DNA from: Roseovarius mucosus DSM 17069
GTDB lineage: Bacteria; Pseudomonadota; Alphaproteobacteria; Rhodobacterales; Rhodobacteraceae
Direction of reading: 5' to 3'
Length of the DNA: 64,000 nucleotides
Assembly (NCBI RefSeq): GCF_000768555.3
Contig: NZ_KN293977.1
Location: forward strand, 119,901 to 183,900
The notes under the pieces were generated by a model that had not been told where the DNA came from, made no database searches, and was given only the letters and a program-made list of their open reading frames with translations. Every line of letters starts with the position of its first letter. Position 1 is the stretch's first letter. A program made the position numbers and the translations under genes. Shown piece by piece: positions 1 through 64,000 of this stretch.

Positions 1-59
1 CCATCCGCGAAGGCGGCCGCACCGTCGGCGCCGGCGTCGTGTCGAAGATCATCGAGTAA
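1..59 (+). CDS. tuf: Elongation factor Tu, C-terminal end (partial)
   Basis: The frame starting at base 3 reads IREGGRTVGAGVVSKIIE and then a TAA stop at 57-59. This is the highly conserved last stretch of bacterial EF-Tu, the GTPase that delivers aminoacyl-tRNA to the ribosome. Only 18 residues lie in the window. A strong terminator follows 23 bases later, so tuf ends its transcript here, and the downstream ABC gene is a separate unit. Confidence 0.9.
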   Translation, partial: IREGGRTVGAGVVSKIIE

Positions 60-82
60 CATCTGATCCGCCCTGACTGACA

Positions 83-117
83 GGGGGCGTGCGGGTCACT
101 GCACGCCCCCTTGCTAT
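83..117 (+). terminator. Rho-independent terminator after tuf
   Basis: A perfect 10-bp stem (GGGGGCGTGC at 83-92 with GCACGCCCCC at 101-110) encloses an 8-base loop and is followed by a short T-rich tail. It sits just behind the tuf stop. It also argues against the GTG at 89 as the start of the next gene, because that codon lies inside the stem. Confidence 0.8.
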
Positions 118-130
118 TTCGGAGCCGGAC

Positions 131-1978
131 ATGAAGCGTATTTTTCAGTATTTCGAAGCACGGATTGATGCCTATCCGGCATCTCCGCCAGGCCAGCCGC
201 CCGCGCGGTTCTGGCCCTTTTTGTGGCATTATGCGCGCCCCGTTGCGCCGTGGCTTGTCGCGATGTCAGTCGTCTCAGCCGTTTTTGCCGCCGTTGAAAT
301 CATCCTGCTCGGCTATCTTGGCACGCTGGTAAACCGCATGTCGGAATTGGGGCCGGAGCGGTTTCTGGGGGAAGAGGCCGCGCGTCTTGGTGGTATGGGC
401 GTGCTGCTCTTGATCGTGCTGCCCTTGCTCAGCGTCACCGGCGCGCTCATCATGTATCAGTCGCTCATGGGAAATTTCCCGCAGCGCATTCGCTGGCAGG
501 GGCATCGCTGGCTCTTGGGTCAGTCGATGGGCTATTTTCAGGAGGAGTTTGCCGGTCGTATCGCCACGCGGCTTATGCAGACGTCGCTTGCTGTGCGCGA
601 AACCGTCATGAAGCTGATGGACGTAGCGGTCTATATCCTTGCCTATTTCATCGGCACGCTGGTTCTTGCGGGGACGCAGGATATCCGCCTCGCCGCGCCC
701 TTTGCGATTTGGGCGATCGCCTATGGCAGCCTGCTTGGTGTGATTGTGCCACGTTTGGGACGCGTGGCGCAAGAGCAGGCGCACGCGCGCGCGGACATGA
801 CGGGGCGTATCGTTGACAGCTATACCAATATCGCCACGGTCAAGCTCTTTAGCCATGCCGCCCGTGAAGAGGCCTATGCCCGCGCCGGTTTGGATGGGTT
901 CTTGCAGACCGTGTATCGGCAAATGCGGTTGGTGGCGGTGCAGGATATGTCGGTCAACCTGCTGAATGCCTTGCTGACCGGGGCGGTCACGGGGCTTGGT
1001 CTGTGGCTTTGGGTGCAGGGACGGATCGATCTGGGGGCGCTTGCGGTTGCCATCCCGCTCGCTCTGCGGCTTGGGAATATGTCGCACTGGATCATGTGGG
1101 AATTTGCTGCCCTGTTCGAGAATGTTGGCACCGCGCGCGACGGATTGGCGACGCTCGCAATGCCGCGCACGGTTCAGGATAGCCCGACTGCAACGCCGTT
1201 GGTGGTGGACAAGGGGGCGGTGCGGTTTGAGGCGGTGCGCTTTGTCTACGACCGAAGCGGCACGCGCAAGGCCCCGGTGATCGACGGTCTCGACCTCACG
1301 CTCGCACCGGGGGAAAAGGTGGGGCTGGTTGGGCGGTCGGGCGCGGGCAAATCAACCCTCATCAACCTCTTGCTACGATTCCATGACCTGAGCGGTGGAC
1401 GCATTCTGATCGACGGGCAGGATGTTTCGGAGGTCGGCCAAGACAGCCTGCGCGCCGCGATTGGCGTGGTGACACAGGACACGGCACTTCTGCACCGCTC
1501 GGTGCGCGAGAATATCGCCTATGGCCGTCCCGATGCGACCGAGGTGGAAATCCGCGCCGCGACCGATCTGGCCGAAGCGACAGAGTTCATTGCCGGGCTG
1601 GAGGATGCGCGCGGGCGCCGGGGCCTTGACGCCCATGTGGGCGAGCGCGGCGTCAAGCTCTCGGGAGGCCAGCGTCAAAGGATTGCCATTGCACGCGCGG
1701 CGCTCAAGGATGCGCCGCTTCTGGTGCTTGATGAGGCGACATCGGCGCTCGATTCCGAAGTGGAAGCGGCAATCCAGACACAGCTTTACCGACTTATGCA
1801 GGGCAAGACCGTGATTGCGATTGCACATCGCCTCTCGACCATCGCGGCGATGGATCGGCTGATCGTCATGGATGAAGGTCGGATTGTCGAAGAGGGCTCA
1901 CATGCGGAGCTGCTGGCGCAAGGCGGGCTCTATGCGCGTCTTTGGGCCCGGCAATCGGGTGGATTCCTGATGGATTGA
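131..1978 (+). CDS. ABC transporter, fused permease and ATPase (exporter half-transporter)
   Basis: The 615-residue protein is a type-1 ABC exporter half-transporter that should work as a homodimer in the inner membrane. Its N-terminal half carries hydrophobic membrane segments. Its C-terminal half is a nucleotide-binding domain with Walker A GRSGAGKST near residue 401, signature LSGGQRQR near 510 and Walker B LLVLDEATSALD near 530. The ATG at 131 was chosen because GGAG lies seven bases upstream; the longer GTG frame from 89 would start inside the tuf terminator. It resembles MsbA/multidrug or lipid exporters. The substrate cannot be told from sequence. It stands alone between tuf and a CoA-transferase-family gene. 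Confidence 0.88.
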   Translation: MKRIFQYFEARIDAYPASPPGQPPARFWPFLWHYARPVAPWLVAMSVVSAVFAAVEIILLGYLGTLVNRMSELGPERFLGEEAARLGGMGVLLLIVLPLLSVTGALIMYQSLMGNFPQRIRWQGHRWLLGQSMGYFQEEFAGRIATRLMQTSLAVRETVMKLMDVAVYILAYFIGTLVLAGTQDIRLAAPFAIWAIAYGSLLGVIVPRLGRVAQEQAHARADMTGRIVDSYTNIATVKLFSHAAREEAYARAGLDGFLQTVYRQMRLVAVQDMSVNLLNALLTGAVTGLGLWLWVQGRIDLGALAVAIPLALRLGNMSHWIMWEFAALFENVGTARDGLATLAMPRTVQDSPTATPLVVDKGAVRFEAVRFVYDRSGTRKAPVIDGLDLTLAPGEKVGLVGRSGAGKSTLINLLLRFHDLSGGRILIDGQDVSEVGQDSLRAAIGVVTQDTALLHRSVRENIAYGRPDATEVEIRAATDLAEATEFIAGLEDARGRRGLDAHVGERGVKLSGGQRQRIAIARAALKDAPLLVLDEATSALDSEVEAAIQTQLYRLMQGKTVIAIAHRLSTIAAMDRLIVMDEGRIVEEGSHAELLAQGGLYARLWARQSGGFLMD

Positions 1979-2262
1979 TCGCAGAGGAGGTGCGGTGGGT
2001 CATTCTGTCGCGCCTTTTCCAGCTAGTGGAATGCGTTTTTCAGATGCAGCGGCAAGAGCCCGGCGCGCGCTCGGCCTACGAATTCTCGATAAAAATCAAG
2101 CACAGCTGAGCTTGCTGCATGTGCAAAGGGTGCGCGGCATACCGTTGTATTCCGTTAAGCTGTTGAAATCTTGACTTTATTTCAATCCCTGTCAGGCTGA
2201 AAGGTAAGCGGCGCGTGGCCTTATCGCTGCGTTGCCAAGACCGGTACGCGGGAGGGCACGGC

Positions 2263-3501
2263 ATGGGCGGGATACTCAAGGGAATGCGCGTGGTCGAAGG
2301 ATCGGCCTTTGTCGCGGTGCCGCTGGCGGGGATGACGCTGGCACAGATGGGGGCTGAAGTGATCCGTTTTGACCGCATCGGAGGCGGGCTGGATGCGGGC
2401 CGTTGGCCTCTGGCCCCCTCGGGTCAGAGCCTTTTTTGGGCGGGGCTGAACAAGGGCAAAAAATCCATCGCTGTAGACATGAGTCGTCCCGAGGGGCAGG
2501 ATCTGGTGACGCGGATCATCACCGCTCCGGGCGAGGATGCCGGACTATTTCTTACAAACCTGCGGGTGCGCGGCTGGATGGATCATGAGACCCTCAGCCA
2601 GCATCGCGCCGATCTGGTAATGGTCACCCTGATGGGGGATCGGCATGGGCGCCCGGCGGTGGATTACACGGTCAATCCGTCACTGGGCATTCCCGAGATG
2701 ACTGGCCCGGTGGGCTGGCCCGAACCCGTGGCGCATGCGCTGCCTGCGTGGGACATTGCGGCGGGGCATCTCGTGGTGTCCTCCCTCTTGGCGGCAGAGC
2801 GCGAGCGTCTGCGCCGAGGCAGGGGGCAGGAGGTCGAACTTTCGCTCAAGGATGTGGCAGCGGCCACCATCGGTCATCTTGGCCTGATTGGTGATGCCGC
2901 CCTGAATGACAAGGAACGCGGCAAGTCGGGCAATGCGCTCTACGGGGCCTATGGGCAGGATTTCCTCTGCGCCTGCGGGCGGCGGGTCATGGTGATCGGC
3001 CTCACGCATCGGCAATGGCGCGGGTTGATCAAGGCCACAGGCACCGAGGCGGCGATGGCGGCACTGGCCGCACGCAGTGGGCGCGATCTCAATGACGAGG
3101 GCAATCGCTGGCACCTGCGGCGCGAGATCACGGCAATCCTGCGGCCATGGTTTGCGACCCGGGCGTTGAGCAGCTTCGCCGAGGCGTTCGATGCGGCGGG
3201 ACTCACGTGGTCCGTTTTCCGCACCGTCCGCGAGGCCCTGGCCGAAGACCCGGATCTGAGTGAGGACAATCCTATGTTCAAGCTCTTGATGCAACCGGGC
3301 TTAGGTCGGTTTCCGGTGCCGGGGCACCCGGCCACTTTCTCGGCCCATGAGCGGGCAGACCCGCGACCTGCGCCGCAGCTTGGCGCGCATACCGAAGAGG
3401 TTTTGGGAAATGTGGCCGGACTGAGCGACACCGAGATTGCCCAGCTTTTCGATAGCGGCGTCGTCCAAAGCCCCCGCTACGGGGCGCGTCCGGCGGCGTG
3501 A
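2263..3501 (+). CDS. mct: CaiB/BaiF family III CoA-transferase, probable 2-methylfumaryl-CoA (mesaconyl-CoA) isomerase
   Basis: The 412-residue protein starts MGGILKGMRVVEGSAFVAVP and has the family III CoA-transferase layout. The AVDYTVNPSLG segment carries the likely catalytic Asp that forms the acyl anhydride. Wording such as LFWAGLNKGKKSIAVD, GDRHGRPAVDYTVNP and LPAWDIAAG matches my memory of the intramolecular transferase Mct, which moves CoA between the C1 and C4 carboxyls of mesaconate. GGAGGG at 2251 supports the ATG at 2263 over the upstream frame opening at 2215. The family call is firm. The Mct assignment is by recall and should be treated as probable; another acyl-CoA transferase or racemase is the alternative. 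prpE elsewhere in the window fits a C3/C5 acyl-CoA metabolism. Confidence 0.72.
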   Translation: MGGILKGMRVVEGSAFVAVPLAGMTLAQMGAEVIRFDRIGGGLDAGRWPLAPSGQSLFWAGLNKGKKSIAVDMSRPEGQDLVTRIITAPGEDAGLFLTNLRVRGWMDHETLSQHRADLVMVTLMGDRHGRPAVDYTVNPSLGIPEMTGPVGWPEPVAHALPAWDIAAGHLVVSSLLAAERERLRRGRGQEVELSLKDVAAATIGHLGLIGDAALNDKERGKSGNALYGAYGQDFLCACGRRVMVIGLTHRQWRGLIKATGTEAAMAALAARSGRDLNDEGNRWHLRREITAILRPWFATRALSSFAEAFDAAGLTWSVFRTVREALAEDPDLSEDNPMFKLLMQPGLGRFPVPGHPATFSAHERADPRPAPQLGAHTEEVLGNVAGLSDTEIAQLFDSGVVQSPRYGARPAA

Positions 3502-3586
3502 ACAGGAAATTATGGATTTCCCGACGAAATCCGCCTGAGGGCGCTTGATTCCCGGTCGAAGCTGGCGTAATCCGGCGCTCGGCCTT

Positions 3587-3662
3587 AGGGGTATAGCTCA
3601 GCTGGTAGAGCGACGGTCTCCAAAACCGTAGGTCGCGGGTTCGAACCCTGCTGCCCCTGCCA
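3587..3662 (+). tRNA. trnW: tRNA-Trp (anticodon CCA)
   Basis: The 76-nt sequence folds as a canonical tRNA. The acceptor stem is AGGGGTA (3587-3593) with TGCCCCT (3652-3658), including one G-U pair. The D stem is GCTC/GAGC, and the anticodon stem is ACGGT/ACCGT. The anticodon loop carries CCA at 3620-3622, the T-loop is TTCGAAC, and the CCA end is encoded (3660-3662). Its position upstream of secE is the usual Rhodobacterales arrangement. Confidence 0.97.
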
Positions 3663-3896
3663 TTCCTTCCTGTCATCTTAGAACGATTTCCCTGTCCTGA
3701 ATGACATTCGGGCGCGTCAAAAGCGCTGAAAATCGGTCTCAAATGCGGTTTAATTTAGACATGCCGTCTTTTCGCCGTCGGTTTGCCATGTTTTCGCCGC
3801 AATTGTGCCCCACCAAGACCACTAATCGGTTTCGACGTCCGGGGGGACTGAGACCGATCCGCGTGGGGGCGTGGGAGAAACAGGGGAATAGCTGCC

Positions 3897-4481
3897 ATGG
3901 AAACGCATTTGCCGCGGGTTCCGATCCAAAAGACGTATTTTTCGCATCACAATCCAGAGCTTCCAGGGCGTTCGCCGGTTGATGCTGTCTCGACTGAGCA
4001 GGCGGTGGAAAATGCGATGTCCACAATCCGCGAGATTCTGACCGAGGAGCGGCGCAAGACGCGCCGCCACGTGTTGCCGGACCTCGCGCCGCACGTGCCG
4101 GTGGAACATCTCCAGCCGGTCCTCGCGCAAGCACCGAAACGGCGCGGAAATCTGCTGGCACGCCTCAAGAAGTTTCGCCCGCACGCGCTACGCTTGAAGC
4201 CGCGCCATGCCGGATGGCTGGCCGCGTTCGCCTTGGTTCTATGGCAGCCGATGCCGGTGTTGATTGCCATGTTCATCGGGTTCTGGATTGTCTTTCTGGG
4301 CTACGCCCTCTTTGGGCCGGAACGGATGACACATCTGCGGACCCGTGTGACGCGCCGGATTGCGCGTCTGCTGGAACAGCGCCGCGCGTTGCCTGAACTG
4401 CGACTGCGCCGCGAGCCAGAGCCTGATGTCTTTGCTGATCGTCCCGATCCCTTCGAGCGGATCGCGCCCAAGGCGCGCTGA
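3897..4481 (+). CDS. Conserved hypothetical membrane protein
   Basis: The 194-residue protein has a polar N-terminal half rich in Arg and Lys. A hydrophobic stretch of about 35 residues follows (from GWLAAFALVLWQP to LGYALFGPE), enough for one long or two short membrane helices. A basic, Arg-rich cytoplasmic-type tail ends in PDPFERIAPKAR. I do not recognise a family. The reading is credible because the hydrophobic block and the codon bias agree and it lies on the same strand as its neighbours. It sits between tRNA-Trp and secE, about 95 bases before secE, and may share a transcript with it. No function is proposed. Confidence 0.65.
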   Translation: METHLPRVPIQKTYFSHHNPELPGRSPVDAVSTEQAVENAMSTIREILTEERRKTRRHVLPDLAPHVPVEHLQPVLAQAPKRRGNLLARLKKFRPHALRLKPRHAGWLAAFALVLWQPMPVLIAMFIGFWIVFLGYALFGPERMTHLRTRVTRRIARLLEQRRALPELRLRREPEPDVFADRPDPFERIAPKAR

Positions 4482-4577
4482 GAATACGGGGCAGGGGGCA
4501 GTTGCCTTCTGCCCTTGAATTCGCGGGCCAGCCCGCGTATGTCGCGCTGAGCATCAAATTCAGAGAAGACAGCGCAG

Positions 4578-4775
4578 ATGGCACGCACGAACCCCGTTCA
4601 ATTCATTCAGCAGGTCCGCTCGGAAGTGGCCAAGGTCGTTTGGCCGACCCGTCGTGAGGTGATGCTGACAACGGTCATGGTCTTTATAATGGCCACGATC
4701 ACCGCGATCTTCTTTGCTCTGGTTGACTTGGGCATTCGCAGCGGGCTGCAAGGGGTGCTGAGCCTGTTCGGCTAA
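4578..4775 (+). CDS. secE: Preprotein translocase subunit SecE
   Basis: The 65-residue protein is the short, single-helix SecE typical of alphaproteobacteria. It has an amphipathic N-terminal segment with the conserved KVVWPTRREV motif and one transmembrane helix (TVMVFIMATITAIFFAL). It is the clamp subunit of the SecYEG channel in the inner membrane. It is followed by nusG in the classic secE-nusG-rplKAJL-rpoBC order. Confidence 0.97.
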   Translation: MARTNPVQFIQQVRSEVAKVVWPTRREVMLTTVMVFIMATITAIFFALVDLGIRSGLQGVLSLFG

Positions 4776-4848
4776 GGCGGCGAAAATCGTGTTCAGGCTC
4801 TTGAATTCGCAGGCAATCAGGGGTAGTGGACCCCACACTCTGAAACAT

Positions 4849-4886
4849 GGCGCGCGGCGATTCGTGTTGCGCGCCGATTTTTGTTT
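4849..4886 (+). terminator. Hairpin with T-tract between secE and nusG
   Basis: GGCGCGC (4849-4855) pairs with GCGCGCC (4869-4875), and ATTTTTGTTTT follows. It looks like a rho-independent terminator or partial attenuator inside the 191-base secE-nusG gap, so nusG may have its own promoter in the remaining stretch before 4967. Confidence 0.55.
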
Positions 4887-4966
4887 TAGATGTCGAAGGC
4901 CCAAGGGTCTGAAAGAATACGGAAATCCGATCTTGGTATCGGTAAGAACAAAGGCATAGGGCGACG

Positions 4967-5500
4967 ATGGCAAAGCGGTGGTACTCGGTCAGTGTTCTCT
5001 CGAATTTCGAGAAGAAAATTGCCGAGCAAATCAGACAGTCCGTCACCGAGAACGGCCTTGAAGACGAAATCGACGAGGTTCTGGTTCCCACTGAAGAGGT
5101 GATCGAGATTCGTCGTGGCAAGAAAGTGACTGCCGAGCGCCGTTTCATGCCCGGCTACGTGCTGGTGCATATGGAAATGTCGGATCGGGGCTATCACTTG
5201 ATTAGCTCGATCAATCGCGTAACCGGTTTTCTGGGGCCGCAGGGGCGCCCGATGCCGATGCGGGATGCAGAGGTCAATGCGATTCTGAACCGTGTTCAGG
5301 AGGGTGAAGAAAGCCCACGCACCCTGATTCACTTCGAGATCGGTGAGAGGGTCAAGGTCAACGACGGCCCGTTCGAAGATTTCGACGGCATGGTCGAGGA
5401 AGTGGACGAAGACAACCAGCGCCTCAAGGTGTCGGTGTCGATCTTTGGCCGGGAAACGCCGGTCGAACTTGAATTCACTCAGGTCACAAAGCAGATGTGA
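4967..5500 (+). CDS. nusG: Transcription termination/antitermination protein NusG
   Basis: The 177-residue protein has the NusG N-terminal (NGN) domain starting MAKRWYSVSVLSNFEKK, with RRFMPGYVLV and VTGFLG motifs. The C-terminal KOW domain contains GERVKVNDGPFEDFDGMVEEVD. NusG binds RNA polymerase and couples it to Rho or the ribosome. The length is normal. It precedes rplK by 141 bases. Confidence 0.97.
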   Translation: MAKRWYSVSVLSNFEKKIAEQIRQSVTENGLEDEIDEVLVPTEEVIEIRRGKKVTAERRFMPGYVLVHMEMSDRGYHLISSINRVTGFLGPQGRPMPMRDAEVNAILNRVQEGEESPRTLIHFEIGERVKVNDGPFEDFDGMVEEVDEDNQRLKVSVSIFGRETPVELEFTQVTKQM

Positions 5501-5641
5501 TCGGGGTTGTCCGGTGTCGCCTAGAGGCGTCCCGGGCCAGAGCCGTGGGAGGCAAGGTGGCCGCGGCCACCGAACCGCACCACACAACACGAGAGCCAGA
5601 GGGGCGCGCCCCGATGGTGTTGGACCAAAAGGAGAGGCCAT

Positions 5642-6067
5642 ATGGCCAAGAAACTTATCGGGACGCTCAAGCTTCAGGTGAAAGCCGGGCAAGCCAACCC
5701 AAGCCCGCCCGTCGGCCCTGCACTGGGTCAGCGCGGCATCAACATCATGGAATTCTGCAAGGCATTCAATGCCAAGACCGCAGATCTCGAGCCGGGTGCG
5801 CCGTGCCCGACCGTGATTTCCTATTATCAGGACAAATCGTTCGAGCTGGCGATCAAGACGCCGCCGGCGTCTTACTTCCTGAAAAAGGCCGCCAAGCTGC
5901 AATCCGGCTCCAAGACCCCCGGTCGTGCCTCTGCCGGCACTGTCAGCATCGCGCAAGTGCGCGAGATTGCCGAAGCCAAGATGAAGGATCTCAACGCCAA
6001 TTCCGTCGAAGCGGCCATGCAGATCATTCTTGGCAGCGCGCGCTCTATGGGCATTGAGGTGAAGTAA
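5642..6067 (+). CDS. rplK: 50S ribosomal protein L11
   Basis: The 141-residue protein shows the L11 landmarks: a proline-rich N-terminal domain with [25 protein letters not shown], and the C-terminal rRNA-binding domain ending in the [11 protein letters not shown] stretch. L11 binds the GTPase-associated centre of 23S rRNA. A ribosome-binding site (AAAGGAGAGG) precedes the ATG. rplA follows one base after the stop, so the two are translationally coupled. Confidence 0.97.
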
Positions 6068-6068
6068 G

Positions 6069-6767
6069 ATGGCAAAGCTTGGAAAACGGACCCGCGCCCT
6101 GCGCGAAGCCTTTGACGGCAAGGACAACATGAGCGTCGAGGACGCAATTGCCCTGATCAAGGGTAATGCGACCGCTAAATTCGACGAAACCGTCGAGATC
6201 TCGATGAACCTTGGTGTTGACCCCCGCCATGCGGACCAGATGGTGCGCGGCGTTGTCGGCCTGCCCAATGGCACCGGCAAGACCGTGCGTGTTGCCGTGT
6301 TCGCCCGCGGAGCCAAGGCCGATGAAGCCCAGGCCGCCGGTGCCGATATCGTCGGTGCCGAGGATCTCATGGAAACCATCCAAGGTGGCAAGATCGAGTT
6401 TGATCGCTGCATCGCCACGCCCGACATGATGCCGATCGTGGGTCGTCTGGGCAAGGTTCTGGGCCCGCGCAACCTGATGCCGAACCCCAAGATCGGGACG
6501 GTGACGATGGATGTGGCCCAAGCGGTCAAGGATGCCAAGGGCGGTCAAGTGCAGTTCAAGGCCGAAAAGGCCGGTGTGGTGCATGCCGGAATCGGCAAGG
6601 CATCGTTCGACGCGACCAAGCTGGCCGAGAATGTGCGCGCCTTTGTGTCTGCCGTGCAGCGTGCCAAGCCGACCGGCGCAAAGGGCACCTATGTCAAGAA
6701 AATCTCGCTTTCGTCCACCATGGGCGCAGGCGTGACAGTCGACGTCAACAGCGCCGTTGTCGAATAA
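6069..6767 (+). CDS. rplA: 50S ribosomal protein L1
   Basis: The 232-residue protein has the L1 signature region near [19 protein letters not shown] and the ending [19 protein letters not shown]. It forms the L1 stalk and in many bacteria represses its own operon. It starts directly after rplK. A strong hairpin lies just behind the stop, separating the L11-L1 pair from the L10-L12 pair. Confidence 0.97.
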
Positions 6768-6770
6768 GAA

Positions 6771-6801
6771 TTTGCCCCCGGATCGATGGTCCGGGGGCAA
6801 A
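6771..6801 (+). terminator. Strong hairpin between rplA and rplJ
   Basis: TTTGCCCCCGGA (6771-6782) and TCCGGGGGCAAA (6790-6801) form a perfect 12-bp stem with a 7-base loop, four bases after the rplA stop. There is no T-tract after it on the plus strand. It may act as a 3'-end or processing signal, or as a Rho-stabilised end, and not as a simple intrinsic terminator. Confidence 0.6.
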
Positions 6802-6904
6802 CGGCAGGATCGCTTGCGGTCCTGTCCTGTCCGAGACGGAGGGTTCAGGCGATCGTTTGAATAAATCCTTCCTGAGATGGGGAACGAGATAAGATTTCCA
6901 GCCG

Positions 6905-7015
6905 GGACTTGCGTCCTCGGGTGATCTTGGCCTCGGGACCCGTGTTTTGGACCCGAACGCCGACCCTTCGGGAGCGGCAAAAACTGAGCCGGGGGGAGAC
7001 CCCCAAATTTGGAGT
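6905..7015 (+). promoter_or_regulatory. Probable rplJ (L10) leader
   Basis: The roughly 250-base gap before rplJ contains several short inverted repeats, for example TCGGG...CCCGA around 6933-6956 and GGGGG/CCCCC around 6993-7004. The last lies just before the GGAG ribosome-binding site. In many bacteria the L10(L12)4 complex binds a structured leader here to repress rplJL. The position and structure fit, but I could not fold or align it. Confidence 0.4.
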
Positions 7016-7021
7016 GAAACT

Positions 7022-7540
7022 GTGGATAGAGCCCAGAAAGAGAAAGTGGTCGAGGAACTCGGCCAGATCTTTGAAAGCTCTGGCGTTGTAGTGGTCGCCC
7101 ACTACGCGGGTCTTACAGTTGCCGAAATGCAGGATCTGCGTGCCCGCGCCCGTGCGGCAGAGGCATCAGTTCGTGTAGCCAAGAACAAGCTCGCCAAGAT
7201 CGCCCTTGAGGGCAAGCCGTGCGCAAGCATTGCAAGCTATCTCACGGGCATGACCGTGCTCACCTTCTCCGAGGACCCCGTGGCAGCCGCCAAGGTGTGC
7301 GAGGACTTTGCCAAGGCGAACAAAAAGTTCGAGATCCTTGGCGGGGCCATGGGTGGCACGGCTCTGAACCGGGCCGGCGTCGAAGCCGTGTCGAAAATGC
7401 CCTCGCGTGAAGAGCTTATTGCTTCGATCGTGGGCTGCATCGGCGCACCTGCTTCGAACATTGCCGGTGCGATTGGCGCGCCTGCTTCCAATATCGCGGG
7501 CATCCTTTCGACGATCATCGAAAAGGCCGAGGCTGCGTAA
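7022..7540 (+). CDS. rplJ: 50S ribosomal protein L10
   Basis: The 172-residue protein starts at GTG 7022 ([21 protein letters not shown]), with GGAG at 7011-7014 seven bases upstream. An in-frame extension back to 6947 would add 25 residues that do not look like L10. The protein is the base of the L7/L12 stalk. Its C-terminus has an Ala/Gly-rich segment with GAPASNIAG repeated twice before the L12-binding helix end. rplL follows 75 bases later. Confidence 0.95.
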
Positions 7541-7615
7541 GGCAAACTGTAATCACTGCGTAGGGGTTTACTTCCCGACGTTGGAACACATCTAGAGAAC
7601 GGAAAGAGTCAAAAA

Positions 7616-7996
7616 ATGGCTGATCTGAAGAAACTGGCAGAAGAGATCGTTGGTCTGACGCTTCTCGAAGCACAAGAACTGAAAACCATCCTCAAGGACG
7701 AGTATGGCATTGAGCCCGCAGCCGGTGGCGCTGTTATGATGGCAGGCCCGGCAGGCGATGCTGGCGGATCGGATGCTGAAGAGCAGACCGAATTCGACGT
7801 CATCCTGAAGTCGGCAGGCGCGTCCAAGATCAACGTGATCAAGGAAGTGCGTGCGATCACCGGTCTGGGCCTCAAAGAAGCCAAGGATCTGGTTGACGCT
7901 GGCGGCAAAGCTGTCAAAGAGCAGGTCTCGAAAGAAGAGGCCGACGACATCAAAGCCAAGCTGGAAGCAGCTGGCGCAGAAGTCGAAATCAAGTAA
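7616..7996 (+). CDS. rplL: 50S ribosomal protein L7/L12
   Basis: The 126-residue protein has the L12 N-terminal dimerisation helices ([22 protein letters not shown]), a Gly/Ala hinge around residues 40-55, and the C-terminal factor-binding domain with [24 protein letters not shown]. It recruits translational GTPases. The length is normal. A 242-base gap with several short hairpins separates it from rpoB. Confidence 0.97.
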
Positions 7997-8238
7997 TCCG
8001 TGCCGGGGCAACCCGGGTAGGATATTGCGGCTGGATCCGGGCTTTCCCGGTTCCGGCCAAACCTGTCTCAGAGAGGCCCTGCACTAACCGGGGTTTTTCT
8101 AAGGCGAGGTTTACACGATCGGGAGGTCATCATTGGGACGATGACCATGAATGGATCAAACCCAGCCGTCTCGGATGGACGCGGTGCTGAGCCCCAACAG
8201 CGCGCGCGACCGGTGAGAAATGAAAGGTGACATCGACC

Positions 8239-12375
<4,137 letters not shown>

Positions 12376-12382
12376 GCGCGCG

Positions 12383-12418
12383 CCGGACCCTTTGAAAGGG
12401 TCCGGTCCGTTTTCTTTT
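12383..12418 (+). terminator. Terminator-like hairpin between rpoB and rpoC
   Basis: CCGGACCCTTT (12383-12393) and AAAGGGTCCGG (12395-12405) form a perfect inverted repeat around one central base. A T-rich run (TCCGTTTTCTTTT) follows. It lies eight bases after the rpoB stop and may attenuate transcription into rpoC or protect a processed rpoB 3' end. Confidence 0.55.
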
Positions 12419-12470
12419 CAAGAAAACGGCGTTGCAACTCTTTCCACTGCCAGCCTCTAAGGATTTTAAG

Positions 12471-15400
12471 ATGAACCAGGAACTGACAAACAACCCGTTC
12501 AACCCTGTGGCACCGGCCAAGGTGTTCGACGAAATCAAGGTCAGCCTTGCCAGCCCGGAGCGTATCCTCAGCTGGTCTTACGGCGAGATCAAGAAGCCCG
12601 AGACCATCAACTATCGCACGTTCAAGCCTGAGCGTGACGGTCTCTTCTGCGCGCGTATCTTTGGCCCGATCAAGGATTACGAATGCCTCTGCGGCAAATA
12701 CAAGCGCATGAAATATCGCGGCGTTGTCTGCGAGAAATGCGGCGTTGAAGTCACGCTGCAAAAAGTCCGTCGCGAGCGTATGGGCCATATCGAGCTGGCC
12801 GCACCCTGCGCCCATATCTGGTTCCTGAAATCGCTACCGTCGCGCATCGGTCTTATGCTGGACATGACGCTGCGTGATCTGGAGCGGGTGCTCTATTTCG
12901 AAAACTATGTGGTGATCGAGCCCGGTCTGACCGATCTGACCTATGGTCAGATGCTGACCGAAGAAGAGTTCATGGATGCGCAGGATGCCTATGGCATGGA
13001 CGCCTTTACCGCCAATATCGGCGCCGAGGCGATCCGTGAGATGCTCCAGAACATCGATCTCGAGGCCGAGGCCGAGCAACTGCGCGCCGACCTCAAGGAA
13101 GCCACGGGCGAACTGAAGCCCAAGAAGATCATCAAGCGCCTCAAGGTGGTGGAATCCTTCATCGAATCCGGCAACCGCCCGGAATGGATGGTGATGACGG
13201 TGATCCCGGTCATTCCGCCAGAATTGCGCCCTCTGGTGCCGCTGGATGGGGGCCGTTTTGCCACCTCGGATCTCAACGACCTCTATCGCCGGGTGATCAA
13301 CCGGAACAACCGCCTCAAGCGGCTCATTGAGCTTCGCGCGCCCGATATCATCGTGCGAAACGAAAAGCGCATGTTGCAGGAATCGGTGGATGCGCTCTTT
13401 GACAACGGTCGTCGTGGCCGGGTGATCACCGGCGCGAACAAGCGCCCGCTTAAATCGCTCTCGGACATGCTTAAGGGCAAGCAGGGGCGCTTCCGTCAGA
13501 ACCTTCTGGGTAAGCGGGTCGACTTCTCGGGTCGTTCGGTGATCGTGACCGGTCCTGAACTCAAGCTGCATCAGTGCGGCCTGCCCAAGAAGATGGCGCT
13601 CGAGCTCTTCAAGCCCTTTATCTATTCGCGGCTTGAGGCCAAGGGTCTGTCGAGCACCGTGAAACAGGCCAAGAAGCTGGTGGAAAAAGAGCGTCCCGAG
13701 GTTTGGGATATTCTGGATGAGGTGATCCGCGAGCATCCCGTGATGCTGAACCGTGCGCCGACGCTGCACCGCTTGGGTATCCAGGCGTTCGAGCCGGTAT
13801 TGATCGAAGGCAAGGCCATCCAGCTTCACCCGCTGGTTTGTTCGGCCTTCAACGCCGACTTTGACGGAGACCAGATGGCCGTGCACGTTCCGCTGAGCCT
13901 TGAGGCCCAGTTGGAAGCGCGCGTGTTGATGATGTCCACCAATAACGTGCTGTCGCCCGCCAACGGCGCGCCGATCATCGTCCCGTCGCAGGATATGATC
14001 CTTGGCCTCTATTACGTCACGCTGCAGCGCGACGGGATGAAGGGTGAAGGGATGGTGTTCTCGTCCTTGGGTGAGGTGCAGCATGCGCTTGACGCGGGCG
14101 AGGTACATCTGCACGCCAAGGTAACCGTGCGAGTGCCGCAGATCGATGAGCATGGCAACGAGGTCATGGTGCGCGTTGTCACCACACCGGGCCGCGCGCG
14201 TCTCGGTGCGCTTCTGCCGCAGAATGCCAAGGCGCCCTTTAGCCTTGTCAACCGTCTGTTGCGCAAGAAAGAGGTGCAGCAGGTCATCGACACCGTCTAT
14301 CGTTATTGCGGTCAGAAAGAGAGCGTCATTTTCTGCGACCAGATCATGACCCTCGGCTTCCGTGAAGCGTTCAAGGCGGGCATTTCCTTTGGCAAGGATG
14401 ACATGGTCGTTCCGGACAACAAGTGGGGGATCGTCGAAGAGACTCGCACCCAAGTCAAAGGCTTTGAGCAGCAGTATATGGACGGCCTGATCACCCAAGG
14501 TGAAAAGTACAACAAGGTCGTCGATGCCTGGTCGAAGTGTAACGATCAGGTCACCGAGGCCATGATGTCCACCATCTCCGCCGAGGTGCGCGACGAGAAC
14601 GGTGCCGTGCGCGAGCCTAACAGCGTCTACATGATGGCGCATTCGGGCGCGCGGGGGTCTGTCACGCAGATGAAGCAGTTGGGCGGCATGCGTGGCCTGA
14701 TGGCCAAGCCGAACGGCGACATCATCGAGACGCCGATCATCTCGAACTTCAAGGAAGGTCTGACGGTTCTCGAATATTTCAACTCGACCCACGGGGCCCG
14801 TAAGGGTCTGTCGGATACCGCTCTCAAAACCGCAAACTCGGGGTATCTGACCCGACGTCTGGTGGACGTGGCGCAGGACTGCATCGTGCGCGAGCATGAT
14901 TGCGGCACCGAGCGCGCGGTCACGGTCGAAGCGGCGGTAAACGACGGCGAAGTTGTGGCCTCTTTGGCAGAGCGTTGCCTTGGCCGTGTTGCGGCAGAGG
15001 ATATCTTTGATCCGATCAGCGATGCGGTCTTGATTGCCAAGGGTCAACTCATCGACGAGCGTATGGCGGATTCGTTGGAAGAGGCGGCGGTGCAAACCGT
15101 ACGTCTGCGCTCGCCGCTGACCTGCGAGGCCGAGGATGGCGTTTGCGCCATGTGCTATGGTCGTGACCTTGCGCGCGGCACCATGGTCAACATCGGCGAA
15201 GCGGTCGGCATCATCGCCGCTCAGTCGATTGGCGAGCCCGGCACGCAGCTTACGATGCGGACCTTCCACATCGGCGGCGTGGCACAGGGGGGGCAACAGT
15301 CCTTCCTTGAGGCGAGCCAAGAGGGCACGATCACCTATGATCAACCCCAGACGCTGGAGAACGCCAATGGCGAGACCCTCGTTATGGGCCGGAACATGAA

Positions 15401-16718
15401 AATCCGGATCATGGGCGACAAGGGTGTTGAGCTTGCCAACCACAAGGTCGGTTACGGCACCAAGCTCTTTGTGAAGGAAGGGGCCAAAGTCACGCGCGGT
15501 CAGAAACTGTTCGAGTGGGATCCCTATACCCTGCCGATCCTCGCCGAGAAATCAGGCACCGCGAAGTTCGTGGACCTGACCTCGGGGGTCTCGGTGCGTG
15601 ACGTGACCGACGAAGCCACAGGCATGACCCAAAAGATCGTGACCGACTGGCGCGCAGCGCCTCGCGGTAACGAACTGAAGCCCGAGGTGTTCATCATTGG
15701 CGACGACGGTGAGCCGATGCGCAATGACGCGGGCAATCCTGTGACCTATCCGATGTCTGTGGATGCCATTCTCTCGGTTGAAGAAGGTCAGCAGGTGCAA
15801 GCCGGCGACGTGATCGCGCGTATCCCGCGCGAGGGTGGCAAGACCAAGGACATCACCGGCGGTCTGCCGCGTGTGGCCGAACTCTTTGAGGCACGCCGCC
15901 CCAAGGATCACGCCATCATTGCGGAAATCGACGGGTATGTCCGCTATGGCCGCGACTACAAGAACAAGCGTCGCGTTACCATCGAACCCACAGACGAGAG
16001 CCTTGAGCCCGTGGAGTACATGGTGCCCAAGGGCAAGCACATTCCGGTGCAGGAGGGTGACTATGTCCAGAAGGGCGATTACATCATGGACGGCAACCCC
16101 GCGCCGCATGACATTCTCGCCATCATGGGTGTCGAAGCGCTTGCAAATTACATGATCGACGAGGTGCAGGAGGTTTACCGTCTGCAGGGCGTGAAGATCA
16201 ACGACAAGCATATCGAAGTCATCGTGCGTCAAATGCTGCAAAAGTGGGAAATCCAGGACTCTGGCGATACCACGCTGCTCAAGGGCGAGCATGTTGACAA
16301 GGTTGAGTTTGACGAGGCCAATGCCAAGGCAGAGGCCAAGGGCGGGCGTCCGGCATCGGGCGAGCCGATTCTTCTCGGGATCACGAAGGCATCGCTGCAG
16401 ACCCGGTCGTTCATCTCGGCGGCGTCCTTCCAGGAAACCACCCGCGTGCTCACCGAGGCCTCGGTTCAGGGCAAGCGCGACAAGCTGGTGGGTCTCAAGG
16501 AGAACGTCATCGTGGGCCGCCTGATCCCGGCGGGCACGGGTGGGGCAACCCAGGAAATGCGGCGTATTGCGACAGCGCGCGACAGCATCGTGATTGAGGC
16601 CCGTCAGGAAGAGGCGGCGGCGGCCGCTGCTCTGGCGGCCCCGGTGATCGACAATGACGTGGTTGGCGGGGATGAATTCGACAATTTTGTCGAAACCCCG
16701 GAGAGCCGCGATCAGTAA
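12471..16718 (+). CDS. rpoC: DNA-directed RNA polymerase subunit beta'
   Basis: The 1415-residue protein starts [12 protein letters not shown] at ATG 12471, with AAGGA at 12459-12463. The N-terminal zinc ribbon ([20 protein letters not shown]) is intact, and so is the active-site motif [12 protein letters not shown] near residue 461, which binds the catalytic Mg ions. The second zinc site is [13 protein letters not shown]. The Asp/Glu/Ala-rich C-terminal tail is typical of the group. A strong terminator follows. Confidence 0.98.
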
Positions 16719-16738
16719 GGATTGCGCACAAGATATGG

Positions 16739-16768
16739 AAAAGCCCGGCCTGTTGGCCGGGCTTTTTC
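16739..16768 (+). terminator. Rho-independent terminator after rpoC
   Basis: AAAAGCCCGGCC (16739-16750) and GGCCGGGCTTTT (16755-16766) form a 12-bp stem with a TGTT loop, followed by a T-run. It ends the rpl-rpo transcript and separates it from the convergent ABC operon on the minus strand. Confidence 0.88.
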
Positions 16769-16812
16769 TGTTGAGGTGATCGGTTTTTCAGTGAAAAAGA
16801 CTGGAAACCGTT

Positions 16813-18849
16813 TCAAGAGTTCTGGGCTTGCTGTCCCAAACCGCGCAGCTCGTCCAGCGGGATATGGCAATGGATCACATGGCCGTCCCCGGCCTCTTGT
16901 GCGGGCGGGGCGTCTGTTTCGCAGACCGTGCCACGCTTGACCGGGCAGCGCCGCTGGAAAGGACAGCCGCGCGCAGGTGGTGAAAGCTCCACCGCATCCT
17001 CGGCCAAAAGCCGAGAAACCTGATCCGGATCAGGCTCTAGAACTGCACCCAAAAGCGCCTCGGTGTAGGGGTGCGAGGGCTGCGCATAGACCGCTGCTGC
17101 CGGTCCCATTTCGCATATCCGCCCTTGATAGAGCACGGCAACCCTGTCTGAAAGCGCCCGAACCACAGTCAGATCATGGCTGACAAATACAAAGGCTGTG
17201 CCATGTAGCCCTTTGAGATCGTTCAGCAATTCCAGAACTGCCGCCTGCACCGAGACATCGAGCGCCGAGGTGATCTCGTCGCAGAGCACGATGTCCGGCC
17301 CTGCGGCAAAGGCGCGTGCCACCGCTACGCGCTGTTTCTCGCCGCCCGAAAGCTGCCCCGGGCGGCGGTCAAGGTAATGCGCGCCGAGGCGCACCGTTTC
17401 TAGCAGTTCGGCGGCACGGTCGCGCAGTGCGTGATCCTTGAGCCCGAAATAGAGCCGCAGGGGTTGGGCCAATATCTCGCCAACCGTTTGGCGGGGATTG
17501 AGGCTGTCGTCGGGGTTCTGGAAAATCATCTGAATGCGCCGCAACTGATCGGGGCGGCGGTCTTCAGCCAAAGAAGGCAGTGCAGTTCCATCGCCAAGGC
17601 TGATCCGGCCCTTGGCGGGGGCCAAGAGACCGGCGATGGATTTCAGGATGGTGGATTTGCCACTGCCGGACTCGCCCACCAACCCCAAAGTCTCGCCGCG
17701 CCGAAGGTCAAGCGTGATCCCATCTACCGTCGCGGGCGGGGCAGGTTGCCCCGTCAGTCGCGCAAAGAAACCGGGACGCTCGTAGCAGATCGCGAGGCTG
17801 TCGAGTGAGAGGGTAAGCGGACTGTCAGCAGAGCAGCAGGTCAGCGCCGCGCCGGCATGTCCGGCGCGCATTCTCGCCACTTGGTCGGGGTAATGACAGC
17901 GTGTCATTTGATCCGCCGCACCCGGCACCATAAGTGGGCGGGTGGTTTGACAGGTCTCGGTTGCCATGGCGCAGCGCGGCGCAAAGGCACAGCCCACTCG
18001 GGCGGTTTCGGGTCCCGGTGGTCGTCCCTCCAACGCCCGTGGTAGCGTGCTGTCGCCAAGTCGGGGGATCGAGGCCAACAGGCCCCGGGCATAGGGGTGC
18101 GCAGGGTGGCTGAGCACGCTCCGTGTTGGTCCTGTCAGCACGGTTTCCCCGGCATAGAGCACCTGAACCCGGTCGCAGACCCGCGCGATGACGCCCAGAT
18201 CGTGGCTGACATAGACCATGGCCATATTGCGCGCGCGCGCCAGATCGCGCAGCAAGTCAAGGATATGCGCCTGCGTCGTGACATCAAGGCCGGTAGTCGG
18301 TTCATCCAGCAAGAGCGCGTCCGGCTCTCCGGCGAGGGCCATGGCGATGGCAACGCGCTGTTGCTGGCCGCCCGACAATTCATGCGGGTAGCGGCGCAGG
18401 ATTGCTTGGGGGTCGGGCAGGCGCACTTGGGTCAGAAGGTCCAGCGCCCGTGCCGCATACGTGCTCTCTGGCAGGTCGCAATGCAGGCGCAGGGCCTCAT
18501 TGATTTGCTTCCCGATACGCAGGGTTGGGGTTAGGGCCTGTCCGGAATTTTGCGGAATAAGGCCCAGTTGCCCGCCGCGAACCTTCGACAGTTCTTGCGC
18601 GGATAGGGCAAAGGTATCGGAGCCGTTATAGATCACTTCGCCGGACAGCCTGACGAGCCCGTGCCTGAGATAGCCCATGGCCGCCAGTGCAAGTGTGCTC
18701 TTTCCAGATCCACTTTCCCCAACGATTCCAAGGCTCTCTCCGCGACAGACCGTCAAATCGACTTCATGCAGCACAGGCAGGATGCGTCCGGATCGCCCGC
18801 GAAATCCGATGCAGAGCTTGCGAATGTCGAGAAGGGGGGGACCGCTCAT
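16813..18849 (-). CDS. Peptide/opine-type ABC importer, fused double ATPase
   Basis: The 678-residue protein contains two complete nucleotide-binding domains of the oligopeptide/nickel family in tandem, as DppD and DppF would be if fused. Each half has a Walker [10 protein letters not shown] and an LSGGQQQR or LSGGEKQR signature. Each half also has a C-terminal Cys-containing oligopeptide-transporter extension ([16 protein letters not shown] and [18 protein letters not shown]). ATG 18849 was chosen because it lies one base after the stop of the upstream permease gene; the ten extra codons to 18879 overlap that gene. It energises the two permeases encoded upstream. No binding-protein gene is present in the operon. 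Confidence 0.85.
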
Positions 18850-18850
18850 G

Positions 18851-19702
18851 TCACACCACCGCGGCCCGGCTTTGATCAAGGCCGAGCGTCTTGGCGAGCG
18901 CGTCCGCCGTGAGGTTGATGCCTATGATAAGGCTGGAGAGCGCCACAACAGGTGCGATCACACCCCATGGGGCCAACGACATATAGACGCGGGCGTCAGA
19001 AACCATCAGCCCCCAGTCGGGGCGTGGGGGAGCGACGCCAAAGCCCAGAAAGGACAGCGCGGAAAATCCCAAGAGCATCCAGGACCAGCGCATCGCGCCT
19101 TCGACCAGCAACACGTCGGTGACATTGGGCAAGAGTTCGCGGCGCACGATGTCCATCGGGCGGTGACCACGGGCGCGCGCGGCGGCGATGAAATCGCGCG
19201 CAACCACCTCATGCGCCGCGGCGCGGGCGACGCGGATCACTGGAATCCCGAAGAAAAACGCCAATGTGGGCATCAGAACCTCGCCGCCGCTGCCAAAGAC
19301 GGTGATCAGGACCAAGAGCGGAAGGATCCCGGGCAGGGCCAGGAACGCATCGACAAGACGCAGGGTGATGTCGTCCGCCCAACCGCCGCGCAGCCCGAGG
19401 TAGACGCCCAGGAGACCGCCCCAGAGGAGCGCTATAGGAGTGGCGATGCCGGTGATCACCAAGGCCTCGCGCCCCCCCAAAAGCACGCGGGTCAGCACGT
19501 CGCGGCCCAAGTGATCGGTGCCGAGCCAATGCTCGGACGAGGGGCCCGTGAGGGTCTGGAGCGCGTTCATCTCTTTGTAATCAAAGGGAACTATCCAAGG
19601 GCTGATGAGGGCCAGCACAAGATGACTGAGGACCAGGGCAAGCCCGATGGCACCCGAAGGGCGATGCGCCATGGCGCGGAGGATGGCGAAGGTGCGGTTC
19701 AT
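18851..19702 (-). CDS. Peptide/opine-type ABC transporter permease (DppC-like)
   Basis: The 283-residue integral membrane protein has an N-terminal helix after MNRTFAILRAMAHRP, the DPPC-type periplasmic motif HWLGTDHLGRDVLTRVLLGGREAL, and the EAA loop region with AAAHEVVARDFIAAARARGH that contacts the ATPase. It overlaps the upstream permease by four bases (ATGA) and abuts the ATPase gene, so the three are translated from one transcript. The substrate is unknown. Confidence 0.85.
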   Translation of the reverse strand: MNRTFAILRAMAHRPSGAIGLALVLSHLVLALISPWIVPFDYKEMNALQTLTGPSSEHWLGTDHLGRDVLTRVLLGGREALVITGIATPIALLWGGLLGVYLGLRGGWADDITLRLVDAFLALPGILPLLVLITVFGSGGEVLMPTLAFFFGIPVIRVARAAAHEVVARDFIAAARARGHRPMDIVRRELLPNVTDVLLVEGAMRWSWMLLGFSALSFLGFGVAPPRPDWGLMVSDARVYMSLAPWGVIAPVVALSSLIIGINLTADALAKTLGLDQSRAAVV

Positions 19703-20658
19703 CCCCGCCTCATGTGGTGGCTGCGCAGGCGCGGGTTGAGGGCGAGGCTGAGAATGTCGGCGATGAGGTTGATGGCGACATAGGTCGCGGCCACGATAAG
19801 GGTGATAGCCTGGACAACGGGCAGGTCACGGCCCGAGATAGAGTCGACAAGCAACCGCCCAAGCCCCGGATAATTAAAGACAACTTCGACCACAACCACC
19901 CCGCCCAAGAGCCAAGCCACGGTGAGGGCGATGATGTTGATCGCGGGCAGCAGGGCATTGGGCAGGGCATGGCGAAACACGATCCGCCAATAGGGAACAC
20001 CCTTGAGCGTGGCCATTTGCACATAGTCGCTGGCCATGGCGTCGATCACGGATGAACGCATCATGCGCATGATGTGCGCCACCATGAGCATGGTCAGAAC
20101 CACCGCAGCAAGGATAAATTCAGGAAAGAATTCAAGGGGTTGCGCGTCGGCGGGGGTTAGGACGATGGCTGGAACCCAGCCCAGCCAGATGGCAAAGACA
20201 AGGATCAGGATGGTGGCGGCGACGAATTCGGGGATGGTCATGGCAAGGATTGCGCCGGTGGAAAACAGAATGTCGACCCAGGTATCACGGCGCAGTCCGG
20301 CCACGGTGCCAAGGAAAATAGACAAGGGAATTCCGACACTTAGCGCCCCCGCCGCAAGTAAAAACGAGTTGCGAACGCGGTAGCCGACGAGTTCCGAGAT
20401 GCTTTCCTGACCATTTGCGGAAATGCCGAAATCGCCCTGTAGCGCGGAGGCCGCCCAAGACATATAGCGAGTGAGCGCGGGCGCATTCAACCCCATGATT
20501 TCACGGCATTTTTCCAGTGCCTCGCCATGGGCGTCGCGTTCCAGAACGGCGGTGCAGGCATCGCCGGGCAGGGCCTCGACCCCAAGGAAGATAAGCGCCG
20601 AGACCAGCCAGATTGTGACCAGCCCAAGCGCCAACCGCTTGAAAATCAGAGCAAACAT
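19699..20658 (-). CDS. Peptide/opine-type ABC transporter permease (DppB-like)
   Basis: The 319-residue permease starts MFALIFKRLALGLVTIWLVSALIF and has the DppB-type helices, the EAA-like loop (DYVQMATLKGVPYWRIVFRHALPNALLP) and a C-terminal membrane segment. ATG 20658 is preferred; an upstream TTG at 20673 would add only five residues. It is the first gene of the three-gene minus-strand operon. Its 5' region contains an inverted-repeat element at 20753-20794. Confidence 0.85.
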   Translation of the reverse strand: MFALIFKRLALGLVTIWLVSALIFLGVEALPGDACTAVLERDAHGEALEKCREIMGLNAPALTRYMSWAASALQGDFGISANGQESISELVGYRVRNSFLLAAGALSVGIPLSIFLGTVAGLRRDTWVDILFSTGAILAMTIPEFVAATILILVFAIWLGWVPAIVLTPADAQPLEFFPEFILAAVVLTMLMVAHIMRMMRSSVIDAMASDYVQMATLKGVPYWRIVFRHALPNALLPAINIIALTVAWLLGGVVVVEVVFNYPGLGRLLVDSISGRDLPVVQAITLIVAATYVAINLIADILSLALNPRLRSHHMRRG

Positions 20659-20752
20659 CCGTTCTGTCCCCAATCCGGCACAGGTCCCCAGCCTGTGCCT
20701 ATGCGTAGACTAGACCAGCCGTGGCGCGCCCGTCGAGGATTTCTTGGGGAGT

Positions 20753-20794
20753 GACCTTACGGAGCTTACAATTTCGCGCGAGTTTTGTAAGGTC
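20753..20794. repeat. Nested inverted repeats between livF and the dppB-like gene
   Basis: GACCTTAC (20753-20760) is complementary to GTAAGGTC (20787-20794). CTTACAA (20765-20771) is complementary to TTGTAAG (20785-20791). The right arm can therefore pair with either left arm, giving two mutually exclusive hairpins. It lies in the untranslated region upstream of the dppB-like gene on the minus strand. It could be an RNA switch-like attenuator, an operator or a dispersed intergenic repeat. Confidence 0.5.
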
Positions 20795-20805
20795 GGGCGG
20801 TGGTG

Positions 20806-21495
20806 TCAGACCCCGAGATAGGTATCGGTGAGGTCCGGGGTGAGCGCGCCAAACGGCCCGGCCCAGACGGTGCGCCCTTTTTCAAGGATCACGGCGCTGT
20901 CGGCGACGCGCCCGAGTTCGCGGATGGATTTGTCTATCACCAGGAGCGCCATGCCGGTTTCGGATTTGAGGCGGGCCAATGCCGCCCAGATTTCTTGACG
21001 CACGACCGGGGCCAGCCCTTCGGTTGCCTCGTCGAGGATGAGGAGGCGGGGATTGGTCATGAGCGCCCTGCCAATCGCCAGCATCTGCTGTTCGCCCCCC
21101 GAGAGGGAGGCGGCGATTTGATCCTGACGTTCGGCGAGGCGCGGAAAGAGACGGGTAACCGCGGCCATGTCCCACGGACCGGGGCGGGCGGCGGCGATGA
21201 GGTTCTCGCGCACAGTGAGGCCGGCAAAGCAGCGCCGCCCCTCGGGGACAAGGCCGATGCCTGAACGCGCCGCGCGGTGGGCGGGCAGGCGGCTGAGGTC
21301 ACGCCCGGCAAAGGTGGCGGTGCCGCCGCTCTGGCGGAGGAGGCGGCAGATCACCTTGACGGTGGTGGATTTGCCCATGCCGTTGCGACCCATGAGGGCC
21401 ACCACCTCGCCTTCGCTGATCGAGAGGTTCACATCGAAGAGCGCCTGACTTGCGCCGTAAGAGGCGGTGATCTGGCTGAGGGACAGAAGCGTCAT
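20806..21495 (-). CDS. livF: Branched-chain amino acid-type ABC transporter ATPase LivF
   Basis: The 229-residue ATPase begins MTLLSLSQITASYGASQALFDVNL and has Walker A GRNGMGKST, signature LSGGEQQM and Walker B LLILDEATEGLAP, the wording typical of LivF. It pairs with LivG under the LivHM permeases to import branched-chain amino acids or, in this family, other hydrophobic substrates such as aromatic or short-chain acids. It overlaps livG by four bases and is the last gene of the operon. Confidence 0.9.
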   Translation of the reverse strand: MTLLSLSQITASYGASQALFDVNLSISEGEVVALMGRNGMGKSTTVKVICRLLRQSGGTATFAGRDLSRLPAHRAARSGIGLVPEGRRCFAGLTVRENLIAAARPGPWDMAAVTRLFPRLAERQDQIAASLSGGEQQMLAIGRALMTNPRLLILDEATEGLAPVVRQEIWAALARLKSETGMALLVIDKSIRELGRVADSAVILEKGRTVWAGPFGALTPDLTDTYLGV

Positions 21496-22256
21496 GGCGC
21501 GACCTCATCCGTGTCATCGCCGAGATAGGCGCTGCGCACCTCGGGGTCGCGGCGGATCTCGTCCACGGTGCCGGTGGCGATGATCTGGCCATAAACCAGC
21601 ACGCTGATCCGGTCGGCGAGGGCAAAGACCGCATCCATGTCATGTTCGACCAGGAGGATCGGGGCCTCGGCGCGCAGACCGTCGAGCAGCGTGGTCAGTG
21701 CGCGGGTGCCGTCGGCGCCTAGCCCGGCCATGGGTTCATCCATGAGAAAGGCGCGCGGGCGCAGGGTGAGGGCGATGGCCACCTCCAATTGGCGGCGTTG
21801 CCCGTGCGACAGCTCTGCGCAGCGGGTGTTGCGGGCGTCGAGCAGGCCCACGGTTTCGAGTGCCGCCTCGGCGCGGGCGCGCAGATCGGCATCGCGCAGC
21901 ACGGGGCGCAGGAAGCGCACCACATCGCCGCGCTGGCCAAGCGCGCCAAGCAGGGCGTTTTGCAGCACGGTATAGTCCATCGGCAGGGCCGAAATCTGGA
22001 AGGTGCGCGCCATGCCGAGCCGCGCGCGCGCGGCTGTATCAAGGGCGGTCACGTCGCGTCCGTCAAACAGGATGCGGCCTGCGTCAGGGCGCAGCGCGCC
22101 GGCGATTTGGGCGATGAGGGTGGATTTGCCCGCGCCATTGGGGCCGATCAGGGCGTGAATCTCGCCGGGTCTGAGATCAAGCGTGATGTCGCGGCTGGCG
22201 GTGAGCGCGCCAAAGCTCTTGGTCAGGCCCTGAATATCGAGAATGGGATCAGTCAT
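21492..22256 (-). CDS. livG: Branched-chain amino acid-type ABC transporter ATPase LivG
   Basis: The 254-residue ATPase starts MTDPILDIQGLTKSFGALTA at ATG 22256. A longer in-frame opening to 22427 reads a low-complexity extension inside livM and is rejected. Walker A is GPNGAGKST. The signature region reads LSHGQRRQLEVA, as in LivG, and Walker B is FLMDEPMAGLG. It overlaps livM by eight bases and livF by four. Confidence 0.9.
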   Translation of the reverse strand: MTDPILDIQGLTKSFGALTASRDITLDLRPGEIHALIGPNGAGKSTLIAQIAGALRPDAGRILFDGRDVTALDTAARARLGMARTFQISALPMDYTVLQNALLGALGQRGDVVRFLRPVLRDADLRARAEAALETVGLLDARNTRCAELSHGQRRQLEVAIALTLRPRAFLMDEPMAGLGADGTRALTTLLDGLRAEAPILLVEHDMDAVFALADRISVLVYGQIIATGTVDEIRRDPEVRSAYLGDDTDEVAP

Positions 22257-23232
22257 GCGGCTGTTCCCGTCCGGCGATGAGCCCGTAGAGCCCGCCGCGT
22301 GCGAAAAGCACGGTGCCAAGCAGGATCGCGCCCAAGTAGATGTGCCAATAATCGCTGAGCCCGCCGAGGCTGTGTTCGAGCAGGATGAAGAGCGCGGCCC
22401 CGGCGACCGGGCCAAAGACACGGCCAACCCCGCCCAAGATCACGAAAACCATGATCTCGCCCGAGGTCTGCCAAGAGAACATCACCGGGCTGACAAAGCG
22501 GTTGAGATCGGCAAAAAGCGCGCCGGCAAGCCCGGTGATCGCGCCTGAGAGCGTGAAGGCGATGAGATAGAGGCGGTAGGGGCGGTGGCCAACGGCGGCA
22601 ACGCGCGCCTCGTTCTGCCGTGCGGCACCCAGCATGAGGCCAAAGTTGGAGCGGGCAAGCCGCGCGGTAAAGACAAGGATCAGCGCCAGAAGCCCATAGC
22701 AGAGCGCGAAGAACTGGATCGGGTCCATCGTGTTGAGGCCAGGAAAGCCGTTGCGGACATAGATCGAAAGACCATCCTCGCCGCCGTATGTGGGCCATGA
22801 GATCGCGAAGTAGTAGAACATCTGCGAAAAGGCCAAGGTGATCATGATGAAATAGACCCCCGTGGTGCGCAGGGAGAGCGCGCCGACGGCGAGGGCAGCA
22901 AGGGCCGAGGTGAGCGTGGCGATGACCCAGATCACCGGCATGGATTTTGTGCCGGGAAATGTCAGGGGCCAGTCAGTGACGCTGGTGTAGGTCTGGGCGT
23001 GATAGGCGAGGATGCCCATGGCATAGCCGCCCAGCCCGAAGAAGAGCGCGTGACCAAAGCTGACGAGGCCGCCGAAGCCGAGCGCAATGTTGAGGCCGAC
23101 CCCGGCGATAGCGAGGATCACCGCGCGGGTGGTGAGGGTGATCAGAAAAGGCTCGTCCATGACCCAAGCGTAGAGGGGGAAGAGCAGAAGTATGGCCATC
23201 AGGGCGGCGTTGAGCAGGGTTTCGCGGCTCAT
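22249..23232 (-). CDS. livM: Branched-chain amino acid-type ABC transporter permease LivM
   Basis: The 327-residue integral membrane protein has many hydrophobic helices and the LivM motif GLNIALGFGGLVSFGHALFFGLGGYAMG. Its C-terminal loop GGVGRVFGPVAGAALFILLE is family-typical. It forms the channel with LivH. It overlaps livH by four bases (ATGA). Confidence 0.92.
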   Translation of the reverse strand: MSRETLLNAALMAILLLFPLYAWVMDEPFLITLTTRAVILAIAGVGLNIALGFGGLVSFGHALFFGLGGYAMGILAYHAQTYTSVTDWPLTFPGTKSMPVIWVIATLTSALAALAVGALSLRTTGVYFIMITLAFSQMFYYFAISWPTYGGEDGLSIYVRNGFPGLNTMDPIQFFALCYGLLALILVFTARLARSNFGLMLGAARQNEARVAAVGHRPYRLYLIAFTLSGAITGLAGALFADLNRFVSPVMFSWQTSGEIMVFVILGGVGRVFGPVAGAALFILLEHSLGGLSDYWHIYLGAILLGTVLFARGGLYGLIAGREQPHD

Positions 23233-24149
23233 GTCGCGGCCCCGAAGAGGCCACGTGGGCGGAAGATCAGCACGCCCGCCATGAGGATATAGATCGCCAT
23301 GGAGGCGAGAGAGGCGCCGACGGAGTTGGCCGCCGCAGGCTCCATGAAGGTGGCGAAGACGGTTGGAAGAAGGGCGCGGCCCATTGTGTCGGTCAGACCC
23401 ACGAGGAGCGCGCCGATGAACGCGCCCTTGATCGAGCCGATGCCGCCGATCACGATGACCACGAAGGCAAGGATCAGCACCGGCTCGCCCATGCCGACCT
23501 GCACCGATTGCACAGCCCCGATGAGGGCGCCCGCAAAGCCCGCAAGCGCCGCGCCAAGAGCGAAGACGACTGTATAGAGCGCCGAGATATTGACGCCGAG
23601 GGCGGCGATCATCTCTCGGTCATTCTCGCCCGCGCGGATGCGGATGCCGAGGCGGGTTTTCGAGATCATGGCAAAGAGCGCGGCGGCGATCACCAGCCCT
23701 GCGCCAATCATCGCAAGGCGGTAGCGCGAATAGTCGATGCCAAACGGCAGGCGCAGCGTGCCCGAGAGCCAGTCGGGCGTGTCGAGATAGAGCGGGAATG
23801 AGCCAAAGACCCAGCGGGTGCCCTCAGACAGGATCAGGATGAGGGCAAAGGTCGCGAGCACTTGATCGAGGTGGTCGCGGTCATAGAGGCGGCGGATGAC
23901 GAGCAGTTCAATCAGCACGCCCGCAAGCGCGGCAGCAGCAAGGCTGGCGGCGAGCGCGAGAAGGAAAGAGCCGGTCAGCCCCGCCACCCAAGCTGCCGCA
24001 AAGGCACCGATCATGTAGAGCGAGCCATGGGCGAGATTGATAAGTCCCATGACGCCGAAAATGAGCGTGAGCCCGGCCGCCATCAGGAACAGCATCACCC
24101 CGAATTGCAGCCCGTTGAGGGCCTGTTCGATGAGCAGGACGGCGGACAT
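23229..24149 (-). CDS. livH: Branched-chain amino acid-type ABC transporter permease LivH
   Basis: The 306-residue permease begins MSAVLLIEQALNGLQFGVMLFLMAAGLTLIFGVMGLINLAHGSLYM, the LivH hallmark, and ends with the GGIGSIKGAFIGALLVGLTDT loop. It follows the thioesterase gene by eight bases and leads the livHMGF block. No livK-like periplasmic binding protein is encoded nearby. Confidence 0.92.
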   Translation of the reverse strand: MSAVLLIEQALNGLQFGVMLFLMAAGLTLIFGVMGLINLAHGSLYMIGAFAAAWVAGLTGSFLLALAASLAAAALAGVLIELLVIRRLYDRDHLDQVLATFALILILSEGTRWVFGSFPLYLDTPDWLSGTLRLPFGIDYSRYRLAMIGAGLVIAAALFAMISKTRLGIRIRAGENDREMIAALGVNISALYTVVFALGAALAGFAGALIGAVQSVQVGMGEPVLILAFVVIVIGGIGSIKGAFIGALLVGLTDTMGRALLPTVFATFMEPAAANSVGASLASMAIYILMAGVLIFRPRGLFGAAT

Positions 24150-24157
24150 TGCCTGTG

Positions 24158-24640
24158 TCAGACCTTGGGTTTGAGGCCGATACGACGGCCGATGCCGTCG
24201 GGGCGGGGCAGGGCAGCGTGCGCCTTGGCCATGGCGGCCACACGCGCCGCGACATCCTCGGGCATGGGCACGACGCGCGGGCCATTGAGATCCACATGCA
24301 GGGTCAGCCCTTCGCCCGTGGCGGCAATCCAGCCATCGCTGTGATAGAGTTGCTGAAAGAAGTGAAAGCGCTTGCCATCGTGGTCGAGAAGATAAAAGCT
24401 GCTGCGAAGCTGATCGCCCAGTTTCACCTCGCGCAGGTAGCGGATGTGGAATTCGGCGCTGAAGGTGGTGAGGTTGCGGGTGGCGCGATACTCGGGGCCA
24501 AAGCCCATCTCCTCGAACGCCTCATCGGCGCAGCGGTCAAAGAGCACGGTGTAATAGCCCATGTTCATATGACCGTTATAGTCGATCCAGCCCTCTTCGA
24601 CCGGGTGGAAAGCGGAGAGGAAGGGCTGGGCGTCTGGCAT
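24158..24640 (-). CDS. Hot-dog fold acyl-CoA thioesterase
   Basis: The 160-residue protein has the 4-hydroxybenzoyl-CoA thioesterase-type signature WIDYNGHMNMGYYTVLFDRCADE, where the Asp-Tyr-Asn-Gly-His segment belongs to the active site. It then shows the usual sheet pattern with FHIRYLREVKLGDQL. It hydrolyses some acyl-CoA in the cytoplasm. The wording reminds me of the thioesterase partner or domain seen with L-carnitine dehydrogenase, but that is only a guess. GGAGG sits nine bases before the ATG. It is the first gene of the liv operon, so the imported substrate may become a CoA thioester. Confidence 0.8.
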   Translation of the reverse strand: MPDAQPFLSAFHPVEEGWIDYNGHMNMGYYTVLFDRCADEAFEEMGFGPEYRATRNLTTFSAEFHIRYLREVKLGDQLRSSFYLLDHDGKRFHFFQQLYHSDGWIAATGEGLTLHVDLNGPRVVPMPEDVAARVAAMAKAHAALPRPDGIGRRIGLKPKV

Positions 24641-24788
24641 CGGGCCTCCGGGCGGTTGGTTTGCCAGTCTTTTAGGGGATTTGCGGCGGGAATGGCAATG
24701 GCAAGGGGGCGTTGGCGGTTTCGTGATTTGGATTTCAGCGTTATGTGCTTAGCTGTGCGCAGAGTTGGATCAGCAGGGGAGACGCACG

Positions 24789-25274
24789 ATGATCACACGG
24801 CGGGGCGTTTTGGCGGGCGCGGTTCTGGTTGGGGCCGGGGCGGTGGGCTATCTGGTCTGGGGGCGGGGCGGGTTCGAGGAACTGGCGGCGGCCCCGGTTT
24901 ATGCCCCGGAGGGCGTGGCCTTGGGCGGCACCGATCCGGTGGGGTATTTCAGCGAGGGGCGCCCGGTGGCGGGATCGCCTGCGCATCGTTTCGACTGGAA
25001 CGGGGCGACATGGCATTTCGCCAGTGCCGAGAACCGCGACGCCTTTGCCGCCGACCCCGCCCGCTACGCGCCGCAATATGGCGGGTTCTGCGCCTGGGCG
25101 GTGGCGGAGAAGGGCAAGCTTTACTCCACGCAACCGGAGAATTGGGCGATCGTGGAGGGCAAGCTTTACCTCAATTTCAACGATGACATTCAGGGGAAAT
25201 GGCAGGCGGATGTGCCGGGGTTCATCGCCCGTGGGGATGAAAGGTGGCCTGAGGTTTTGAAGGGGGAGGGGTGA
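24789..25274 (+). CDS. Exported YHS-domain protein (first of two in the window)
   Basis: The 161-residue protein starts MITRRGVLAGAVLVGAGAVGYLVWG, with a twin-arginine-like RR and a hydrophobic segment, so it is exported or membrane-anchored. The YHS domain covers about residues 45-110 with LGGTDPVGYFSEG, WHFASAENRDAFAADPARYAPQYGG and a single Cys in GGFCAWAV. YHS domains are often metal- or copper-linked, but here the role is unknown. ATG 24789 has AGGGGAGA upstream. A paralogue at 29665 shares the layout, including PQ(Y/F)GGFCA and V(E/D)GKLYL. Confidence 0.78.
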   Translation: MITRRGVLAGAVLVGAGAVGYLVWGRGGFEELAAAPVYAPEGVALGGTDPVGYFSEGRPVAGSPAHRFDWNGATWHFASAENRDAFAADPARYAPQYGGFCAWAVAEKGKLYSTQPENWAIVEGKLYLNFNDDIQGKWQADVPGFIARGDERWPEVLKGEG

Positions 25275-25423
25275 AGGGGGGGGGCTTAGTGGAGCCTTGG
25301 GTTTTATCCGTGTTATGATGGGTTCCAGCCCGGAGCGGTCACGGCGCCTTAGATGCGAATTTGCGACAGCCGGCCTTCGCTGCGCGGATCGTGAACTCAC
25401 ACAATGCGGGCGTTTTCAGACCT

Positions 25424-25822
25424 TCATGATCTAGGTTCGTTTGTTGCTTCTTTAGCAAGTTTCTGAATCCCCAAACTCGACCGAACATTGCCATTAGCAA
25501 GCCTAATCACAGCTTTTCTTACTATTTCGGCATCAATTTCGTTGGCCATTTTTGAGTCTGCGACTCCTTCAAACTCGTAGGGTTCACAAAGAAATACGCT
25601 TCGCCGAGAAATGTCGTCTATGTATTGGATAAATCCTGACATTTGCAAAACCGAAGCTGCCCTTTCCAGATCACCATTACACATGTTGTCGAAGGTTCTC
25701 ATAGGGCCTTTAACGGCATGCAGTTCTTCCCTGTAATGCATCTCAAAAATGCATCGCGCCAGCTCAAGCAGCATGCCTCGTTTTGAATAATCAGGTTTAG
25801 GCAGCCAAGAAGGGGAATCCAT
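25424..25822 (-). CDS. Hypothetical protein in AT-rich accessory DNA
   Basis: The 132-residue protein starts MDSPSWLPKPDYSKRGMLLELARCIFEMHY. It looks soluble and mostly helical, without signal peptide or membrane segment. I do not recognise a family. The gene is clearly more AT-rich than its neighbours and uses codons such as TTA, AAA and AGA that the core genes avoid, which suggests acquisition by transfer. It stands alone, facing the YHS gene. Confidence 0.5.
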   Translation of the reverse strand: MDSPSWLPKPDYSKRGMLLELARCIFEMHYREELHAVKGPMRTFDNMCNGDLERAASVLQMSGFIQYIDDISRRSVFLCEPYEFEGVADSKMANEIDAEIVRKAVIRLANGNVRSSLGIQKLAKEATNEPRS

Positions 25823-25987
25823 AATGCAGCTTTATGATCGTGCTTGAGTTCTAAAACAAGCGATACAATGGACTCTCATCCGGCATTCGCAGCACTCAGC
25901 TTGAAGGTTCGGTGTCAGGAACCTACCCCAACTTTTGCAAACTCCGCTTCCTGCGCATTGGTGACCTTGGTCCGTAGTGCAGCATTG

Positions 25988-26045
25988 ATGTCGTCATAAT
26001 ATGCGCCGTGGCGGAGTTGCGCTCGGCTGTGTCGTTTTAAATGCT
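25988..26045 (-). pseudogene. htpX fragment (short degenerate duplicate)
   Basis: On the minus strand this stretch reads NDTAERNSATAHI. It matches [13 protein letters not shown] of the htpX gene at 32108-32969, and at DNA level it aligns with 32232-32280 in the same orientation with few mismatches over about 40 bases. Homology stops abruptly on both sides. It is a leftover of a second htpX copy or of a recombination event across the accessory region. Confidence 0.55.
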
Positions 26046-26054
26046 CGCAATCAA

Positions 26055-26148
26055 GGCACCGTTGGTGCCGCCGCGCAGCGCCCGTCCGCCCCGTCGCACC
26101 GAAGGTGCGCCGCTTACGTTTGGCGCGCCTCTGGCGTGGCGGACGGGC
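26055..26148. repeat. Cluster of GC-rich inverted repeats
   Basis: Three inverted repeats lie within 94 bases: GGCACC-GTT-GGTGCC (26055-26069), GCACC-GAA-GGTGC (about 26096-26108), and an outer 11-bp pair GCCCGTCCGCC (26080-26090) / GGCGGACGGGC (26138-26148). They lie downstream of tetR on the minus strand. They lack a T-tract and could be a dispersed structured repeat or an RNA 3' end. Confidence 0.5.
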
Positions 26149-26191
26149 ACCGCGCGCCGAGACCCCCCTCGCGCCCCCTCTGGGCAGGCGG

Positions 26192-26776
26192 CTATACGTC
26201 GGCGAGGGCCGCATCAATCATTCGGGTCGCCATTTCCTTTGCGATCTGCGCTGCCTCGGGCATGCTGCGCACATGGGCCGTGGAGATGGCTCCTTCTTTG
26301 AGCAGGGCCAACTGCTCGGCCAGTTTTTCCGGGGCTGCTGCGCCGGCGTCGGCACACAGCCGTTCGAGATATTTCAGGATGCTCCGCTTGTGTTCGGCGG
26401 CAACGCGATGCGCGGGATGCGACGGATCGCTGAATTCTCCGGCGGCATTGATGAAGGCGCAGCCGTGAAAGCCCAATCCCCTGAACGCCCGTCCTTCGAA
26501 CCAGGTTTCCAGTGCATCGAACATCGCAAGCAGTCGCGCACGCGGCTCTGTTGAAGCCTTTTCCATTTCGCCCATAAGCCAGTTTCGGAACTGTTCGTCT
26601 CGCCGGTGCAGCACCGCGAGAATCAGTTCGTCCTTGGACCGGAAGTGGTTGTAGAGCGTCATCTTCGCGACGCCGGATTCTTCCAGAATCTTGTCGATCC
26701 CGGTGGCATTGAAGCCGCCCGCGTAAAAAAGTTTCAAGGCAGTTTCTACGAGATCGTCGCGACGGGACTTTGCCAT
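26192..26776 (-). CDS. TetR/AcrR family transcriptional repressor
   Basis: The 194-residue protein has the TetR N-terminal helix-turn-helix: MAKSRRDDLVETALKLFYAGGFNATGIDKILEESGVAKMTLYNHFRSKDELI. A helical ligand-binding domain follows, with CAFINAAGEF and HPAHRVAAEHKRSI, a wording common in repressors of electrophile or oxidant genes. ATG 26776 was chosen; the upstream in-frame extension crosses the intergenic operators. It is divergent from the AhpD-like gene. Palindromes at 26793-26806 and 26894-26903 lie between them, so it probably represses both itself and the cassette. Confidence 0.88.
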   Translation of the reverse strand: MAKSRRDDLVETALKLFYAGGFNATGIDKILEESGVAKMTLYNHFRSKDELILAVLHRRDEQFRNWLMGEMEKASTEPRARLLAMFDALETWFEGRAFRGLGFHGCAFINAAGEFSDPSHPAHRVAAEHKRSILKYLERLCADAGAAAPEKLAEQLALLKEGAISTAHVRSMPEAAQIAKEMATRMIDAALADV

Positions 26777-26792
26777 AATATTTAACCTATTC

Positions 26793-26806
26793 AGACAGTT
26801 CTGTCT
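26793..26806. promoter_or_regulatory. Probable TetR operator O1 (tetR side)
   Basis: AGACAG-TT-CTGTCT is a perfect 14-base palindrome 17 bases upstream of the tetR start codon. It shares the AGACAG half with the second site at 26891-26903. Autorepression is the simplest reading. Confidence 0.6.
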
Positions 26807-26881
26807 ATATGTGGCAGGGATTGCACAGTATTTCAAGCCATCAAGCCGGGGTATTCCATCAAAAGCAGGAGGTTTTTGAGC

Positions 26882-26910
26882 TTGCACATAGACAGACCGG
26901 TCTTTATATA
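26882..26910 (+). promoter_or_regulatory. Promoter with embedded TetR operator O2 for the AhpD-like cassette
   Basis: A -35 element TTGCAC (26882-26887) and a -10 element TATATA (26905-26910) are separated by exactly 17 bases. The perfect palindrome AGACCGGTCT (26894-26903) lies inside that spacer. A repressor bound there would block RNA polymerase. The AhpD-like start codon is 37 bases downstream of the -10 element. Confidence 0.65.
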
Positions 26911-26946
26911 TGCTTGGCATTCGAACCAACCAGAGTGAGACAAACC

Positions 26947-27495
26947 ATGACCCGTATCGACATTCCCTCTTCGATTGAAACCGCTCCGACGGCAGCGCGG
27001 CCGCTGCTGGATGCTGTGAAAAAGATGCTCGGCAGCGTGCCCAACCTGTTTCGTATCACCGCCAACAGCCCTGCCGCGCTCGAAGGTTATCTCGGCCTGA
27101 ACGGCGCGCTCGCCAAGGGCAGTCTCGACGCCAAGACCCGTGAGCGCATCGCGCTGGCCGTGGCGCAGGTGAATGGCTGCGACTACTGCCTTGCCGCCCA
27201 CAGCTATCTCGGCACGCATGTGGCCAAGCTCGACGCGGCGGAAATCGCCGCCAACCGCGACGCCTCTTCCTTGGACCCAAAGGCCAATGTCGCCGTCGGT
27301 TTCGCGGTCAAGCTCGTCATCGAGCGCGGCCATGTCGGTGCCGACGATGTCACCGCGCTCAAGTCTGCGGGCTATACCGAGGCCGAGATCGTGGAGATCG
27401 TGGCACATGTCGCGCTCAACACGCTGACCAATTACATCAATTCTGCACTCGATACGCCGATCGATTTCCCGGTGGTCAGCGCCAAGGTGGCCTGA
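26947..27495 (+). CDS. AhpD-like carboxymuconolactone decarboxylase family protein
   Basis: The 182-residue protein carries the AhpD core [21 protein letters not shown], with the Glu-...-Cys-X-X-Cys-...-His set used for peroxidatic thiol chemistry. Many relatives are stress-induced peroxidase-like proteins; others are decarboxylases. ATG 26947 follows the TetR-controlled promoter directly, and the frame upstream of it is intergenic. It is the first gene of the cassette and the most likely direct target of the divergent TetR. Confidence 0.85.
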
Positions 27496-27581
27496 TCCCG
27501 ATGGCGCCCCGGAAGCCCCCATGTGGACCCCTCCCTGTCCTGGCCGGGGCGCCAGAATTTCATCACTTAGGAGAATACCCG

Positions 27582-28046
27582 ATGACACGCCCACCTCTGC
27601 CGCCCTTCGACGAAACCGCTGCCATTACCAAGGTCCGCATGGCCGAGGATGGCTGGAACAGCCGTGACCCCGAAAAGGTCGCGCTTGCCTATACGGCCGA
27701 TTGCCAGTGGCGCAACCGTGCGGAAATCTTTCAGGGCCGTGACCGGATCGTCGATTTCCTCACCCGCAAATGGGCGCGCGAGCTCGATTATCGTCTCATC
27801 AAGGAATTGTGGGCCTGGCACGGCAACCGGATCGCCGTGCGGTTCGCCTATGAATACCGCGACGACAGCGGCGCGTGGTTCCGCGCCTATGGCAACGAGA
27901 ACTGGGAGTTTGCCGAAAACGGCCTGATGCGCCAGCGCATTGCCTCGATCAACGACTTGCCGATCACCGAGCAAGAGCGTCTCTTTCGCTGGCCGCAGGG
28001 GCGTCGTCCGGACGATCACCCCGGCCTGTCGGCTCTTGGCCTCTGA
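27582..28046 (+). CDS. NTF2-like protein (DUF1348 / SnoaL-like)
   Basis: The 154-residue protein starts [46 protein letters not shown]. This is the conserved opening of the DUF1348 nuclear-transport-factor-2-like family, followed by [29 protein letters not shown]. Members form small cone-shaped dimers and their substrates are mostly unknown. AGGAGA at 27569 supports ATG 27582. It lies 86 bases after the AhpD-like gene and probably shares its transcript. Confidence 0.82.
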
Positions 28047-28057
28047 GGCGTTGGGCT

Positions 28058-28321
28058 ATGCCCCTCGGAGTCGCCGATCTCGCCTTTGCCCCGACCGTGT
28101 GCGGTGAACAGGCGCATCTTGGCTCTGCCGCGCTCTATGGGAGTGCCCCGCCGGCCAACCGCGCGATCATCATTCGTGTCGCTGCCTATAACTGGACCTG
28201 CTGTCGGCACACCCCGGAGCGCCGCACCGATGCCGAGCATGGTGTCGAGATTGCCTCGCTTTAGGCCCGGGTCGATGCACTGCAAAGCACATTGACCAAG
28301 GCCGGGCTTTTCCCGGCCTGA
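28058..28321 (+). pseudogene. Remnant of a pyridoxamine-phosphate-oxidase-like flavin protein, C-terminal part
   Basis: From ATG 28058 the frame reads PANRAIIIRVAAYNWTCCRHTPERRTD and then hits TAG at 28262-28264. The same frame continues past the stop as ARVDALQSTLTKAGLFPA to TGA at 28319-28321. This resembles the C-terminal end of flavin-nucleotide-binding PPOX proteins (RAxVIxVEAFDWNCPQHITPRYT followed by a short coiled segment). The N-terminal two thirds are missing and a stop interrupts the rest. I call it a decayed gene in the cassette. The assignment rests on pattern memory only. Confidence 0.5.
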
Positions 28322-28382
28322 CTGGAAGGATCAAACCCAAGGGCGCAGGCCCAGATTTCAAGCCACGAAGTGGATCATTAAA

Positions 28383-28577
28383 ATGAAAGACAGAAACTCG
28401 CTTCTTATCTCTGCCCTTGCCATGGCAATTACCGTCGGCAATGTCGCGATCCCGTCGGTTATGGCAGAGCCAGATCAGGCCCGGATGGCGGTGGCCGACA
28501 AGGCCGCCCCCGACCATCACGCGCCGATGAAAACAGCCGCCTGCGCCCTCGCATTGACCGAAATGCCGGCAGATTGA
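28383..28577 (+). CDS. Small putative secreted protein
   Basis: The 64-residue frame starts MKDRNSLLISALAMAITVGNVAIPSVMA, a plausible Sec signal peptide with cleavage after VMA. A 36-residue mature part with DHHAPMKTAACALALTEMPAD follows. There is no convincing ribosome-binding site. It could be a real short exported peptide or the start of a gene whose 3' part has been lost. It lies between the PPOX remnant and the isochorismatase gene on the same strand. Confidence 0.35.
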   Translation: MKDRNSLLISALAMAITVGNVAIPSVMAEPDQARMAVADKAAPDHHAPMKTAACALALTEMPAD

Positions 28578-28768
28578 CCCCGATTTTGGCACCCCCTGCG
28601 AGGGTGCCGATCCCAAAGGAAAGCGGACATCGCTCCCTCTCGCCCGCGGCGTGATCCACGACCGCGACCAGGTGACGGCTGTCTCCTGATGCGGTCGGTG
28701 TGATCCCGCCAACCTGGCATTGCGGCAATGACGCCGCGCTGTCCTAACCCCTGAACAGGAGACTGACC

Positions 28769-29614
28769 ATGAAACACGACCATGACCACGACTGCGGCTG
28801 CGGGATCACGCACGAGCATGTCGACCTTGCCCGCCGCCGGGTTCTTGCCGGGGCCGCCGCCGGAGTCGCCGCCCTCACCGGTGGTGCCGCCACTGCGGCC
28901 ACGGACGAGGCGCGCGCCTATTACGCCGACCCCGAGACACCGGGTCTGCCGCAGATCGACATGGAGATCGACCCCGGTCGCACCGCGCTTGTTGTCACTG
29001 ATCCGCAGATCGACTTTCTGTCCGAGGATGGCGTCACCTGGGGCGTTGTCGGCGAGAGCGTGACCGAGCAGGGCACGGTGGACAATATCGAGCGCCTCTT
29101 TGCTGCCGCCAAGGCGGCCGGCATGCCGGTCTTTATCTCGCCCCACTACTATTACCCGCACGATCACAAGTGGCAGTTCGAGGGCACGCTGGAGAAGACC
29201 ATGCACTCGATCGGCATGTTCGACCGCCTCGGTCCGCTCAACCTCGACAACTTCGAAGGTTCCGGCGCCGACTGGATGCCGCAATACAAGACGTATATCG
29301 AGGATGGCGAAACCATCGTCTGTTCGCCCCACAAGATCTATGGCCCCGCGCAGAACGACCTGAACCTGCAACTGCGCAAGCGCGGCATCGACAAGGTCAT
29401 CCTTGCGGGCATGTCCGCCAACCTCTGCACGCAGGCGCATCTCTACGAGTTGTTGGAGCTTGGGTACGAAGTGGCCGTCGTCCGTGATGCCACGGCAGGG
29501 GCCAAGGTGCCCGAGGGCGACGGATATCTCGCCGCCATCATCAATTTCCGCATGGTCGCCAACGGCGTGTGGTGGACGGACGATGCCGTGAAACGCATCG
29601 CCGCCGCAGGCTGA
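28769..29614 (+). CDS. Exported isochorismatase-family cysteine hydrolase
   Basis: The 281-residue protein has the isochorismatase-like hydrolase fold with the catalytic triad Asp78 (LVVTDPQIDF), Lys189 (SPHKIYG) and Cys220 (GMSANLCTQAHLYELL). Family members hydrolyse isochorismate, nicotinamide or related amides; the substrate here is unknown. Unusually, the N-terminus is rich in His, Asp and Cys (residues 3-17). It is followed by ARRRVLAGAAAGVAALTGGAATA, a twin-arginine-like signal, so the enzyme is probably exported. It ends the cassette together with the YHS gene 50 bases downstream. Confidence 0.82.
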   Translation: MKHDHDHDCGCGITHEHVDLARRRVLAGAAAGVAALTGGAATAATDEARAYYADPETPGLPQIDMEIDPGRTALVVTDPQIDFLSEDGVTWGVVGESVTEQGTVDNIERLFAAAKAAGMPVFISPHYYYPHDHKWQFEGTLEKTMHSIGMFDRLGPLNLDNFEGSGADWMPQYKTYIEDGETIVCSPHKIYGPAQNDLNLQLRKRGIDKVILAGMSANLCTQAHLYELLELGYEVAVVRDATAGAKVPEGDGYLAAIINFRMVANGVWWTDDAVKRIAAAG

Positions 29615-29664
29615 GCTTTCTTTCCCATACCCAATCATACAATCAACCCTGAAGGAGACTTGCA

Positions 29665-30174
29665 ATGAAACCTCAACTGATCAAGGACATCGCGAATTGG
29701 GCAACCATCCTAACGGTCGCCTCGGCTGCCACGCTTACACTTGCGACATGGGCCTATGCCGCTGACGAATACAACGTTGTCAACGGCTACACCCTTGGGG
29801 GGCAACCGCTGGGCCTGCATGGGATCGATCCGGTGTCGATGTTCGGCGACCAGGGGCCGTTGACCGGCGACGCCTCACTCACCGCGAGCCATGACGGTAT
29901 CGACTATTACTTCGCCTCTGCGGCGGCAAAGCAGGCGTTCGAAGCGAACCCGACAGGCTACCTGCCTCAATTCGGCGGCTTCTGTGCCTTTGGCGTCTTC
30001 GTCGGAAAGAAGCTTGATGGTGATGTTCGCTATGCCGATATCGTCGACGGCAAGCTCTATCTCTTCGTGAACGCCGCGATTCTGGCAAAATACCACGAAG
30101 ACCCCGACGGCGTCATTGCGGGCGCTGAGGCCAATTGGCCCGGGATTTTGCATACCTCTGTGAGCGAACTTTGA
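29665..30174 (+). CDS. Exported YHS-domain protein (second copy)
   Basis: The 169-residue protein starts with a signal peptide (hydrophobic ILTVASAATLTLATWAYAA, cleavage likely after AYA). The YHS-type domain has LHGIDPVSMFGDQG, YYFASAAAKQAFEANPTGYLPQFGG and a single Cys in GGFCAFGV. It ends VDGKLYLFVNAAILAKY. AAGGAGA precedes the ATG. It is a paralogue of the protein at 24789 and ends the TetR-linked cassette, suggesting a periplasmic job alongside the isochorismatase-like enzyme. Confidence 0.8.
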   Translation: MKPQLIKDIANWATILTVASAATLTLATWAYAADEYNVVNGYTLGGQPLGLHGIDPVSMFGDQGPLTGDASLTASHDGIDYYFASAAAKQAFEANPTGYLPQFGGFCAFGVFVGKKLDGDVRYADIVDGKLYLFVNAAILAKYHEDPDGVIAGAEANWPGILHTSVSEL

Positions 30175-30568
30175 CGTAGATCGCGACGAAGAGTGGGGCG
30201 GCTCATGCAACTGCTTGGGTCGCTCGCCACGCCGCCGGTGATGGATGACGGACGTTCGCGGTTTGCGCAGCGAATGACCACGGTCCGGCCGCCACTTGGC
30301 GATGCGGCAACGTTCTACCTAGGCCATAGTGGCAGTCGCCCAAACGGCCGAATGCCACGTTGCAGCTTGGCTGAACCGGGCCTTTGGCTTCTAGCGCAGA
30401 ATTCTGCAGCTCAGAGGTCCGCAGAGCGGGACAAAGGGGTCACTGGACTCTTTAATCTGTACGGCGGGTCTAGGGTATTACGGAAGTGGCGAAAAACTCC
30501 TCGAGCAGGATGCGGAAGTTCGCACCACCGAAAGAATGTTGGATATCTGAATCGGGCAAAGTCGGGAA
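30175..30568. other. Gene-free stretch between the cassette and the nuclease-like gene
   Basis: The 394 bases hold no gene I can support. One open plus-strand frame (30193-30582) has composition unlike a protein and no ribosome-binding site. Base composition falls towards the nuclease-like gene, marking the change to AT-richer accessory DNA. No clear terminator or attachment site is visible. Confidence 0.5.
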
Positions 30569-31828
30569 TTAGATTGATCTAATGCGCGGCTCGCCACTCT
30601 GGTAGAGGTTGAAGACATATGCGTGGACGGTGACGCGGCGTCCTGCATCTTCCTCGCTTCGCATTTGCATTCGCCATTCACCGGCTTCATTGCAGGGTAA
30701 GTCACGCATGAACAATGGGTGCGCCCTTAGGGTTTCGGGCATTGCCTCAAGAATTTTGGTGAAATCCTTGTTCTTCGAATTGAACATGATTAGCGCTGCC
30801 TTGCTGTCGCGCCATGTCAAATAGCCGAGCAACTGATCGAGTGCCGCTGTCAAGCCAGCCGGACCGGACCATAGCTTGCACTCTCCGACAAAGGCGGCGC
30901 GGTTGTCTTGCTCTATGCAAATGTCCGTCTTGCCCTTGCCTCGAAATGCCTCGCCCACCGCGTCTCCTTGAAAATGACCGTTGAGCTGGGCCAGAACGAT
31001 GTTGCGGAGGTCTTCCTCGCCGTGAACAGCATAGGTGCTTGGCGTGCGTTCAAAGGTGCGTCCTTGATGGCGAATGAAGCGCAAAATTTGTTCGTAGGCT
31101 TCGTCAGTGATGCCCGGTTCAGGAACTAGCCCCGTCTTCGGCGGCACGGGCAGCCTCGGGGGCTTGCGAACCTCGATCTTCACTGGGGCGATTGATGGCG
31201 CTCCCGGTTTCGCTGCGAGAGGAATGTCTAGTAGGGCGGCGATGTTGCCATGGCGCCCCAAGCGATCGCGCCTATGAGTAACAGCGCTTCGTATTAGATT
31301 CGGCAGGCTAGCGTTATAGCTCTCGATCTGTTTCTGAGAGCGCTCAACATACTCCCGGATCAATTTGATCTCACGGTCGTAAGACGACTTGAACGTATTG
31401 GGGTCGGCGTCATGCGGCTGCGAAATTGTCAATTTCAAGTGGCCGCGCTGAACGTCTGCTCTCGGAAAGGCGGTAGACCACGGGTTAGTGCGATATCGAA
31501 ATATCCATTCTTCACCTGTGAATGGAATGGTGATGTCCACTCGCGTCCCGGGAATGTGGAAAGGTCCACCCCCTCTACTGAAATATCCATTTTTGTCTCC
31601 CGAAACGTCAATTTGCGTCTCGGTCTGGTTCATTGACTTTGCTTCTTCGTGCAGCACCAATGGCTCCACATGGAGGGAGGCCGCAATGTACTCAATTAAT
31701 TCCTCGTCGCTGGAAACAAGAAATTGATCTTTGGGCACCCCATCTACTGCCCCAGAGACATGACCTTGGCGCGCACGGAGCTGTCCATCCAAATCGTCTT
31801 CGAAAAATAGTGTGTTCCGATCTCGCAT
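30569..31828 (-). CDS. Orphan protein with a C-terminal PD-(D/E)xK nuclease-like motif
   Basis: The 419-residue protein has no signal peptide or membrane segment. Residues about 145-180 form a charged helical stretch, and a Pro-rich linker lies around 205-240. The C-terminal part has GEEDLRN near 270, KTD at 300-302, AFVGECKLW with Glu316-X-Lys318, and a following helix DQLLGYLTW. This D-x13-ExK arrangement is that of the PD-(D/E)xK (restriction-endonuclease-like) fold. The family is not recognised. AT-rich codon use and isolation suggest transfer. A defence or DNA-processing role is possible but not shown. The alternative is a nuclease-fold protein without catalysis. Confidence 0.6.
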   Translation of the reverse strand: MRDRNTLFFEDDLDGQLRARQGHVSGAVDGVPKDQFLVSSDEELIEYIAASLHVEPLVLHEEAKSMNQTETQIDVSGDKNGYFSRGGGPFHIPGTRVDITIPFTGEEWIFRYRTNPWSTAFPRADVQRGHLKLTISQPHDADPNTFKSSYDREIKLIREYVERSQKQIESYNASLPNLIRSAVTHRRDRLGRHGNIAALLDIPLAAKPGAPSIAPVKIEVRKPPRLPVPPKTGLVPEPGITDEAYEQILRFIRHQGRTFERTPSTYAVHGEEDLRNIVLAQLNGHFQGDAVGEAFRGKGKTDICIEQDNRAAFVGECKLWSGPAGLTAALDQLLGYLTWRDSKAALIMFNSKNKDFTKILEAMPETLRAHPLFMRDLPCNEAGEWRMQMRSEEDAGRRVTVHAYVFNLYQSGEPRIRSI

Positions 31829-32107
31829 GAGTTCTCACTAGCAGCTTTGTTTGTGTCTCGGATAGAAAAGAATGTAGCACCCGTGTCGATGAATGGCAGC
31901 TTGGTCCGTCCTTCTTACCGAAAAGTCAGCTTTCGTCGCTTTGCCGCATTTTGTGTGATGTGCAGCATCGGTCAAAATGGGCTCCAAGCCGACTTTGGAT
32001 GCGACGCAGCATTGGTTTCAGGAGGCTTTATCCGCGTCGGGTTGTCGATGTGGGAGGGCGTGGTGGACTGGAGGGTCCATCAGGGAAGCACCAAACTTGT
32101 CCGCCCC
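31829..32107. other. Intergenic stretch upstream of the nuclease-like gene
   Basis: About 280 bases between the start of the nuclease-like gene and the end of htpX, both on the minus strand. I see no supported gene. The part near 31920-32040 has short coding-like runs in changing frames and looks like gene debris. It would hold the promoter of the nuclease-like gene. Confidence 0.4.
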
Positions 32108-32969
32108 TCACGCCCAAGGCCCACGTCCCCTCCGCTCGCCTGCCATCTCGCGCAGGGCGCGGATGCGATTGGCGGGGTTGGGGTGGGTGGAGAAGAGCCG
32201 GTCATGGGCATGGGCGTGCAGCGGGTTGATGATGAACATATGCGCCGTGGCGGGGTTACGCTCGGCGGTGTCGTTGTCGATGCGCTGGGCCAGCCCTGAA
32301 ATCCTTTCCAGCGCGGAGGCGAGCCAGAGCGGGTTGCCGCAGATCTCGGCGCCGATGCGGTCGGCCTCGTATTCGCGGCTGCGGCTGATCGCCATTTGCA
32401 CGAGGCCCGCCGCGAGGGGGGCGAGGATCATCAAGGCCAGCGTGCCGATCAGACCCATGCCATTGTTGCGGTTGCCGCCCATGAACATCGCGAAATTGGC
32501 GAGCATCGAGATGGCGCCCCGCAAAGGTCGCGGTCACGGTCATGATCGTGGTGTCGTGGTTGCGGATATGGGCCAGCTCATGCGCCATGACGGCGGCGAT
32601 TTCCTCTCGGCTGAGGCTGCGCAGGAGGCCGGTGGTGGCGGCGACGGCGGCATTGGCGGGGTTGCGCCCGGTGGCAAAGGCATTGGGCTGATCATTGTCG
32701 AGGAGATAGACCGCCGGGCGCGGCATCTGCGCAGCATCCGCCATGTCATGCACCATTTGCGTGAGTGCTACGCCCTCTGGACCCGAGGCAGGGCGGGCGT
32801 TGTGCATGCGCAGGACCATGCGATCGGAATTCCACCAGCTAAAGGCGTTCATGGCAAGTGCCACGATCAGCGCCACCATCGCCCCGCCCATGCCCCCCAA
32901 GAGCGCGCCGATGCCCAGAAAGAGCGCGGTCATCGCCGCCATCAGAATGCCAGTGCGCAGATAGCCCAT
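32108..32969 (-). pseudogene. htpX: Zinc metalloprotease HtpX, interrupted by a single-base frameshift
   Basis: The N-terminal part from ATG 32969 reads [26 protein letters not shown], two membrane helices, and the zinc motif [12 protein letters not shown], in one frame. It runs to [11 protein letters not shown] at about 32520. The rest, [14 protein letters not shown] through [17 protein letters not shown] to the end, continues in another frame. A run of four C at 32517-32520 (four G on the coding strand) is one base too long for a continuous reading. As written, the product loses the third zinc ligand (Glu of SREYEAD) and is inactive. HtpX is an inner-membrane quality-control protease. This may be real decay or a sequencing error. 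Confidence 0.85.
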
Positions 32970-33137
32970 CGGATTTCCCCCATGTTTCTGCGCCAAATAT
33001 GGCGGTTGGCACGGCGCTTGCAAGTCTCTGACGGGAGGCCGTGTTACGTAAAATTCGAAGCGTTTGGCGTGTGCGCGTTAAATGGCTCTTGAGAATTCGG
33101 GTGCCAGTCTCTCTGCAAAGCTGCACGGAGACTTGCT

Positions 33138-34739
33138 ATGGCCACAGCCTCGGAACTGCCGATTGATACCTCTGCCAGCGCGATGGACATGGCCGTGGCC
33201 ATGTTTGGCCATGGCATCACGATCGTTTCTGCCAGCTATACGGGGGCGGCCAGCGCCTCGGGGATCTATAGCGATGGCGACACGGTTTCGCCGGATCTGA
33301 CGCCGTCCGATACGGGCGTGATCCTGTCCACGGGCAGTGCGACGGATGTCACCAATGAGCCCGGTCTGCTGAACCTCTTGGCTGATCCGAACCTCTCTGC
33401 CGAAACCTCGACCGATCATGCTTTGGCGGGGGATGCGGACATGACGGCAATCTCGGGGCAGGAGACCTTTGACGCGGCGGTTTTTGAGGCGGAGTTTATC
33501 CCCGAAGGCAGCACGTTGACGATGCAGATCGTGTTCTCCTCCGAGGAGTATCTGGAGTATGTGAACGCCGGGTTCAACGATGCGGTGGGCGTCTGGGTCA
33601 ACGGGGTGCAGGCCGAGTTGACGGTGGGCACGGGCGATATCACGATCAACAACATCAATGATGTGTCCAATGCCAATCTCTATATGGACAACTCCACCCT
33701 ATCGAACGCCTATAATACCGAGATGGACGGGTTCACGGTCACGCTCACGCTCAAGGCGCCGGTGGTGGCAGGTGAGGTGAACACCATCAAGATCGGCATC
33801 GCCGATGGTGGCGATGGGGCGCTGGACAGCAATCTGTTGATCGCCGGGAACTCGATCCAGACGTCGTTGATTGCCGAGGATGACGTGATTGACGTGACCC
33901 GGTTTGCGCCGGTGGAAACCGACCTGCTGGCCAATGATACGAGTGCGGTGGGCGGGACGCTGACCATAACCGAGGTCAACGGTCAGCCGGTGGTCGTGGG
34001 CGATACGATCACGCTTGCCACGGGCGAGACGCTTCAGATGACGGCGACGGGGTTTGTACTTGTGACCTCTGCCGAGGCGGTGGGTACGTCCAACGTGCTG
34101 TCCTATACGGTGGCCGATGAGTTCGGCAATACCGATGTGGGCTTTATCACGCTGAACACGGTGGCGCCCTGCTTTACCGAAGGCACGCTGATCGACACGC
34201 CCAAGGGGCCGGTTGCGATCGAAGCGCTGCGCCCCGGCGATCTGGTGCAGACGCTGGATCATGGGCCGCAGCCCCTGCGCTGGATCGGGCGGAGCCCGAG
34301 GCGGGCGCGGGGCGGGGATGCGCCGGTGGCGCTGGCCGCCAATGCGCTGGGGCGGCACGCGGCACTGGAACTGTCGGCCAATCACCGTATCCTCGTGGCC
34401 TCGCCGCAGGCGGAATTGCTGTTTGGCACGCATCAGGTGCTGGTCAAGGCGGCGGCGTTGGTCAATGACCACTCCATCACGCGGCGCTGTGACGGTGCGC
34501 CGGTGGTCTATGTGCATCTGCTATTCGACCGGCATGAAATCGTGCGCGGCAATGGGTTATGGAGTGAGAGCTATCATCCCGGTCCGATGACGCAGGGCAG
34601 TTTCGATGCCGAGACAGAGGCGGAATTGCACAGGCTTTTCCCCGAGGTTTTCGCGTCGGGGGCTGCGGGCTATGGGCCGAGCGCGCGCTCTGGTCTGCGC
34701 TCACATGAGGCGCAGGTGTTGGTTGACGCGATGCGCTGA
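33138..34739 (+). CDS. Choice-of-anchor-L domain protein with C-terminal Hint domain
   Basis: The 533-residue protein begins without a clear Sec signal. About residues 40-245 form a choice-of-anchor-L type domain (GVILSTGSATDV, MQIVFSSEEYLEYVN, FNDAVGVWVNG). A cadherin-like segment follows at about 255-340 (DLLANDTSAVGGTLTITEVNG). A Hint domain then starts at Cys345 (CFTEGTLIDTPKGPVAIEALRPGD) and includes ELSANHRILV. Such Hint-tailed proteins are frequent in Rhodobacterales and are thought to be exported by type I systems and self-processed. GGAGA precedes ATG 33138. No secretion genes are adjacent. Confidence 0.82.
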   Translation: MATASELPIDTSASAMDMAVAMFGHGITIVSASYTGAASASGIYSDGDTVSPDLTPSDTGVILSTGSATDVTNEPGLLNLLADPNLSAETSTDHALAGDADMTAISGQETFDAAVFEAEFIPEGSTLTMQIVFSSEEYLEYVNAGFNDAVGVWVNGVQAELTVGTGDITINNINDVSNANLYMDNSTLSNAYNTEMDGFTVTLTLKAPVVAGEVNTIKIGIADGGDGALDSNLLIAGNSIQTSLIAEDDVIDVTRFAPVETDLLANDTSAVGGTLTITEVNGQPVVVGDTITLATGETLQMTATGFVLVTSAEAVGTSNVLSYTVADEFGNTDVGFITLNTVAPCFTEGTLIDTPKGPVAIEALRPGDLVQTLDHGPQPLRWIGRSPRRARGGDAPVALAANALGRHAALELSANHRILVASPQAELLFGTHQVLVKAAALVNDHSITRRCDGAPVVYVHLLFDRHEIVRGNGLWSESYHPGPMTQGSFDAETEAELHRLFPEVFASGAAGYGPSARSGLRSHEAQVLVDAMR

Positions 34740-34790
34740 GGCGGAGCGAAAGGGGCTTTCGCGCGTCTGTGCAGCGGCTAGGATGCGGGC

Positions 34791-35432
34791 ATGATCATCT
34801 CGCCCGGACGCAATTATATCTTTGTGCATATTCCCAAGACCGGCGGCACCGCGCTGGCGATGGCGCTGGAAGCGCGCGCGCAGGCGGAGGATATTCTGAT
34901 CGGCGATACACCCAAGGCGCGGCGCAGGCGGGCGCGGTTGAAGGGCCTGCAAGCGCGCGGGCGGCTGTGGAAACATTCGACGCTGAGCGACATCGACGGG
35001 CTGGTGAGCGCCGAGCGGGTGGCGGCGGCCTTTACCTTTACGCTGGTGCGCAACCCTTGGGACCGGATGGTGAGCTATTATCACTGGCTGCGCGGGCAGG
35101 ATTTCGATCACCCGGCGGTGCATCTGGCCAAGGACCGCGATTTCATTGGCTTTCTGGCGGCGCCCGAGACGCAGGCCGCGCTGCGCGCGACCCCGGCGCG
35201 GCACTATATGACGGCGGCGGACGGGCGCGAATATTGTCGGCTCTTTATCCGGCTCGAGCATTTGGAAGAGGATGCAGCACCGCTCTGGGCGCGTCTGGGA
35301 TTCACGCTGGAGGTGGCCCCGGCCAATCGGTCGGAGAGGGGACCATATGCCGAGTATTATGACGCCCGCGCGGTGCAGATCGTGGCGGACTGTGCCGCCG
35401 AGGACATCGCACGATTCGGCTATCGGTTCTAA
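34791..35432 (+). CDS. Sulfotransferase family 2 protein
   Basis: The 213-residue protein has the 5'-phosphosulfate-binding loop FVHIPKTGGTAL near the N-terminus and the 3'-phosphate-binding motif FTLVRNPWDRMVSYYHW in the middle, both hallmarks of PAPS-dependent sulfotransferases. It would transfer sulfate to a carbohydrate or other hydroxyl acceptor, perhaps a surface polysaccharide. It lies 51 bases after the Hint protein and before a second Hint-like gene. The substrate is unknown. Confidence 0.83.
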   Translation: MIISPGRNYIFVHIPKTGGTALAMALEARAQAEDILIGDTPKARRRRARLKGLQARGRLWKHSTLSDIDGLVSAERVAAAFTFTLVRNPWDRMVSYYHWLRGQDFDHPAVHLAKDRDFIGFLAAPETQAALRATPARHYMTAADGREYCRLFIRLEHLEEDAAPLWARLGFTLEVAPANRSERGPYAEYYDARAVQIVADCAAEDIARFGYRF

Positions 35433-35641
35433 GCGCCGCTGATAAGTTCGCGAGATTGCGTGGGCTTTAAATGCCAATCGTGCGGCTTTGACGGTGTTGT
35501 CCACCCTGCCGCGACGGTGCCATAATCCTGCCTGAATTCGAGCAAAAACGGGTCACGTTAACCATGGCTTAGTCAACCCGTCGGAGTGTGGACCTGTTGG
35601 CAAAACACGACTGGTTGCAACGGAAAGGGAACGACAGAGGT

Positions 35642-36304
35642 ATGCTGGGTTGGTTTGGCATCAGTGAACGCGGGGCGGCGCGGACGCTAGAAGCGGAGCC
35701 GGTAGGTGTGCAAAGTGGCCTCTTGAGCGGAACGCGGGTGGCCACGGGCCATGGCTGGCGTCCGGTTCAGGCGCTCTGCGCTGGCGACCGCGTCGTGACC
35801 TTTGACGCGGGCGTGCAACCGATCTGCGGTGTGTCGCGGCATCCGGTCTGGACGGGCGAGAGCGCCTGTCCGTCGCGGTTCTGGCCACTGGAGGTCGGAC
35901 GCGGGGTGTTGGGCAATCGTGCGCCGTTGCGCGTGATGCCACATCAGGTGCTGATGGTTGAGAGCGATATGGCCGAGACGCTGTGGGGAGATCCCTTTGC
36001 GCTCTTGCCCGGTGTGGCCCTGGAGGCGGCACCGGGGGTTGCGCGGGTGATGCCCGATCCGGGGGCCGAGGTGGTCATGCTGCATTTCGAGAGCGAGCAG
36101 GTGATTTTCGCGGAGAACGGCCTGATGGCGCTGTGCCCGGCGTCTTGCAACCTGCTGGACTATGCGCAAGAGCGCGCGGGGCCACGCTATGATGTGTTGC
36201 CGCTGACCGAGGCGCGGGGGCTGGTTCTGGCCATGGCGCGGATGAACGGTCTGACAGCGGCCCCGCGCGATGCGGCCCTCTCTGACCCTTGGGTTCGGGC
36301 CTGA
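35642..36304 (+). CDS. Hint-like domain protein lacking the catalytic cysteine
   Basis: The 220-residue protein has the Hint layout: LSGTRVATGHGWRPVQALCAGDRVVTFD, then MPHQVLMVESDMAETLWGD, then a long C-terminal part. The residue where Hint domains carry the nucleophilic Cys (CFxxGT) is replaced; the aligned stretch reads GLLSGT. Self-cleavage should therefore be lost. The start is uncertain: ATG 35642 has AAAGGGA about ten bases upstream, while GTG 35588 would add 18 residues but has a poorly spaced site. It is related to the Hint part of the protein at 33138. Confidence 0.7.
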   Translation: MLGWFGISERGAARTLEAEPVGVQSGLLSGTRVATGHGWRPVQALCAGDRVVTFDAGVQPICGVSRHPVWTGESACPSRFWPLEVGRGVLGNRAPLRVMPHQVLMVESDMAETLWGDPFALLPGVALEAAPGVARVMPDPGAEVVMLHFESEQVIFAENGLMALCPASCNLLDYAQERAGPRYDVLPLTEARGLVLAMARMNGLTAAPRDAALSDPWVRA

Positions 36305-36410
36305 GCGGGGATAGCGCGTCCTGATTTGATCAAATTATGTTTCGGGGCTGGTGTTTCCCGGATCGGCACAGCAATGTCAGCGGTGTTGACCTGTCTGCCG
36401 GGAGGGCACC

Positions 36411-37409
36411 ATGTCTGAGGACCGTATTCGCATTGCCATCAACGGGTTTGGCCGGATTGGCCGTACCATCCTGAGGATTCTGATGCGCGAGGGGGCGGCG
36501 TTCGAACTGGTCTGCATCAACGATATCGAACCGCTCGAGACTTGCGCCTATCTATTCCAGTACGACAGCGTGTTTGGTCCGTGGCCCGGCGTGGTCACGA
36601 CGCGGCCCGGTGCTCTGGTGGTGGATGGGCAGGACATCCCGTTTCATGCGGCGCGCGATCTGAGTACGCTGGATCTGAGCGGGGTCGATCTTGTGCTGGA
36701 ATGCACCGGCATGGGGGGCACACGCGCCGTGGCCGAGCGCGGATTGCAGGCGGGTGCGCGAGCGGTTCTGGTCTCTGGCCCTTCGGCGGAGGCGGATGTG
36801 ACGGTGGTGATCGGGGCCAACGAGGGCGATTTGGGCGATCACCGGATCATTTCCAACGCGTCCTGCACCACCAATGCGTTGGCCCCTCTGGCGCGGATAT
36901 TGGATGAGGCCTATGGCATTGTCAGCGGGCAGATGACGACGGTGCATTGCTATACCGGCAGTCAGCCCACGGTGGACAAGCCGCGCGATGCGCCCGAACG
37001 CAGCCGCGCCGCAGCATTGTCGATGGTGCCCACGACGACAAGCGCGCAGCATCAGACGGGGTTGGTTCTGCCCGGTCTCAAGGGGCGGATCGAGGCGCGG
37101 GCCATCCGCGTGCCGGTGGCGAGCGTGTCCTGCATTGATCTGGTGGTGCAACTGCGCGCCGATGTGACGGCGGAGGGGGTCAATGCCCACATGCAAGAGG
37201 CGGCGGCGCGGCATGGTTGGCTGGGTTGGACCGAGGCGCCGCTGGTGTCGTCGGACCTGCGCGCGCGCCCCGAAAGCCTGATCGTGGCAGGGCCGCAGAC
37301 CTCGGTTTCGGTCGGCGGGTTGCTGCGGGTCTTTGGCTGGTATGACAATGAGTGGGGATTTTCCTGCCGCATGCTGGATATGGCACGGCTGATCGGGCGG
37401 CGGGGCTAA
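36411..37409 (+). CDS. gap: Glyceraldehyde-3-phosphate dehydrogenase family protein
   Basis: The 332-residue protein has the NAD-binding start RIAINGFGRIGRTILR, the catalytic SNASCTTNALAP with its Cys, the following HCYT histidine motif and the C-terminal WYDNEWGFSCRMLDM. It converts glyceraldehyde 3-phosphate to 1,3-bisphosphoglycerate, or in the Epd branch oxidises erythrose 4-phosphate. The loop YTGSQPTVDKPRDAP differs from the common YTNDQ form, so this may be a second, divergent GAPDH of the genome. It stands alone with a good GGGAGGG ribosome-binding site. Confidence 0.82.
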   Translation: MSEDRIRIAINGFGRIGRTILRILMREGAAFELVCINDIEPLETCAYLFQYDSVFGPWPGVVTTRPGALVVDGQDIPFHAARDLSTLDLSGVDLVLECTGMGGTRAVAERGLQAGARAVLVSGPSAEADVTVVIGANEGDLGDHRIISNASCTTNALAPLARILDEAYGIVSGQMTTVHCYTGSQPTVDKPRDAPERSRAAALSMVPTTTSAQHQTGLVLPGLKGRIEARAIRVPVASVSCIDLVVQLRADVTAEGVNAHMQEAAARHGWLGWTEAPLVSSDLRARPESLIVAGPQTSVSVGGLLRVFGWYDNEWGFSCRMLDMARLIGRRG

Positions 37410-37424
37410 GCCGCCGCCCTAGGC

Positions 37425-38817
37425 TCATTTTCGCAGGGTGACGTTGCTAAAGCCCATGGCACGCAGGCGGTCGGCCCCGGCGTTGAGTTGCGATTGCGTG
37501 GCAAAGGGACCGGCGAGGACAAGCGTCAGCGTGCGCCCGTCGCGCGTGACGCTGCCGCGCCGCGCCGGAAGCCCGGAGGCGGCGATGCGCTGGGCTGCGG
37601 CCTGTGCCTGTGCCGGATCAGCAAAGAGACCGGCCTGCGCATAGCGGTGGCTGGGCGCGCTTGGGGCGTCCTTGGCGGGCGTCGAGCGGGTCGAGACCGT
37701 GGCGCGCGGCGCGGGTTGCGTTGTGGCCTGCGCCAATTGCCGGGCCGTGATCGGGGCCGGGACATAGCGGCCTTGGGTGGCAACGGTGACACCGGCGGCG
37801 CGCTGCGCCTCGAAGCTGGTATAGGGCGGTTGCAGGCCGGGATATTGGTGGATCACGTCGGCCCCGGTGCGCCGGTCAATAAGGCGCTGCGGCACGGTAT
37901 TGGTCCACATCAGCAGCATCTGGTCGCGCCCTTCGAAGGTCTGGTGCGCGCGGTAGGGGTTGAGGCGGTCATCCTCCCACACCGGCTGCATGCCGGGAGG
38001 GACAGAGATTCCGGCAAGGCTGGCCTTTTGGCTGGCATAGACGCGGGCCGGGGCGATGCGGGTAAAGGGCGGCACGGTTTCAGGCGTGGCCGGGGTGCCG
38101 GGACGCGGCGCAAGCGAACGGCTGCCGCCTTTGCCATAGGTCACATGTGCCGATTTTTGCGGGCCGCAGCGCACCGGAGAGCCCTTGTGCTGGACGGTGT
38201 AGGCGGCGGAGATCGGGCTCAGGTTGGCGCAGGCGCTGCGTGCGGGATCCGGTTGGGTCAGGCGCACGGCGCGGGCAGAGGGGGCAGGGGCCGGTTTGGT
38301 CGCGGCAGGGCGCAGGGCCACAGGGCGCGGATCGGCCTCGGGGCGCAGGGCGCTGAGAGGTGCGCCAGACGCCACCTGGACCGGAGCGGTGCGACGCTGT
38401 GTCTGAGCTGTGGCGACCGGGGCCGGTTGCCGGATTGCGCGGCGGGGCAGGGGCGGGCGCGGGTGCCGTGGCGACGCGGGGTGCTACGGGGACAGGCGTT
38501 GTGCGGGCTGGCGGCGTAGGTTTGGGGGCGGGTTGTGCCACGGGCTGCGTGGCGGCCTGCGCACTCGGGGCAAGGCTGGGTTGGAAGCCGCAGAGCTGAT
38601 CGCGGCCCCGCGTAATGCGTGGAACCCATGTGACGTTTCCGGCAACGCCGGCGCGCACGAACACGCAACCGGCGCTATCGACATATTGCCGACCCTGATA
38701 GCTGCTGGGCGGGAATTCGGCCGGTTCTGCAGGAGTGCGCAGGGTCTGCGCGGACAGATCGACCGTGCCAAGCAGCAGGACGGTCGACGCCAGAATGGCA
38801 AGTGGTGAAAGTCTCAT
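37425..38817 (-). pseudogene. SPOR-domain envelope protein, interrupted by a single-base frameshift
   Basis: From ATG 38817 the frame encodes a signal peptide (MRLSPLAILASTVLLLGTVDLSAQ), a Cys-containing segment (YVDSAGCVFVRAGVAGNVTWVPRITRGRDQLCG) and a Pro/Ala-rich linker. It then loses sense near 38440-38456. The protein continues one base later as IRQPAPVATAQTQRRTAP and runs to the C-terminal SPOR domain (HRYAQAGLFADPAQAQAAAQRI...MGFSNVTLRK). One extra base within short G runs explains it. SPOR domains bind denuded septal peptidoglycan. The intact protein would have about 464 residues. It is a real frameshift or a sequencing error. Confidence 0.75.
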
Positions 38818-38882
38818 TACGCCCCCAACATCAATTGGAGGCAGGTTGCCTTATTTTTGCTGTTTAGTAAACAGTAATTGGC

Positions 38883-39515
38883 CTATTTAGTGCCGAACAT
38901 CCGGTCACCCGCATCCCCTAGTCCTGGCAGGATATAACCTTTGTCATTCAAGCGCTTGTCTAGGGCGGCGGTGACGACGGGCACATCGGGATGCGCCTCT
39001 TGCATGCGCTCGACACCTTCGGGAGCTGCAAGCAGGCAGAGAAAGCGGATGTCGCGGGCGCCTGCCTCTTTCAGCATGGTCACGGCGGCGGCAGAGGAAT
39101 TGCCGGTGGCCAGCATCGGATCGACAACAATCGAGAGGCGTTCACCAAGCTGATCCGGCACCTTGAAGTAGTATTTCACCGGCTGAAGCGTGGCCTCGTC
39201 GCGGTAGAGGCCAACAAAGCCCACGCGCGCAGAGGGGATCAACTCTAGCATGCCATCGAGCAGGCCGTTGCCAGCGCGCAGGATCGAGATGAGCGCGAGT
39301 TTGCGCCCGGCGAGGACTGGCGCGTCCATTTCCATCAGGGGCGTGTCGATGGCGCGGGTGGTCATCGGCAATTCGCGTGTGATCTCATAGGCGAGCAACT
39401 GGCTGATTTCGCGCAGGAGTTGGCGGAAGACGGCCGTGGAGGTTTCCTTTTGCCGCATCAGGGTCAGCTTGTGCTGAACGAGCGGGTGGTCGACGACGGT
39501 GAGATTCGGGAACAT
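38883..39515 (-). CDS. upp: Uracil phosphoribosyltransferase
   Basis: The 210-residue protein has the Upp signatures [21 protein letters not shown] and [13 protein letters not shown], and the PRPP-binding loop [16 protein letters not shown]. It ends with [18 protein letters not shown]. It salvages uracil to UMP using PRPP. The length is normal. It stands as a single gene between the SPOR gene and divergent maeB. Confidence 0.97.
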
Positions 39516-39675
39516 GGCGGGCCTCTTGCGCTGCGGTGGGGATTGTCATTCCAGAAAAAGCGCCCGAGGGCAACGCCGGGATGTGGGCGCGCAATCGGGA
39601 TTGCGTGGCGCGGCGCGACGGTGCAAGCTCGGGCTTGAAAAATCGCGGGGGCGTGATATGAGCATGCCGTAGCGG

Positions 39676-39693
39676 TAGTTTAATATTAAACTA
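39676..39693. promoter_or_regulatory. Perfect 18-bp palindrome upstream of maeB
   Basis: TAGTTTAATATTAAACTA is a perfect palindrome ending 25 bases before the maeB start codon, in the place of a promoter or operator. The AT-rich half-sites are of the kind bound by MarR-type dimers. The cognate regulator is not identified. Confidence 0.55.
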
Positions 39694-39718
39694 TATTGCC
39701 CGCAGGGAGATGAGGACC

Positions 39719-41998
39719 ATGACCGACAGCCAAAAGGAAGCCACCCGTCAGGCGGCGCTCGATTATCACGCGTTGCCCCGGCCCGGAAAGCTGGAGATCC
39801 GCGCAACCAAGCCGATGGCCAATGGCCGCGACCTGTCGCGCGCCTATAGTCCGGGCGTGGCCGAGGCCTGTCTGGAGATCAAGGCCGATCCGTCCACGGC
39901 GTCGAAATACACGACGCGCGGCAATCTGGTGGCGGTTGTCACCAATGGTTCTGCGGTTCTGGGGCTGGGCAATATCGGGGCGCTTGCCTCTAAGCCAGTG
40001 ATGGAAGGCAAGGCGGTTCTCTTCAAGAAATTCGCCAATATCGACTGTTTTGACATCGAGGTTAACGAGAGCGACCCGGAAAAACTGGCCGAGATTGTCT
40101 GCGCGCTGGAGCCGACATTTGGTGCGATCAACCTGGAAGACATCAAGGCGCCGGATTGTTTTATCGTTGAACGAATTTGCCGCGAGCGGATGAATATCCC
40201 GGTTTTCCATGATGATCAGCATGGCACGGCGATTGTGGTGGGCGCTGCGGCCACCAATGCGCTGCACGTGGCGGGCAAGACATTCGAGGAGATCAAGGTG
40301 GTCTCGACCGGCGGCGGCGCGGCGGGCATTGCCTGCCTTAATATGTTGGTCAAGCTGGGCGTCAAGCGCGAGAATATCTGGCTCTGTGATGTTCACGGGC
40401 TGGTGCATGTGGGCCGGGAGGTCGATATGAACCCGGAAAAGGCGGCCTTTGCGCAGGCGACGGAACTGCGGACACTGGGCGAGGTGATCGGCGGGGCGGA
40501 CCTGTTCCTCGGGCTGTCGGGGCCCAACATCATGACGCCCGAGATGGTCAAGGCGATGGCAAAGCGGCCCGTCGTCTTTGCGCTGGCCAATCCGGACCCC
40601 GAGATCATGCCCGATCTGGCACGCGCGGCGGTGCCGGATGCGATCATCGCCACGGGGCGGTCGGATTTCCCCAACCAGGTCAATAACGTGCTGTGTTTCC
40701 CGTTCATTTTCCGAGGGGCGCTGGATGTGGGCGCGACCGAGATCAATGACGCAATGCAGGTGGCCTGTGTCCAGGGGATTGCCGAATTGGCGCGCGCCTC
40801 GACCAGCGCCGAGGCGGCGGCGGCCTATCACGGCGAGCAGATGACATTCGGCGCGGACTATCTGATCCCCAAGCCGTTCGATCCGCGCCTGTCGGGTGTT
40901 GTCTCGACCGCCGTGGCGCGGGCGGCAATGGAGAGCGGCGTGGCGGCGCGACCGATGGCGGATCTGGAGGCCTACAAGGCGGGGCTCGATGCCAGCAAAT
41001 TCAAGTCGGCGCTGCTCATGCGGCCGGTGTTTCAGGCGGCGTCCACCGCCTCGCGGCGGATTGTGTTTGCGGAAGGCGAGGATGAGCGGGTGTTGCGTGC
41101 AGCGCAAGCGATCCTCGAGGAAACCACCGAACAGCCGATCCTGATCGGGCGTCCCGAGGTGATTGCACGCCGCTGCGAGCGGGCGGGCCTCTCGATCCGG
41201 CCCGAGCGGGATTTCAACATCGTCAACCCGCAGGACGATCCGCGTTACCGCGATTATTGGGAGACCTATCATGGGCTCATGGCGCGTAAAGGGGTCACGC
41301 CCGATCTGGCGCGTGCCATCATGCGCACCAATACCACAGCGATTGGCGCGGTGATGGTGCATCGCAACGAGGCCGATAGCCTAATCTGCGGGACCTTTGG
41401 TGAATTCCGCTGGCATATGAAATACGTCAATCAGGTCTTGCAGGACGAGAGCCGCCGCCCGCATGGGGCGCTGAGCATGATGATCCTCGAGGATGGGCCG
41501 CTCTTTATCGCCGATACCCATGTGCGGGTGACGCCGAACCCGGCGCAACTGGCCGAGACCGCGATCGGGGCCGCGCGGCATGTGCGGCGGTTCGGGATTG
41601 CGCCCAAGGTCGCGTTTTGTTCGCAGTCGCAATTTGGCAACCAGCCGGATGAAGGGGCAGAGCGATTGCGCCAAGCGATTGCGCTCCTTGACGAGGCACC
41701 GCGCGATTTCACCTATGAGGGTGAGATGACGATTGATGCGGCACTTGACCCCGAATTGCGCGAGCGGCTGTTGCCGGGCAACCGGATGCAGGGGGCGGCG
41801 AATGTGCTGGTCTTTGCCTATGCCGATGCCGCGTCGGGCGTGCGCAACATTCTCAAGATGAAGGCGGGCGGTCTGGAAGTGGGGCCGATCCTGATGGGGA
41901 TGGGCAACCGGGCGCATATCGTCACGCCGTCGATCACGGCGCGGGGCCTGCTCAATATGGCGGCGATCGCGGGAACACCGGTGGCGCATTACGGGTAG
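39719..41998 (+). CDS. maeB: NADP-dependent malic enzyme with phosphotransacetylase-like domain (MaeB)
   Basis: The 759-residue protein joins a malic enzyme part (about residues 1-420, with [33 protein letters not shown] and [12 protein letters not shown]) to a C-terminal phosphate-acetyltransferase-like domain (about 430-759, with [18 protein letters not shown]). It decarboxylates malate to pyruvate and makes NADPH; the second domain is normally regulatory. ATG 39719 is preferred because AGGGAG at 39704-39709 is nine bases upstream, while ATG 39710 would touch it. An 18-bp palindrome upstream suggests regulation. Confidence 0.93.
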
Positions 41999-42006
41999 AA
42001 TCAGGG

Positions 42007-42127
42007 TTTGCAGGGGAATTCTTTGCAGGTTTGCAAAGTTGCCAGCAATTTCCGGTGACGTGAACAATAAAAGCCGCTTTGCAAAAATTTGCAGAGCGGC
42101 TTTGGTCATTTCTGCAAAATTTCTGCG
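42007..42127 (+). promoter_or_regulatory. Array of TTTGCAAA-type boxes upstream of prpE
   Basis: Boxes are seen at 42007-42014 (TTTGCAGG), 42022-42029 (TTTGCAGG), 42030-42037 (TTTGCAAA), 42078-42085 (TTTGCAAA) and 42088-42095 (TTTGCAGA), plus a weaker CTGCAAAATTTCTGC near 42112-42126. Paired TTTGCAAA elements are the published target type of PccR, the short-chain fatty acyl-CoA regulator of Rhodobacter that controls propionyl-CoA assimilation. A propionyl-CoA synthetase gene directly downstream fits this. Confidence 0.6.
42070..42103 (+). terminator. Long hairpin between maeB and prpE, overlapping TTTGCAAA boxes
   Basis: The 16-base arms 42070-42085 and 42088-42103 are complementary with one G-T pair. 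They extend AAAGCCGC through the TTTGCAAA box to the axis. It lies about 70 bases after the maeB stop and may end the maeB transcript, although no T-run follows beyond the CTTT end. The same bases form two regulator boxes in opposite orientation, so operator and hairpin functions coincide. Confidence 0.45.
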
Positions 42128-42212
42128 GCCTTCTGTCCCGTGGCCCTGCATGATGCTTGCCCCAAGGCAGGGTGATCCGTAACACATATTCAACGGATCG
42201 GAGGAGGATACC

Positions 42213-44102
42213 ATGGGATACACTGAGGTTTACGAGCGATCGCTTGCAGATCCCGAAGGCTTTTGGATGGAGGCGGCAGAGGCGATTGATTGGGTGAAGA
42301 TGCCCAGTAAGGCGCTGTTTGACGGGGCCGCCCCGCTCTATGAGTGGTACAAGGATGCCGAGGTCAACACCTGCTGGAATGCGGTGGACCGGCATGTAGC
42401 GGCAGGGCGCGGCGCGCAGACCGCGATCATCCACGACAGCCCCGTGACCGGCATCAAGCAAAAGATCAATTATTCGCAATTACGCAGCCGCGTGGCGCGG
42501 CTGGCGGGGGCGCTGCGGGCCAAGGGCGTGGAAAAGGGCGACCGCGTCATCATTTATATGCCGATGGTGCCCGAGGCGCTGGAGGCGATGTTGGCCTGCG
42601 CGCGGCTGGGGGCGGTGCATTCGGTCGTTTTCGGCGGCTTTGCCGCGCATGAGCTGGCGGTGCGGATCGACGATTGTCAGCCCAAGGCCATCATCGCCGC
42701 CTCTTGCGGGATCGAGCCGGGACGAGTGGTACATTACAAGCCGCTTCTTGACGGGGCCATTGAGCAGGCCGCGCATAAGCCCGAGTTTTGCGTTATCTTT
42801 CAGCGCGAAGAAGAAGTGGCCAAGCTGATCGAGGGGCGCGATTTCGACTGGCACGCGTTCCAATACGGGGTGGAGCCGGCGGAATGTGTGCCGGTATCGG
42901 GCGATCATCCGGCCTATATTCTCTATACCTCAGGCACCACCGGCGCGCCCAAAGGCGTGGTGCGGGCGACGGCGGGGCATCTGGTGGCGCTCAACTGGTC
43001 GATGAAAAACATCTATAACGTGAACCCGGGCGAGGTGTTCTGGGCGGCCTCCGATGTGGGCTGGGTCGTGGGGCACAGCTATATCTGTTACGGGCCGCTC
43101 ATTCATGGCAACACGACCATTGTGTTCGAGGGCAAGCCGGTGGGCACGCCCGATGCGGGCACCTTCTGGCGGGTGATGTCCGAGCACAAGGTGCGCAGTT
43201 TCTTTACCGCGCCGACAGCGCTGCGGGCGATCAAGCGCGATGATCCCAAGGGCGAGTTGATCAAGAATTACGATCTGTCGCAATTGCGCGCGCTCTATCT
43301 TGCCGGAGAGCGGGCCGACCCGGACACAATCGAATGGGCACAGCGCGTGATGCAGGTGCCGGTCTATGACCATTGGTGGCAGACCGAGACCGGGTGGGCC
43401 ATTGCGGGCAACCCTGCCGGGCTGGAGGCGCTGCCGGTCAAGATCGGGTCGCCCACGGTGGCGATGCCGGGCTATGACGTGCGGATTCTGGACGAGGGCG
43501 GGCATGAGGTGGCACCGGGCACGCTGGGTGCGATTGCGGTGAAATTGCCGCTGCCGCCGGGGACGCTGCCGACGCTGTGGAATGCCGAAGCGCGCTATCG
43601 CAAGTCCTATCTCAACACCTTCCCCGGCTATTACGAGACGGGCGACGCGGGGATGAAGGACGACGATGGCTATCTGTGGATCATGGCGCGCACCGATGAT
43701 GTGATCAACGTGGCGGGGCACCGTTTGAGCACCGGGGCGATGGAAGAGGTTCTGGCCAGCCATCCGGACGTGGCCGAATGTGCCGTGATTGGCGCGGCGG
43801 ACGAGTTGAAGGGGCAAACGCCGGTCGGATTCCTGTGCCTGACCAAGGGCGTCAACCGGGCGCATGACGAGATCGTCAAGGAATGCGTCAAGCTGGTGCG
43901 CGACCAAATCGGCCCGGTCGCGGCCTTCAAGCTGGCGGTGGTGGTGGACCGTCTGCCCAAGACACGCTCGGGCAAGATCCTGCGTGCCATCATGGTCAAG
44001 ATCGCCGATAGCCAAGAGTACAAGATGCCGGCGACGATCGACGATCCCGCCATTCTGGACGAGATCAAGATCGCCCTGCAAAGCCTTGGTTTGGCACGGT
44101 AA
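42213..44102 (+). CDS. prpE: Propionyl-CoA synthetase
   Basis: The 629-residue protein is an AMP-forming acyl-CoA synthetase of the PrpE type: MGYTEVYERSLADPEGFW at the start, the ATP-binding loop YILYTSGTTGAPKGVV, WWQTETGW, GYYETGDAG, and the C-terminal hinge and lysine motif LPKTRSGKILR. It activates propionate to propionyl-CoA in the cytoplasm. GGAGGAG precedes ATG 42213. The upstream TTTGCAAA boxes point to control by a short-chain acyl-CoA regulator. Acetyl-CoA synthetase is a relative, but the PrpE wording is clear. Confidence 0.92.
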   Translation: MGYTEVYERSLADPEGFWMEAAEAIDWVKMPSKALFDGAAPLYEWYKDAEVNTCWNAVDRHVAAGRGAQTAIIHDSPVTGIKQKINYSQLRSRVARLAGALRAKGVEKGDRVIIYMPMVPEALEAMLACARLGAVHSVVFGGFAAHELAVRIDDCQPKAIIAASCGIEPGRVVHYKPLLDGAIEQAAHKPEFCVIFQREEEVAKLIEGRDFDWHAFQYGVEPAECVPVSGDHPAYILYTSGTTGAPKGVVRATAGHLVALNWSMKNIYNVNPGEVFWAASDVGWVVGHSYICYGPLIHGNTTIVFEGKPVGTPDAGTFWRVMSEHKVRSFFTAPTALRAIKRDDPKGELIKNYDLSQLRALYLAGERADPDTIEWAQRVMQVPVYDHWWQTETGWAIAGNPAGLEALPVKIGSPTVAMPGYDVRILDEGGHEVAPGTLGAIAVKLPLPPGTLPTLWNAEARYRKSYLNTFPGYYETGDAGMKDDDGYLWIMARTDDVINVAGHRLSTGAMEEVLASHPDVAECAVIGAADELKGQTPVGFLCLTKGVNRAHDEIVKECVKLVRDQIGPVAAFKLAVVVDRLPKTRSGKILRAIMVKIADSQEYKMPATIDDPAILDEIKIALQSLGLAR

Positions 44103-44103
44103 T

Positions 44104-44137
44104 AAAAAAGAGGGTTCCGGAGGAAGCCGGAACCCTC
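44104..44137 (-). terminator. Rho-independent terminator pointing to the minus strand
   Basis: GAGGGTTCCGG (44110-44120) and CCGGAACCCTC (44127-44137) form an 11-bp stem with a 6-base loop. The six A bases at 44104-44109 are a T6 tail on the minus strand. On the plus strand the stem is followed by ATCCCCC with no T-run, so the signal does not fit prpE. It must end a transcript coming from the right on the minus strand. Confidence 0.75.
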
Positions 44138-44325
44138 ATCCCCCAGAAGGGACGCTGGAAGAAATGCTGTCTGGCGCGACGCACTCACAACGCCAGGCCA
44201 GACAGCGTAACCGGCCGATAAATACCCGTCATGAAGACCGGGTGGCACTTGACCGGTGTATCCCGCCAAAAAGGGTAAGGGATTGCGATATGAAAAGGGC
44301 TTGGGACACCCCTACACGCGAGATA
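44104..44325 (-). ncRNA. Candidate small RNA between prpE and the CRP-type gene
   Basis: An RNA of about 200-220 nt is inferred from the minus-strand terminator at 44104-44137. Its body contains the stem GCTGTCTGGC/GCCAGACAGC (44166-44175 with 44197-44206). A possible -10 CATAAT (minus strand, 44333-44328) lies with a TGTGA-N6-TCACA site centred about 45 bases upstream of the inferred start. That is close to the spacing used by activating CRP proteins. The loop of the terminator exposes CTTCCT, which could pair with ribosome-binding sites. No protein frame fits. The 5' end is a guess. Confidence 0.4.
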
Positions 44326-44359
44326 CCATTATGGTATGGCCGGTTGCGCGTGCAGATTC

Positions 44360-44375
44360 TGTGAGGCACCTCACA
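44360..44375. promoter_or_regulatory. Perfect CRP-type operator (TGTGA-N6-TCACA)
   Basis: TGTGA (44360-44364), six bases, and TCACA (44371-44375) match the CRP consensus exactly. The symmetry extends to a 22-base inverted repeat at 44357-44378. It ends 28 bases before the start codon of a Crp/Fnr-family gene whose recognition helix (SRESVNR) keeps the Arg-Glu-x-x-x-Arg set that reads TGTGA. It may serve autoregulation and the divergent minus-strand RNA. Confidence 0.7.
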
Positions 44376-44403
44376 GAAGCGTGAAAAATGAGGAGTCTCG
44401 CAC

Positions 44404-45078
44404 ATGTCAATTGAGGCCGCACCGGAGCGGAGGGCGCGGGGGCTGGCCGGAATTCTGGAGCGGCATGGCCGTGCGGTCGATTATCCCAAGGGCCGGATGA
44501 TCTATGCCACGGGTGCCCAGGACAGCACGATGATGCTGATCACCAAGGGCCGGGTCGAGATCAGCCGCAGTTCGGTCGATGGGCGACGCTCGATCCTGAC
44601 GCATCTGGGGCCGGGGGATATGCTGGGCGAGCTGGCGGCGCTGGATGGTGGCGCCCGGAGTGCCGATGCCGTGGCGGCAACGACAGTGCAGGGGCGCGTT
44701 CTGGAGGGGGCGCTTGTCCTGCAACGCCTGCGCGAGGAACCCGATGCCGCGCTCGACGTGATCGGCATGCTGTGCCAACGGCTGCGCCAGACCTCGGGGA
44801 TGTATACCGCGCATATGCTGGCGGATGGTCAGGCGCGTCTGGCGCGGCTGCTGTTGCACCTGTCTGAGAAATGGGGCGAGGCCCTTCCGGGGGGCAAGCT
44901 GCGTCTGGCGGAGCGGTTTTCGCAATCCGATCTGGGCGATCTGGTGGGGCTGAGCCGTGAGAGCGTGAACCGGCAATTCAGGGACTGGGAACAGGCCGGG
45001 GTCATCGCGCGCGAGGGCATGGGCATCGTGCTCTGTGATCCGGGGGCGCTGGCACGGGCGGCGGAGATGGCGGAATGA
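44404..45078 (+). CDS. Crp/Fnr family transcriptional regulator
   Basis: The 224-residue protein has a cyclic-nucleotide-binding-like beta barrel (about residues 25-115, with YPKGRMIYATGAQDSTMMLITKGRVEIS and GDMLGELAALDGGARSADAVA) and a C-terminal winged helix. The recognition helix reads LSRESVNRQFRDWEQAG. It has no N-terminal Cys cluster, so it is not an iron-sulfur Fnr. The Arg-Glu-Ser-Val-Asn-Arg pattern is CRP-like. GAGGAG lies upstream. The stop overlaps the start of the CIA30 gene by four bases. Whether it binds cAMP is not decidable by eye. Confidence 0.88.
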   Translation: MSIEAAPERRARGLAGILERHGRAVDYPKGRMIYATGAQDSTMMLITKGRVEISRSSVDGRRSILTHLGPGDMLGELAALDGGARSADAVAATTVQGRVLEGALVLQRLREEPDAALDVIGMLCQRLRQTSGMYTAHMLADGQARLARLLLHLSEKWGEALPGGKLRLAERFSQSDLGDLVGLSRESVNRQFRDWEQAGVIAREGMGIVLCDPGALARAAEMAE

Positions 45079-45617
45079 AATGGATTCTGGCTCTGGTTCT
45101 GGGATTGATGGCGGCACCCGGCGTGGCACAGGAGGGCGACATGCGCGATTACACCCCACCCGCGTTAGAAACCTGGCGCTATATCAGCGATCAGGTGATG
45201 GGCGGTGTGTCCGAGGGGCAGGCGGAGATTGCGGGACCCGAGGGCGCGCGGCATTTGCGCCTGACTGGAACCGTCAGCACGGCCAACCGGGGTGGGTTCA
45301 TTCAGGTGCGGGGAGATTTGCTGACGCCGCTACCCAAGGGCGCGCAAGGCGTGGTGGTGCGTGTGAAGGGGAATGGTGAAGGCTATTTCATCCATTTGCG
45401 CACGCGCGGCACGGTCCTGCCCTGGCAGTATTATCAGGCCCCGATTCCGAGCGGGCCAGAGTGGCAAGAGCTGCGCGTGCCCTTTACCGCCTTTCGCGCT
45501 TCGGGGGCGATGCTGCGTGATGTGCCACGGGCGGGCGATATCAAGAGCCTGGCGGCGGTGGCCTATGGGCGGGATTATGAGGCCGATCTGTCGTTCGAGT
45601 GGATCGGCGTTTATTGA
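45075..45617 (+). CDS. Exported CIA30-domain protein
   Basis: The 180-residue protein has a signal peptide (MKWILALVLGLMAAPGVAQ). A CIA30 (complex I intermediate-associated protein 30-like) galactose-binding-type fold follows, with WRYISDQVMGGVSEG, TANRGGFIQVRGDL, WQYYQAPIPSGPEWQELRVPFTAF and the ending LSFEWIGVY. In bacteria this domain is exported and of unknown role. Its start codon overlaps the stop of the CRP-type regulator (ATGA), so the two are co-translated. Confidence 0.8.
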   Translation: MKWILALVLGLMAAPGVAQEGDMRDYTPPALETWRYISDQVMGGVSEGQAEIAGPEGARHLRLTGTVSTANRGGFIQVRGDLLTPLPKGAQGVVVRVKGNGEGYFIHLRTRGTVLPWQYYQAPIPSGPEWQELRVPFTAFRASGAMLRDVPRAGDIKSLAAVAYGRDYEADLSFEWIGVY

Positions 45618-45673
45618 TAGATAATGTAAAATTTACGGGCTAATTCACGCTAAAGTCGCTGTGAAAAGTCGAT

Positions 45674-46435
45674 TTATGTAAACTGTTCACGTAGCAGACG
45701 CTCTTCTAATCCATGCCCCGGATCGAACAGTATGCGATGCTTGATGCGGTTTTCCGAGCGGATTTCGACCCAGATCACGTTTTCCACCCAGCGACTGTCG
45801 GCGTCGGCCATCACGGGGCGTTTTTCGGGATCGACCACATCGAAGCGCACCACGGCGGTCTTGGGCAGGAGCGCGCCGCGCCAGCGCCGGGGGCGGAATG
45901 CGGCCACCGCCGTCAGCGCCAGAACATCCGAGCCGATGGGTAGGATCGGGCCATGGGCGCTGTAGTTATAGGCGGTAGACCCGGCCGGGGTGGCAACGAG
46001 CGCGCCGTCGCACACAAGCTCTTCAAGGCGCAGGCGGCCGTCGATGGTGATGCGCAGCTTGGCCGCTTGAGGACCTGCGCGCAGGAGCGAGACCTCGTTG
46101 ATGGCCAGCGCCTCGTGCAGGGTGCCGTCGAGGGATTCGGCGCGCATGGCGAGGGGATTGATCACCTCTTCCTCGGCCGCGATGAGGCGGTCGATCAGGT
46201 CAGTCTCGCTGTATTCGTTCATCAGGAAACCGACGGTGCCGCGATTCATCCCGTAGACGGGAATATCGAGCGCCTGCGTGCGGTGCAGCGTGTGCAGCAT
46301 GAAGCCGTCGCCGCCAAGTGCCACGATCACATCGGCCTGATCCTCGGGCGCATGGCCAAAGCGGCTGGCAAGGGTGGCGCGCGCGGTCTGGGCGATGGGG
46401 GCATCGCTGGCGACAAAGGCGATCTTGCGGTGCAT
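45674..46435 (-). CDS. nadK: NAD kinase
   Basis: The 253-residue protein has the NAD kinase motif [13 protein letters not shown] (GGDG), AINEVSLLR, and the glycine-rich [25 protein letters not shown]. It phosphorylates NAD to NADP in the cytoplasm. ATG 46435 ([11 protein letters not shown]) is preferred; the in-frame extension to 46507 reads no conserved sequence. It is convergent with the CIA30 gene and divergent from glyA. Confidence 0.93.
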
Positions 46436-46605
46436 GGGCGGTCCTGTTTCCAAAAGGCGATGCTCTGGCCCGGATCGAACCACAATTCCCCTGCCAAGAC
46501 CAGCCATGCCGGAGTTACAGGTGAAATCGTCGCTTTACATTCTTTCAAACCGAACGAGTTTCCTTTAGGAAAATGACCAATTCACCAATCTTTGGAGTTG
46601 CCCAA

Positions 46606-47913
46606 ATGCCCCATGACGGACACCAGCCTGCTGCAGATCAAGGTTTTTTCACCGAATCCCTCGCGTCGCGCGATCCTGACCTCTTTGGCGCGATCCGCTC
46701 GGAGCTGGGTCGGCAGCGCGACGAGATCGAGCTGATCGCGTCCGAGAACATCGTGTCCGCCGCCGTGATGGAAGCGCAGGGCAGCGTGATGACCAACAAA
46801 TACGCCGAAGGTTATCCCGGCAAGCGCTATTATGGCGGCTGCCAATATGTTGATATTGCGGAAAATCTGGCGATTGAGCGGGCGTGCGCGCTGTTTGGGT
46901 GCAGCTATGCCAACGTGCAGCCCAATTCCGGATCACAAGCCAATCAGGGCGTGTTCACGGCGCTGTTGCAGCCCGGCGATACGATCCTTGGCATGAGCCT
47001 TGATGCGGGCGGTCACCTGACCCACGGGGCGGCACCGAACCAGTCGGGCAAATGGTTTAACGCCATTCAATACGGGGTGCGCAAGCAGGACAACCTGATT
47101 GATTACGATCAGGTGCAGGCGCTGGCAACCGAGCACCAGCCCAAGCTGATCATCGCCGGCGGTTCGGCCATTCCGCGCCAGATCAACTTTGCCCGGATGC
47201 GTGAGATTGCCGACAGCGTTGGGGCCTATCTGCTTGTGGATATGGCACATTTCGCCGGTCTGGTGGCCGCGAAAGAGCATCCGAGCCCCTTCCCGCATGC
47301 CCATGTCGCCACGACCACGACGCACAAGACGCTGCGCGGGCCGCGCGGTGGCATGATCCTGACCAATGACGAAGGGCTGGCCAAGAAATTCAACTCGGCG
47401 ATTTTCCCCGGAATTCAGGGCGGGCCGCTGATGCATGTGATCGCGGCCAAAGCGGTGGCCTTTGGTGAGGCGCTGCGCCCCGAATTCAAGTCGTATATTC
47501 AACAGGTGATCCGCAACGCGCAGGCGCTGAGCGACCAGTTGATCAAGGGCGGTCTGGACACGGTCACGCATGGCACCGACACGCATGTGTTGCTGGTCGA
47601 CCTGCGCCCCAAGGGCGTGAAAGGCAATGACACCGAAAAGGCATTGGGCCGGGCGCATATCACCTGCAACAAGAACGGCGTGCCGTTCGATCCGGAAAAA
47701 CCCACTGTGACCAGCGGTATCCGGCTTGGCTCTCCTGCGGGGACGACGCGCGGGTTTGGCGAAGCGGAATTCCGGCAGATTGCGGATTGGATCATCGAGG
47801 TGGTGGATGGGCTTGCGGCCAATGGGGCCGAGGGCAATGGCGCGGTCGAGGCCAAGGTCAAGGCCGAGGTCGAGGCGCTGTGCAAGCGGTTCCCGCTCTA
47901 TCCGAACCTCTGA
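46606..47913 (+). CDS. glyA: Serine hydroxymethyltransferase
   Basis: The 435-residue protein has the SHMT landmarks [39 protein letters not shown] and the PLP-lysine motif [14 protein letters not shown]. It ends with KRFPLYPNL. It interconverts serine and glycine and feeds one-carbon units to folate. ATG 46606 has GGAG eight bases upstream; ATG 46573, with AGGA close by, would give 446 residues and cannot be excluded. A strong terminator follows. Confidence 0.95.
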
Positions 47914-47931
47914 TTTCGGATCACGAGATTG

Positions 47932-47970
47932 CCCCGCGCGAGCATCGTCTTGCGCGGGGTTTTCTTTTTC
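47932..47970 (+). terminator. Rho-independent terminator after glyA
   Basis: CCCCGCGC (47932-47939) pairs with GCGCGGGG (47952-47959) and is followed directly by TTTTCTTTTTC. It lies 19 bases after the glyA stop. Confidence 0.88.
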
Positions 47971-47993
47971 TCTCAAAGTTTTGTGGGGCGTTC

Positions 47994-48368
47994 CTAAGCT
48001 GACCCTTGCCAGCGGATAAGGGCATAGATCAGCCCGGACAGCAGCATCAGATTGAGCACGATTCCCCCGATCAGGCGCAGGAGCGCGGTCTTGCGCGCCT
48101 CTTGCGGGTTGAGCGTATCAAGATAAGCATGCAGATCCGCAAAAGCGCGGTCGACCTGAGCGGTGTCGAGCACCCGGGCAAGCTTGGCATGGGCCATCCA
48201 ATCCTGAGCACCGAGGATAATTGCCGCAGCCCGGCGTTGGCGGCGGGGAAGCCGGCGCCCGGCGCGGCGTACTTGCCGCTCAAGCGTGGCGCTGCGCAGG
48301 CGCATACGATCCGCGAGGGCCTGTTGCAGCCCTGTGATCCTGCCTTGAAATTCTTCGGTATCAATCAC
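47994..48368 (-). CDS. Conserved hypothetical protein with C-terminal membrane helix
   Basis: The 124-residue protein starts MIDTEEFQGRITGLQQALADRMRLRSATLERQVRRAGRRLPRRQRR, a helical and strongly basic N-terminal half. It ends with one hydrophobic helix (LIGGIVLNLMLLSGLIYALIRW). It is probably tail-anchored in the inner membrane. No family is recognised. It faces glyA convergently and is divergent from the hydrolase gene at 48458. Confidence 0.65.
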   Translation of the reverse strand: MIDTEEFQGRITGLQQALADRMRLRSATLERQVRRAGRRLPRRQRRAAAIILGAQDWMAHAKLARVLDTAQVDRAFADLHAYLDTLNPQEARKTALLRLIGGIVLNLMLLSGLIYALIRWQGSA

Positions 48369-48457
48369 TTGTGCAACCCTCTTGAGGCAGTTTAACGGCT
48401 GTGATGGGGCGCGGCAATAGGGCTGGAATCGTGAGTAAGGGGGCGTTATGAGAGGCT

Positions 48458-49213
48458 ATGTTGAACAGGATCGAACATGGCACGCCGACCGAGAGGCCGG
48501 GATTGGTGATTGTGCACGGGCTTTATGGCTCGGCGCGCAATTGGGGTGTGATCGCCAAGCGACTGTCGGACAGTCGCCACGTGGTCGCGGTGGATATGCG
48601 CAATCATGGGGCAAGCCCTTGGTTTGAAACGCATTCCTATGAGGATTTGGCGGGTGACCTTGCCGAGGTGATCGAGAGCCTTGAGGGGCCCTATGACGTG
48701 CTGGGCCATTCGATGGGTGGCAAGGCGGCGATGGTGCTCGCGCTGAAGCGGCCAGAGCTCGTCAACCGGTTGATCGTAGCGGATATTGCGCCCGTGACCT
48801 ATGGGCACAGCCAGTTGCAATATATCAAGGCGATGCAGGCGGTGGATTTGACACGGGTCGAGCGGCGCTCGGACGCGGCGGCGCAATTGCAGACCACGGT
48901 GGATAATCCGGCGCTGGTACCATTCTTCCTGCAAGCGTTGGATGTGGCGGAAAAGCGGTGGTTGTTGAACCTGGATACGCTGGCGCTTGAGATGCCGAAA
49001 ATTCTGAGCTTTCCCGACGTTTCAGGGGTTTATGAGGGAAAGGTGATGTTCCTCACCGGGGCGGAGTCATCCTATGTGACACGCGAGCACCGCGACGGGA
49101 TCAAGGCGCTGTTCCCGGCGGCGCAATTTGCCAAGATCCCCGGCGCTGGCCATTGGCTCCACGCCGAGAAGCCGCGCGAGTTCGAGGCGGCGGTGCGGAC
49201 CTGGCTGGGCTGA
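48458..49213 (+). CDS. Alpha/beta fold hydrolase (YbfF-like esterase)
   Basis: The 251-residue protein has the oxyanion motif VHGLYGSARNW, the nucleophile elbow LGHSMGGKAAM with its Ser, and a late His in GAGHWLHAEKP, completing an alpha/beta-hydrolase triad. The wording VVAVDMRNHGASPW is like the YbfF acyl-CoA/ester hydrolases. The natural substrate is unknown. It is cytoplasmic, with no signal peptide. Confidence 0.83.
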   Translation: MLNRIEHGTPTERPGLVIVHGLYGSARNWGVIAKRLSDSRHVVAVDMRNHGASPWFETHSYEDLAGDLAEVIESLEGPYDVLGHSMGGKAAMVLALKRPELVNRLIVADIAPVTYGHSQLQYIKAMQAVDLTRVERRSDAAAQLQTTVDNPALVPFFLQALDVAEKRWLLNLDTLALEMPKILSFPDVSGVYEGKVMFLTGAESSYVTREHRDGIKALFPAAQFAKIPGAGHWLHAEKPREFEAAVRTWLG

Positions 49214-49229
49214 GCAGGGGCGCCGGGCT

Positions 49230-49415
49230 TCAGCGCAGTGCGTAGAGCTTTTTGGCCACGATATAGGACACGGGGAAGGCCGCGATAAATCCCAAGAGGG
49301 CGGCGATCAGGATGGGTTGCAGCGTGTCCTGCCCGATGACGAGGGCGGCGATCACGGCAGAGCCGGAGAGGGTGGAGCCGATGAAGAGATGAAGGATTAG
49401 CCCGAGGCGTAACAT
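49230..49415 (-). CDS. Small two-helix membrane protein
   Basis: The 61-residue protein starts MLRLGLILHLFIGSTLSGSAVIAALVIG and has a second hydrophobic stretch IAALLGFIAAFPVSYIVAKKLYALR, so two membrane helices with a basic end. AAAGG is seven bases before ATG 49415. It is a short conserved-looking hypothetical protein of unknown role. Confidence 0.6.
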   Translation of the reverse strand: MLRLGLILHLFIGSTLSGSAVIAALVIGQDTLQPILIAALLGFIAAFPVSYIVAKKLYALR

Positions 49416-49507
49416 GACAAAGCCTTTCAATCTTGGTGCTTTGGCTAATGTTAACGCCCATGGATCAGATTGGCCTTGATCTGGGTCAGGGATGGTTTCG
49501 AGGCATG

Positions 49508-49540
49508 AAAAAACCCGCCGGAGGATGCTCCGGCGGGTTT
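49508..49540 (-). terminator. Terminator between the small membrane gene and the Bax-inhibitor gene
   Basis: AAACCCGCCGGAG (49511-49523) and CTCCGGCGGGTTT (49528-49540) form a 13-bp stem with a GATG loop. On the minus strand the stem runs into six T (49513-49508), so it ends the Bax-inhibitor-family transcript. Confidence 0.85.
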
Positions 49541-49562
49541 CCTGTGTCGCGAGGTGCGAGTG

Positions 49563-50342
49563 CTATTCCTGTTGCCCCATGAACATAAGCAGGAACTGGA
49601 ACATGTTGAGGAAGCTGATGTAGAGGCTGAGTGCGCCGTCGTAGGCAGATTTGTCCAGCCATTCCTGGTCACCATGTGCCGCGTGCGCCACATAAGTGTT
49701 CTTGATCTCTTGCGTGTGAAAGGCGGTCAGGCCCGCGAAGATCAAGAGGCCGATCGCCGAGATGGCGAACATCATTGCCGGGCTTTGCAGGAAGAGGTTG
49801 ATCAGCATTGCCACGACAAGGCCGATCACGCCCATGATCAGGAACGAGCCCCAGCCAGAGATGTCCTTTTTCGTGGTGTAGCCAAACAGCGACAGACCCG
49901 CGAAGGCGATGGCGGTCACGATGAACGTCTGCACGATCGAGAAGCTGGTGAACATCAGGAAGATCGAGCTCATCGAAATGCCGATCAGTGCTGCGAAGGC
50001 GAAGAAGCCAAGCTGCACGGCGGCCGCGGAGGCCCGGCGCAGAAGCGCGCCCCAACCGAGGAAGATGAAGGCCAGCGGGGCCAGCATCACCACCCATTTG
50101 AGCGGCGAAAGATAAAGTGCGGCACCAAGGCCCGACAACATCTTGCCATTAGGCAATTGTGCGGCGGCTGCCGAAGGATCGGTTGTCACGGCAAGCCCCG
50201 CGATGGCCCATGCCGCAAGCGCTGTGATGACCATGCCCACGGACATCGTGCCGTAGACCTTGTTCATGTGCGCGCGCAGGCCCGCGTCAATCTGGGCGGT
50301 GCGTGTGCCCGTCGCCGTCCGGATCGTGTTAAACTCTGCCAT
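49563..50342 (-). CDS. Bax inhibitor-1/YccA family membrane protein
   Basis: The 259-residue protein starts MAEFNTIRTATGTRTAQIDAGLRAHMNKVYGTM, with CGGAGGG upstream of ATG 50342. About seven hydrophobic helices follow, with the family motifs LAFIFLGWGALLRR, FAALIGISMSSIFLMFTSFSI and LTAFHTQEIKNTYVAH. Bacterial members form pH-sensitive calcium-leak channels or regulate membrane proteases. It stands alone, with its own terminator. Confidence 0.9.
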   Translation of the reverse strand: MAEFNTIRTATGTRTAQIDAGLRAHMNKVYGTMSVGMVITALAAWAIAGLAVTTDPSAAAAQLPNGKMLSGLGAALYLSPLKWVVMLAPLAFIFLGWGALLRRASAAAVQLGFFAFAALIGISMSSIFLMFTSFSIVQTFIVTAIAFAGLSLFGYTTKKDISGWGSFLIMGVIGLVVAMLINLFLQSPAMMFAISAIGLLIFAGLTAFHTQEIKNTYVAHAAHGDQEWLDKSAYDGALSLYISFLNMFQFLLMFMGQQE

Positions 50343-50547
50343 GTAACCCTCCGATATGTGAATGGCGGTCCCGTTCATGGGACATTGCCAGTAATATCGG
50401 GAGGCATGCCTAACATTTCAAGCGTTCATGACTGTTTTCGACAGGTTTTATGCGCGGTGGCGTTCGTAACTTTGGGCCGCCGCGCATGCTATGGTCGTGT
50501 GCAACAGTGCCTTTCAGAGAAACCTGCTGAATTTGTGGTCGTTTCGC

Positions 50548-50751
50548 CTAGCAATGCATCCGGCGGGGTAGATCCCAGAACGGGCGGCTCGCCTCACGCA
50601 GCGCGGCCTCGCGAGTCAGACCGAGGTCCTCGAGGGCTGCATCGTCGAGCCGGTAGAGGGCGCGGCGCTGCGCCCAGACTGCCAGCATCTCTGAGATGCG
50701 CGGGGCGCGCAGGACGGTGCGGAGGGCAGAGGTTTGGGCTTGGACGGTCAT
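50548..50751 (-). CDS. DUF1127 small protein
   Basis: The 67-residue protein has the DUF1127 core RALYRLDDAALEDLGLTREAALREASRPFWD. ATG 50751 (MTVQAQTSALRTV) follows a GGAAAGGAAAG ribosome-binding site. Small DUF1127 proteins of alphaproteobacteria are Arg-rich and in some species influence phosphate/carbon metabolism and RNA turnover. It is divergent from the LysR gene. Confidence 0.85.
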   Translation of the reverse strand: MTVQAQTSALRTVLRAPRISEMLAVWAQRRALYRLDDAALEDLGLTREAALREASRPFWDLPRRMHC

Positions 50752-50822
50752 GGTCTTTCCTTTCCCTTTGGTGATGTGGCGAAGGGTTCGCATTTCGTAT
50801 GTTGATCTTTTGCCCGCTTTCG

Positions 50823-50834
50823 TTCAATTTTGAA
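50823..50834. promoter_or_regulatory. Possible LysR-type box
   Basis: TTCAA-TT-TTGAA is a short perfect palindrome 39 bases before the LysR-type start codon, in the divergent DUF1127/LysR intergenic region. Position and symmetry fit autoregulation, but the site is short. Confidence 0.35.
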
Positions 50835-50873
50835 AATGAATGTTTGGCCGATTCATCATCAAGGATTGTGATA

Positions 50874-51746
50874 ATGCGAAATCTTGACATCACCACGTTG
50901 CGGTCGTTGGTGGCGGTCGCCGATCATGGTGGGGTGACCCGGGCCGCGACGGCGTTGAACCTGACGCAATCTGCGGTCTCGATGCAGATCAAGCGGTTAG
51001 AGGAAATGCTGGATCTGACACTGCTGGAGCGGGCGAACCGGCGAGTATCGCTGACCGCACCAGGCGAACAATTGGTGGGCTATGCCCGCCGCATGCTCGA
51101 TCTGAACGACGAGGTTGTGGGGCGCTTGACGGAAGAGACCTTTGAAGGGGAATTGGCGCTCGGCGTGCCGCATGACATCGTTTACCCGGTGGTGCCGCGC
51201 GTGCTCAAGCAGTTCAACGCCGCCTATCCGCGGGTCAAGGTCAACCTGCGCTCATCAAGCACGATGCGGCTGCGCGAGGCCATGGCGCGGGGTGAGGTGG
51301 ATGTGATCCTGACCACAGAGGAAGGCGTGGGCGAGGGGGGCGAAACCCTGACGCAGATGAACTTGCGTTGGACCGGCGCGCAGGGGGGCGTGTCGTGGAA
51401 ACGTCGCCCGCTGCGATTGGCCTTTTGTCGTCAGTGCATTTTCCGGCCCATCGTGCTGCGCAAGCTGGATGCGGCTGGGGTGGATTGGGAACTGGCGGTT
51501 GATTCCGAGGATGACCGCGCGGTCGAGGCGCTGGTGAGCGCCGATCTGGCAGTGGGCGCGCTGCTTGAGAGCAGTATTCCTCCCCATCTGGAGGCGATCA
51601 CGCCTGGTGGGGCGCTGCCCGATCTGGGGGTTCAGAAAATCAACCTCTATGGCAACGCCGGCCGCGACGAAGTGCGCGCGGCGTTGATGCGAATGATGCG
51701 GCAAGGGTTTGGTGCGTTGACGCCGCCGGTCCCTATTCCAGCGTGA
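50874..51746 (+). CDS. LysR family transcriptional regulator
   Basis: The 290-residue protein has the LysR helix-turn-helix at the N-terminus (LDITTLRSLVAVADHGGVTRAATALNLTQSAVSMQIKRLEE). The effector-binding domain has FEGELALGVPHDIVYPVVPRVLKQFNAAYP. ATG 50874 has AAGGA upstream. The last 14 bases overlap convergently with the quinone reductase gene. DUF1127 genes are often found next to regulators of this type, and the target is probably the divergent gene. Confidence 0.9.
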   Translation: MRNLDITTLRSLVAVADHGGVTRAATALNLTQSAVSMQIKRLEEMLDLTLLERANRRVSLTAPGEQLVGYARRMLDLNDEVVGRLTEETFEGELALGVPHDIVYPVVPRVLKQFNAAYPRVKVNLRSSSTMRLREAMARGEVDVILTTEEGVGEGGETLTQMNLRWTGAQGGVSWKRRPLRLAFCRQCIFRPIVLRKLDAAGVDWELAVDSEDDRAVEALVSADLAVGALLESSIPPHLEAITPGGALPDLGVQKINLYGNAGRDEVRAALMRMMRQGFGALTPPVPIPA

Positions 51747-52695
51747 CCACGACCTTGCCGGTGGATTTGCGCGTGCGCAGCAATTCGAGTGCCTCTGCCG
51801 CCTGTTCGAGCGACAGCAGGTGCGAGACATGCGGGCGCAGGCGACCGGCCGCATACCAGTCAAAGAGGGTGGCCATGCTCTGTGTCAGCACCTCGGGGCG
51901 GAATTTGAGGTAGCCGCCCCAATAGAGGCCCATCACGCTGATATTCTTGACCAGCAGGTGATTGGCGGGGATTTGCGGCACGTCGCCGGATGCAAAGCCG
52001 ATCGCCAGAATGCGTGCCTCGGGGTTGCAGGCGCGCATGGCGGCGGTGAACTGATCGCCACCAACCGGATCATAGACCACATCGACCCCGCCCAAGGCGC
52101 GGCAGGTGTCGCGAATATCCTGGGTTGCGGCGTCGATCAGGTGGTCGGCCCCGGCCTGCTTTGCGACGTCGAGTTTATCCGCACCGCGGGCGCAGGCGAT
52201 GACGCGTGCGCCCATCTGTTTGCCGATTTCCACGGCGGTTAGGCCGACACCCCCGGCTGCGCCCAGAACAAGCAGGGTTTCCCCCGGCAGCAACCGCGCC
52301 TTGTGATCCAGCGCCACATGGCTGGTGCCATAGGCCACTTGAAAGGCCGCCGCCTCGGCAAAGGTCATGGTATCGGGCAGGGGCACGGTGCGGGCGGCGG
52401 GAAAACAGCCATAGTCTGCGAGCCCACCCTGACCGCCAAAGACCGCAACGCGGGTGCCGGGGGCGGGGCCATCCGTATCGGGGCCAAGCGCCTCGACCGT
52501 GCCTGCAACCTCCATGCCAAGGGTAAATGGCGGCTCGGGCGTGTCCTGATAGGCGCCCTTGATCATCAGGAGATCGGCAAAATTGAGCCCGCAGGCCGCG
52601 ATGCGCAGACTGATTTCGCCCGGTCCGGGGGCCGGGCGAGGCAGGTCGGTCAGGATGGGCTCGGCCCCCTTGGCGGGCAGGTGATAGGCGCGCAT
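51733..52695 (-). CDS. NADPH:quinone oxidoreductase (zeta-crystallin-like, MDR family)
   Basis: The 320-residue protein is a medium-chain dehydrogenase/reductase without the zinc-binding Cys set. It starts MRAYHLPAKGAEPILTDLPRP, has NFADLLMIKGAYQ, the NADPH-binding GAAGGVGLTAVEIGKQMGARVIACA, and ends KSTGKVVVTLE. It reduces quinones or enoyl ketones in the cytoplasm. A 17-base palindrome lies 52 bases upstream of its start. It overlaps the LysR gene end. Confidence 0.88.
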   Translation of the reverse strand: MRAYHLPAKGAEPILTDLPRPAPGPGEISLRIAACGLNFADLLMIKGAYQDTPEPPFTLGMEVAGTVEALGPDTDGPAPGTRVAVFGGQGGLADYGCFPAARTVPLPDTMTFAEAAAFQVAYGTSHVALDHKARLLPGETLLVLGAAGGVGLTAVEIGKQMGARVIACARGADKLDVAKQAGADHLIDAATQDIRDTCRALGGVDVVYDPVGGDQFTAAMRACNPEARILAIGFASGDVPQIPANHLLVKNISVMGLYWGGYLKFRPEVLTQSMATLFDWYAAGRLRPHVSHLLSLEQAAEALELLRTRKSTGKVVVTLE

Positions 52696-53008
52696 TGTGG
52701 ACCCTTGTGATTCTACCGTTGCGGGATAATGCTGAAGCGGTGGTTAGACGAATTCGATTCGTCCTGTCAAACTGGCAACAGGCAAGCGGAAAAAGTAGGA
52801 GATTACCCTATCCAAAAGGATAGGTGCCCGCATAGATTGTGTTTCATTGGTATAGGTCACGCAAACGGATAGCGATATTTCTTGAATTTTAACACCATCT
52901 TGGTAGGGTCCGGCACGCGCTGCTGGGATGCGTGGCGCCGGGTCCGGAACAGATGTTTCGGTAAATCGAATTACGGTAAGTCTCAGAGTAGGTAAGAAGG
53001 AACATTAT
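52696..53008. other. Intergenic region between quinone reductase and XRE regulator
   Basis: The 313 bases hold divergent promoters and no supported gene. They contain a palindrome GACGAAT-TCG-ATTCGTC (52747-52763), a short hairpin CCTATCC-AAAA-GGATAGG (52807-52824) and a repeated GGGTCCGG. The AT-rich part around 52850-52900 is a likely promoter for the XRE gene. Confidence 0.5.
52747..52763. promoter_or_regulatory. Palindrome upstream of the quinone reductase gene
   Basis: GACGAAT and ATTCGTC flank the three bases TCG, a perfect 7-bp inverted repeat located 52 bases before the quinone reductase start codon on the minus strand. It is a candidate operator. The regulator is unknown. Confidence 0.4.
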
Positions 53009-53383
53009 ATGCCGCACCCCGTTGATGTGCACGTCGGCAAACGTATTCGGCACCGTCGCTGGCTGGTGGGAATGACCCAGCAGCAACTCGCAGAGAGTGT
53101 CGGGATCAAATTTCAACAGATTCAGAAGTATGAAACAGGTGCGAACCGCGTAAGCGCGTCGCGGCTTTGGGATATTGCCGAATCTCTGGACGTCGAGATC
53201 AGCTTTTTCTTTGAAGGTCTGGATCAGGAGGGCGGTGTGGAGCGCGAAAAGAGCGATCCGGCACGGGCCGATCTGATGGGCGACAAGGAAGCGCTGGATC
53301 TGGTGCGTTCGTATTACGCCATTCCCGAGAACCAACGTCGGCGTTTGTTCGACCTTGCGCGGGTTTTGAGCGAGGTGGCTTGA
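53009..53383 (+). CDS. XRE family helix-turn-helix regulator
   Basis: The 124-residue protein has an N-terminal Cro/CI-type helix-turn-helix: VGKRIRHRRWLVGMTQQQLAESVGIKFQQIQKYETGANRVSASRLWDIAESL. An acidic linker and a helical tail (ALDLVRSYYAIPENQRRRLFDLARVLSEVA) follow. This short form is common and conserved in Rhodobacterales. AGAAGG precedes ATG 53009; the upstream frame is non-coding. Its targets are unknown. Confidence 0.9.
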   Translation: MPHPVDVHVGKRIRHRRWLVGMTQQQLAESVGIKFQQIQKYETGANRVSASRLWDIAESLDVEISFFFEGLDQEGGVEREKSDPARADLMGDKEALDLVRSYYAIPENQRRRLFDLARVLSEVA

Positions 53384-53439
53384 GCCGGACCGGCCCAGGG
53401 TCTATCCCTCTGCGCAAGCGGTAGGAAAGGCGGGTCGGA

Positions 53440-54231
53440 ATGGACAAGACAGATATAGTCAAGACAGCCCATGCGGTGGCCGATGCCGCGCGTGAGGCTG
53501 TTTTGCCGTTTTTTCGAAGTGCCGGTCTGACGGCGGATAACAAGCTGCCCGATGGGCGGTTCGATCCGGTGACGGAAGGCGACCGCGCTGCGGAACGCGC
53601 CATGCGCGCGGCTCTGGCGGAGTTGCGCCCGCAGGATGGCATCCTTGGCGAGGAATATGGTGCGGTTTCGGGCACCAGCGGCCTGACATGGGTGCTGGAC
53701 CCGATTGACGGCACGCGTGCGTTCATGTCTGGCGCGCCGACATGGGGTGTCTTGATCGCGGTTTCCGATGAAAATGGTCCGATCTACGGGATAATCGACC
53801 AGCCCTATATCGGCGAGCGGTTCGAAGGCGGTTGGGGCGCGGCGCGGATGACCGGGCCGATGGGCGCGCGGGATTTGCGGGTCATGGGCGCGCGGCCGCT
53901 GTCTGAGGCGATTGTCTTTACCACCTTTCCAGAATTGGGCAGCCCGGCCGAGGCGGCAGGCTTTGCCGAGGTGTCAGGGCACGCGAAGTTGACGCGCTAT
54001 GGGCTTGATTGTTATGCCTATTCTCTTGTTGCGGCGGGGCATGTCGATCTGGTGATCGAGGCGGGGTTGGCGGCCTATGACATTCAGGCGCCGATTGCCG
54101 TGATCGAGGCGGCGGGCGGTATTGTCACGGATTGGCAGGGCGGTCCGGCGCATCAGGGTGGCCGTGCGATAGCCGCCGCCGGGCGCATGCAACACGAGGC
54201 CGCGCTGGAGATATTGTCGAAGGTGGTGTGA
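53440..54231 (+). CDS. hisN: Histidinol-phosphatase, inositol monophosphatase family (HisN type)
   Basis: The 263-residue protein has the metal-binding motifs of the IMPase fold: DPVTEGDRAAE, GEEYG, WVLDPIDGTRAFMSGAP and the C-terminal AAYDIQAPIAVIEAAGGIVTDWQGG. The WVLDPIDGTRAF and AYDI/DxxA wording is typical of the histidinol-phosphatase branch used in histidine synthesis by actinobacteria and alphaproteobacteria. An inositol or sugar phosphatase role is the alternative. It follows the XRE gene by 56 bases. Confidence 0.8.
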   Translation: MDKTDIVKTAHAVADAAREAVLPFFRSAGLTADNKLPDGRFDPVTEGDRAAERAMRAALAELRPQDGILGEEYGAVSGTSGLTWVLDPIDGTRAFMSGAPTWGVLIAVSDENGPIYGIIDQPYIGERFEGGWGAARMTGPMGARDLRVMGARPLSEAIVFTTFPELGSPAEAAGFAEVSGHAKLTRYGLDCYAYSLVAAGHVDLVIEAGLAAYDIQAPIAVIEAAGGIVTDWQGGPAHQGGRAIAAAGRMQHEAALEILSKVV

Positions 54232-54304
54232 CGGCGGCTTTTGCCGATACGCGCCCTAATCACCTTGTGCGACCGGGTGTTGGCGCTGCTTTCTCGTTGC
54301 CTGC

Positions 54305-55588
54305 TCACACCGCCTTGCCCGCCACCCAAACCCCTGCAATGGCGCGGTCGTCGCCCATCATGATCGTGGGAAACAGTGCCTCCCAGATATCCGTCGCGCG
54401 GGCGCTGCGTTGGGCGATGGCGGGGGTCGAGGCGAGATCGAGCGCGACAAGATCGGCCTCCATTCCCGGTGCTATGTTGCCGATCCGCGCGCCCATGTGC
54501 AGCGCCTCTGCCGAGCCTGCGGTGGCAAGCCACAGCAACTGGGCGGGATGCAGCGCCGTGCCGGTCAATTGCCCGATCTCATAGGCGGCGGCCATGGTGC
54601 GCAGCATGGAAAAGGACGATCCCCCGCCGGTGTCGGTGGCCAGGCCCACGCGCTGCCCTTCGGCCATGCGCGCGGCAAGGTTGAAACAACCGGACCCTAT
54701 GAAGATGTTGGAGGTGGGGCAATGGATGAGCGCCGCGCCCACCTCGCGCAGGCGGTCGCGCTCGCGTGCATCAAGGTAAATGGCGTGACCGTAGAGGCCG
54801 CGCGCGCCCAAGAGACCGTGGGATTCGTATGTGTCGAGATAGTCGCGCGCCTCAGGATAGAGGGATTTGACCCATGCCACCTCGTCCACCTGCTCTGACA
54901 GGTGGGTTTGCATCAGGCAATCGGGGTATTCAGACCAGAGCGCGCCCAAGGCGGCGAGTTGATCGGGTGTCGAGGTGGGCGAAAAGCGGGGTGTGATGGC
55001 ATAAGAGAGCCGGTCGACCCCGTGCCAGCGGGTGAGCAGCGCCTTGCTGTCGTCATAGGCGGATTGCGCGGTGTCGCGCAGCCCATCGGGCGCGTTGCGG
55101 TCCATGCAGGTCTTGCCCGCGACCGCGCGCAGGCCCCGCGCCTGGGCTGCCTCGAAGAACGCGGTGACGCTGGCGGGATGGATGGTGGCGTAGCTTGCGC
55201 AGGTGGTGGTGCCATGGGCCAGCATGAGATCGAGATAGCGGGTGGCGATTTCTGCCGCGTAGGTGGGATCGGCAAAGCGCATTTCCTCTGGGAATGTATA
55301 GGTGTTGAGCCACTCGATCAGGCGTTTGCCCCAACTGGCGATGATCGCGGTCTGGGGGTAATGGACATGGGCATCGACAAAACCGGCGGTTATCAGATGC
55401 GTTCCCATATCGGTCACGGTCGCCTGGGGGGCCTGCGCGCGTAGATCCTGCGCGGTGCCGAGAGCGGTGATGCGGCCATTTTCGATCAAGAGCGCCTCGT
55501 GCAGACGCGCCGCCCCCTGCGGATCGTCCGCGAAGGGCGAGCGGTCGAAGGCGAGAATCTGGCCGATGAGCAGGGTGATCGCTGACAT
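54305..55588 (-). CDS. guaD: Guanine deaminase
   Basis: The 427-residue amidohydrolase has the zinc motif GFVDAHVHYPQ, the TTTCASYATIHPAS stretch, THLSEQVDEVAWV, LYGHAIYL and LATDTGGGSSFSMLRTM, which together define guanine deaminase. It converts guanine to xanthine. ATG 55588 (MSAITLLIGQILAFDRSPF) has GGGGGG upstream; the in-frame extension to 55660 is not conserved. It is divergent from mgtE. Confidence 0.9.
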   Translation of the reverse strand: MSAITLLIGQILAFDRSPFADDPQGAARLHEALLIENGRITALGTAQDLRAQAPQATVTDMGTHLITAGFVDAHVHYPQTAIIASWGKRLIEWLNTYTFPEEMRFADPTYAAEIATRYLDLMLAHGTTTCASYATIHPASVTAFFEAAQARGLRAVAGKTCMDRNAPDGLRDTAQSAYDDSKALLTRWHGVDRLSYAITPRFSPTSTPDQLAALGALWSEYPDCLMQTHLSEQVDEVAWVKSLYPEARDYLDTYESHGLLGARGLYGHAIYLDARERDRLREVGAALIHCPTSNIFIGSGCFNLAARMAEGQRVGLATDTGGGSSFSMLRTMAAAYEIGQLTGTALHPAQLLWLATAGSAEALHMGARIGNIAPGMEADLVALDLASTPAIAQRSARATDIWEALFPTIMMGDDRAIAGVWVAGKAV

Positions 55589-55724
55589 GTGCCCCCCATG
55601 GGCTAAGGATTGCGCAGGGAGCAGGATAAGGGGCCACAGGACCGGGGTAAATTGGTCCATTGCGATTGTTTTCCGTAAACCGGTTCTTTAATCCTGCCCG
55701 CAACAGGGATTGCAGGGGGGCACC

Positions 55725-57116
55725 ATGGCAGAACAAGAAGACGATCTGACCCCCGAGGTGGAAGAGTCGGAGGATGATACGCCGCTCACGCGATCCTTGA
55801 TCGCGCGGATCATGTATGCGGTTGAGACGCAGGACCGCGAAATGCTCTGGGCCGAGATGGAGCCGCTGCACGCGGCTGACATCGCCGACCTGCTGGAGCA
55901 GAGCAATGCCTATGACCGACGGCGGCTGATCGCGCTCTATGGGCAAGAGTTCGACGGCGATATCCTGTCGGAACTGGACGAATCGATCCGTGAGGAGGTG
56001 ATCGGCCTCTTGACGCCGCAGGTGCTGGCCGATGCCGTCCGGGAGCTGGACTCCGACGACGTGGTCGATCTGGTCGAGGATCTGGAGGATCAGCAGCAAG
56101 AGGCGATCCTGAGCGTTCTCGAGGACAGCGACCGGGCCGCGGTCGAGCAGTCGCTGACCTATCCGGAATATTCAGCCGGTCGCCTGATGCAGCGCGAAGT
56201 GGTGATGGCACCCGAGCATTGGAGCGTCGGCGATGCCATTGATTTCATGCGCAATGCCCAAGAACTGCCGGAACAGTTCTATCACATCGTGCTGGTCGAT
56301 CCGCGCCTGCATCCGGTAGGCAATGTCACGCTGGGGCGGATCATGGCCGCGCGCCGCGATACGCCGCTCATGGATATTGTGGAGGAGACATTCCACACCA
56401 TTCCGGTCACGCGCTATGACGGCGATGTGGCCTACATGTTCAACCAGTATCACCTGATTTCAGCCCCTGTTGTGGATGAGGATGGACGTCTGGTCGGGGT
56501 GATCACCATCGACGACGCGATGGCGGTGCTGGATGAAGAGCATGAAGAGGATATCATGCGTCTGGCTGGTGTGGGCGAGGGCGGGATCAACGATTCCGTG
56601 ATCGAAACCTCCAAACAGCGGGTGCCATGGCTCGCGGTCAATCTTGGCACGGCGATTCTGGCGTCTTTGGTGATTGCGCAGTTCGAATTGGCGATTGCGC
56701 AACTGGTGGCGCTGGCGGTCTTGATGCCGATTGTCGCCTCAATGGGGGGCAATGCCGGCACGCAGAGCCTGACGGTGGCAGTGCGGGCGCTCGCGACCAA
56801 GGACCTGACCGGCGCGAATGTCTGGCGGGTGCTCAGGCGTGAAACGCTGGTGGGGCTGATCAACGGGTTGATTTTCGCGCTGGTGATGGGCGTGGTCGGG
56901 GTGGTCTGGTTCGGGGGGCCGGAGCTGGGTTATGTGATCGGTGCCGCGATGGTGATCAATCTGGTCGTTGCAGGATTGGCGGGAGCGGCCGTTCCCGTGA
57001 TCATGGACCGGATGGGCGTCGATCCGGCGCTGGGATCGGGTACCTTTGTCACCACCGTGACGGATGTGGTGGGCTTTTTTGCGTTTCTGGGGCTGGCGAC
57101 GGTGTTTTTGATATGA
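55725..57116 (+). CDS. mgtE: Magnesium transporter MgtE
   Basis: The 463-residue protein has the acidic N-terminal MgtE domain (MLWAEMEPLHAADIADLLEQ, DDVVDLVEDLEDQQQEAIL), a CBS pair (MQREVVMAPEHWSVGDAI and YHLISAPVVDEDGRLVGVITIDD), and five C-terminal membrane helices with the pore motif PIVASMGGNAGTQSLTVAVRAL. It is a Mg-gated Mg2+ channel in the inner membrane. ATG 55725 follows GGGGGG. The gene overlaps the cycloligase gene by four bases. Confidence 0.93.
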   Translation: MAEQEDDLTPEVEESEDDTPLTRSLIARIMYAVETQDREMLWAEMEPLHAADIADLLEQSNAYDRRRLIALYGQEFDGDILSELDESIREEVIGLLTPQVLADAVRELDSDDVVDLVEDLEDQQQEAILSVLEDSDRAAVEQSLTYPEYSAGRLMQREVVMAPEHWSVGDAIDFMRNAQELPEQFYHIVLVDPRLHPVGNVTLGRIMAARRDTPLMDIVEETFHTIPVTRYDGDVAYMFNQYHLISAPVVDEDGRLVGVITIDDAMAVLDEEHEEDIMRLAGVGEGGINDSVIETSKQRVPWLAVNLGTAILASLVIAQFELAIAQLVALAVLMPIVASMGGNAGTQSLTVAVRALATKDLTGANVWRVLRRETLVGLINGLIFALVMGVVGVVWFGGPELGYVIGAAMVINLVVAGLAGAAVPVIMDRMGVDPALGSGTFVTTVTDVVGFFAFLGLATVFLI

Positions 57117-57682
57117 GCGATCTGAGTGAGGTGAAGGCAGCGGCGCGCAAGGCGGCCTTTGCGCGGCGGGCTGAGGCGCATCGTGCGCGCGGTCCGGGGG
57201 CGGCGGCGCTCTTGTCCGGGGTTTTGGCGGGTTATCGCGGCGTGCCACTGGCGGGCTATATGCCGATCCGGTCCGAGATTGATCCGCTGCCCGCGATGGA
57301 AGAGGCGGCCGCGCATGGGCCGGTGGGCGTGCCGGTGATCCGGGGGGAGGGCCAGCCGCTCGATTTCTCGCGCTGGGGGCCGGGATGCACGCTGCGGGCA
57401 GGGCCGTTTGGCGCGATGGTGCCGGAGGTTGACGATTTTTTCGAGCCGGAGATCTTGATTGTGCCGCTGGTGGCCTTTGACCGGCGCGGCGGGCGGCTGG
57501 GCTATGGTGGCGGGTTTTACGACCGCACGCTGGACATGTTGCGCGCGCGGCGCGGGACGATGGCGATTGGTTTTGCCTACGGCGCGCAGGAGGCGGCGGA
57601 AATGCCGCTTGAGCCGACCGATCAGCCGCTCGACATGGTGGTGACGGAGCTTGAGGTGATCAGTTTCGGAGGGCGCGGTTAA
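57113..57682 (+). CDS. 5-formyltetrahydrofolate cyclo-ligase
   Basis: The 189-residue protein has the 5-FTHF cycloligase motifs YMPIRSEIDPLPAM and the ATP-binding loop VAFDRRGGRLGYGGGFYDRTL. It converts 5-formyl-THF to 5,10-methenyl-THF with ATP. The ATG overlaps the mgtE stop (ATGA), so both share a transcript. Its end overlaps moeA convergently by four bases. Confidence 0.9.
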   Translation: MSDLSEVKAAARKAAFARRAEAHRARGPGAAALLSGVLAGYRGVPLAGYMPIRSEIDPLPAMEEAAAHGPVGVPVIRGEGQPLDFSRWGPGCTLRAGPFGAMVPEVDDFFEPEILIVPLVAFDRRGGRLGYGGGFYDRTLDMLRARRGTMAIGFAYGAQEAAEMPLEPTDQPLDMVVTELEVISFGGRG

Positions 57683-58851
57683 AGCGGGAGATAGTCCATC
57701 ATCTCGCCCACCTCGCGCGCCGGATCATTGACCGGACGCACCATCAGCGCCTCGGCATTGGCGAGGATGCTGAGAAGCGAGCTGTCCTGTTTATCCTCGG
57801 GATGGATCCCTTGCGGCGTGAGGGCCGCGCGCATGTAATGTTCGCGTGGGCCGTTGGGTGGCAGGGAAACGGCCAGCGGCGCGCGCAGGCGCGGGGAAGG
57901 GGCGGTGCCCAGACCCAGCATGGCGTTGATCATGGGCGCGATGAACACATGACCGCAGACCATGGCTGACACCGGATTTCCGGGCAGGCCGACCATGGCC
58001 GCACTGTTCATGCGCCCGGCCATCAGCGGTTTGCCGGGACGCATGGCGACCTTGTAAAAGGCGCGCTCCATACCCAGATCGCCCGCCACCCGACCGACGA
58101 GATCATGGTCGCCCACCGAGGCCCCACCGATGGTGACGATCAGATCGGCCCCGCGCGTCAGCGCAAAACCGGCGGTGAGCGAGGCCACGGTATCGCGCGC
58201 GATGGGCAGAATGCGCGCCTCTGCCCCCATGGCGTCAAAGAGCGCCTTGAGGCCAAAGGTGTTGGACGCGATGATCTGATCGGGGCCGGGGCTCTCTCCG
58301 GGCATGACCAATTCGTCGCCGGTGGACATGAGCGCCACCTGCGGTTTGCGGCGCACGGGCACGCGCGCCACGTTCATCGAGGCCAGGAGCGCTATGTCAG
58401 CGGGGCGCAGGCGGCGCGGGGCGGTGATGGTTTGACCCTCGCGAAAGTCACAGCCCAAGGGGCGGATATGATCCTTGCGGTCGAGATTTTGGCCCAGGGT
58501 GATGCGGTCGGCGTCGCGGGTCACATCCTCTTGGATGATGACGCGGGAGGCCCCTGTTGGAATGGGCGCGCCAGTGAAGATGCGCACTGCTTCGCCGGAC
58601 GACACGGCACCGGGATAGGCATGGCCCGCAGCGGCCTCGCCGATCACGGTGAGGGTGGTGCCGGGGGACGCATCAGCGCCACAGACCGCGTAGCCATCCA
58701 TGGCAGAGGCGGCGAAGGGCGGTTGATCGCGGCGGGCAGCCACGTCACGGGCAAGGATGCGGCCAGCGGCCTGCGCCAGCGGCACCTCTTCGATGTCGAG
58801 CGGTTGCACGAGGGTGAAAAGATGCGCGAGGGCCGCGTCAACGGTGATCAT
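57679..58851 (-). CDS. moeA: Molybdopterin molybdenumtransferase MoeA
   Basis: The 390-residue protein has the MoeA domains: an N-terminal part with [21 protein letters not shown], the MoCF-binding core with [24 protein letters not shown] and [13 protein letters not shown]-type wording, and [11 protein letters not shown]. It inserts molybdate into adenylylated molybdopterin. It overlaps moaC by four bases and is the last gene of the trpGDC-moaC-moeA operon. Confidence 0.94.
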
Positions 58852-59324
58852 GTCGCCTCATACCGCCCTGATTTTCCGCCATCTTTCAGGAGAACCCGGA
58901 TGCCGCCGATTTCCATTTCCTTATCGACGGCCTTGGTCATGTCATAGACCGTGAGGGCGGTGACAGAGGCGGCGGTCAGCGCCTCCATCTCGACCCCGGT
59001 CTGACCGGTGGTCTTGACCGTCGCGGCTATGCGGACGCCAGGCAGGTCGGGATCAAGGGTCAGGTCCACTGTGACCTTGGTGATCGCGAGCGGATGGCAG
59101 AGCGGGATCAGGTCCGGCGTGCGCTTGGCCGCCATGATCCCGGCAAGGCGGGCGACGGCCAGAACATCGCCCTTCTTTGCGCGACCTTCGGCAATGATTT
59201 CAAAGGTTTCACGGGCCATCTTGATGTGGCCCTCAGCGATGGCCACGCGCGCGGTCACGTCCTTGTCCGAGACATCGACCATATGGGCATGCCCCTGGCC
59301 ATCGAAATGGCTGAGCCCGGACAT
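58848..59324 (-). CDS. moaC: Cyclic pyranopterin monophosphate synthase MoaC
   Basis: The 158-residue protein begins [28 protein letters not shown] and has [13 protein letters not shown] and [27 protein letters not shown], the MoaC signatures. It completes the first step of molybdenum cofactor synthesis. Its start codon overlaps the trpC stop (TGATG), so it is coupled to the tryptophan genes. Confidence 0.96.
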
Positions 59325-60139
59325 CAGAATCCGCCCGGTGTGAGCGGGTTGGCGAGCAGACTGCGGGTGGCCTCGGTCACATCCTCGGCGCGCATCAGGG
59401 TTTCGCCGATCAGGAAGGTGCGCGCGCCGTAGCGGGCCATGTCGGCCAGATCCGCGGGCGTGGCAAGACCGCTTTCGCAGACAATCATGCGCTCGGGGGG
59501 GACGAATTTGGACAGTTTCCGGGTGGTGTCGAGCGAGGTTTCAAAGGTGTTGAGATCACGGTTGTTGATGCCGATCATCCGCGATTTGAGGCGGCTGGCA
59601 CGGTCGAGCTCTTCGCGGTTGTGGACCTCGATCAGGACATCCATGCCCCAATGAAGGGCAGCCTCTTCCAGTTCGGTGGCTTGGGCGTCCGAAACGCTGG
59701 CCATGATGATCAGGATGCAATCGGCGCCCCAGGCGCGCGCCTCGGCCACCTGATAGGGGTCATACATGAAATCCTTGCGCAAAACCGGCAGGTCGCAGGC
59801 GTTACGGGCCTGTCCGAGAAATTCGGGTGCGCCTTGAAAGCTGGGCGTGTCGGTCAGCACCGAAAGGCAAGTGGCACCACCGGCCTCATAGGCCTGTGCG
59901 AGGGTGGCGGGATCGAAATCGGCACGGATCAGGCCCTTGGACGGACTGGCCTTTTTTATCTCGGCAATGAGGCCATAGCCGGTCTTGGCGGCCTTGAGCA
60001 GGGCGTCGGAAAAGGGGCGCACGGGTGCTGCCTCATGCGCCAGCGATTCCATCTCGGCCATTGGATGTGCCGCCTTGGCGGCGGCGATTTCCTCGAGCTT
60101 GTAGGCTTTGATCTTATCGAGAATGGTCGGGCTGGTCAT
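59324..60139 (-). CDS. trpC: Indole-3-glycerol phosphate synthase
   Basis: The 271-residue TIM-barrel protein has [47 protein letters not shown]-type wording, [11 protein letters not shown] and CESGL. These are the catalytic Lys, Glu and Asn segments of TrpC. It closes the indole ring in tryptophan synthesis. It overlaps trpD by four bases. Confidence 0.96.
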
Positions 60140-61158
60140 ACGGTCTCCGATGTCAGTTTCGCGAGGGCGGCGATTTTGGCGCGGGCCGCGCCGCTGTCGA
60201 TGCTCTCGGCGGCCTTGGCCACGCCTTCGCGCAGGTCGCTGGCATGTCCGGCCACGGTGAGGGCCGCAGCGGCATTGAGCAGCACGGCATCGCGGTAGGC
60301 TCCGGGCGCCCCATCGAGCAGCGCGCGCAGGGCTGCGGCGTTCTCCGCCGGGGTGCCGCCCAAGATGGCCTCAAAGGGATGTACGGGCAAGCCGAAATCC
60401 TCGGGGTGCAATTCGGTCTCGTGGATGCTGCCGTCTTCTTCGAGGGCGGCGACCCAAGAGAGGCCGGTGATCGTCATCTCGTCGGTGCCGTCCGAGCCAT
60501 GCACGAGCCAAGCGCGCTCCGAGCCCAATTGCCCCAGCGTTTCGGCCATAGGGCGGATGAGGTCGCGCGAGAACGCGCCGGTGAGTTGACGCTTTACACC
60601 GGCGGGGTTGGTGAGGGGGCCAAGGATGTTGAAAATGGTGCGCGTGCCCAATTCGGTGCGCACGGGGCCGACATGGGCCATCGCCGGATGGTGCATGGGC
60701 GCCATCATGAAGGCGATGCCCACCTCTGCCAGCGCGCGCTCGACCACAGGCACGCCCACCATGACCTTGATCCCCATTTCGGTCAGCGCATCCGCTGCCC
60801 CGGATTTGGACGAGAGGTTGCGATTGCCATGTTTGGCCACCGGCACGCCTGCGCCCGCGACGACAAAGGCAGTGGCGGTCGAGATATTGAGCGTGCCCTT
60901 ACCATCGCCGCCGGTGCCCACGATGTCCATCGCCCCCTCTGGCGCGCGCACCGCGTTGCATTTGGCGCGCATCACGGCGGCGGCGGCGGCGTATTCATCC
61001 ACGGTTTCGCCCCGCGTGCGCAGCGCCATGAGAAAGCCGCCGGTCTGGGCAGGCGTCGCTTCGCCTTCGAACAGGATCTGAAAGGCGATTTCAGCCTCGG
61101 CGCGGGTCAGGGAGCGATCAGCGGCGGCCCCGATCAGCGGTTTCAGCCGATCGCTCAT
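60136..61158 (-). CDS. trpD: Anthranilate phosphoribosyltransferase
   Basis: The 340-residue protein has the TrpD PRPP and metal motifs [48 protein letters not shown], and [14 protein letters not shown]. It joins anthranilate to PRPP. It overlaps trpG upstream and trpC downstream by four bases each. Confidence 0.97.
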
Positions 61159-61736
61159 GCCGGGACCTGCATCATGTCGATGAAATTCTGGAGCAGGGCG
61201 TGACCATGTTGAGAGGCGATGGATTCGGGGTGAAACTGCACGCCCTGAATGGGCAGGTCGCGGTGTTGCAGGCCCATGATGGTGCCATCGGCCAGCTCTG
61301 CCGTGATTTCGAGGCAGTCTGGCAGGCTGGAGCGCTCTACCACCAACGAGTGATAGCGCGTGGCCTCGAACGGCGAGGGCAGACCGGCAAAGACGCCTTT
61401 GCCTTCATGGTGGATCTGGCCCATCTTGCCGTGTACGATTTCGGAATGGCGGATCACCTTGCCGCCAAAGGCCTGACCGATGGTCTGATGCCCAAGGCAG
61501 ACGCCCAAAAGCGGAATACGCGCCTCGGCGGCGGCGAGGGTCAGCGGCAGGCAGATGCCTGCCTGATCCGGATCGCAGGGGCCGGGCGAGAGCAGGATAC
61601 CATCGGGGCGCATCGCCATCGCCTCTTGTACGTTGAGCGCATCGTTGCGCACGACGCGGGTTTGTGCACCCAATTCGCCAACATAATGGACGAGATTATA
61701 GGTGAAACTGTCATAGTTATCGATCAGAAGCAGCAT
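61155..61736 (-). CDS. trpG: Anthranilate/aminodeoxychorismate synthase glutamine amidotransferase subunit
   Basis: The 193-residue protein is a class I glutamine amidotransferase: [34 protein letters not shown], the nucleophile [17 protein letters not shown], and the late [11 protein letters not shown] His-Glu pair. It supplies ammonia to TrpE, which is not in the window, and may also serve PabB. It is the first gene of the operon and lies 135 bases from the divergent deacetylase gene. Confidence 0.95.
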
Positions 61737-61871
61737 TCGCGCCTGTCCTCATGCAAAGGGGGCTGGAGGCCAAGGGGCCGGTCGCGGTATACTTGTTCAG
61801 TCTTGCGCGGCACCGTCAAGGGGCGCTAGGCCGGATAACAGGCAAAACAGGCAGATCAGGGGGCAAAGGCA

Positions 61872-63359
61872 GTGGCACGCGGAGTATTGGCAGGCATGAT
61901 GACGGGAACGTTGGTCTCGGGACTGGCGTTGGGCACGCTGTCTGTGCTGAGCGGCGCACCGGGCGAGACCCCGCCCGAGGCGGTCAGCCTTGAAGTGCCG
62001 GCGGGATCGGGGTTCGATCTGCGGCGCGAGGATGCGGAAGCGGATCTGCCTGAAACACAGCCCGCGCCCGAGGCAGCGGTCGTGCCGCAGGTGGCCCCGC
62101 CCGCACCGGATGACAGTGCAGGGATCGGCGCGGTCGAAACCGCACCGGCGGCAGCGCCCGAGACGGGCGATGTGGCGGCCTTGGCCGACGCCCCGGAGGT
62201 GGCGGTCGAGGGGGCCGGTGTGACGGTCGAGAGCGATGATCCGGTGTTGCCCAGTCCGCAGGGGACGCCGCCGGTGGTGCCGTCGAGCGAGGGGGCCGTG
62301 GCGGTGTCGACCGATCCCGCGCAGCCGCCTGCACCTGCGCCAACCGAGGAGAGCGCGGGGCTGACTGTGCCGGAGGCGGCAGCGGAAGGGACCGAGGCCA
62401 CTTCGATCTTTCCGCAGGAAGAGCCGGCACCGGTGCTGATCCCTGACGCCTCTGGCTCTGAGGGGGTGACGGATATGTCGCCCGAAGCCGAGGCACAGGC
62501 CGAGGCGGCACCCTTGCCCGAGGTTGACACAGAGACCGAGAGCGCAGCCAAGACCTTGCCTGCGTTGGGCACAATCGGCAACCGGGCCGAGGGGGTGACA
62601 ACCAACCGTTTACCCAGTGTCGGTGCGCCAACGCCGGACACGCCGGAGACTACGGTGGACAGTGTCGCAGAGCCGCAGACGGTGGAGGGGGCGCTCGCGC
62701 GCAATCGGGTGGCGTTCGACAATCCCGAAGGCAAGCCGCTGATGGCGATCATCCTGATGGACGACGGGCAGAGCCCGATCGGGATCGAGGCGCTTCAGAG
62801 TTTTCCCTATCCGCTGAGTTTCGCGGTCGATGTGACCTGGCCTGGTGCGGCGGCGGCGGCGGAACGCTATCACGCGGCCGGGTTCGAGGTCTTGGCGATG
62901 GCCGATCTGCCAGAGGTCGCGCGGCCTGAGGATGCAGAAGTGGCGATGCAGGCGTGGTTTGCGCAGGTGCCGCAGGCGGTGGCGGTGCTGGAAGGCACGG
63001 GCACCGGCCTGCAATCGAGCCGCGAGGCCACGGCGCAACTCGCCCCGATCCTGAAAGAGAGCGGGCATGGGTTGGTGATGCATCCGAGCGGGCTCAACAC
63101 CGCGCAAAAGCTGATTGCGCGCGAGGGCGTGCCCTCGGCCAGCCTGTTTCGGGATTTCGACGGGCAGGGGCAGAATGCCGCCGCGATCCGCCGCTTTCTG
63201 GATCAGGCCGCGATGCGGGCCGATCAGCAAGAGGACGGCGTGATCATGCTGGGCCGTTTGCGGGCAGATACGATCAGCGCACTTCTGCTGTGGGGTTTGG
63301 CGGACCGGGCCGCGAGCGTGGCGCTGGCACCGGTCTCGGCGGTGTTGCAGGCGGAATAG
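61872..63359 (+). CDS. Divergent polysaccharide deacetylase family protein
   Basis: The 495-residue protein starts at GTG 61872 (ARGVLAGMMTGTLVSGLALGTLSVLSG), with CAGGGGGCA upstream and a hydrophobic N-terminal anchor. Residues about 40-270 are a low-complexity Ala/Pro/Glu/Val linker. The C-terminal part, about 275-495, is the divergent polysaccharide deacetylase (YibQ-like) domain with LMAIILMDDGQSPIG, PLSFAVDVTWPGA and HGLVMHPSGLNTAQKLIAREG. It is anchored in the inner membrane facing the periplasm. Enzymatic activity is unproven for this family. The linker is unusually long. Confidence 0.82.
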   Translation: MARGVLAGMMTGTLVSGLALGTLSVLSGAPGETPPEAVSLEVPAGSGFDLRREDAEADLPETQPAPEAAVVPQVAPPAPDDSAGIGAVETAPAAAPETGDVAALADAPEVAVEGAGVTVESDDPVLPSPQGTPPVVPSSEGAVAVSTDPAQPPAPAPTEESAGLTVPEAAAEGTEATSIFPQEEPAPVLIPDASGSEGVTDMSPEAEAQAEAAPLPEVDTETESAAKTLPALGTIGNRAEGVTTNRLPSVGAPTPDTPETTVDSVAEPQTVEGALARNRVAFDNPEGKPLMAIILMDDGQSPIGIEALQSFPYPLSFAVDVTWPGAAAAAERYHAAGFEVLAMADLPEVARPEDAEVAMQAWFAQVPQAVAVLEGTGTGLQSSREATAQLAPILKESGHGLVMHPSGLNTAQKLIAREGVPSASLFRDFDGQGQNAAAIRRFLDQAAMRADQQEDGVIMLGRLRADTISALLLWGLADRAASVALAPVSAVLQAE

Positions 63360-63479
63360 GCCCGGAGGGCTCGTTTCCGAATCAAGCCGCGAAAGGGCCT
63401 CATGATGCCGCACCGGGGACAGCCGGGATTGCGGATTGCCCCCAATTTGCGCCCACACGCATAGCAAAGGGGCATGGCG

Positions 63480-64000
63480 ATGATCCTCTATCCCACCTTG
63501 GAAATTCTTGACGGCAAATGTGTCACCCTGACTCGTGGACGGCTGGAGGAACCGGTGCGTTGGCATGTGGACCCGGTCGAGACTGCGCGCGGGTTTGTGG
63601 CGGCGGGTGCCGAGTGGATGCACCTGACGGATATGAACGGGCTGCGCGGTGCGGGCGACAATGATGATCTCATCGAGCAGATCATCCGTGCCGTGGGTAT
63701 TCCGGTGCAGCTTGGGGGCGGGTTTCGCACGCGTGAGGCGGTGGAGCGCTGGATCGACAAGGGCGCAGGGCGGATCGTGCTGGGCACAATGGCCGTGCAG
63801 AACCCTGATGCGGTCAAGGCCTTGGCCAAGTATCACCCGGATCAGATCGTTGTGGCTGTCGACATATATCAAGGGCAATTGATGACCGACGGTTGGCGCA
63901 CGGCGTCGGCCTTTGGTCCGGCCGAGTTTATCGCAGCCTTTGACGGGGTTCCGCTGGCAGGTTTGTTGATCACCGATATTGACGCCGATATCGAGGATAG
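63480..64000 (+). CDS. HisA-like TIM-barrel protein (partial at window end)
   Basis: At least 173 residues are open to the window end. The start MILYPTLEILDGKCVTLTRG matches the opening of HisA (ProFAR isomerase) of this group. Later segments also match: FVAAGAEWMHLTDMNG, VQLGGGFRTREAVERWIDKGAGRIVLGT and LLITDIDAD. ATG 63480 is seven bases after AAAGGGG and is preferred to ATG 63474. Unlike true HisA (AIDLKDG), the first catalytic Asp is replaced by Glu (TLEILDG), while the second (VAVDIY) is kept. It is probably a paralogue of hisA. Confidence 0.75.
   Translation, partial: MILYPTLEILDGKCVTLTRGRLEEPVRWHVDPVETARGFVAAGAEWMHLTDMNGLRGAGDNDDLIEQIIRAVGIPVQLGGGFRTREAVERWIDKGAGRIVLGTMAVQNPDAVKALAKYHPDQIVVAVDIYQGQLMTDGWRTASAFGPAEFIAAFDGVPLAGLLITDIDADIED

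Follow-up and report, generated by a model that had tools for sequence, protein, structure and literature searches.

Introduction

CyaR and Spot 42 are CRP-regulated small RNAs of enterobacteria, and to our knowledge the genes of such enterobacterial RNAs (CyaR, Spot 42, CsrB/CsrC) are not adjacent to crp. A second arrangement is that of GcvB, a small RNA (sRNA) divergent from the gene of its regulator GcvA, a protein of the LysR family. One report describes the predicted structure of GcvB in Escherichia and Yersinia as similar despite sequence variation among the homologs (PMC1557403), and another places CsrB and CsrC of Salmonella under CRP-cAMP (PMC7591399).

The locus described here lies in a window of 64,000 nucleotides, the whole stretch of DNA that was analysed, between a prpE-like gene and the gene of a CRP-family regulator (crp). 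We consider it likely that the minus strand of this gap encodes a non-coding sRNA of about 223 nt, controlled by the CRP-like protein and divergent from its regulator in the manner of GcvA and GcvB. The likeness to GcvA-GcvB lies in the arrangement, here a predicted sRNA divergent from its regulator gene, and no sequence relation to GcvB is claimed; the systems differ in that the regulator is here of the CRP family. With the enterobacterial CRP-regulated sRNAs the predicted RNA would share its control by CRP-cAMP.

We file the predicted RNA as a new family of the regulator-linked sRNA type, a type already known. No description of it was found in the open-access literature among the matches listed, and no Roseovarius sRNA study appears there by title. 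In an sRNA study of Ruegeria (PMC4809877), the terms prpE, propion, Crp and Roseovarius are absent from the main text.

Results

The gap between prpE and crp

The gap measures 301 bases, as originally given, from the stop of prpE (44102) to the start of the CRP gene (44404), and the predicted RNA is convergent with the former and divergent from the latter (Table 1). The prpE-like protein scores 711 bits against the 955-bit NCBIfam equivalog cut-off for propionate-CoA ligase and so lies below it. The regulator carries both parts that define the CRP/FNR family, a cNMP-binding domain (PF00027) and a Crp-type HTH (PF13545), each above cut-off; its closest solved structures are regulators of that family, the top relatives being what we take to be CRP of Mycobacterium tuberculosis. 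The stretch RESVNR of its recognition helix is invariant across 10 orthologs and is presumably of the type that reads TGTGA. Directly 3' of this gene, with an overlap of 4 bases, lies a gene for a CIA30-domain protein (PF08547; 45075-45617, plus strand).

On the minus strand, 44326-44104 folds at -103.4 kcal/mol (z -7.1), none of 200 shuffles being as low, and the minimum-energy structure coincides with the centroid structure. Four hairpin domains are followed by an intrinsic terminator, in which the 11-bp stem and the TTTTTT tail first noticed on this strand were both found. The terminator alone is no better than chance, a simple scan giving one in 1.5 kb where 0.9 are expected; what goes beyond chance, unlike the terminator by itself, is the fold of 44326-44104 and its conservation. 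The long-range stem of the original prediction is present and is better described as the 9-bp helix P1, and the length, first given as roughly 200 nt, becomes about 223 nt.

Table 1. Positions of genes, predicted RNA elements and control sites at the prpE-crp locus of the window
Feature	Position	Strand	Remarks
prpE-like acyl-CoA ligase gene	42213..44102	+	Pfam AMP-binding; convergent with predicted RNA
Predicted small RNA, ~223 nt	44104..44326	-	Fold z, covariation, covariance model
Intrinsic terminator	44104..44137	-	11-bp stem 44137-44110, loop of 6, U6 tail 44109-44104
P4 hairpin	44139..44162	-	Fold and alignment; sequence common to six closest loci only
P3 hairpin, GUGAGU in loop	44166..44206	-	Covariation, loop conservation
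P2 hairpin	44210..44257	-	Arms 44257-44251 and 44216-44210
P1 3' arm	44258..44266	-	Pairs with 44326-44318
P1 5' arm	44318..44326	-	Pairs with 44266-44258; 9 bp
Inferred transcription start	44326	-	Operator centre at -41.5; uncertain by a few bases
-10-like hexamer CATACC	44333..44338	-	Bases 30-35 from operator centre; weak
TGTGA-N6-TCACA operator, predicted site of CRP-like protein	44360..44375		Centre 44367.5
CRP-family regulator gene	44404..45078	+	Pfam PF00027 (cNMP-binding), PF13545 (Crp HTH); divergent from predicted RNA

Distribution in Roseovarius

A DNA search with the terminator-proximal part gave matches in 7 of 60 genomes, and a query taken from a relative gave matches in 10 of the 84 genomes of the genus, all between prpE and the CRP ortholog (the window's own genome is included in both counts). 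G462, the CRP protein of which is 55% identical, joined these ten after protein searches, and the alignment of the resulting 11 loci was used to build a covariance model, R1. Searched against the 84 genomes, R1 returned the same 11 at E 6.6e-29 or better, a self-recovery that is expected as all are training sequences; this applies equally to the 172-bit match of the window at 44326-44166. The RNA is thus predicted in 11 of the 84 genomes of the genus (own included), lying in each between prpE and the CRP ortholog and divergent from the regulator gene in 11/11 loci. In the remaining 73 there were no matches or weak ones only, five of these genomes giving 14.6-18.2 bits.

A CRP profile matched 12 of the 84 genomes, and the 11 carriers of the RNA are those with an ortholog beside prpE. 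In G026, the twelfth, the CRP match is 36% identical; prpE is absent from that locus, and no RNA match was obtained there. Since the carriers may largely form one clade, this co-occurrence does not amount to 84 independent observations.

Helices that covary

The helices P1, P2 and P3 comprise 31 pairs, or 341 cells, in the 11-locus alignment, the sequences of which are related and the cells therefore non-independent; 96.5% of the cells are paired. Covariation in relatives bears out the fold: two-sided changes occur in 13 of the 31 pairs as against a shuffled mean of 5.7, and the covariation score is 0.324 as against 0.224, with 0 of 500 shuffles as high in either case. One of five measures, the number of further pair types, is unclear relative to shuffles (27 vs 24.7; 41 of 500 as high). 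When the partners were slid by 1-3 columns pairing fell to 31-41%. RNAalifold, unprompted, recovered P1-P3 from the same alignment together with a short helix inside P1 and one inside P2, with two-sided changes in 16 of 41 pairs.

The best structural evidence for the predicted RNA comes from P1, which has two-sided changes in 7 of its 9 pairs with 96% of cells paired. Its arms, 51 bases apart in the window, read GTATCTCGC/GCGGGATAC there, GCGTCTTGT/ACAGGACGC in G024 and GCGCTTCAG/CTGAAGCGT in G462. Two-sided changes are found in 4 of 7 pairs of P2 (93.5% of cells paired) and in 2 of 15 pairs of P3 (98.2%), the loop of which carries GUGAGU in all 11 loci. The terminator stem, on whose conservation the original prediction had been made to depend, recurs on the minus strand in 10 of 11 loci by scan with differing sequences; a second subclade has a terminator of different sequence and the same form, and that of G462, missed by the scan, is present by eye.

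In the 5' domain, the stretch CCCAAGCCCUUUU (44293-44305, minus strand) is altered in G024 and G462 and identical in the other nine of the 11 Roseovarius loci; runs resembling CCCUUU are seen by eye in other genera as well.

Operator, promoter and start

The perfect CRP-type site that had been noticed, TGTGAGGCACCTCACA, is the sole perfect one in the 64 kb (0.01 expected), and a perfect TGTGA-N6-TCACA is kept in 11/11 Roseovarius loci. It stands between the putative RNA promoter and crp. In the original prediction its centre lay about 45 bases before the start; as the start is better placed at 44326, this value gives way to -41.5. Counted along the minus strand from the operator centre, base 42 is the first of P1 in 10 of 11 loci; in G495 P1 begins one base nearer, which puts the operator centre at -40.5. 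Operators of class II CRP-dependent promoters are centred near -41.5, and the spacing here would match that position with the start at 44326. Comparison across Roseovarius shows, for the predicted RNA, its structure, its minus-strand preference, its linkage to the CRP-like gene and this fixed distance from the operator.

Of the possible -10 that had been proposed, the constant place relative to the operator stands, the hexamer itself being weak in the window, where its placement is uncertain by 2-3 bases, and a promoter scan of the locus found no sigma-70-like promoter. The relatives have CATACA, AATAGT, AACAGT, CATAGT and similar. TGN stands before the hexamer in 9 of the 11 loci of Roseovarius, that of the window not being among them. 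An A at hexamer position 2 (base 31) is present in 11/11 Roseovarius loci and in 17 of 21 loci overall, a G at base 28 in 17 of 21, and a G at base 42, the putative start, in 16 of 21. Outside Roseovarius the pattern is much weaker: of the 10 loci, six have A at base 31, six have G at base 42 and a single one has TGN.

The CRP-type recognition helix suggests that the CRP-like protein binds this operator and, as the operator ends 28 bases before its start codon, the protein probably also adjusts its own gene. An RNA that is real, with an operator that serves crp autoregulation only and a separate promoter, constitutive or otherwise controlled, is in our judgement rather unlikely. It could draw on the weakness of the -10-like hexamer and on four CRP homologs (L084, L087, L090, L091) that have a perfect operator in front and no GTGAGT hairpin upstream, from which autoregulation may predate the RNA; it is opposed by the operator-to-RNA distance, which does not vary among 10 of the 11 Roseovarius loci, and by the invariant A of the hexamer in that genus.

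A near-constant loop in other genera

A search of 394 genomes of the family gave a CRP homolog in 20, own included, and some of these homologs also lie near prpE. Ten loci with crp near prpE, from five genera, were compared (L080, L068, L081, L139, L085, L136, L137, L138, L088 and L082); L135 has the same sequence as L068 where compared, and for L082 the prpE, about 1.6 kb away, was judged from the match L067. In the first six loci a strict hairpin with GAGUG in its loop was present in three (L080, L085, L068) and on the plus strand in none, such a hairpin arising in 2-9% of shuffles per locus. Before further species were added, the expectation was fixed that a hairpin with GAGUG in its loop would lie at 145-190 bases from the edge of the operator, and four new non-duplicate loci (L136, L137, L138, L139) all have a GTGAGT hairpin within that range; the stem of L139 has 5 pairs only, with a loop of 11, and a second such hairpin lies there outside the range, at 57.

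Altogether, GAGUG lies 151-173 bases from the operator edge on the same strand in 9 of 10 loci, with a strict hairpin in 7 (L139 by GTGAGT); in L081 and L082 the motif is present but its stems are weaker, and in L088, which has prpE, crp and the operator, the motif is absent at the predicted distance. In three Roseovarius loci GTGAGT is at 171-179. At CRP-homolog loci without prpE, many of which differ in context, 0 of 18 had a GTGAGT hairpin within 800 bases, four of them having been scanned for GAGTG too. The stem sequences are unrelated between genera and also among L085 and L136-L138, which belong to one genus and are not independent.

The same loop constancy could mean that the RNA, in place of base pairing, binds a protein through the P3 loop, as a sponge or with the CRP-like protein as its partner. 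The GAGUG core is indeed kept while the stems differ completely between genera; a pairing seed would, however, equally give a constant loop, and we regard protein binding as improbable. The idea that the loop copies the TGTGA half-site, which would have suited binding of the CRP-like protein, was dropped, the copy not being kept in other genera (AGUGAGUGA, UUGAGUGG).

The scan gave a terminator pointing at prpE in four of the 10 loci (L137, L138, L081, L139), and some others show one only by eye. What it picked in L085 was the P3-like hairpin: CTTTTT comes right after the GUGAGUG hairpin there, so that this hairpin scores as a terminator and a shorter form of the RNA is possible. Also by eye, CUCAC in the 5' domain of L085, L136 and L137 may form a pseudoknot with the loop. 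L067 (2501-3886; apparently the same as L082/L099), with its distant prpE, has a single perfect operator in front of a tandem pair of CRP paralogs, with the GUGAGUG motif upstream, and the CRP ortholog match of L137 (G503) contains one in-frame TAA.

Across the 394 family genomes R1 gave weak matches in 15 genomes besides own, the best at 29 bits. The stretches inspected (L101-L107 of these 15, and L127 of the five weak matches in the genus) hold no prpE, CRP gene or perfect operator. The DNA search of the same genomes gave three weak matches outside the genus, none with prpE or CRP in its stretch, and a search of the plasmid collection gave no match. These wide searches used strict filters and scored few candidates per genome (7 with R1 in the family, 34 with R1 in the genus, 2 with the DNA query in the family), so that a diverged copy could escape and absence holds at that sensitivity.

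Strand and coding potential

A G-U pair becomes A-C when the opposite strand is read, and by this reasoning the minus strand appears to be the strand that is kept folded: P1-P3 read on it hold 289 Watson-Crick, 40 G-U, 3 A-C and 9 other cells of the 341, a count that leans to the minus strand as the helices were chosen from the minus-strand fold. The strand-neutral parts, which are the outer P3 stem and the terminators of the 11 loci (5 G-U cells each), give 10 G-U against 0 A-C cells, few events as these are.

It is very improbable, on this count, that the hairpins are plus-strand elements (a 3' end of prpE, a leader of crp) or DNA palindromes and that no minus-strand RNA exists. Inverted repeats are symmetrical, the plus strand of the same stretch also folds better than its shuffles (z -5.6), R1 gave weak mirrored plus-strand matches of 24-31 bits at four carriers in the 84-genome search, and a plus-strand terminator scores by scan in G010 and is seen by eye in G462. 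Yet by scan the minus strand has a terminator in 10/11 Roseovarius loci and the plus strand in 1/11, and the arms of P1 covary across the bases that separate them. 

The original prediction of a gap free of minus-strand protein genes needs qualifying, in that mechanical minus-strand ORFs exist (for example 43670-44269, with a TTG start); what stands is that no ATG/GTG frame inside the RNA is kept in position and length over the 11 species, TTG frames being outside this comparison. A transcript coding for a small protein is the least credible of the alternatives, short ATG/GTG frames occurring in each of the 11 species with none kept in sequence either, and indels falling inside P2 and the P3 loop.

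Discussion

In some Roseovarius, the predicted RNA has retained its shape, its operator and its neighbouring genes although its sequence has changed. The covarying helices, the G-U exceptions of the minus strand, the terminators of one shape and the fixed operator distance together support the earlier reading of a putative RNA on the minus strand under a CRP-type site, at a length of about 220 nt.

We propose class II activation, in which the CRP-like protein, probably in complex with a cyclic nucleotide, would occupy the shared operator and bring polymerase to an RNA start at about 44326; it probably adjusts its own gene too. Transcription of the RNA and its control by CRP are both inferred. 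With less confidence, the RNA may act in trans by base pairing and so extend the reach of its regulator after transcription, the conserved GUGAGU loop and/or the CCCAAGCCCUUUU stretch of the 5' domain being candidate pairing sites. Pairing of the loop with the crp leader was considered and set aside: CUCGCA before the crp start of the window could pair by eye, and other leaders differ.

A wider reading, which we put forward tentatively and hold to be somewhat doubtful, is that several genera of Rhodobacteraceae share an unnamed RNA family, which would be linked to a single CRP-like regulator and be defined by architecture, not stem sequence. That architecture would consist of a promoter beside the operator, a 5' domain often with CCCUUU (by eye) and a hairpin with a near-constant GUGAGU/GAGUG loop on stems that differ from genus to genus. 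The loop would then be an old pairing seed or a protein-binding site for a fixed partner, and regulator and RNA would form one inherited unit.

If the proposed sRNA is real, it is likely to serve carbon control in the marine genus Roseovarius, and its candidate activator, its putative promoter and a fold tested by covariation would make a post-transcriptional role of CRP-like control directly testable in this genus. A constant loop on variable stems would in addition offer a handle for finding the partner of the RNA.

Neither the locus itself nor 12 related loci gave an Rfam match at gathering level. Two candidates were rejected on their scores, RF00236 ctRNA_pGA1 (25.7 bits vs a gathering score of 45) and RF00519 suhB/mmgR (23.8 bits vs 41); the latter, presumably an alphaproteobacterial sRNA, resembles the predicted RNA weakly over P4 and the terminator and does not reach P1-P3. 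Elsewhere in the window a known cis-regulatory family is present, Rhodo-rpoB RNA (RF03074), at 8116-8208 on the plus strand with 75.8 bits.
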